From Clostridiales bacterium (lineage in GTDB: Bacteria; Bacillota; Clostridia; Caldicoprobacterales; DTU083), in assembly GCA_012839095.1 (NCBI GenBank), contig DUOA01000057.1:1-32079 (forward strand): a DNA stretch of 32,079 bases. Direction: 5' to 3'. The position numbers and the translations under genes are program-made. Below the pieces are notes generated by a model. That model made no database searches, was not told the origin of the DNA, and worked only from the letters and a program-made list of their open reading frames with translations. Below are positions 1 to 32,079 of this stretch, one piece after another. Each line of letters begins with the position of its first letter. Position 1 is the first letter of the stretch.

Positions 1-1151
1 CAAATGATCATTACACAGTTGTAGGCGTATACATAGCTGCAAACGAAGAGATTCACCTGATATTGGATAATGATAAGAATACTGCCAATCAGACAAGGTT
101 CTATAATCCGATGCTCAATGGTCAAGAAGCTGCTGGCTATGGATTATCATTTACCAATTATGAACCTTATTGGTATGAGGCAGGTACAACAATCAGCTTG
201 TCTTTTCCGGACAGCACCACTAAAGAAGTAACCGGTGTAAGGCTTTTTGATTTCAATCTGGGGCAGATGATGAGCTATCTTAACGAAGAAAACACCTTAC
301 AAATGCTAAATCAAGCAGACGGGTTCAGTATTAGAGGTATGACCTTTTATCTTAACCTGGGACACACCATCACCAAGGAAGTTAATAAACCCCTGGCTAC
401 AATCGGAGATGAACTTATTTATACTGTTGTTGTTGAAAATACCGGCGAGCTGACTCTCAGCGGTATTAACGTCTATGATGACCAGCCTGAAGGCATATCT
501 GTCACCGGTGTATCAGAAGATATGGAAACCTGGAATGATCCTGTCTTAACTGATGGTGTTGCTCTAGTGGCAGCCGGCTTAACCCTGCTTCCCGGAGAGT
601 CAAAGACCTACTATATAAAAGCGACAGTGACAGAAGATGCCAATGATGGAGATGTAATTATTAACACCGCTTTTACAGGAGGCAATGTACCCCGAAAAGA
701 GGCTGATGCTGAAGTTAAAATTGAGGTTAAGGTCAAGGTAACCATAAAGAAGGTTATCACAGGCAACTTCGGTGATTTGGGAAGGAAGTTCAGTTTCAGC
801 GTAACATCAGATAAGGGAAATCACTCTTATAATTTTGAACTCGGAAATAATCAGACCAAGGTTCTTGAAAATCTGCCTGCCGGTGCTGTTCTGACATTAA
901 CCGAGGAATCAGCAGGATATTCGGTTACAGTAATGGCAGCAGGGAATGAGATAGAGGCCAATGAGGAGAATGAATATCTAATTCCTCTGGGCAAAAATGA
1001 TGTAACAGTTACTGTAACAAACCACAGCAATATCGATATTAACACAGGCATCAACCTGGACTCCTTACCCTATATTATCATTCTGGCACTGGTGATTATA
1101 GGTATTGCTGTACTGCTGATACGCAGGTATGGAATCAGAAGCGAAGACTGA
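1..1151 (+). CDS. Sortase-anchored pilin/adhesin-like surface protein, C-terminal part (5' truncated)
   Basis: The reading frame is open from base 3 with no stop, so this is the C-terminal part of a larger protein; the TTG at 63 is only an internal codon. Seen in order: an unassigned region, a DUF11-like beta-sandwich (from 'ITKEVNKPLATIGDELIYTV'), a second beta domain starting 'KVTIKKVITGNFGD' that closely resembles one in the pilin at 2238, then a sorting signal INTG (1038-1049) followed by INLDSLPY, a hydrophobic helix and a basic tail (RRYGIR). The protein should be exported and covalently anchored or polymerised by the sortase at 3302. As the first and apparently largest member, it may be the tip adhesin, which is inference. 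The sorting motif lacks the usual Pro. The stop overlaps the next ORF (TGATG). Confidence 0.8.
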   Translation, partial: NDHYTVVGVYIAANEEIHLILDNDKNTANQTRFYNPMLNGQEAAGYGLSFTNYEPYWYEAGTTISLSFPDSTTKEVTGVRLFDFNLGQMMSYLNEENTLQMLNQADGFSIRGMTFYLNLGHTITKEVNKPLATIGDELIYTVVVENTGELTLSGINVYDDQPEGISVTGVSEDMETWNDPVLTDGVALVAAGLTLLPGESKTYYIKATVTEDANDGDVIINTAFTGGNVPRKEADAEVKIEVKVKVTIKKVITGNFGDLGRKFSFSVTSDKGNHSYNFELGNNQTKVLENLPAGAVLTLTEESAGYSVTVMAAGNEIEANEENEYLIPLGKNDVTVTVTNHSNIDINTGINLDSLPYIIILALVIIGIAVLLIRRYGIRSED

Positions 1152-1162
1152 TGGAGGGCTTT

Positions 1163-1600
1163 ATGAAAAACAGCAGTAAATCCCGCAGAAAAAAGAAGGC
1201 CAAGGTTCCGGCAGGCCATGCAGATTTAAAATCGATGCATGAAGCAGCAAAAATTCCCAAAGAACATGAGTTGAATCTGGAACAGGCGAAAATCGGCCAA
1301 TGGCTGAAGAAGCTGCGCTTTCGCAGGAAGTTGTTCGGAGGCGTAAGTGAGAAGGACGTATGGAAGAAGATAGGCGAGTTAAATGCCATGTATGAAGCCA
1401 GCCTTGCTGCAGAACGGATTAGATATGATACATTGATTGAATATTTTAAGAGAACAGGCATCAATGTGGTTGCCGGCAGGGAGGATAAAGAATCTTCCAT
1501 TGAGGATACAGGTTACGCAGAATCCGGCATCAAGCAAGAGAATAAAGATAAACATACCAACAGGAAGGTACTGAAACATAGGAAAATGACCAATGAGTAA
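1163..1600 (+). CDS. Small basic protein of unknown function in the pilus operon
   Basis: Not recognised. I prefer ATG 1163 because GGAGGG lies just upstream with 4-nt spacing; ATG 1151 is in frame but overlaps the previous stop and has no clear ribosome binding site. The 145-residue product has a very basic N-terminus (KSRRKKKAK), no signal peptide and no membrane segment, so it is probably cytoplasmic. The middle, around 'LFGGVSEKDVWKKIGELN', followed by a charged helix (YEASLAAERIRYD), faintly recalls the N-terminal membrane-targeting motif of DivIVA proteins (F..K.F.GY...EV..FL). That resemblance is only an impression. The last codons overlap the start of the signal-peptidase-like gene (ATGAGTAA), so the two are probably translationally coupled and work with the pilus genes. 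Confidence 0.7.
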   Translation: MKNSSKSRRKKKAKVPAGHADLKSMHEAAKIPKEHELNLEQAKIGQWLKKLRFRRKLFGGVSEKDVWKKIGELNAMYEASLAAERIRYDTLIEYFKRTGINVVAGREDKESSIEDTGYAESGIKQENKDKHTNRKVLKHRKMTNE

Positions 1601-2141
1601 AATGCAGAGTGTTCCCGATATTGCAGGCATCATAAAGAAACGAAGGCAAAAGCTGGAGATCAGGGAAGGATATATCAGCCTCATATGGAGAGCCCTCCTG
1701 ATAGCGGTAATTGGTTATGTAGTGTTTACACAGGTAATTATAGTAACACAGGCAAACGGTATCGGTATGTTCCCTGCAATCAAAGACGGGGATTTGATTA
1801 TCAGCTTCCGATTGCAGCAGGCATATACAAAAAATGATGTTGTTACCTATAAGGTTGACGGCATTCGGTATATCGGCCGGATTGCCGCACGGGAAAAGGA
1901 TGTTGTCACTATGGATGACAGCGGGACGTTTCTGGTAAACGGAACAGTACAGGGAGGTGAGATATTTTATCCTACATACCCCGGTGATACAATTCAGTAT
2001 CCATACACAGTGCCGGTAAATCACTGCTTCATACTTGGGGATTACAGGATACATACAAAAGACAGTAGGGATTTTGGTCCTGTACCGATGGAATCGGTGG
2101 AGGGAAAGGTAATTACCATTATACGGAGACGGGGTATATAA
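1593..2141 (+). CDS. Signal peptidase I-like protein (S26 fold) without catalytic Ser/Lys, SipA-like pilus factor
   Basis: 182 residues. One N-terminal membrane helix (about 31-51) is followed by the S26 boxes. Box B, normally S-M-x-P, reads G58-M-F-P, so the nucleophilic Ser is Gly. Box D, normally Y-x-K-R-V/I, reads Y-I-G95-R-I, so the general-base Lys is also Gly. Later fold motifs are kept ('GTFLVNG', then 'CFILGDY', 'DSRDFGPVP'), so this is a folded but probably inactive protein rather than a pseudogene. In Streptococcus pyogenes FCT pilus loci, SipA is a signal-peptidase-like protein without the catalytic dyad and is needed for pilus polymerisation; this gene fits that role by motif and position. 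It overlaps the preceding ORF by 8 nt. The alternative, a divergent active SipW-type peptidase, would need another catalytic residue. Confidence 0.88.
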   Translation: MSKMQSVPDIAGIIKKRRQKLEIREGYISLIWRALLIAVIGYVVFTQVIIVTQANGIGMFPAIKDGDLIISFRLQQAYTKNDVVTYKVDGIRYIGRIAAREKDVVTMDDSGTFLVNGTVQGGEIFYPTYPGDTIQYPYTVPVNHCFILGDYRIHTKDSRDFGPVPMESVEGKVITIIRRRGI

Positions 2142-2237
2142 AACCCGCAGAAGAATTGCTTATTAAGGCAGCTGCTCAGAAAACATTACTATGATAGTAA
2201 CTAACAATTAATTTATATATTCAGGGGAGGAAGAAAA

Positions 2238-3188
2238 ATGAAAAAATTACTTATATTGGTACTGGTTATGAGCCTCGTACTGGGGCTTGGTTTAGCAGCA
2301 TCAGCAGAGACATATGAAGATGGAAGTCCTGTAAGAATTGAAAAAGCACTTACCAATGGAGGAAAAGTAAACCCTGCAGAGACCTTTAACTTTACTGTAG
2401 GAGCAGGAGCAGGAGTAAGAGACGAGGCAGCATTAGATGCTCCGGCATTTAATCCCGCTGCATTCACTATTACTGTTGCGGAAGGCGGAACAGCAGGTTT
2501 TGCCGACATAAACCTGCCCGAGTTTTCACAGGTAGGAGTATACACCTATCCCATCACTGAAACTGCGGGCAATACGGCAGGGATGGTCTATGACTCTGCA
2601 ACCTATTATTTGGTAGTTACAGTAATCAACAATCCTGATTTTGGTGAAGAGAATGAGCCGGAATTCCTGCGTGTTCTTACACTGACGGATGAAAATAACG
2701 TAAAAGTGGATGATTTCGAAAATACCTTCAACGCCGGATCATTAACCATTAAAAAGGAAGTAACCGGTAACTACGGTGACCCCGATGATGAATTTACGGT
2801 TGTTGTTACTCTTGCACCTGCAGAAGGGAAAGTCTTAAAGGCTGCTCCTATTACAGCACCAGGCGGAGACAAGGTTATTAATGATGACGGCACCGTTACA
2901 ATTACCTACACTGTCAAGGATGGATCTGAATTCACCATTGATAACATCCCGTATGATGTAGCGTATACTGTGGAAGAGACGGAACCAGGTGCATATGAAG
3001 TGTCCTATGTCAATGAATCCGGGGAAATAGAAGCAGCAACTACAGAGACCACAATCACAAACCACAGGGATCTGGAGATCGCCACCGGTATCAATCTGGA
3101 CAGCCTGCCCTATATTCTCATTCTGGCAATAGCTGTCGGCGGCCTGGCTTTGTTAATAGTAAGAAAACGTATGGCTGTCAGCCGGTAA
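2238..3188 (+). CDS. Major pilin-like protein with Spy0128/FctA-type domains
   Basis: 316 residues. ATG 2238 follows a strong GGGGAGGAAG site. A signal peptide occupies about 1-23 (cleavage after ASA). Domain 1 (about 30-165) looks like a Spy0128/FctA pilin domain, with candidate isopeptide residues Lys36 (RIEKAL), Glu108 (GVYTYPITET) and Asn162 (FENTF). Domain 2 (about 168-277) has Lys172/173, Glu247 (YTVEETE) and Asn275 (ITNH) and resembles the last domain of the protein ending at 1151. The C-terminus carries IATG (281-284), then INLDSLPY, a hydrophobic helix and RKR, forming a cell-wall sorting signal with no Pro. It should be exported and joined into a pilus shaft by the downstream sortase. 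The major-subunit role is inferred from its two complete isopeptide-type domains and its place before the sortase. Confidence 0.88.
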   Translation: MKKLLILVLVMSLVLGLGLAASAETYEDGSPVRIEKALTNGGKVNPAETFNFTVGAGAGVRDEAALDAPAFNPAAFTITVAEGGTAGFADINLPEFSQVGVYTYPITETAGNTAGMVYDSATYYLVVTVINNPDFGEENEPEFLRVLTLTDENNVKVDDFENTFNAGSLTIKKEVTGNYGDPDDEFTVVVTLAPAEGKVLKAAPITAPGGDKVINDDGTVTITYTVKDGSEFTIDNIPYDVAYTVEETEPGAYEVSYVNESGEIEAATTETTITNHRDLEIATGINLDSLPYILILAIAVGGLALLIVRKRMAVSR

Positions 3189-3238
3189 TATATGTTTGGT
3201 TAATAGGGAATAAATAGAACTGGTTTATTGCAAGAGGT

Positions 3239-3263
3239 CGGATGGCGCATACAGCGCCATCCG
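3239..3263 (+). other. GC-rich stem-loop between major pilin and sortase
   Basis: Perfect 10-bp inverted repeat: CGGATGGCGC at 3239-3248 and GCGCCATCCG at 3254-3263 with a 5-nt ATACA loop. No T-run follows, so it is not a standard intrinsic terminator. It lies in the 113-nt gap after the major pilin. It may protect the 3' end of the upstream mRNA or mark a processing site, making pilin mRNA more abundant than sortase mRNA; that role is inference. Confidence 0.6.
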
Positions 3264-3301
3264 GTACCCGGCTGGCAGAAGAAGATTGGAGCTGATACTG
3301 C

Positions 3302-4081
3302 ATGCAGACACTAAAGTTTATACTCAGGGCATCAAACGCACTTATAAGCTTTGTTACAGCAGTTTCATTGTGTGTTGCAGGGGTTTATGCCGGTTATGCC
3401 TTATGGGATAACAGCCGTGTCTATGCTGCAGCTGAAAATATTCAGGCGGATATGCTCAGGTTTAAGCCTGAAATAGTAGATGAGAAGCCTTCCTTTGAAG
3501 AGCTGATGGCAATTAATGCTGATGTACGAGCCTGGATTACAATGGATAATACCAAAATCGATTATCCGGTTTTGCAGGGCGAAACCAACCTGAGTTATTT
3601 AAACACCGATGTTTATGGCAACTTCGCCCTTGCAGGCAGTATTTTTCTCGACTCACGCAATGATGGGAATTTCAGTGATCCCTACTCACTGCTGTATGGT
3701 CATTATATGGAAAACAGCAAGATGTTCGGGGATTTGGAGCTTTATAAAGATAAGGATTTTTTCAGGGAAAACCGCACGGGAACCCTGATTCTGCCCGACG
3801 GGGTATATAGATTGGAAATCTACGCCTGCCTGCTCATTTCATCTACAGAGGATGCAATCTTTAATCCGGGACTATGGCAGGCTGATATAGATGAGTTACT
3901 GGAGTTTACGGAAGCCAATGCCCTGCACCTGAACAGGGATTTATCGGAAAAAGTGCATTCGGGTGGTCTTGAGCCTAAGTTTTTGGCCCTTACAACATGT
4001 ACATCAGAATATACGGATGCGAGAATAGCGGTACTTACTGTGATGGTACCAGGCTCACCAGCAAAGAAGGGGGGAATATGA
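3302..4081 (+). CDS. Class B-type pilin sortase
   Basis: 259 residues. A membrane helix near 12-35 anchors the enzyme with its catalytic domain outside. Sortase motifs are clear: 'KIDYPVLQG', 'AGSIFLDSRN', catalytic His134 in 'LLYGHYM', Cys233 in 'LALTTCTS' and Arg241 in 'DARIAVL'. The SIFLDSRN and YGH.M..SKMFG.L pattern points to the class B family. It is the only sortase visible here, so it most likely processes the surface proteins on both sides (INTG, IATG and TPKTG signals), joining pilins through isopeptide bonds and/or attaching them to peptidoglycan; another sortase may lie beyond the left edge. ATG 3302 is preceded by GGAG about 10 nt upstream. The stop overlaps the next start (ATGA at 4078-4081), suggesting translational coupling. 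Confidence 0.93.
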   Translation: MQTLKFILRASNALISFVTAVSLCVAGVYAGYALWDNSRVYAAAENIQADMLRFKPEIVDEKPSFEELMAINADVRAWITMDNTKIDYPVLQGETNLSYLNTDVYGNFALAGSIFLDSRNDGNFSDPYSLLYGHYMENSKMFGDLELYKDKDFFRENRTGTLILPDGVYRLEIYACLLISSTEDAIFNPGLWQADIDELLEFTEANALHLNRDLSEKVHSGGLEPKFLALTTCTSEYTDARIAVLTVMVPGSPAKKGGI

Positions 4082-4737
4082 TTATGAAAACAGGACTCAC
4101 AAGAATTTTAGCTGTATTATTCATATCCATTTTGAGTCTTACTCTGCTGATAACTCCAGCCCAGGCAGCAGAGGCCTCAGAGGTTGTGCTGCAGGTAACG
4201 GTTGTCCTGACCGGTGCAGAGCAGGATGACAGTGAGGACTATGAGATTGTGATTAAGGCAGATGATCCATCTTATCCTATGCAGGAGGGCAGTGAGGATG
4301 GGGAATATAAATTTATAATTACAGGTGAAAATACAGCTTCACTGCCTGCTATCCGGTTCCAGGATCTGGGTGTTTATACATACAGGATTTATCAGACACC
4401 CGGCACCAATGAATTGGGAATATATGATGACAGCGAGTACCTTATAACGGTTTATGTGACCAATGCGGAGGACGGCAGCGGACTGGTGTCCACAGTAATA
4501 GCACAAAAACCCGATGATGCGGTAAAGCTTGATGAAATCGTCTTTATCAACGAATACGAGATTGAGATCCCCGAAGAGGAAGTGCCCGGCGGCGAAGCTG
4601 ACCCCCCTGGCGATGAAGGCGGCGATACACCGAAAACCGGAGACGACGGTTTTATCTGGCCTTATGTGTTGCTGCTCATAAGTGCCGGTGCTGCCATTAT
4701 CATTCTTGCTTTATCCATGAGAAAGAAAAAGGTATAA
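4078..4737 (+). CDS. Minor pilin-like surface protein with TPKTG sorting signal
   Basis: 219 residues from ATG 4078, which overlaps the sortase stop; ATG 4084 is an alternative with better spacing from the GGGGGG site. The signal peptide runs to about residue 30 (PAQA). One Spy0128-like domain follows (about 36-162), recognisable by 'LGVYTYRIYQTPG' and 'FINEY'. At the position of the isopeptide Glu there is Gln106, and the Lys of the first strand is not evident ('VVLQVTVVLTG'), though Asn158 is present, so the internal cross-link is probably missing. An acidic Pro/Gly-rich stretch (about 162-183) leads to TPKTG (184-188), a hydrophobic helix and RKKKV, a near-canonical LPXTG-class signal. It is likely the wall-linked base or an accessory pilin. 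The operon ends here at a strong terminator. Confidence 0.85.
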   Translation: MIMKTGLTRILAVLFISILSLTLLITPAQAAEASEVVLQVTVVLTGAEQDDSEDYEIVIKADDPSYPMQEGSEDGEYKFIITGENTASLPAIRFQDLGVYTYRIYQTPGTNELGIYDDSEYLITVYVTNAEDGSGLVSTVIAQKPDDAVKLDEIVFINEYEIEIPEEEVPGGEADPPGDEGGDTPKTGDDGFIWPYVLLLISAGAAIIILALSMRKKKV

Positions 4738-4763
4738 AGTTTTGCATAATTAAGTTGTGTCTG

Positions 4764-4810
4764 ATGCTGAACAGGCTGTTGTTACGTCCTGTTCAGCATT
4801 CTTTGTTTTT
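4764..4810 (+). terminator. Intrinsic terminator of the pilus operon
   Basis: Perfect 12-bp inverted repeat, ATGCTGAACAGG at 4764-4775 and CCTGTTCAGCAT at 4788-4799, with a 12-nt loop, followed by a T-rich run (TCTTTGTTTTT). It lies 26 nt after the last pilin stop and just before the lepA promoter, so it separates the accessory pilus operon from the housekeeping genes. Confidence 0.9.
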
Positions 4811-4817
4811 AAGACAG

Positions 4818-4846
4818 TTGCAATTTTCTCCACAATTCTTTATGAT
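4818..4846 (+). promoter_or_regulatory. Sigma-A type promoter for lepA
   Basis: TTGCAA at 4818-4823 (-35) and TATGAT at 4841-4846 (-10) with a 17-nt spacer, directly after the pilus-operon terminator and about 70 nt upstream of the lepA start. Both boxes are near consensus. Confidence 0.7.
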
Positions 4847-4915
4847 ATAAAATGGATTCTTATAAACAAGTAAGTATTGGCAGGAAACCAATCAGATTAG
4901 GAGGCAATTGCAAAC

Positions 4916-6721
4916 ATGCCCACCAGCAGGCAGAAAAGAATAAGAAATTTTTGTATAATAGCTCATATAGATCATGGAAAATCCACTCTGGCCGATCGCC
5001 TTATGGAAGAGACCGGTGTTATAACTGAACGGGAATTGGAAAAGCAGATGCTTGATACCATGGATCTGGAGAAGGAGAGGGGTATTACCATCAAGGCACA
5101 GGCAGTGCGCCTGGTGTATGTGGATCAGCATGGAGAGGAGTATATCCTGAATCTTATTGACACGCCCGGTCATGTAGACTTTACCTATGAAGTGTCCAGG
5201 AGCCTGGCAGCCTGTGAAGGAGCCATCCTGGTAGTGGATGCCTCCCAGGGAATTGAAGCTCAGACCCTGGCTAATGTATACCTGGCTATGGAGCATGACC
5301 TGGAGCTTATACCTGTCATAAACAAGATAGATCTGCCCAGTGCCCAGCCTGACATGGTAAAAAAGGAAATCGAAGACATTTTAGGCCTGGATACCGGGGA
5401 TGCACCTCTTATTTCTGCAAAAAGCGGGATCGGCATAAAGGATGTGCTGGAGAGTATTGTCCGTCATATTCCCCCGCCTGAAGGTGACGAAGAGGCACCT
5501 TTGCGGGCGCTGGTGTTTGATTCCTTCTACGACACCTATCGGGGGGTTATTGCCTATATCCGGGTAATGGAAGGAAGCATCAGGGTGGGGGATCGGATTC
5601 GCATGATGGCCAGCGGCAAGGAATTTGATGTAAACGAAGTAGGGACCTTCCGGCCCTTCCTGACACCCGGAACAGAACTGCGCGCAGGTGATGTTGGATA
5701 TGTTACCGCCAGCATCAAAAATGTACAGGACACCCGGGTGGGGGATACCATTACCCATGCAGCCCGGCCTGCCGCCGCACCTCTTCCAGGCTACAAGAAG
5801 GTAACGCCTATGGTATACAGCGGAATTTACCCAGCCGATGGTGCCGACTATGAGGATTTGAGAGATGCCCTGCAAAAATTGCAGCTGAATGATGCGTCCC
5901 TCAATTTTGAACCCGAAACATCAGCAGCCCTTGGATTTGGCTTTCGCTGTGGTTTTCTTGGCCTTCTGCATATGGAGATAATTCAGGAGCGTCTGGAAAG
6001 AGAATATGATCTGGATTTGGTTACCACTGCCCCCAGCGTTATATACAAGGTGCTGAAAAAAGACGGCCAGTTGGTTGAAATCGCCAATCCCACCAACCTT
6101 CCTCCCGTTGATGAGATTGAGTTCATAGAGGAGCCGGTGGTGAAGGCACAAATAATGTCCCCTTCCGAATATGTGGGCTCAATCATGGAGCTTTGTCAGG
6201 AACGCAGGGGTACCTACCGGCAGATGGAATACATGGAGGAAACAAGGGTAATTCTCACCTATGAGCTTCCTTTGAATGAAATAATCTATGACTTCTTTGA
6301 TGCCCTGAAGTCCAGAACAAGGGGCTATGCCTCACTGGATTATGAGGTTCTGGGCTATCAGGAAGCAGATTTGATTAAGCTGGATATTCTCCTGAACGGT
6401 GAAGTGGTGGACGCCCTGTCCCTGATTGTTCACAGAGACAAGGCCTATCAGAGAGGGCGGATGATTGCAGAGAAGCTGAAGGAAGTGATACCGAGGCAGA
6501 TGTTTGAAATTCCCATTCAGGCAGCAATAGGCAACAAGATCATTGCCCGTGAAACTGTAAAGGCTCTGCGCAAGGATGTATTGGCCAAATGCTATGGCGG
6601 AGACATATCCCGTAAGAAGAAGCTTCTGGAAAAGCAAAAGGAAGGCAAGAAGAGAATGCGCCAGATAGGTTCTGTGGAGGTACCGCAGGAGGCATTCATG
6701 GCTGTTCTGAAGCTGAACTAA
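4916..6721 (+). CDS. lepA: Elongation factor 4 (LepA, ribosomal GTPase)
   Basis: 601 residues, the normal LepA length. EF4 is a translational GTPase of the EF-G type that binds ribosomes and is linked to initiation, assembly or back-translocation. GTPase motifs are intact: G1 'AHIDHGKST' (16-24), the switch I '[10 protein letters not shown]', G3 'DTPGH' and G4 'NKID'. The LepA-specific C-terminal domain is complete, with '[20 protein letters not shown]' near the end. ATG 4916 is preceded by AGGAGG. It has its own promoter and is followed after 66 nt by hemW, a common Firmicute neighbour placed between lepA and hrcA. Nothing unusual is seen. Confidence 0.98.
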
Positions 6722-6787
6722 CAAAAACAGCAGGAAAGCTGTACTTACCAAGGCAGATGCCTGATGATTCACAGGGGAGAGAAATTA

Positions 6788-7927
6788 ATGAGAAAAGTAG
6801 GACTGTATCTTCATTTCCCCTTCTGCATACAGAAATGCCGGTACTGTGATTTCCCGTCCTGGGCGGGCAGGGAGGACAAAATGATGCCTTATCTTGATGC
6901 CCTGTGGCGTGAAATGGAATCCTGGCAAGGCAGAAAACAGGATGAAATCAGTGTGAGCACTATTTACATGGGTGGGGGAACTCCCACTCTTTTTAGTGGA
7001 AAAGCATTGACTGATACATTGAAAAAATGCAGAGAGATCTTTTTTGTGGAAAAGGATGCCGAAATAACCATAGAATGCAACCCGGACACAGTGGTTCCGG
7101 ACAAGCTGCAGGTCCTGGCTGAAGGCGGTTTCAACAGACTCAGCATGGGTTTGCAGGCATGGCAGGACCCGCATCTTGAATTTTTAGGGAGAACCCACGG
7201 TCAGAAGCAGTTTGTGAATGCTGTGAAATGGGCTGAAGAAGCGGGCTTTCACAATATAAGCGCCGATCTTATTTTCGGTTTACCCGGCCAAACCCCGGAG
7301 GACTGGAAGGAAACGCTGGAAAAGACTGCCCAGACCGGTGTGCAGCATATATCTGCCTATGGCCTTATTATAGAGGAAGGCACCGTTTTTCACCTTTGGC
7401 AGAAACAGGGGAAACTGCAGGAGATGGAGGAAGAACAGGAACGGCTGCTGTATCATGAAGGTGCTTCGCTTCTGGAAGAGCTGGGCTATCGGCAGTATGA
7501 AATATCCAACTTTGCCCGCCCCGGCTTTGAAAGCAGGCATAACCTGAATTACTGGAGGAATGGCGAATACCTTGGATTCGGCTGCAGTGCCCACAGTTAT
7601 GAACAATCCGTAAGATGGAGCAATATATCGGGCATATGTGAATATATCGAAAAGGTATCAAAGGGAGAATCACCGGTTGTAAGCAAGGAAATCATAAGCA
7701 GGGAGTCGGAGGTGTTTGAAACCCTGATGCTGGGCTTTCGATTGAATGAAGGTGTGAACAAGGAGGAGTTTTACAGACGTTTCGGTTTCCCACTGACAAG
7801 CCGGTATAAAAAGGAGATTGCAGAGCTTATGGGCCAGGGTCTGATTATTGAAGATGAAAGAGCTGTCCGGCCCACCCTAAGGGGCTTTGATTTTCAAAAC
7901 CGCATTGCAATGGCATTTCTGGACTGA
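6788..7927 (+). CDS. hemW: HemW, heme chaperone / radical SAM coproporphyrinogen oxidase-like protein
   Basis: 379 residues from ATG 6788, chosen because GGGGAGAG precedes it; ATG 6764 would add eight unconserved residues and has no site. The radical-SAM cluster motif is Cys13-Cys17-Cys20 (CIQKCRYCDF), followed by the glycine motif 'GGGTPT'. Phe at 22, where HemN has a fourth Cys, together with the shorter length, points to HemW rather than true HemN. HemW proteins bind an iron-sulfur cluster and heme and are thought to deliver heme to membrane enzymes. The order lepA-hemW-hrcA is standard in Firmicutes. No terminator is evident between it and the hrcA promoter. Confidence 0.95.
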   Translation: MRKVGLYLHFPFCIQKCRYCDFPSWAGREDKMMPYLDALWREMESWQGRKQDEISVSTIYMGGGTPTLFSGKALTDTLKKCREIFFVEKDAEITIECNPDTVVPDKLQVLAEGGFNRLSMGLQAWQDPHLEFLGRTHGQKQFVNAVKWAEEAGFHNISADLIFGLPGQTPEDWKETLEKTAQTGVQHISAYGLIIEEGTVFHLWQKQGKLQEMEEEQERLLYHEGASLLEELGYRQYEISNFARPGFESRHNLNYWRNGEYLGFGCSAHSYEQSVRWSNISGICEYIEKVSKGESPVVSKEIISRESEVFETLMLGFRLNEGVNKEEFYRRFGFPLTSRYKKEIAELMGQGLIIEDERAVRPTLRGFDFQNRIAMAFLD

Positions 7928-7975
7928 GCAAGGGGCTGAAAACCCGCCGGAGATTAGAGGATTTTGAAATACCTA

Positions 7976-8004
7976 TTGACAAACATAGAGCTAAGTGATA
8001 ATTT
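7976..8004 (+). promoter_or_regulatory. Sigma-A type promoter of the hrcA-dnaK heat-shock operon
   Basis: TTGACA at 7976-7981 (perfect -35), a 17-nt spacer and TAATTT at 7999-8004 (-10). The CIRCE operator begins 13 nt downstream, about where transcription should start, which is the classical arrangement for HrcA-repressed promoters. Confidence 0.8.
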
Positions 8005-8016
8005 TAAATAGTAGTT

Positions 8017-8043
8017 TTAGCACTCAGCGCGGGAGAGTGCTAA
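8017..8043 (+). promoter_or_regulatory. CIRCE operator (HrcA binding site)
   Basis: A perfect CIRCE element: TTAGCACTC (8017-8025), a 9-nt spacer, then GAGTGCTAA (8035-8043). HrcA, encoded immediately downstream, binds this inverted repeat and represses the operon until heat shock titrates GroEL away. It is the only CIRCE I see in the window, so groESL, if HrcA-controlled, lies elsewhere. Confidence 0.98.
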
Positions 8044-8052
8044 CAGAAGGGG

Positions 8053-9096
8053 GTGGATGCCTTGAAGTTGGACTCCAGGAAGCTTCAGATCCTGCAGGCT
8101 ATTATAAATGACTACATTATTACGGCGGAGCCGGTAGGTTCCAGAACAGTAGCCAGGAAATACAATCTGGGTATCAGCTCTGCCACTATACGCAATGAAA
8201 TGTCCGATCTGGAAGAGATGGGTTTTTTGGAGCAGCCTCACACATCAGCCGGAAGGGTTCCCTCCGATAAAGCCTACCGTCTCTATGTGGACAGACTGAT
8301 GCGGATCAGGGAGCTGACTGATCAGGAAGCAGAATATGTGAAGAGAACATATCAGGAGAAAATCATGCAGCTGGAGCAGGTTATTTTTCAGACTGCCAAG
8401 GTGCTGTCCGATATTACCGACTATACATCCATTGCTCTGGCTCCTCAGCTGAACAAGGTTACCATCCGGCATATTCAACTGGTACCTGTTGATAAGGATT
8501 TTGCTCTGCTGGTAGTGGTAACCAGCTCGGGTATTTTAAAGGATACTCTTATTCGCATTCCAGAAGGCATTGACAGCGACTTCCTGCAAAAGGTATCCAA
8601 TATTCTGAACGATCATTTTCAGGGCAGGACCTTTGACCAAATCGATATCAAGGATATTGCTCCTATTCGGGAGGTATTTGCCAGGAATCAGAAGTTCTTT
8701 AATTCCCTGGTAGATATATTAACAGGCAGATTACGGGAGTCTCAGCAAAAAGAAGTCTACCTGGGCGGCACCACCAATATCTTTAATTTTCCGGAATACC
8801 AGGATATACTTAGGGCTCGTTCGTTCCTGAATCTGATGGAGGAGAAGGATCTTCTGTACCATATTCTCTCCCGAAGCAACGATGGCGGCGTAAAGGTCAC
8901 CATAGGCACGGAAAACCCGCATGAAGAGCTGAAGGAATGCAGCATTGTTACCGCCACTTACAGCTTGGGAGACAGGGTTTTGGGAACCATAGGCATAATC
9001 GGCCCCACCAGAATGGAATACTCTAAAGCTGTATCGGTAATGGATTATATGGGTAAGGCTTTAAGCACTTATCTGACGAGACTCTTTGGTGAATAG
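8053..9096 (+). CDS. hrcA: Heat-inducible transcription repressor HrcA
   Basis: Up to 347 residues. HrcA dimers bind CIRCE through an N-terminal winged helix and need GroEL to stay active. The N-terminal motif 'LQILQAIINDYI..AEPVGSRT', then 'GISSATIRNEMSDLEEMGFLEQPHTSAGRVPSDKAYR', and the GAF-like C-terminal part are all typical. GTG 8053 gives MDALKLDSRK, but TTG 8062 (MKLDSRK) matches the usual family start better and sits about 5 nt from the G-rich stretch GGGGGTGG, so translation probably starts at 8062. It is autoregulated through the CIRCE just upstream. A large stem-loop follows the stop codon. Confidence 0.97.
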   Translation: MDALKLDSRKLQILQAIINDYIITAEPVGSRTVARKYNLGISSATIRNEMSDLEEMGFLEQPHTSAGRVPSDKAYRLYVDRLMRIRELTDQEAEYVKRTYQEKIMQLEQVIFQTAKVLSDITDYTSIALAPQLNKVTIRHIQLVPVDKDFALLVVVTSSGILKDTLIRIPEGIDSDFLQKVSNILNDHFQGRTFDQIDIKDIAPIREVFARNQKFFNSLVDILTGRLRESQQKEVYLGGTTNIFNFPEYQDILRARSFLNLMEEKDLLYHILSRSNDGGVKVTIGTENPHEELKECSIVTATYSLGDRVLGTIGIIGPTRMEYSKAVSVMDYMGKALSTYLTRLFGE

Positions 9097-9102
9097 CTGT
9101 GC

Positions 9103-9159
9103 AGCCTGCTGCAAACTGACTAAACTGACATAGAAAATGTTACTGCCCTGCAGCAGGCT
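9103..9159 (+). other. Long-range stem-loop between hrcA and grpE
   Basis: Perfect 11-bp inverted repeat: AGCCTGCTGCA at 9103-9113 and TGCAGCAGGCT at 9149-9159, with a 35-nt loop. It starts 7 nt after the hrcA stop. No T-run follows, so it is not a terminator. It leaves the grpE ribosome binding site (9176-9182) free but places the upstream in-frame ATG 9137 inside the loop. A role in processing or stability of the heat-shock mRNA is possible but inferred. Confidence 0.55.
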
Positions 9160-9187
9160 CCAAGTACATATAGATGAGGTGAAGGCA

Positions 9188-9844
9188 TTGAAGGAAAAGG
9201 ACAGGACGGAAAACATGGAAAAAAGGGATTCAATTGTTAACGAGGAATATGAAGAAAAGGAATCTTCAGCCTGTTGCTGTGCCGAAAGGGATACTTTCCA
9301 GGCAGGCAGTGGTTCCGAATGCAGCTGCAGCAATGGAATGCAGGCGGATCATGTCTGTGAGTGCGAAAAAGATCCGGAGTTGGAGCTTCTGGAGAAAAAG
9401 CTGAAAGAGGCAGAGGAGAAGCAGGAAGAGTACTTAAAAATGGCACAGCGGGTGCAGGCGGATTTTGATAACTATAAAAGGCGCAACAGAAATGCCAGGG
9501 CGGAAGCCCATCAGGCTGCTGCTGCAGAGGTAGTGGAAGCCTTTCTTCCGGTACTGGATAATCTGGACAGGGCAATGGAATCCATTTCAGCTTCAAATGT
9601 GGATGAATCTGTCATCAAGGGTATCGAGCTGGTAAGGAAACAGTTTCTGGATACCTTGTCCAGACTGGACGTGGAAGAGATAGATGCCCTGGGCAAGCCA
9701 TTTGATCCCGAACTGCACAATGCAGTTGGTCAGGTGGAAGCGGAAGAAGGGCAGGAGGAGAATACGGTAGCTTTGGTTCTCCAGAAAGGTTACCGAATGG
9801 GTGGACGTGTTATTCGGTACAGCATGGTACATGTTGCCCGTTGA
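9188..9844 (+). CDS. grpE: Nucleotide exchange factor GrpE with Cys-rich N-terminus
   Basis: 218 residues from TTG 9188, which lies 5 nt after a strong GAGGTGA site; ATG 9137 lies in a hairpin loop and lacks a site. GrpE releases ADP from DnaK. The family parts are clear: a charged coiled coil (about 62-100), then 'RVQADFDNYKRRN', 'FLPVLDNLDRAM', 'GKPFDPELHNAVGQVE' and the C-terminal 'VLQKGYRMGGRVIRYSMVHV'. Unusually, the disordered N-terminal arm has seven cysteines (29, 30, 31, 45, 47, 57, 59) and the rest of the protein has none. The arm could bind metal or sense oxidation; this is inference. The operon position between hrcA and dnaK is standard. Confidence 0.96.
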   Translation: MKEKDRTENMEKRDSIVNEEYEEKESSACCCAERDTFQAGSGSECSCSNGMQADHVCECEKDPELELLEKKLKEAEEKQEEYLKMAQRVQADFDNYKRRNRNARAEAHQAAAAEVVEAFLPVLDNLDRAMESISASNVDESVIKGIELVRKQFLDTLSRLDVEEIDALGKPFDPELHNAVGQVEAEEGQEENTVALVLQKGYRMGGRVIRYSMVHVAR

Positions 9845-9874
9845 CATACCTTAATAATCAGAAATATTCAGTAA

Positions 9875-11761
<1,887 letters not shown>

Positions 11762-11763
11762 GG

Positions 11764-11792
11764 AAAAGCCAAGGCAAACGCTTTGGCTTTTT
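11764..11792 (+). terminator. Terminator-like hairpin between dnaK and dnaJ
   Basis: 12-bp stem with one G-T wobble, AAAAGCCAAGGC at 11764-11775 and GCTTTGGCTTTT at 11780-11791, with an AAAC loop and a T-run formed by the end of the stem. It starts 15 nt after the dnaK stop. It could partially terminate or protect dnaK mRNA, lowering expression of dnaJ and the genes after it relative to dnaK. Confidence 0.65.
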
Positions 11793-11826
11793 CAAAGACT
11801 TTTTGCGGATATAGGCGGTGAACCCA

Positions 11827-12954
11827 TTGGCTAAGCGTGATTACTATGAAGTACTGGGCCTTAGCAGAGGAGCGACAGAGGACGACATTAAAAAAGCTTA
11901 CAGAAAGCTGGCCAAGAAATATCATCCCGATTTGAATCAGGGCGATAAGAAAGCAGAAGAGACATTCAAGGAAATAAACGAAGCCTATCAGGTACTGAGC
12001 AATCCTGAAACCCGGGCTCAATATGATCAATTCGGTCATGCAGGCCCGACAGGACAGGGTTTTGGCGGATTTGATTTCGGAGGCTTCGGCGATGGTTTTG
12101 GCGATATCTTTGATATATTTTTTGGGGGAAGCGGTTTTGGCACCGGCTCCAGACGCAGGAGAAGAGGTCCCACCCGGGGGAACGACATACGCTACAACCT
12201 TGACATTACCTTCGAGGAAGCTGCCTTCGGCACAAAGAAGGAAATCGAAGTGGTTCGTATGGAAGACTGCTTCGAGTGCAATGGAACAGGAGCCAAAAAA
12301 CCCGAGGATGCAGCCACCTGTCCTGTATGTAATGGAACAGGGGAGGTATCACAAGCACAAAATACGGCATTTGGCCGGTTTGTCAATGTCAGGGTGTGCG
12401 ATCGATGCAATGGGGAAGGCACTGTTATCTCAAACCCCTGTCCCAAATGTCATGGGAGAAAAAAGATACGCCGGGTACGCAAAATCAGCGTAACCATACC
12501 GGCCGGTATAGACAACGATCAGGCCATTACTCTGAGAGGAGAAGGGCAGACAGGAGATATGGGCGGTCCGTCCGGAGACCTTTATGTATATATAACCGTA
12601 CAGCCTCATAAGCTGTTTAAAAGAAAGGGATACGACCTTCATTGCGACATTCCCATCTCCTTTGGACAGGCTGCATTGGGAGCTGATATAGAAGTGCCCA
12701 CTCTTGGCGGCAAGGTGAAGTATACAGTCCCGGAAGGAACGCAGACAGGCACCGTTTTCCGGCTGCGCAATCAGGGCATACAGCATTTGAGAAGCAATTC
12801 CAGAGGCGACCTGTATGTCAGGGTAAATATAGAAGTGCCCAGACGGCTGAACGAAAAACAGAAGGAGCTTATTCAGCAGTTTGAAGAGCTTATTGGCGAA
12901 ACAGAGCAGAGAAAATCCTTTTTTGAAAAAATGAAGGATGTATTCGGTGTTTGA
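11827..12954 (+). CDS. dnaJ: Chaperone protein DnaJ (Hsp40)
   Basis: 375 residues from TTG 11827, which gives the family start [11 protein letters not shown] and follows AGGCGGTGA by 5 nt; GTG 11818 is in frame but overlaps that site. Domains in order: J domain with His33-Pro-Asp (HPD), Gly/Phe-rich linker (about 75-105), and zinc domain with four Cys pairs ([32 protein letters not shown]), the last lacking the second Gly. C-terminal substrate-binding domains follow. It delivers unfolded proteins to DnaK and stimulates its ATPase. prmA begins 14 nt after its stop. Confidence 0.98.
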
Positions 12955-12968
12955 CTGGAGGCTTTGAT

Positions 12969-13919
12969 ATGGATTGGGTGGAGGTTGTCATCACAACGAC
13001 CACAGAAGGGGCGGATATAGTGGCCCAGGCCTTTCATGATTCGGGTATCCCCGGCGTTGTTATTGAGGATCCGGATGATATCCGCCTGGCGCAGCAGGAT
13101 GACAGGACCTGGGACTACATAGATAATTCCCTCCTGGACGATATGGGGGAAGAGGTATTGGTGAAGGCCTATTTAAGCAGTGATGCTTCCTTTGATGACA
13201 AGCTCGCTTTGATTAAGGAGAGACTGAACTGGCTGCGTCAGCAGGAACTGGGTCTTTCCCTTGGGTCTTTGCATCTTGCATTGAATAATGTAAAGGAAGA
13301 GGACTGGGCCAACAACTGGAAACAATACTATAAGCCTGTCAAGGTAAGCAGGCGCATGGTAATCAAGCCTTCCTGGGAACAGTACATAAGGGCTCCTGAT
13401 GAGATAGTGCTGGAGATGGATCCGGGAATGGCATTCGGTACCGGTACTCATGAAACCACTGCCCTCTGCATAGAGGCTCTGGACAAATATGTGAAAAGCG
13501 GAGATACAGTAGTGGATATCGGCTGCGGCTCAGGCATCCTGGCTGTTTCCTCCCTTTTGCTGGGGGCCGCCCATGCAACTGCCGTTGACCTGGACAGCAA
13601 TGCTGTGAAGGTTGCAGTGGAAAATGCCCGCAGAAATCATGTGGAAGATCGGATGGAGATTATTCACGGTAATCTGCTGGACAAGGTGCAGAATAAAAAG
13701 TTTGATTTGGCTGTTGCCAATATAATTGCAGATGTTATAATCGATCTTGCCTCATATATTGGAGACTTCCTGAAGCCAGACGGGCTCTTCATAGCTTCCG
13801 GCATCATTATGGAGCGCTTGCAGGATGTACTGCAGGCAGCAGAAGCTGCGGGTCTGGAGCTTATTGAGAAAAGTACAAAGGGTGAATGGGCAGTGGTGGT
13901 GTGTAAAGCCAATGCATAG
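12969..13919 (+). CDS. prmA: Ribosomal protein L11 methyltransferase PrmA
   Basis: 316 residues from ATG 12969, preceded by CTGGAGGC; TTG 12951 overlaps dnaJ and is unlikely. PrmA uses S-adenosylmethionine to trimethylate lysines and the N-terminus of ribosomal protein L11. The N-terminal recognition domain (MDWVEVVITT...) precedes a Rossmann methyltransferase domain with 'MAFGTGTHETT' (about 155-165), the SAM-binding 'VVDIGCGSGILAVSS' (about 180-194) and the catalytic-region motif 'VANIIADVI'. The dnaJ-prmA-rsmE order is widely conserved in Firmicutes. Its stop overlaps the rsmE start. Confidence 0.97.
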   Translation: MDWVEVVITTTTEGADIVAQAFHDSGIPGVVIEDPDDIRLAQQDDRTWDYIDNSLLDDMGEEVLVKAYLSSDASFDDKLALIKERLNWLRQQELGLSLGSLHLALNNVKEEDWANNWKQYYKPVKVSRRMVIKPSWEQYIRAPDEIVLEMDPGMAFGTGTHETTALCIEALDKYVKSGDTVVDIGCGSGILAVSSLLLGAAHATAVDLDSNAVKVAVENARRNHVEDRMEIIHGNLLDKVQNKKFDLAVANIIADVIIDLASYIGDFLKPDGLFIASGIIMERLQDVLQAAEAAGLELIEKSTKGEWAVVVCKANA

Positions 13920-14655
13920 GTTTTTTGTTGAACCTGAGCAAATAAGCGGGTCAACTGCTGTTATTGCAGGGGATGACGCACATCATATACAAAATGTTCT
14001 CAGACTGCATATCGGAGAAGAAATCATTTTGTGCAACGGCCGGGGGACAGACTACAGGGCAGTGATTCAGTCTATGGGGAAAGAGCAGGTACGTACGGAA
14101 CTGCTGAGCAGCGAACCCAGCGGCACTGAGCCGGTGACAAAGGTGACACTTCTGCAGGCCCTGCCCAAGGCTTCCAAAATGGAGACTGTCATTCAAAAGT
14201 GTGTGGAACTGGGAATGTACGAGCTGATTCCGATTTCCACAGTCAGAACGGTTGTGCGCCTTGCCAATGCCAGGGACGGAGAGAAAAAAAGGATACGATG
14301 GCAAAGGATATCGGAGGAAGCCGCCAAGCAGAGCGGAAGGGGAATAATACCCCAAATACACACTCCTGTAAGCTTTGAAGAGACTGTTGCCCATTTAAAA
14401 TCTGATCTTAAGATTATCCTCTGGGAGGAAGAGAGAGAGAACAGTCTGCGAAAGGTGCTGCAGGGTCTGATTGACAGGCCTGCTTCCGTTGCCATGCTTA
14501 TCGGACCGGAGGGCGGACTGGATCAGAAAGAAGCGGATTTGGCCAGGCAGCATGGCTGGACGACTGTATCTCTGGGCTCCAGGATTCTTAGAACGGAGAC
14601 GGCCGGCATGGCTGCTTTAGCGGCAATTATGTACCAATTGGAGGAATTGGAATGA
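13912..14655 (+). CDS. rsmE: 16S rRNA (uracil1498-N3)-methyltransferase RsmE
   Basis: 247 residues from ATG 13912 (MHRFFVEPEQI), the family start; it overlaps the prmA stop by 8 nt. RsmE methylates N3 of U1498 in 16S rRNA. An N-terminal PUA-like domain ('DDAHHIQNVLRLHIGEEI') is followed by a SPOUT domain with 'KMETVIQKCVELGM', 'RISEEAAKQSGRGIIP', and the knot motif 'MLIGPEGGL' then 'SLGSRILRTETAG'. All expected motifs are present. It ends in an ATGA overlap with mtaB, so prmA, rsmE and mtaB are translationally coupled. Confidence 0.97.
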   Translation: MHRFFVEPEQISGSTAVIAGDDAHHIQNVLRLHIGEEIILCNGRGTDYRAVIQSMGKEQVRTELLSSEPSGTEPVTKVTLLQALPKASKMETVIQKCVELGMYELIPISTVRTVVRLANARDGEKKRIRWQRISEEAAKQSGRGIIPQIHTPVSFEETVAHLKSDLKIILWEEERENSLRKVLQGLIDRPASVAMLIGPEGGLDQKEADLARQHGWTTVSLGSRILRTETAGMAALAAIMYQLEELE

Positions 14656-15998
14656 ATTTATCCCCTCAGAAGAGGGTAGCTTTTTATACACTGGGTTGTA
14701 AGACAAATCAATATGATACCGAAGCCATGCAGGAGCGCTTTGTGAAAAAGGGTTACAAGGTCGTGAGCTTTAATGAGCCTTCCGATGTTTATGTGGTGAA
14801 TACCTGTACGGTTACCAACCTGGGAGACAGAAAGTCCCGGCAGATTGTCCGTAAGGCACATCGCACCAATCCAAATGCTGTTATTGCAGTTGTAGGATGC
14901 TATGCTCAGCAGGCTGCCGAAGAAGTCCTGTCCATACCGGGTGTCAGAGTGGCCTTAGGTACACAGAACCGCAATCGCATCGTGGAATATGTGGAAATGG
15001 CAGAGACAGAGGATATATGCATCAATGCTGTGGAAGACATTATGAAGGTGCGGGAGTTTGAAGACACCCCCATAGAGTCCTTCGAGGGCAAGACCCGGGC
15101 TGTTCTGAAGATTCAGGAAGGCTGCAACCAGTTCTGCTCTTATTGTATTATCCCCCATGCCCGTGGACCCGTTCGCAGCAGAAAGCCTGTCAGTGTTATG
15201 GAAGAGGTTCAGCGTCTGGCGGATGCGGGATTCAAGGAAATTGTGCTTACCGGTATACACATTGCATCCTACGGCAGGGATTTGAAAACCACTAATCTCC
15301 TCGAGCTGCTGAAGAGCATACATGAGGTGGAGGGAATCCGGCGAATCAGGCTTGGTTCAATTGAGCCCACTTTACTCACCCCTGAGTTCGTCCGCCGGCT
15401 CAGGCAGCTGCCCAAGGTATGCAGACACTATCATATCTCACTGCAAAGCGGCAGCAGTACTGTCCTGAAGAGGATGAACCGAAAATACACAGCAGAGCAA
15501 TACAGGGACATCGTCAGAAACCTTCGCAGGGAGATTCCGGAAGCAGCCATAACCACCGATGTCATGGTAGGTTTTCCTGGGGAAACCCAAGAGGAGTTTA
15601 TGGAAACCCGTGCTTTTGTAGAAGAAATCGCATTCAGCAGGATTCATGTGTTTCCATATTCGCCCAGAAAGGGTACACCTGCGGCTTCCTTTGCGGATCA
15701 GGTTCCGGCCGGAATAAAGGAAAAGCGCAGCCGGCAGCTGATTGCCCTGGGGCGCAGCCTGGAACAGGCCTATATTAAGCAGTTTGAAGGCAGACAGGTG
15801 ATGGTTCTGTTTGAAGAGGAACATCCGGATCTGGAAGGCTGTTATGAGGGTTATACGGATCAGTATGTACGGGTAATAGTGCAGGGAGGTCCTGAACTTG
15901 AGGGAAAGCTGCTTCCTGTTATGGTGGAGGAAGCGTTGGAGGGCTGTCTGAAGGGCCGCACCATGGGCCTGAATAAGGAAGCAGAAAGCGATAAATAG
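14652..15998 (+). CDS. mtaB: tRNA N6-threonylcarbamoyladenosine (37) methylthiotransferase MtaB
   Basis: 448 residues. MtaB is a radical-SAM enzyme with two 4Fe-4S clusters that converts t6A37 to ms2t6A37 in tRNAs decoding ANN codons. The N-terminal UPF0004 domain has Cys16 (YTLGCKTNQYD), Cys52 (NTCTVT) and Cys83 (VGCYAQ). The radical-SAM domain has Cys158, Cys162 and Cys165 (CNQFCSYC), and a TRAM-like domain closes the protein. The 'GCKTNQYD' signature and the position after rsmE favour MtaB over MiaB or RimO. It starts with an ATGA overlap on rsmE and is followed after 10 nt by the HIT gene. Confidence 0.95.
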   Translation: MNLSPQKRVAFYTLGCKTNQYDTEAMQERFVKKGYKVVSFNEPSDVYVVNTCTVTNLGDRKSRQIVRKAHRTNPNAVIAVVGCYAQQAAEEVLSIPGVRVALGTQNRNRIVEYVEMAETEDICINAVEDIMKVREFEDTPIESFEGKTRAVLKIQEGCNQFCSYCIIPHARGPVRSRKPVSVMEEVQRLADAGFKEIVLTGIHIASYGRDLKTTNLLELLKSIHEVEGIRRIRLGSIEPTLLTPEFVRRLRQLPKVCRHYHISLQSGSSTVLKRMNRKYTAEQYRDIVRNLRREIPEAAITTDVMVGFPGETQEEFMETRAFVEEIAFSRIHVFPYSPRKGTPAASFADQVPAGIKEKRSRQLIALGRSLEQAYIKQFEGRQVMVLFEEEHPDLEGCYEGYTDQYVRVIVQGGPELEGKLLPVMVEEALEGCLKGRTMGLNKEAESDK

Positions 15999-16008
15999 GA
16001 GGAGTATT

Positions 16009-16353
16009 ATGGATAATTGTTTGTTTTGCAGGATTGTGAGCCGGGAAATACCGTCCAGAATCGTATATGAAGATGAACTGGTATTGGGATTCTGCGATAT
16101 AGCACCAAAAGCGCCGGTTCATGTTCTGGTAATTCCCAAAACCCATGTAGCATCCCTGAATGATCTGGGCAAGGAACACGAGGGCATCATGGCACATCTG
16201 ACCCTGGCCATTCCGCAGGTGGCTGAAAAGATGGGCATAAAGGATTCGGGTTACCGGGTAGTGGTGAATTGCGGAAAGGATTCAGGGCAGGAGGTTGCCC
16301 ATCTGCATTACCATATCCTGGGCGGAAGGGCAATGGAAAACAATTTTGGCTGA
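16009..16353 (+). CDS. HIT family nucleotide-binding hydrolase (HinT-like)
   Basis: 114 residues, usual for HinT. HIT proteins hydrolyse AMP-lysine-type purine phosphoramidates; their cellular role is housekeeping and poorly defined. The HIT triad reads His98-Leu-His100-Tyr-His102 in 'VAHLHYHILGG'. N-terminal Cys4 and Cys7 (CLFC) are typical of the zinc-binding subgroup. ATG 16009 follows a perfect AGGAGG. It closes the dnaJ-to-mtaB gene run; the rpsU promoter begins 11 nt after its stop. Confidence 0.96.
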   Translation: MDNCLFCRIVSREIPSRIVYEDELVLGFCDIAPKAPVHVLVIPKTHVASLNDLGKEHEGIMAHLTLAIPQVAEKMGIKDSGYRVVVNCGKDSGQEVAHLHYHILGGRAMENNFG

Positions 16354-16364
16354 GAAATCCTTAG

Positions 16365-16394
16365 TTGACATGTTGAAATCCACTGCGGTATAAT
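16365..16394 (+). promoter_or_regulatory. Strong sigma-A promoter of rpsU
   Basis: Perfect TTGACA at 16365-16370 and perfect TATAAT at 16389-16394 with an 18-nt spacer, about 88 nt upstream of the rpsU start. This is the best-matching promoter in the window, fitting a ribosomal protein gene. Confidence 0.85.
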
Positions 16395-16481
16395 ATACTG
16401 TACTATGGCTTCTATATATTTCCCGCAGTTCAACAGCCCATGAGTTTGGGTAATTGTACCAGCGGAGGGAGGGAAAGCAGG

Positions 16482-16655
16482 ATGTCCGAAATAAGAGTAG
16501 GGGAAAATGAATCACTGGAAAGCGCTTTAAGACGATTTAAGAGGAAATGCTCCAAAGCTGGAGTGCTGGCAGAGGTACGCAAAAGGGAGCACTATGAAAA
16601 GCCCAGCGTCAGAAGGAAGAAAAAGTCAGAGGCTGCGCGAAAGAGAAAATATTAG
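16482..16655 (+). CDS. rpsU: 30S ribosomal protein S21
   Basis: 57 residues from ATG 16482, preceded by GGAGGGAGGG; the ORF extending upstream to 16440 has no site and no family similarity. S21 is a small, basic, helical protein of the 30S platform near the anti-Shine-Dalgarno region. The signature '[44 protein letters not shown]' is nearly textbook. In many Firmicutes yqeY follows; here no such gene is seen. Confidence 0.98.
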
Positions 16656-16665
16656 GAGTGTAGAT

Positions 16666-16731
16666 ATGTCTCATATACTTCATATAATGGAAGTTATGAA
16701 ACAAAATTTGGATACCTTCCTCAGCAGCTGA
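16666..16731 (+). CDS. Possible 21-residue small ORF after rpsU
   Basis: ATG 16666 opens a 21-codon frame (MSHILHIMEVMKQNLDTFLSS) ending at TGA 16731. A good AGGAG at 16654-16658, overlapping the rpsU stop, lies 7 nt upstream, which is why it is listed. No family is recognised. It could be a real small protein, a remnant of a lost downstream gene or chance. It lies before the terminator at 16837, so it would be on the rpsU transcript. The rest of the 303-nt gap from 16656 to 16958 holds that terminator and a weak promoter. Confidence 0.3.
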   Translation: MSHILHIMEVMKQNLDTFLSS

Positions 16732-16836
16732 AAACAGAACAAATGCCATGGTGTTTCAACTGTTTTTGCCTTGGAACACAGGTATATATAGATAAGGGAA
16801 AGATTATGGAAGCATAATTTAAATCCGAAACAAACG

Positions 16837-16868
16837 AAAGATCCGATGACATTATCGGGTCTTTTTTG
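16837..16868 (+). terminator. Intrinsic terminator of the rpsU transcript
   Basis: 11-bp stem with one G-T wobble, AAAGATCCGAT at 16837-16847 and ATCGGGTCTTT at 16854-16864, with a 6-nt loop and a T-run (TTTTTTGTTTT) overlapping its end. It ends the S21 transcript about 180 nt after the rpsU stop. Confidence 0.85.
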
Positions 16869-16898
16869 TTTTATTCTTCTTTTATCTGAATTTTCTGC

Positions 16899-16926
16899 TG
16901 TAAACCCATCCGATTTAATGTATAAT
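16899..16926 (+). promoter_or_regulatory. Probable promoter of the exported EEP-family gene
   Basis: TATAAT at 16921-16926 is a perfect -10; TGTAAA at 16899-16904 is a weak -35 at 16-nt spacing. It lies between the rpsU terminator and the start at 16959, where a promoter is needed. The call rests mainly on the -10. Confidence 0.45.
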
Positions 16927-16958
16927 AAAGTTAACATAATACTCTTTAGGGGGTTTCC

Positions 16959-17900
16959 ATGAGGCTGAAGGGGTTTTGGTTAAGTATAGGAATTATCCTG
17001 GTCTTTTCCGCTGCTATGAAAGGTGATGCAAAGATGCGTCCCGGCAGCCGTCACATTGAGCCTGTTACGGTGCCGGCCGGTATTTCATATGAAGCAGGCC
17101 CTGTAACTATGGAAGCTGTTGAACCCCTGCAAATATCCCATGAATTATCTGCTGCCGTCACCCTTATGACCTTTAACATACACAGTGCCAATAATGCAGA
17201 AGGTTCCAACCAGCTGGAAGCGATTATTGAAGAGATCCGGGAAACCGGAGCGCAGATAATCGGTCTTCAGGAGGTGGAACGAATGATGCCCCGCTCCGGT
17301 TACCAGGATCAGGCCAGGCTTATAGCTGAAGAATTGGGTTATCATTATTATTATGGCGGGAACATTAATATTCTGGGGGCTCAATATGGGAATGTCCTGC
17401 TTAGCAAATATCCTATTACAGCGGCAGTCAACCACAGGCTGCCCAAGGAAAGACTGGAACCCCGGGGTGTGATTGAAGCACGCATCGAAGTGGAGGGCAT
17501 ACCCTTTAGTGTATACGTTACTCATCTGGGGCTTAATCCGGATGAAAGAAGAAAGCAAATTATGTATATAAATGAACTTCTTACTCAAAGTGAAGATTAT
17601 ATGGTTTTACTGGGTGACTTCAACAATCACCCGGACAGTCCTGAAATGGACATTATTAATACTCGTATGACAGACAGTGCTGCAGCTCTGGAACAGAGCA
17701 GCCTGTACACCTTCTCCTATCAGAGCACTGATCCGGACGTGCGGCTGGACCGGATTTATGTTTCAGACAACATACATCTGGAACACCACGAGGTCAGGCC
17801 ATCTGCAGTATCCGACCATGAGAGGGTGCTGACGCAAATTGTGCTAAAAGTCCCGTCAGGGGAAGGAATTTATAAGGAAGCAGCGAATATTGATAATTAG
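16959..17900 (+). CDS. Exported endonuclease/exonuclease/phosphatase-fold protein
   Basis: 313 residues. ATG 16959 follows AGGGGG. A hydrophobic N-terminus (about 6-20) acts as signal peptide or membrane anchor. The EEP metal-phosphoesterase motifs are all present: 'LMTFNIHSANN', 'QIIGLQEVE' (metal Glu), 'GNVLLSKYPI', 'VTHLGLN', 'LLGDFNNHPDSPE' (Asp/Asn) and the final 'VSDHERVL' (catalytic Asp-His). The fold includes extracellular nucleases, sphingomyelinases and phosphatases; the substrate cannot be told. This close match to the 'TFNIHSA..' subgroup often appears as 'endonuclease/exonuclease/phosphatase family protein'. It sits between rpsU and the NfeD gene, where no conserved partner is expected, and probably acts outside the membrane. 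Confidence 0.9.
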   Translation: MRLKGFWLSIGIILVFSAAMKGDAKMRPGSRHIEPVTVPAGISYEAGPVTMEAVEPLQISHELSAAVTLMTFNIHSANNAEGSNQLEAIIEEIRETGAQIIGLQEVERMMPRSGYQDQARLIAEELGYHYYYGGNINILGAQYGNVLLSKYPITAAVNHRLPKERLEPRGVIEARIEVEGIPFSVYVTHLGLNPDERRKQIMYINELLTQSEDYMVLLGDFNNHPDSPEMDIINTRMTDSAAALEQSSLYTFSYQSTDPDVRLDRIYVSDNIHLEHHEVRPSAVSDHERVLTQIVLKVPSGEGIYKEAANIDN

Positions 17901-17947
17901 AAGGTTTGGAAAGATGAGGCTTAAAATATGCAGTTGAAAAATGGGAT

Positions 17948-19276
17948 GTGCATAAAATGCTGAAAACAGGAAAAAGGGCTTGTACATATCTGTTTGTTCT
18001 GATCATTTTATCTACAGGCTTTCTTTTTAACAGCCCTGCAGCCGGAGTGCATGCTGCAGCCAATGACCTGGTGTATGTGATTCCGGTTAAAGGCGATGTT
18101 ACACCTGCCATGTCTGCTTATCTGTCCAATCAAATCCAGCTGGCCAACCTGGCTGAAGCAGAGGGAATCATAATCGATATTTCAACCCTGGGCGGTCTGG
18201 TTCAATCTGCACTGGACATGCGGGATGCCATTATGGAATCAGAAATCCCTGTAGTGGTTTTCGTCGGAAACCGTGCCATATCAGCAGGAGCATTGATTAC
18301 CATAGCAGCTGATACCATAATTATGGCACCAGGCAGCCACATAGGTTCTGCAGAACCCATTCCCTACAGCGAAAAAGCGGTTGCCGTCATCAGCGGCGAG
18401 TTCCGCTCCACTGCAGAAAAAAGAGGCCGGAATGCACAGGTTGCCACAGGCATGGTTGACAAGAATATAGAAGTGCCGGGTTTTCCCAGGGGGAAACTGG
18501 TGGATCTTACAGCTGAGGAAGCAGCTGAAGCGGGTTATGCTGATGCCGTTCTGCGGAACATAACAGAGGTTTTGGAATATATGGGCTGGGATCAGGCTCA
18601 TGTTACTGAGGTGGAGCCTGACTACAAAACCAGAATTGCACAGTTTTTAACGCGCTATGATATATCATCCATCCTGCTCACCATCGCTGTTATAGCCATG
18701 ATAATTGAAATACTGGTGCAGGGTTTTGGCTTGCCGGGGGTTATCAGTATCATTGCCTTTGCTCTTTATTTCGGAGGAGGTTTTCTGGCAGGCAATACCG
18801 AATGGTGGTCTTTCCTTCTGTTTGCCCTGGGTCTGGCCCTGCTTTTCGTTGAGGTGTTTGTGCCGGGCTTCGGTATAGCAGGCATATCCGGTATTGTTTC
18901 CCTGGTGCTGGGCATCATTTTTGCCGCTCCGACTCCTATGCAGGGTATTCTGAACATTGGTATAGCCTTGGCCTCAGCAGGCATATTGATACCTGTTTTG
19001 TACAAGGTATTGGGTGGTCCAAGGCTGTTCCGGCGTCTTGTTCTGCAGGAAGCAGAAACGGTGGACAAAGGTTATGTTAGCAGGGCGGATGAGGCCTATT
19101 CCGGGCTGGTGGGACAGACGGGGGAGGCAGTCACGCCGCTTCGGCCCTCCGGTATTATTTCAATAGGCGGCAGGAAGATGGATGCTCTGTCCGATGGCAG
19201 CTTTCTGCCTTCCGGAACCAGAATAAGGGTGATAGAAGCACAGGGCGGCAGAATTGTGGTAACAGCAGACGAATAA
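17948..19276 (+). CDS. Long-form NfeD membrane serine protease (ClpP-class domain plus NfeD)
   Basis: 442 residues from GTG 17948; ATG 17957 is equally possible because neither has a clear ribosome binding site. A signal peptide (to about HAAA, 38) is followed by a ClpP/SppA-like protease domain, with probable nucleophile Ser112 in 'NRAISAGALITIAAD' and general-base Lys158 in 'STAEKRGRN'. Several membrane helices follow (about 235-365), ending in an OB-fold NfeD domain ('GLVGQTGEAVTPLRPSG..'). Such proteins cleave stomatin/flotillin-type partners in archaea and pair with them genetically in bacteria. Here floA follows after 50 nt, supporting the pair. Both catalytic residues are kept, so it is probably active. 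Confidence 0.93.
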   Translation: MHKMLKTGKRACTYLFVLIILSTGFLFNSPAAGVHAAANDLVYVIPVKGDVTPAMSAYLSNQIQLANLAEAEGIIIDISTLGGLVQSALDMRDAIMESEIPVVVFVGNRAISAGALITIAADTIIMAPGSHIGSAEPIPYSEKAVAVISGEFRSTAEKRGRNAQVATGMVDKNIEVPGFPRGKLVDLTAEEAAEAGYADAVLRNITEVLEYMGWDQAHVTEVEPDYKTRIAQFLTRYDISSILLTIAVIAMIIEILVQGFGLPGVISIIAFALYFGGGFLAGNTEWWSFLLFALGLALLFVEVFVPGFGIAGISGIVSLVLGIIFAAPTPMQGILNIGIALASAGILIPVLYKVLGGPRLFRRLVLQEAETVDKGYVSRADEAYSGLVGQTGEAVTPLRPSGIISIGGRKMDALSDGSFLPSGTRIRVIEAQGGRIVVTADE

Positions 19277-19326
19277 TAGGCCTTATGGTCATTATTAATA
19301 AAATCAGTAAAAGGAGATGAAGCTAT

Positions 19327-20364
19327 ATGATGTTGGCTAATTTGCTTTCAATGGCAAGTGCAAGTGCTTTTCCGCAAGGCGCTATGATTGTTATGGGGAT
19401 TATCGTCGTTGCTATTATTGTTTTAGCGGTGATTCTTACCTTTGTTCCCCTGGGACTTTGGATTTCAGCTTTGGCTGCAGGTGTCAGAATAGGCATATTC
19501 AACCTCATAGGAATGCGGCTTCGCCGAGTTATTCCCAGCCGCATAGTAAACCCGCTGATTAAGGCAACCAAGGCAGGTCTGAGCGTCAGCGTTGACAAAC
19601 TGGAGGCTCACTATCTGGCCGGAGGTAACGTAGATCGGGTTGTCAATGCTCTGATTGCAGCCCAGAGAGCCAATATTCCATTGGAATTCGAACGGGCAGC
19701 CGCCATTGATCTGGCCGGACGTGATGTTCTCCAGGCTGTCCAGATGAGCGTAAATCCCAGAGTGCTGGAAACACCTAAGGTAGCAGCCGTGGCTAAGGAT
19801 GGTATCGAAGTCATTGCAAAAGCGCGGGTAACGGTACGGGCCAATATTGATCGTTTGGTAGGCGGTGCCGGCGAAGAAACCATTCTGGCCCGCGTAGGGG
19901 AAGGCATCGTTACCACAGTTGGTTCTTCCAGCAGCCATAAGGAAGTTTTAGAAAATCCGGACAGCATTTCTCAGACAGTTCTTAATAAAAGTCTCCATTC
20001 AGGCACAGCTTTTGAAATCCTTTCCATTGATATAGCTGACGTGGATGTAGGCCGAAACATCGGTGCCCAGCTCCAGACCGACCAGGCTGAAGCCGACAAA
20101 CGGGTTTCCCAGGCCAGAGCCGAGGAAAGAAGAGCCATGGCCGTGGCCAGGGAACAGGAAATGAGGGCCGCAGTTCAGGAAATGAGAGCCAAGGTTGTGG
20201 AAGCAGAGGCAGAAGTACCCAAGGCTATGGCCGCAGCCCTGCGGGAAGGCAAGCTGGGTGTAATGGACTATTACAATATGCGCAATGTCATAGCTGATAC
20301 ACAGATGAGGGATTCCATCTCCAGGATGGGGGGAGATGCTCCTGCCGAGCCTGATAAGAAATAA
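19327..20364 (+). CDS. floA: Flotillin-like protein FloA
   Basis: 345 residues; ATG 19327 follows AAAAGGAGATG. FloA (YqfA) is a bacterial flotillin that organises membrane microdomains and affects signalling and secretion. A membrane-inserting hydrophobic hairpin (about 18-52) precedes the SPFH-type domain ('[20 protein letters not shown]', '[12 protein letters not shown]') and an Ala/Glu-rich coiled coil ('[21 protein letters not shown]', '[21 protein letters not shown]'). It ends '[21 protein letters not shown]', strongly family-like. The NfeD protease upstream and a small membrane protein downstream form the usual module. Confidence 0.96.
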
Positions 20365-20391
20365 TACCTGCCCCCGAAAGGAGGGTTTTCC

Positions 20392-20868
20392 ATGGAGTTT
20401 ATTATATTCCTTATAATTGCAGCTGTTATAGGCAATATAGTTAAGGCAGCCAGCCAGCAGGCACAGCAGACCGGAAGAACAGGAAGGGGAGGAAGGGGCT
20501 TCCCGGAGGTGAGGCCTGTTGATACGGGCAGCAGGGGGGTGCCAGGCAGCAAGCCTGCGGGATACGGAAGATATTCGGTTGGAACATCCGGGCGCAGAAC
20601 AGAACCGTTCTCTTCCGGAGGCGGTACAGACACTGACAAAGATCCGGATCCCTATTATGAAGATGAGTACAACCGCTTTTCCGGTGAGTCGTCTTCCGGT
20701 ATGGATCCTGCTCAGCCCTTTTCCGAATCGGTGGTATCACAACCCATGCAGGTAGAAAGAGTGACCAAAACAAGATACAGGCACAGGCTGGACTTTACCC
20801 CGGACAGCATACTGAACGGGATAATTATGTCTGAAGTGCTTGGGCCGCCCAAAGCAAGAAGAAGATAA
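20392..20868 (+). CDS. Small single-pass membrane protein with conserved C-terminal tail
   Basis: 158 residues, function unknown. ATG 20392 follows GAAAGGAGGG. An N-terminal membrane helix (about 2-18) is followed by a long low-complexity stretch rich in Gly, Arg, Ser, Pro and Asp (about 25-130) with no fold apparent. A short tail near 135-158 (FTPDSILNGIIMSEVLGPPKARRR, split here as the core ILNGIIMSEVLGPP plus basic end) resembles tails I recall at the ends of other unrelated low-complexity Firmicute proteins. It is the last gene of the nfeD-floA unit, with a terminator 20 nt beyond its stop, so it may be a FloA-associated scaffold protein; that is inference. Confidence 0.8.
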   Translation: MEFIIFLIIAAVIGNIVKAASQQAQQTGRTGRGGRGFPEVRPVDTGSRGVPGSKPAGYGRYSVGTSGRRTEPFSSGGGTDTDKDPDPYYEDEYNRFSGESSSGMDPAQPFSESVVSQPMQVERVTKTRYRHRLDFTPDSILNGIIMSEVLGPPKARRR

Positions 20869-20887
20869 AAGGTATAAAGACAGCTAC

Positions 20888-20930
20888 AAACCGGAATGAA
20901 ACAGACCGTAAGTTTCATTCCGGTTTTTTT
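20888..20930 (+). terminator. Intrinsic terminator after the nfeD-floA unit
   Basis: Perfect 15-bp inverted repeat, AAACCGGAATGAAAC at 20888-20902 and GTTTCATTCCGGTTT at 20912-20926, with a 9-nt loop and a T-run to 20930. It is the strongest hairpin in the window. Confidence 0.93.
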
Positions 20931-21019
20931 CTGCCTGAAACAGCTGTATGCAATTGAGACAGCCCTTGGCTTCTACATGTAAAATCAGGTGCATATCCTT
21001 TAATTATGGGGGTGAAGGC

Positions 21020-21301
21020 ATGCGCAGGAAAAGACTGGAGGATGTAAAAGCCAATCTGTCTGACTTATTTGAGCTTCCCAGAGAAATTATGCTGAATCTG
21101 CCCAAAATCAGCATGGTTGGAAACAACCAGCTGCTGGTGGAGAATCACAAGGGAGTCATAGAATATACTCCTCAAAGAATACGGGTAAATTCGACCGTAG
21201 GAGTGATAAGGATGCAGGGTGCGGATATGAAATTAAAGAATATCGCAGTGGATGATATCATCATAACCGGCGAAATTAGGATGATTGAATTCATTGGATA
21301 G
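21020..21301 (+). CDS. yqfC: Sporulation protein YqfC
   Basis: 93 residues from ATG 21020, 'MRRKRLEDVKANLSDLFELP', with a GGGGGTGAAGG site; the frame extends upstream to 20948 without support. YqfC is a small conserved protein, expressed under SigE in the Bacillus mother cell, of undefined role. The typical body 'NNQLLVENHKGVIEYTPQRIRV' and 'IIITGEIRMIEFIG' are present. It starts the yqfC-yqfD pair, a reliable marker of a spore former. I could not see a convincing SigE promoter in the 89-nt leader after the terminator. Confidence 0.92.
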   Translation: MRRKRLEDVKANLSDLFELPREIMLNLPKISMVGNNQLLVENHKGVIEYTPQRIRVNSTVGVIRMQGADMKLKNIAVDDIIITGEIRMIEFIG

Positions 21302-21334
21302 TATTCCGCCCCTGTCAAAGGAGAGGCAACTGAA

Positions 21335-22495
21335 ATGTTTTTCTATGTTCTGTGGAACTATCTGATTGGATATGTGGTCATTCGTGTAGAGGGGCTGTCT
21401 CTGGAGAAGTTTATAAACCTGACAGTCAGCAGGGGAATCCATCTGTGGGGAATCGACCGGCAGAACTACACTACCCTTACAGCAAAAATCAGCATCAAGG
21501 GATTCAGGCAGCTCCATGGCATCTCCCACAAAATACGATGCAGAATCAGAATAGTGGACAAACGAGGGCTCCCTTTTATATTGTTCCGTTACAGGCACCG
21601 CAAGATGCTGGCAGCGGGCCTGATACTCTTTCTGTTTATCATATATGGATTATCATCCTTTGTATGGACGGTAGAAGTTGAGGGGGCGGAAGAAATCAAT
21701 CCGCAAAAGGTGCTGTCAGAGCTGGAATCCCTGGGCGTGCAAGCCGGTGTGTTAAAATCGGATATAGACAGTCTATGGATAGAAAATCAACTGATTATAC
21801 GAATACCCGAGCTTTCCTGGGCCAGTTTGGAAATTAGGGGCAGTAAGGCTGTATTGAGGGTGAGGGAATCCGTGCTGCCACCGGTCCTGATAGACAGGGA
21901 TACTCCCTGTAATGTAGTGGCTGCCAAAGACGGCATAATAGATAAGATGATTGTTTTGGATGGTCAGGCGATGGTAAGCGAGGGCCAGACTGTAAAAAAG
22001 GGTCAGCTTCTGATTAGCGGAATCATTGAGCATCCCAATACCATTGGTGTCAGATATGTGCATTCCATGGGAAAAATCATTGCCAGGACCTGGTATGAGG
22101 AAACCGTCGAATTGTCTCTGAAAGAACCCTTCCGGCAAAGGACAGGCCGAAGGTCTGAAATCAGGTATATTGGATGGGAACGCTTTAAGGTCCCCTATAT
22201 GAAAGAAGAAGTACCTTTTTTGGATTTTGATTTGGAAGTTAAGCAGGATGGTTTTTTTATTCTGGAGATCTATCATGAAACCGAAGAGATTTATTGGGAA
22301 AGGAATAAGCATAAGGCGAAGCAGATGCTGGAAGAACTGGCGAATCAAAAGGTAAGAAAGAAGATTCCAATGGGGGCTAAAATCGTTGACAAAAAGCTGA
22401 AATACGATATGATAGGAAGTGAAAAACTGATTGCTGTCATATATGCAGAGGCTTTGGAGGATATCGGTATGCAGCAAGACATCGCTATACATTAG
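21335..22495 (+). CDS. yqfD: Sporulation protein YqfD
   Basis: 386 residues. ATG 21335 follows AAAGGAGAGG. YqfD is a membrane protein of the mother cell in sporulation, of unknown activity. Features: an N-terminal 'GYVVIRVEGLSLEKFINL' and 'GIHLWGIDR' region, one membrane helix (about 89-107), and a large exterior part including 'VEVEGAEEINPQKVL' and 'VVAAKDGIIDKMIVLDGQAMVSEGQTV', which looks like a lipoyl/biotinyl-carrier-like (hammerhead) segment. It ends exactly where the phoH ribosome binding site begins (stop TAG within TTAGGAGG). Genes yqfC-yqfD-phoH-yqfF-ybeY probably form one operon. Confidence 0.92.
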   Translation: MFFYVLWNYLIGYVVIRVEGLSLEKFINLTVSRGIHLWGIDRQNYTTLTAKISIKGFRQLHGISHKIRCRIRIVDKRGLPFILFRYRHRKMLAAGLILFLFIIYGLSSFVWTVEVEGAEEINPQKVLSELESLGVQAGVLKSDIDSLWIENQLIIRIPELSWASLEIRGSKAVLRVRESVLPPVLIDRDTPCNVVAAKDGIIDKMIVLDGQAMVSEGQTVKKGQLLISGIIEHPNTIGVRYVHSMGKIIARTWYEETVELSLKEPFRQRTGRRSEIRYIGWERFKVPYMKEEVPFLDFDLEVKQDGFFILEIYHETEEIYWERNKHKAKQMLEELANQKVRKKIPMGAKIVDKKLKYDMIGSEKLIAVIYAEALEDIGMQQDIAIH

Positions 22496-22508
22496 GAGGC
22501 TTTGCCCT

Positions 22509-23510
22509 TTGAATAACTCGTTGGCAGAACGAATCATTGATATAAACAGTATCGAAACCTTAATGACTTTGTTTGGAAACTTTGATCAAAACATCAGATT
22601 TATCGAGGAAGAGACAGGTGTACACATCATAGCCAGGGAAACACAGCTGCGCATTGTTGGAGAAGAAGCCGATGTACAACTGGCCTTCAATGTAATTCAC
22701 AAGCTGCTGGACATGATTCATAACGGGGAAACCCTGGACATATCCCGAATTGGCTATGCCCTTCAATTGACCCGTTCCGGGCAGGAAGATGTCATTAATG
22801 AACTGATGGCTGATGTGGTTTGCGTCAATCACAGAGGCAGGCCCATCCGCTGCAAAACTCTGGGTCAGAAAAAGTATGTTCATGCCATATCGAAGAATGA
22901 TATTGTATTCGGCATCGGTCCTGCCGGTACCGGTAAAACATATCTGGCTATGGCTATGGCGGTTACCGCATTTAAAAACAAGCAAATCAGCCGCATCATT
23001 CTGACCAGGCCTGCAGTGGAGGCCGGTGAAAAGCTGGGCTTTTTACCCGGCGATCTGCAGCATAAGGTGGATCCCTACCTTCGGCCGCTATATGATGCCC
23101 TGTATGATTTAATGGGTGCGGAAGCCTATCAGAAGCAAATTGAACGGGGTATCATCGAGGTTGCTCCTCTGGCCTATATGAGGGGACGCACTCTGGACGA
23201 TTCCTTTATCATTCTGGATGAGGCCCAGAATACCACTTCCGAACAGATGAAAATGTTTCTTACCAGGCTGGGGCAGGGCTCCCGGGCTGTCATCACCGGT
23301 GACATTACCCAGATCGACCTGCCCAGCGGCAAGAAGTCCGGCCTGATTGAGGCTGCCCGGGTGCTGCAGGGAGTCAAAGGCGTGGAATTCGTGTATTTGA
23401 CCCACAAGGATGTTGTAAGGCATGAACTGGTTATGAGAATCATCCAGGCCTATGGCCGATATGAGAAAATGAAAGAGAGAAACAAACGAAGAGAAACCGG
23501 AAGGAGTTAA
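22509..23510 (+). CDS. phoH: PhoH family ATPase
   Basis: 333 residues from TTG 22509, which lies 9 nt after a perfect AGGAGG (22494-22499); the frame runs back to 22431 inside yqfD but that part is not conserved. PhoH-like proteins are ATPases with an RNA-linked role, often next to ybeY. The N-terminal KH-like part (about 20-65) is followed by Walker A 'GPAGTGKT' (137-144), 'ILTRPAVEAGEKLGFLPGDL' and Walker B 'FIILDEAQNTT', then 'TGDITQIDLP'. Nothing is missing. It is 4 nt upstream of yqfF. Confidence 0.95.
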   Translation: MNNSLAERIIDINSIETLMTLFGNFDQNIRFIEEETGVHIIARETQLRIVGEEADVQLAFNVIHKLLDMIHNGETLDISRIGYALQLTRSGQEDVINELMADVVCVNHRGRPIRCKTLGQKKYVHAISKNDIVFGIGPAGTGKTYLAMAMAVTAFKNKQISRIILTRPAVEAGEKLGFLPGDLQHKVDPYLRPLYDALYDLMGAEAYQKQIERGIIEVAPLAYMRGRTLDDSFIILDEAQNTTSEQMKMFLTRLGQGSRAVITGDITQIDLPSGKKSGLIEAARVLQGVKGVEFVYLTHKDVVRHELVMRIIQAYGRYEKMKERNKRRETGRS

Positions 23511-23514
23511 TTCT

Positions 23515-25800
23515 ATGATTCAGCCTGCTGCCAAAAGAAACAAGCCTGCAGGCAGAATGCGGGCGTTTCAGTTTTTGTTTCATCCATTTTTTGCGGATGC
23601 CCTGATCGGACTGGCCGTGTTCGGCCTGCTCTTTGCACTGGTTATATCTGCAGTATCGCCGGAAAGATATGAGTTCAAAGCCGGTGATATTCCGGGAGAG
23701 CCCATTGCCGCTCCCAGGGATGTGGAAGACGTCAGGGCGACAAGCGAGCTTCAGAGGCAGGCTGAAGAACAGGTAAATGATATCTATACCCTGGATCAGA
23801 CCATTACCGAAGCAGTGGTTATAGAAACCGAGGAAATATTTGCAGCAATGGAATACATAAGGAATAAAGCCGAGGACAAGCTGCAGGAATGGGAGAAACA
23901 GCAGGAGGAGCTGCTAAGACAATGGGAGGAAGAGCAGCAGGAAAATGTGGACGACAATGAACAGACCTCTGCTTCTGACAACGGGGAACAAACAAACCAA
24001 CCTGTTGAAGAAACAGAACCTCCTGTTACAACAGAACCGGATTATAATGAGCTTTACAACGACACCTTCATACAGGAGATGCAGCAGTTTTTTCCCATTC
24101 CGATTTCCAAGGATGATATCCGAACCATTATTCTGGCAGAGCATAGGGACCTTAATCAATTGGAGCAGAAACTTACTGAAGCCATGCGGGAAATGATGGG
24201 TGCGGGCATTAAGCAGGAACAGCTGGCAGAGTTCAAAGCCAATTTGCGGGACAGCATTCAGGCTATGGCTATTCCCAATGAGTTGAAACAATTGGGAATA
24301 AACATGGGCGTTCCCCGGCTGAAGGCAAATCTGCTCTATGATCATAACAAGACCATGGAGGAGAAGAAAAAGGCAGCCGAAGCAGTGGAAAAGGTCATAT
24401 ACAAGAAAGGACAGTTCATTGTACAGGCCGGTCAGCCTGTTACTGAAGCTCAGATAGAGATGCTGAGTGAACTGGGACTTTTGCAGAATCACAAGGCCGA
24501 CATTCCCTTGATTGCCGGCACAGCCCTGGCTGTGTTTATGAGCCTTGGCATTGGAGTCATTTATCTGATATATTTCGAAAGAACTATTCTGTACAGGCCT
24601 CTCATCATCCTTATGACAGGAAGTGTTCTGGTTCTGGTGGCTGGTTTAACCTATGCAGCCGGCCTTTTCAATTCCTATTTGATTCCCTCTGCCATGGCAG
24701 GTATGCTTCTGGCGGTTCTGGTAAATGTAAGAGCAGGTATGATTATCAATACTGTCATGGCATTATTGGCAGGTCTGCTGACCGATATGCAGGTTACGCC
24801 TGTGATCATGACCATGATTGGAGGCATGGCCGGCATCAGTGTGCTGAAAACCATACAACAAAGGAATACTCTTGTGTGGGCAGGCATAGTAGTAGCTGCA
24901 GTCAACGCTGCCGCTGTCTTTTCCTTTGAAATGCTGGCCCAGGGCGGCTGGCTCGAGCCTTTGTACAGCTCTTTCCGGGGCGTACTGGGAGGTATTCTGG
25001 CATCAGTGCTGACCATTGGTACTCTTCCTATCTGGGAAAATCTCTTTGGCATCGTCACCCCCATAAAGCTTGTAGAGCTGGGCAATCCCAATCAACCCGT
25101 CCTGAAACGGCTGCTTCTGGAAACCCCGGGCACCTATCATCACAGCATCATAGTAGCCAACCTGGCAGAAAGTGCTGCAGATGCCATCGGTGCAAACGGT
25201 TTGCTGGCCCGGGTGGGAGCTTACTATCACGACATCGGCAAACTGGAGCGGCCCTACTTTTTCAAGGAAAACCAATTGTCAGTAGAAAACCCGCATGATA
25301 AGCTGGATCCTGAGCTAAGCACCAGGATTATAACCTCCCACGCTGCAGATGGCCTGGAACTGGCCAGAAAATATAAGGTGCCTTCCATAATTCAGGATTT
25401 TATTGTAGAACATCATGGCACTACGCCTGTGGTTTATTTTTTCCACAAGGCTAAGAACCAGGGTAAGGAAGAAGTAGAACTGGAGGATTTTCGTTATCCC
25501 GGGCCTAAACCCCGCAGCAGGGAAACTGCCATAATAATGCTGGCCGATACAGTTGAAGCCGCAGTAAGGGCTATGACGGATCATACTCCGGAGAAGGTGG
25601 AGGCACTGATTCGGAAGCTGATACGGGAAAAGCTGGATGACGGACAGTTTGATGACTGCAACCTGACCATCCGGGACATGAATACCATAGCCTTAACCTT
25701 TACAAGCGTAATTACCGGTATTTTTCACGAACGGGTAAAGTATCCCACTGTGGATTTGAAAGCGGAAAGGGCGAAGAGAGAACATGGGCTTGTTGATTGA
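23515..25800 (+). CDS. yqfF: 7TM-HD membrane phosphohydrolase (YqfF/PgpH, probable c-di-AMP phosphodiesterase)
   Basis: 761 residues. ATG 23515 follows AAGGAGTTAATTCT. One membrane helix (about 28-46), an extracytoplasmic 7TMR-HDED domain (about 50-325), seven helices (about 330-515) and a cytoplasmic HD domain with 'TPGTYHHSIIVANLAE' and metal residues His572-Asp573 in 'GAYYHDIGKLERP'. Listeria PgpH, of the same architecture, hydrolyses c-di-AMP to pApA, so this enzyme probably controls c-di-AMP. A Glu/Gln/Pro-rich low-complexity stretch (about 125-175) lies inside the outer domain and looks like an insertion. It overlaps ybeY by 17 nt. Confidence 0.94.
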   Translation: MIQPAAKRNKPAGRMRAFQFLFHPFFADALIGLAVFGLLFALVISAVSPERYEFKAGDIPGEPIAAPRDVEDVRATSELQRQAEEQVNDIYTLDQTITEAVVIETEEIFAAMEYIRNKAEDKLQEWEKQQEELLRQWEEEQQENVDDNEQTSASDNGEQTNQPVEETEPPVTTEPDYNELYNDTFIQEMQQFFPIPISKDDIRTIILAEHRDLNQLEQKLTEAMREMMGAGIKQEQLAEFKANLRDSIQAMAIPNELKQLGINMGVPRLKANLLYDHNKTMEEKKKAAEAVEKVIYKKGQFIVQAGQPVTEAQIEMLSELGLLQNHKADIPLIAGTALAVFMSLGIGVIYLIYFERTILYRPLIILMTGSVLVLVAGLTYAAGLFNSYLIPSAMAGMLLAVLVNVRAGMIINTVMALLAGLLTDMQVTPVIMTMIGGMAGISVLKTIQQRNTLVWAGIVVAAVNAAAVFSFEMLAQGGWLEPLYSSFRGVLGGILASVLTIGTLPIWENLFGIVTPIKLVELGNPNQPVLKRLLLETPGTYHHSIIVANLAESAADAIGANGLLARVGAYYHDIGKLERPYFFKENQLSVENPHDKLDPELSTRIITSHAADGLELARKYKVPSIIQDFIVEHHGTTPVVYFFHKAKNQGKEEVELEDFRYPGPKPRSRETAIIMLADTVEAAVRAMTDHTPEKVEALIRKLIREKLDDGQFDDCNLTIRDMNTIALTFTSVITGIFHERVKYPTVDLKAERAKREHGLVD

Positions 25801-26278
25801 ACATCAGCTGAATGGAACTGAAGTGTATGAGGAACTCTTTGAGCTTGTCATGCAAAAGACTCTGGAACAACTGGGGCTTGACAGACAGGTTGAAGTAAGC
25901 CTCCTTTTAACAGACAATGAGGGGATTTGCCGTTTAAACCATGAGTACCGGGGAATGAACAGTTATACCGACGTACTTTCCTTCCCGCTGCTGGAGCTTG
26001 ATCCCTTTGATCGGGAGGCCTGGCTCAAAGAGATAGATAACAATCTGTTACCCGGTACAAATGAGGTTATGCTGGGCGATATAGTTATTTCCATGGAGAT
26101 GGCTGCCAAGCAGGCAGAAGAATATGGACACAGCCTGGAACGAGAACTGGGTTTTCTCATGGTTCATGGCCTTCTTCATATTTTGGGCTATGATCATGAA
26201 CAAGGCAGCGAACATGAATCAGTCATGGATGAACTGCAGGAAGAGATACTGGACAAATTAAACCTGGCCCGCCTGTGA
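25784..26278 (+). CDS. ybeY: Endoribonuclease YbeY
   Basis: 164 residues. YbeY is a single-strand-specific zinc endoribonuclease needed for 16S rRNA 3'-end maturation and ribosome quality control. The metal site is His128, His132 and His138 in 'HGLLHILGYDHE', with 'YRGMNSYTDVLSFP' and 'LGDIVISMEMAAKQA' also typical. The start lies inside the yqfF end, so translation is coupled. In most Firmicutes dgkA and era follow, but here an AT-rich gap of 304 nt without genes comes next, so the conserved run is interrupted. Confidence 0.97.
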   Translation: MGLLIEHQLNGTEVYEELFELVMQKTLEQLGLDRQVEVSLLLTDNEGICRLNHEYRGMNSYTDVLSFPLLELDPFDREAWLKEIDNNLLPGTNEVMLGDIVISMEMAAKQAEEYGHSLERELGFLMVHGLLHILGYDHEQGSEHESVMDELQEEILDKLNLARL

Positions 26279-26582
26279 TTTTTTTACTCATGACAGATCT
26301 TTTTATTATGAAATCATCTTCTTTGTCTATTTCAAAATTTATGCAGATACTATCAAAACAAGTCAAAGCATAATCTGCCTTAGAAAAATCTATCCAAGTC
26401 TACCGCAAGAACCATGTGAATGGGAAATATGATTAACGATTAATGATATGTTTATGAATAAACATAAGTAGTTAAGGAATACATTTTTATTGATGCCTGC
26501 GTCATTTTGTCAGGCTGTAATTTCTTATGCTTCAGGCATAAAAAACTGCTTATATATTGTTTAATATAGGAGCTCGAGTGTA
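26279..26582. other. AT-rich 304-nt intergenic region with a small palindrome
   Basis: No plausible coding frame was seen. A palindromic hairpin, TATGTTTA (26447-26454), loop TGAA, TAAACATA (26459-26466), has 8 bp, and a short stem GCCTG...CAGGC lies near 26493-26515. A shorter stem TTATGC...GCATAA is near 26525-26540 and is followed by A's, not T's. No convincing terminator for ybeY or standard promoter for the next gene was found; the palindrome could be an operator. Base composition is lower in GC than in the flanking housekeeping genes. Confidence 0.6.
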
Positions 26583-27695
26583 ATGAAGAGAAGAGCAAAA
26601 AAGAAAAAACCCAGTAAGGGCTATATTTTGCTGTTGTTTGCGTTGATGATTATCACATTAACTGCAGCGGCCGCGGTGCATATCTTAAAAAATATCAATG
26701 GCGAAGTTACTGATAATTCACAAAACCCGGCTGCAACTCCAACTCATGCAACTCCTTCATCAGACAATAATGAGACTCATACTCCGCCTGCAGATATACA
26801 TGAACCGGTTATAACGGTAACTTCAGTTCCGACAAGCACACCAGTACCCAGGCCAGTACCGGCACCTACTCCGGCTATAACAGAACCTACATTTCCGACA
26901 GACACGCCCATACCCGTATCCACGCCGACACCTGCTCCAATTACGACTGAGACCGCAATTCCGGCAAACACTCCAACACCGGTACCGGTACAGACCTCAT
27001 TGCCGATTATTCAAAGAATAGATGAAACCAAACTGGCTGAGCTGGATAAAACCGTAAGGGGCTGGTCATGGGCATATCCGTACAAAGAGGTAGAAAAACA
27101 TGGCGGAATATACAAAAAGAATGGGCATGAGAAAGTGATTTACCTGACAATGGATGCAGGATACGAGAATGGACACATGCCCAAAATACTGGATGTATTG
27201 AAAGAGAAAAATGTAAGGACTATATTCTTTGTCACAGGAAGTTATATCAGAAAAAACCCTGATCTGGTAAGAAGGATGGTGGAAGAGGATCATCTGGTGG
27301 GAAACCATACTAATACTCATCCTGACATGGCCAAGGAGCCGGTTGAACGCTTCATTGAGGAGCTGGTTATTGTTGAGAAGGAGTATGAAAAGCTGTTTGG
27401 CAGCGACAGCCGCATGTTTTATTATCGTCCACCGGGAGGGGTGTTCAGCATCAGGGATATATATATAGCTTCCCAGATGGGGTATGAGACTGTATTCTGG
27501 AGTTTTGCTTACAAGGACTGGGATGACTCCCTTCAATTAGGGGAGGATTATGCCCATGACACCGTTGTCGGGGGACTGCATGACGGTATGATACTGCTGC
27601 TTCATACCACATCCAAAGACAATGCAGAAGCCCTTGGAAGAATAATTGATTCTGCAAGAGCGTCAGGATATGAGTTCAGGAGGATTGACGAATGA
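26583..27695 (+). CDS. PdaA-like polysaccharide deacetylase, membrane anchored
   Basis: 370 residues. ATG 26583 is about 11 nt after AGGAG. An N-terminal basic segment and membrane helix (about 12-34) precede a long Pro/Thr-rich linker (about 48-140) and a NodB-type catalytic domain. Motif 1 reads 'TMDAGYENG' with Asp191 as probable base; motif 2 'HTNTHPD' gives metal ligands His242 and His246; 'YYRPPGG' and 'LLLHTT' complete it. The family PdaA removes acetyl from N-acetylmuramic acid to allow spore-cortex muramic lactam; 'RGWSWAYPY' resembles PdaA. Cortex function is likely but other wall deacetylation is possible. The second metal Asp of TFDD is Ala here, as in other PdaA-like proteins I recall. 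It has its own terminator. Confidence 0.9.
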   Translation: MKRRAKKKKPSKGYILLLFALMIITLTAAAAVHILKNINGEVTDNSQNPAATPTHATPSSDNNETHTPPADIHEPVITVTSVPTSTPVPRPVPAPTPAITEPTFPTDTPIPVSTPTPAPITTETAIPANTPTPVPVQTSLPIIQRIDETKLAELDKTVRGWSWAYPYKEVEKHGGIYKKNGHEKVIYLTMDAGYENGHMPKILDVLKEKNVRTIFFVTGSYIRKNPDLVRRMVEEDHLVGNHTNTHPDMAKEPVERFIEELVIVEKEYEKLFGSDSRMFYYRPPGGVFSIRDIYIASQMGYETVFWSFAYKDWDDSLQLGEDYAHDTVVGGLHDGMILLLHTTSKDNAEALGRIIDSARASGYEFRRIDE

Positions 27696-27703
27696 AAGTA
27701 AAT

Positions 27704-27734
27704 AGAAGCTTTTTTCAAAGCTTCTTCTTTTATT
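27704..27734 (+). terminator. Intrinsic terminator after the deacetylase
   Basis: Perfect 9-bp stem, AGAAGCTTT at 27704-27712 and AAAGCTTCT at 27717-27725, loop TTTC, then a T-rich tail (TCTTTTATT). It starts 9 nt after the stop and separates the deacetylase gene from the catabolic cluster. Confidence 0.85.
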
Positions 27735-27836
27735 ACAAACAATCTTTAATTTTTACATTGTTGGACCGAAATCATGCGTATAAAATTAAACTGAGGTGAA
27801 GTCTGCCCAACAGCATATGAAAACGGAGGGAATCAA

Positions 27837-30308
27837 TTGAATAAGGTACGAAAGATACATATGATCGGCAATGCCCATATCGATCCTGTCTGGCAATGGA
27901 GGTGGCAGGAAGGTTATGCCGAGATAAAAGCTACTTTTCAGTCTGCGCTGGGTCGGATGAAGGAATTCCCGGATTTTGTATTTACCAGTGCATGTGCATC
28001 CTACTATAAGTGGATAGAAGAAAACGAACCTGAAATGTTTCAGGAGATAAAAGACAGGATTCAGGAGGGGCGATGGGTAATAGCAGGCGGCATGTGGATT
28101 CAGCCTGACTGTAACATTCCATCAGGTGAATCCTTTGTACGGCATACATTATACAGTCAGAGGTATTTTCTTGAGAAATTTGGGAGGATTGCAAAGGCCG
28201 GTTATAACGTAGATTCATTTGGACATAACGGTATGCTGCCTCAGATTTTGAAAAAGAGCGGCCTGGATTATTATGTTTTTCACAGACCGGGAGACCATGA
28301 GAAGGATCTGCCGGGAAATGTTTTTTGGTGGGAGAGTTCGGACGGAAGCAGGGTTCTTGCCTTTAAAATTCCATTTGGGTATGGCAGCGGGGGAAGACAG
28401 GAACTGGGAGCGCGGCTGGCAGATGTTATGGAATTGGCGGAAAAGCAGGAAATAGATTTTATGTTTTTCTATGGAGTGGGAAATCATGGAGGCGGTCCTA
28501 CCATAGCAAACTTAAAAGAGATATATCGGCACCGGGAACTGGAAGGGGGAGAAGCATATCTGTTCAGCTCTCCGGAACAGTATTTTGAATCCCTGAAAGA
28601 ACGGGCTCATTCACTGCCTGTAGTGAAGGACGATTTACAGCATCATGCAAGCGGCTGCTATTCTGCGCATTGGGAAATCAAGGCCAATAACCGCAAGGCT
28701 GAACATATACTTATCAATGCCGAAAAACTGTCTGCTATGGCATATGGATTGCTTAACTATCCATATCCCGGAAAAGAGCTGCAGGCAGCCTGGGAAAAGG
28801 TTATGTTCAATCAATTTCATGATATCATGGGAGGCTGTTCAATAAAGGAAGCCTATGATGATGCAAGGGACTTCCATGGTTGGGCCATCCATACAGCCGA
28901 CTGGGCATTGAACGGTGCTGTTCAGAAAATATCCTGGGCCATTGACACCATGAAGGAAGACATCCAATATCTGAGCAAGGAAAGAGACGGACGTTTCTGG
29001 GAGCAGGAGGACAAAGGGAATCCATTGGTTGTATTCAACCCCCTGTCATGGGAAGTGAGTGCACCGGTCCGGATTAACGGACAGTTCAGCAGTATCACCG
29101 ATGAAGCAGGAAATCCGGTTCAGAGCCAGATTATCAGAGGGCCGCAGACTGACGGCACCAGTAAATGGAATACCTTGTTCAAAGCCCTTGTCCCTGCTAT
29201 GGGCTACAGAGTTTACTGGGCATATCTGGATAAGAAAGTGGGAATTTCTGAACCTGAAGGCCTGCTTCAGGCTGATGAGAAATCCATCGAAAATGAATAT
29301 ATCAGACTGGAAATAGAAGAACATACAGGTTATATTAAAAGGCTCTATGATAAAAGGAATAATATTGAGGTTTTGAAAGGCAAAGGTGCGGTTCCCCTTA
29401 TTATAGATATCCGCCACTGCGATACCTGGGCCCATAATGTATTTACCTTCAACGATGTAATCGGGCGGTTCACTGATGCCCGGATTGAGCGAATGGAGAA
29501 CGGACCCCTGCGCTCCATGCTGAGAGTTACCAGCAGATACAACCAATCCATATTAAGACAGGATTTTATTGTATACAGAGACAGTGCAGAGGTACACGTC
29601 AGGGTAAAACTGGATTGGAGGGAGAAACTTTGCATGCTGAAGCTGGCTTTCCCTGTAAATGTATCACATCCTGCGGCGGCTTATGAAATTCCTTATGGCT
29701 TTATCGATCGTCCTGCCAACGGGGAGGAGGAGCCCGGCCAGCAATGGATTGATGTAACCGGAAAACATGGAGACAGGGAATACGGCCTGTCCCTGATCAA
29801 CAATTCCAAGTACAGCTTCAGTGTTCATGACAGTGAAATGAGAATGACAGTCGCCAACAGCTCCATTTACAACGATCATTACGGCGACCGTGATGAATGG
29901 TGTGAGTTCATGGATCAGGGTATTCAGGAATTTGAATACAAGCTGGTGCCCCATGCAGGCAGCTGGCAGTCTGCAAATATAGTGAAAAAGGCCTTTGAGT
30001 TCAATGTGCAGCCGGTAACTATAATGGAAACCTACCATGAAGGGCCTCTGCCTCCTGTTATGGAAGGGCTGCATGTTTCACCTGGCAATGTCATTGCCAC
30101 AGTATTCAAAAGGGCTGAAGAAGGCAGAGGTTACATACTCAGATGTTATGAGACAGCAGGCAAGGAAGCGGAAACCGTATTTTCCCTTCCCATGTTGAAC
30201 CGCAGCTGGAAGTCACGTCTGGGCAGGTGTGAGATAAAAACATTCTTTATACCGGATGATCTGACAGAAGAAGTATCAGAAGTGAACCTGCTGGAACTAA
30301 ATGAATAA
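27837..30308 (+). CDS. Glycoside hydrolase family 38 alpha-mannosidase
   Basis: 823 residues from TTG 27837, 7 nt after CGGAGGG. GH38 enzymes are retaining zinc-dependent alpha-mannosidases. The N-terminal barrel has the metal motif His14-x-Asp16 (GNAHIDPVWQW), nucleophile Asp126 (NVDSFGHNGMLPQIL) and a conserved 'FFYGVGNHGGGPT' loop; the C-terminal beta-sandwich domains extend to the end. No signal peptide is visible, so it probably acts in the cytoplasm on imported mannosides. Upstream is a terminator, so it opens a new unit; a sugar-acid type aldolase and amidohydrolase follow. Substrate linkage cannot be read from the sequence. Confidence 0.95.
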   Translation: MNKVRKIHMIGNAHIDPVWQWRWQEGYAEIKATFQSALGRMKEFPDFVFTSACASYYKWIEENEPEMFQEIKDRIQEGRWVIAGGMWIQPDCNIPSGESFVRHTLYSQRYFLEKFGRIAKAGYNVDSFGHNGMLPQILKKSGLDYYVFHRPGDHEKDLPGNVFWWESSDGSRVLAFKIPFGYGSGGRQELGARLADVMELAEKQEIDFMFFYGVGNHGGGPTIANLKEIYRHRELEGGEAYLFSSPEQYFESLKERAHSLPVVKDDLQHHASGCYSAHWEIKANNRKAEHILINAEKLSAMAYGLLNYPYPGKELQAAWEKVMFNQFHDIMGGCSIKEAYDDARDFHGWAIHTADWALNGAVQKISWAIDTMKEDIQYLSKERDGRFWEQEDKGNPLVVFNPLSWEVSAPVRINGQFSSITDEAGNPVQSQIIRGPQTDGTSKWNTLFKALVPAMGYRVYWAYLDKKVGISEPEGLLQADEKSIENEYIRLEIEEHTGYIKRLYDKRNNIEVLKGKGAVPLIIDIRHCDTWAHNVFTFNDVIGRFTDARIERMENGPLRSMLRVTSRYNQSILRQDFIVYRDSAEVHVRVKLDWREKLCMLKLAFPVNVSHPAAAYEIPYGFIDRPANGEEEPGQQWIDVTGKHGDREYGLSLINNSKYSFSVHDSEMRMTVANSSIYNDHYGDRDEWCEFMDQGIQEFEYKLVPHAGSWQSANIVKKAFEFNVQPVTIMETYHEGPLPPVMEGLHVSPGNVIATVFKRAEEGRGYILRCYETAGKEAETVFSLPMLNRSWKSRLGRCEIKTFFIPDDLTEEVSEVNLLELNE

Positions 30309-30403
30309 GACGGATAAAATTTAAAAGAGACATACGCTTTTACTTGTCATTTTGCTTATAAACACATAAGACTCATAGAAAAAGTTTAGGAGAGGATGGT
30401 TGT

Positions 30404-31327
30404 ATGCGCTATACAATTCCTGATGGTGTATATCCCACTATGCTTACCCCGTATACAAATGACAACCAGGTTGATTATGACGGACTGGCGGAACTGGTGG
30501 AATGGTATATAGGCCAGGGTGTTGCCGGCTTGTTTGCTGTCTGTCAGTCCAGTGAGATGCAGCATCTGACTTTGGCAGAACGCACGGGAATAGCACGGTT
30601 TGTAAAGGAAGGAAGCAGAGGAAGGGTTACGGTAATTGCTTCAGGACATATATCGGAAGATATCAATGATCAGATTGATGAGCTGAAAGCCATGCAGGAT
30701 ACCGGCGTAGACGCAGTAGTCATGATCAGCAGCAGGATTGTCAGAAAAGACGAGGATGATGAAGCGTGGAAAAGGAATGCGGAGAGAATTCTGACAGAGA
30801 TTCCCGCTGTCCCTTTGGGTGTTTATGAATGTCCTTCCCCTTATCATCGTCTGATGTCTCCGGAGCTGCTGAAATGGTGTGCTGAGACCGGCCGGTTTGT
30901 ATTTCTGAAGGATACCTGCTGCAATATCGATCAGCTTCGGGCAAAGTGCAAAGCAGTGGAGGGAACAAGCTTCAAGATTTACAACGCCCATGCAGCCAGC
31001 CTGCTGGAATCCCTGAAAATTGGCTGTGCAGGTTTCAGCGGCATTATGGCAAACTTTCACCCAAATCTTTACGTCTGGCTGACAGAGAATTGGGAAAGGT
31101 TCCCAGATAAAGCAGAAATGCTGCAGAACTTTTTGGGGCTGGCATCCCTGGCAGAAGGTCAGAAGTACAATATAAATGCCAAGTACCACCTGCAATTGGA
31201 GGAGGTGCCGGTAGAGCTGTACAGCCGTACCAGGGATTACATGGAATTCGGACTGCCCGATCGCATGATAATGGAACAGATGAACCGGTTTACCAGAGGC
31301 TTTATCGACAAATGGCTGGATTCATAG
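30404..31327 (+). CDS. Dihydrodipicolinate synthase / N-acetylneuraminate lyase family aldolase
   Basis: 307 residues. ATG 30404 follows TTTAGGAGAGG. This is a (beta/alpha)8 class I aldolase of the DHDPS/NAL superfamily. Schiff-base Lys169 is in 'RFVFLKDTCCN' and the Tyr of the catalytic triad is probably Tyr141 in 'LGVYECPSPY'. The usual GTTGE substrate loop is replaced by CQSSEMQHLT, so this is not an ordinary DapA of lysine synthesis and more likely acts on a different alpha-keto acid. It sits 95 nt after the mannosidase and 75 nt before an amidohydrolase, so it is probably part of their catabolic unit. Confidence 0.88.
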   Translation: MRYTIPDGVYPTMLTPYTNDNQVDYDGLAELVEWYIGQGVAGLFAVCQSSEMQHLTLAERTGIARFVKEGSRGRVTVIASGHISEDINDQIDELKAMQDTGVDAVVMISSRIVRKDEDDEAWKRNAERILTEIPAVPLGVYECPSPYHRLMSPELLKWCAETGRFVFLKDTCCNIDQLRAKCKAVEGTSFKIYNAHAASLLESLKIGCAGFSGIMANFHPNLYVWLTENWERFPDKAEMLQNFLGLASLAEGQKYNINAKYHLQLEEVPVELYSRTRDYMEFGLPDRMIMEQMNRFTRGFIDKWLDS

Positions 31328-31402
31328 GACAGCATATCCGATTAACTACCTGTTTTAGGAAAGAGATCCAGTTTTTTAGAAGTTTGCAGGGGGATTGAAA
31401 GC

Positions 31403-32079
31403 ATGGAAAAGGAATATGGCACGTTAACAAAACTTGAAATGCAGCTAGTGGAAGAAATGGAGCAGATTTCTGTTATAGACTGTCATGAGCACCTGGTTTC
31501 CGAAGAGCAGAGGACAGGTAAGGAAGTGGATGTATTCACACTTTTCTCACATTATACCAGACATGATTTGATTAACTCAGGTATGCCTGCAGAGAAGTAC
31601 AATATGCTGCATGATAAAAGTATTCCGCTGGAAGTCAGATGGTCGATATTTGAGCCTTACTGGGAGAATATACGCTATTCCAGCTATTCACGATCAGCTC
31701 TGATTGCAGCCAGAAAGTTTTATGGTGCAGACGACATCGATGTTACCACTTATAAGGAGCTTACGGAAAAAATAAAGGAAGCAAATAAACCGGGCCTGTA
31801 CAGAAAGATATTGAAAGAAGCATGCAATATAGAACTTTCTCTTGTTCAGGTCGGATTTTCATTTAAAGATCTGGACAGGGATTTCTTTGTACCTGTTGCG
31901 CACTTAACATTTTTTGATTTTCCGTGCGGCTGGGAAATAATGTCCCGGCCTTTTTTTCATCTGGAAGGAGATTTAAACACCTTGGATGATTACCTTTGGG
32001 CAGTTGAGAAGTTTATAGCCAAAAGCAAGGCGGAAGGTGCAGCAGGCCTTAAACTGCCCGTGAGAGAAATGAATGAGCC
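31403..32079 (+). CDS. Metal-dependent amidohydrolase-family protein, N-terminal part (3' truncated)
   Basis: ATG 31403 follows GCAGGGGGATTG. The frame is open to the right edge with 225 complete codons, so the gene continues beyond the window. The first beta strand ends 'ISVIDCHEHLV', with His28 and His30 forming the HxH metal motif of the amidohydrolase superfamily (PF04909-type, also uronate isomerase-like). The later part includes 'GAAGLKLPV', where a metal-site Lys may occur (not certain). No signal peptide. It starts 75 nt after the aldolase in the same direction. Reaction and substrate are unknown; hydrolysis, decarboxylation or isomerisation are all possible for the family. Confidence 0.75.
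   Translation, partial: MEKEYGTLTKLEMQLVEEMEQISVIDCHEHLVSEEQRTGKEVDVFTLFSHYTRHDLINSGMPAEKYNMLHDKSIPLEVRWSIFEPYWENIRYSSYSRSALIAARKFYGADDIDVTTYKELTEKIKEANKPGLYRKILKEACNIELSLVQVGFSFKDLDRDFFVPVAHLTFFDFPCGWEIMSRPFFHLEGDLNTLDDYLWAVEKFIAKSKAEGAAGLKLPVREMNE

What the first reader, a model, noticed from the sequence alone, without database searches (positions are those of the whole stretch)
1593..2141. Signal-peptidase-like pilus protein with both catalytic residues replaced by Gly
In the S26 boxes, the Ser of SMxP is Gly58 (G-M-F-P, codon 1764-1766) and the Lys of Y-x-K-R is Gly95 (Y-I-G-R, codon 1875-1877), yet the fold motifs remain. This repeats what is reported for Streptococcus pyogenes SipA (a pilus factor without the dyad, required for polymerisation), here in a Clostridia-type operon with a class B sortase. 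A dead signal peptidase would then be a widespread pilus-assembly chaperone rather than a streptococcal oddity.
Basis: partly seen in the sequence, partly recalled or inferred. Interest (0 to 1): 0.7.

Follow-up and report, generated by a model that had tools for sequence, protein, structure and literature searches.

The report
Dead signal peptidase for pilus assembly
The gene encodes a signal-peptidase look-alike that has lost its cutting residues, the Clostridia counterpart of Streptococcus SipA; it sits in a pilus operon, and relatives across gut and rumen bacteria show that dead copies go with one sortase class (B) while intact copies go with another (C).

Summary
Confirmed: window 1593-2141 is a 182-aa membrane-anchored S26 (signal peptidase I) fold with Gly58 at the Ser site and Gly95 at the Lys site. 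It is a SipA orthologue: best solved match S. pyogenes SipA (phmmer E 8.8e-26; model Z 21.6, 41% identity), in the GAS gene order (adhesin, sipA, fctA, class B sortase, fctB) plus one small gene. The 'widespread' claim holds: of 97 relatives of this type (Clostridia, some Erysipelotrichia, streptococci) 96 lost the Lys and about half also the Ser; 79 lie by a class B sortase, none by class C. All 18 SPases found beside class C pilus sortases kept Ser and Lys. The one exception, an intact copy, shares its operon with a dead one. The dead genes are under strong purifying selection (median dN/dS 0.11). Residues conserved only in the dead family lie outside the dyad boxes (Y126-x-T128, C-terminal R178-x-R180-G), which suggests a testable functional surface. 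How it acts remains inferred. New member of a known kind; moderately interesting.

The parts
1593..2141 (+). SipA-type signal-peptidase-like protein without Ser/Lys dyad (N-terminal membrane helix, then extracellular S26 domain from about residue 49)
   Evidence: AlphaFold model pLDDT 91.3, best match 4n31
1764..1766 (+). Gly58 codon (GGT) at the nucleophile Ser site
1875..1877 (+). Gly95 codon (GGC) at the general-base Lys site
3..1151 (+). C-terminal part of a tip-adhesin-like pilin (DUF11, DUF5979, DUF7601), cut by the contig end; ends ...INTGINLDSLPY, membrane segment, basic tail
1151..1600 (+). 149-aa small protein (ORF149), family found directly 5' of SIP genes in 9 other loci; function unknown, weak DivIVA-like N-domain
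2238..3188 (+). FctA-type major (backbone) pilin with signal peptide; sorting region IATGINLDSLPY
   Evidence: PF12892 E 5.2e-13, PF24547 E 9.6e-21
3302..4081 (+). class B sortase (candidate pilin polymerase)
   Evidence: TIGR03064 167 bits, over its cut-off
4084..4737 (+). FctB-type basal pilin, sorting motif TPKTG
   Evidence: PF12892 E 5.6e-10, TIGR03786 E 7.5e-12; start inferred from the sequence (ATG at 4078 or 4084)

Best explanation
It is the SipA (LepA) orthologue of a class B sortase pilus operon: a type I signal peptidase that lost catalysis, most simply once in an ancestor of the whole family, and was kept as a membrane-anchored, non-cleaving assembly factor. Most likely working: the N-terminal helix holds it in the membrane with its domain on the outer face; there it holds newly secreted pilin precursors, alone or together with the class B sortase, so that the sortase can join FctA units, which in S. 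pyogenes fails without SipA. Shown here: dyad loss, fold, family membership, operon context, purifying selection, tight link to class B sortases. Shown elsewhere for S. pyogenes: needed for polymerisation, no peptidase activity, dead-site and cleft mutants tolerated. Inferred: the same role in this organism, and that the contact surface is not the dead cleft but family-specific positions (Y126, T128 in the cap; R178, R180, G181 in the C-terminal strand).
For: SipA is the closest solved protein by sequence (E 8.8e-26 against 1e-3 for the next SPase) and by fold (Z 21.6, 134 residues, rmsd 1.9, 41% identity; SPases about Z 16). Gene order equals GAS cpa-sipA-fctA-srtC-fctB plus ORF149 (PMC4049620). 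Census: 96 of 97 relatives of this type lack the Lys, and the Ser site is Ser in only 51%. Of the 96, 79 have a class B sortase as nearest sortase, none a class C, 14 lie on contigs too short to tell. Control: 18 of 18 SPases beside class C pilus sortases are intact (class checked on samples). Sortase-first sample of 382 Clostridia genomes: class B sortases beside FctA-type pilins lie in SipA operons, solo ones lack SipA. The dead set is one side of a branch, 96/97, with S. pyogenes SipA inside; with catalytic columns and L054's intact copy removed, aLRT 100. dN/dS median 0.11, 69 pairs. GAS: deletion abolishes polymerisation, dyad-site and V99R mutants tolerated (PMC4049620). S. suis: class C sortase, intact SipF, polymerisation persists without it (PMC2797073).
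Against: No function was tested in any Clostridia member. Purified GAS SipA bound neither pilin, sortase nor pilin peptides (PMC4049620). Most of the relatives came from a scan whose pattern favours this clade, so counts are not frequencies; the unbiased subset is 23 sequences, including the window and GAS SipA. The class B/dead link may be one ancestral event and not many independent ones. Exceptions: L054 carries an intact-dyad paralogue in a class B operon, and L233 has a class B sortase with CnaB pilins but no SipA found.
Confidence: 0.8

Rival explanations
1. Signal-peptide holder: the protein still binds pilin signal peptides in the old cleft but does not cut, delaying release of precursors from the membrane until the sortase captures them.
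For: The S26 fold is kept; a peptide sits in the GAS SipA cleft in the crystal (PMC4049620).
Against: Positions beside the nucleophile (56, 58, 59) are not conserved in the dead family; a cleft-blocking V99R mutant of GAS SipA still polymerised pili, and signal-peptide fragments did not bind (PMC4049620).
Confidence: 0.15
2. A pilin-specific signal peptidase that uses other residues for catalysis.
For: About half of the relatives keep the Ser.
Against: The Lys is lost in 96 of 97, no other Ser/Lys pair is conserved, Ser is replaced by Gly, Asp, Glu, Tyr, Phe or Lys in relatives; GAS SipA has no activity (PMC4049620).
Confidence: 0.03
3. A decaying, functionless copy of a signal peptidase.
For: Active site lost.
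Against: dN/dS median 0.11 over 69 pairs of dead genes; invariant family-only residues such as R178; fixed operon position in nearly all loci.
Confidence: 0.02

Closest known systems
Streptococcus pyogenes SipA/LepA (PDB 4n31, 4k8w; FCT-2/3/4 pili)
   Same: S26 fold, membrane anchor, both dyad residues replaced, gene order with adhesin, FctA, class B sortase, FctB; shared C-terminal R-x-R-G-I
   Different: Gly/Gly instead of Asp/Gly in the dyad sites; extra small ORF149 between adhesin and sipA; other bacterial class (Clostridia); function untested
SipA of pneumococcal and Mitis-group pilus islet 2 (pitA-sipA-pitB-srtG1-srtG2)
   Same: SipA encoded in a pilus locus, reported essential for the pneumococcal PI-2 pilus (PMC3178606); streptococcal loci of this layout (L166-L170) have a dead SipA beside two class B sortases and fall in the dead clade
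   Different: two sortases and no FctB-type gene detected in those loci
Clostridium perfringens VR-10B (NE pilus) signal peptidase
   Same: class B sortase pilus operon of Clostridia with a signal-peptidase gene, synteny with streptococcal loci (PMC8088525)
   Different: its dyad state is not given in the passages read and could not be checked here
S. agalactiae PI-2b Lep and S. suis SipF
   Same: S26 protein encoded in a pilus operon
   Different: Ser/Lys reported intact; S. suis srtF is class C and SipF is dispensable for polymerisation (PMC4049620, PMC2797073); a different small orf lies upstream in loci of this layout (PMC5249243)

Membership tests
SipA/LepA pilus assembly factors | S26 signal-peptidase fold closest to SipA | tested here: met
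SipA/LepA pilus assembly factors | both dyad residues replaced | tested here: met
   Gly58, Gly95
SipA/LepA pilus assembly factors | encoded between adhesin and FctA, with class B sortase and FctB | tested here: met
SipA/LepA pilus assembly factors | same clade as S. pyogenes SipA | tested here: met
SipA/LepA pilus assembly factors | membrane anchor at the N-terminus | tested here: met
   model helix 10-48 with a hydrophobic stretch from about residue 32 (and sequence)
SipA/LepA pilus assembly factors | required for pilin polymerisation | not testable with these tools
   needs a deletion strain
SipA/LepA pilus assembly factors | peptide-binding cleft conserved | tested here: inconclusive
   fold kept, but positions 56, 58 and 59 vary in the family; no coordinates to inspect
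Type I signal peptidase (active S26) | Ser nucleophile and Lys general base | tested here: not met
SipW / ER-type signal peptidase | Ser with His in place of Lys | tested here: not met
   Ser site is Gly58, Lys site is Gly95

The most novel reading that the evidence does not exclude
Class B pilus sortases across Bacillota depend on a dead signal peptidase as an obligate partner, which acts not through the relic cleft but through a surface conserved only in this family (Y-x-T in the cap and R-x-R-G in the C-terminal strand), while class C pilus sortases never have a dead partner.
Probability: 0.45. Interest if true: 0.6.

Novelty: new member of a known kind. Interest (0 to 1): 0.42.

Why it matters
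How SipA works is stated as an open question in the GAS pilus literature. A large set of divergent relatives, mostly from gut and rumen bacteria, shows what evolution keeps (a C-terminal R-x-R-G and a cap Y-x-T) and what it discards (the active site), and ties the dead form to class B and the intact form to class C sortases. That turns 'unknown role' into a short list of mutants. It also warns that automatic 'signal peptidase I' annotation of such genes is misleading.

Tried and rejected
Viral-contig scan with the protein: no relatives. Plasmid scan: two lepB hits only. First 14-sequence alignment was too diverse for the pattern scan; a 6-sequence one worked. The first dyad reading of minus-strand loci was in the wrong orientation and was redone. 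Homology between ORF149 and the small orf before streptococcal lep was tested and not found (hhalign probability 0.2%). ORF149 as a DivIVA protein: only weak hits, not claimed. Rfam: nothing in the window. The dyad of the C. perfringens VR-10B protein could not be reached. An alternative Ser/Lys pair and gene decay were tested and rejected.

Full report
WHAT IS THERE. The ORF 1593-2141 (+) gives 182 aa. Gly58 is GGT at 1764-1766 and Gly95 GGC at 1875-1877. Pfam and NCBIfam call it Peptidase_S26 / signal peptidase I (E 1.9e-13 and 1.1e-24). Alignment with SPases and SipA puts these glycines at the Ser and Lys sites. Its start overlaps the end of the preceding ORF (1151-1600) by 8 bases. The neighbours are: a C-terminal piece of an adhesin-like pilin (3-1151, cut by the contig end), ORF149 (1151-1600), FctA-type pilin (2238-3188), class B sortase (3302-4081), FctB-type pilin (4084-4737). 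Next come EF4 lepA, hemW, hrcA, grpE, dnaK and dnaJ (recognised by eye from the translations, not tested).

FAMILY. The best solved relative is S. pyogenes SipA (E 8.8e-26); the next SPase has E 1e-3. An AlphaFold model made from 76 family members (pLDDT 91.3) has SipA 4n31 as best match in Foldseek (E 8.3e-14) and VIA-align (Z 21.6, 134 residues, rmsd 1.9, 41% identity; active SPases about Z 16). [quoted passage not shown] The same genome has two SPases with Ser and Lys intact.

HOW WIDESPREAD. In its own order 1 of 30 genomes has a match at 1e-12 (itself); in its class 28 of 391 at 1e-14, which includes ordinary SPases. The class is Clostridia by inference: contigs of genomes listed as same class equal records of Peptostreptococcus russellii and Hominisplanchenecus faecis in length and gene coordinates. 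Of the first SipA-like loci, nearly all have FctA-like pilin, class B sortase and FctB-like pilin directly downstream. A scan of species genomes found 112 relatives, 80 kept, mostly gut and rumen Clostridia, with Holdemanella, Sharpea, Eisenbergiella porci, Proteiniclasticum and Streptococcus hyointestinalis among them. The scan pattern [FYK]P[AM]IKDGD does not contain the two dyad sites, but it favours this clade.

DYAD CENSUS. After removing duplicates and adding streptococci, 96 sequences of this pilus type lack the Lys and one (L054:10440-10997) keeps both residues. Counting SipA 4n31 with the 96, the Lys site is G 77, A 14, R 4, S 1, L 1, and the Ser site S 49, A 12, G 12, D 8, N 5, E 4, T 3, others 4. 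In the 23 not chosen by the pattern the Ser site is G 8, S 5, D 5, E 2 and three others, the Lys site G 11, A 8, R 3, L 1. No other Ser/Lys pair is conserved. Pairwise dN/dS is low (median 0.11, maximum 0.24, 69 pairs), so these are genes under selection.

THE SORTASE RULE. The nearest sortase is class B for 79 of the 96 and class C for none; 14 lie on contigs too short to tell and 3 have none detected. Of 27 intact SPase genes found by the same searches, 9 had a class C sortase in the first stretch, and longer stretches added 9 more: 18 with class C. The others are 4 SPases without pilus genes nearby, 4 unresolved, and L054:10440-10997, which lies in a class B operon that also holds a dead copy. 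Sortase classes were confirmed with NCBIfam on ten samples; the rest were assigned by local profile scores. Starting from the sortase instead (382 genomes of the class), matches beside FctA-type pilins lie in SipA operons, solo class B sortases lack SipA, and one locus (L233) has CnaB pilins and a class B sortase without SipA. Published data agree in part: GAS SipA (class B) and pneumococcal PI-2 SipA are essential, whereas S. suis SipF (class C sortase, intact dyad) is not needed for polymerisation (PMC4049620, PMC3178606, PMC2797073). A review says the GBS PI-2b homologue is also required (PMC7900414), so 'intact means dispensable' is not general.

EVOLUTION. The dead set, with S. pyogenes SipA inside, is one side of a branch (96/97). 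With the catalytic columns left out and the long-branched L054 intact copy removed, support is 100; with it kept, two changes are needed. One ancestral loss of the Lys is the simplest reading; the L054 copy is either the last of the pre-loss lineage or evidence of a second event. The sortase rule is thus an association within deep clades, not many independent events.

MECHANISM. Residues conserved in the dead family but not in active SPases include Y126, T128, R178 and R180 (SipA Y116, T118, R169, R171), with Y86. R178 is invariant. K64-D65 also appear but were part of the scan pattern. The C-terminus of active SPases aligns less surely, so the contrast there is partly one of length and alignment. 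In GAS SipA the C-terminal strand is in the membrane-side sheet with L168 and V170 facing outward (PMC4049620), so R169 and R171 should face the other side (inference). GAS mutants in the dead site and in the cleft (D61A, D61S, D61A/K98A, V99R) still made pili (PMC4049620). I infer a non-cleaving holder of pilin and/or class B sortase that uses these surfaces. No contact has been shown; published pull-downs failed.

NOVELTY. The kind is known (SipA). A signal-peptidase gene with a class B sortase in a Clostridium pilus operon is published (PMC8088525). I found no paper in the held library that reports the dead dyad across Clostridia, the class B/class C contrast in numbers, or the family-only residues; subscription literature was not searchable. 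Rating: new member of a known kind, moderate interest.

Noticed in passing
window 1151-1600: ORF149, a small charged protein whose 9 relatives each lie directly 5' of a SIP gene (L046, L054, L055, L056, L057, L059, L061, L062, L065); shared core around F-[KR]-K-x-x-GGV-x-E-x-D-V-W-x-K-I; weak DivIVA-like N-domain.
   Followed up: partly
L054 10440-10997 and 6899-7468: One operon with both an intact-dyad SPase (next to an ORF149 relative) and a dead SipA, and two class B sortases.
   Followed up: partly
L173-L193: Class C pilus loci of streptococci and Clostridia carry a different coiled-coil small orf just before an intact lep, not homologous to ORF149 by hhalign.
   Followed up: partly
L233 4939-10385: Class B sortase with CnaB-type pilin genes but no SipA within about 5 kb: an exception to the pairing.
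   Followed up: partly
window 1021-1151 and 3055-3188: Adhesin and backbone pilin share an unusual sorting region, INTG/IATG followed by INLDSLPY, instead of LPXTG; the basal pilin has TPKTG.
   Followed up: no
window 4740-4915: The pilus operon lies directly 5' of lepA(EF4)-hemW-hrcA-grpE-dnaK-dnaJ; only 1 of 30 genomes of its order has the sipA gene, so it looks like an inserted islet.
   Followed up: no
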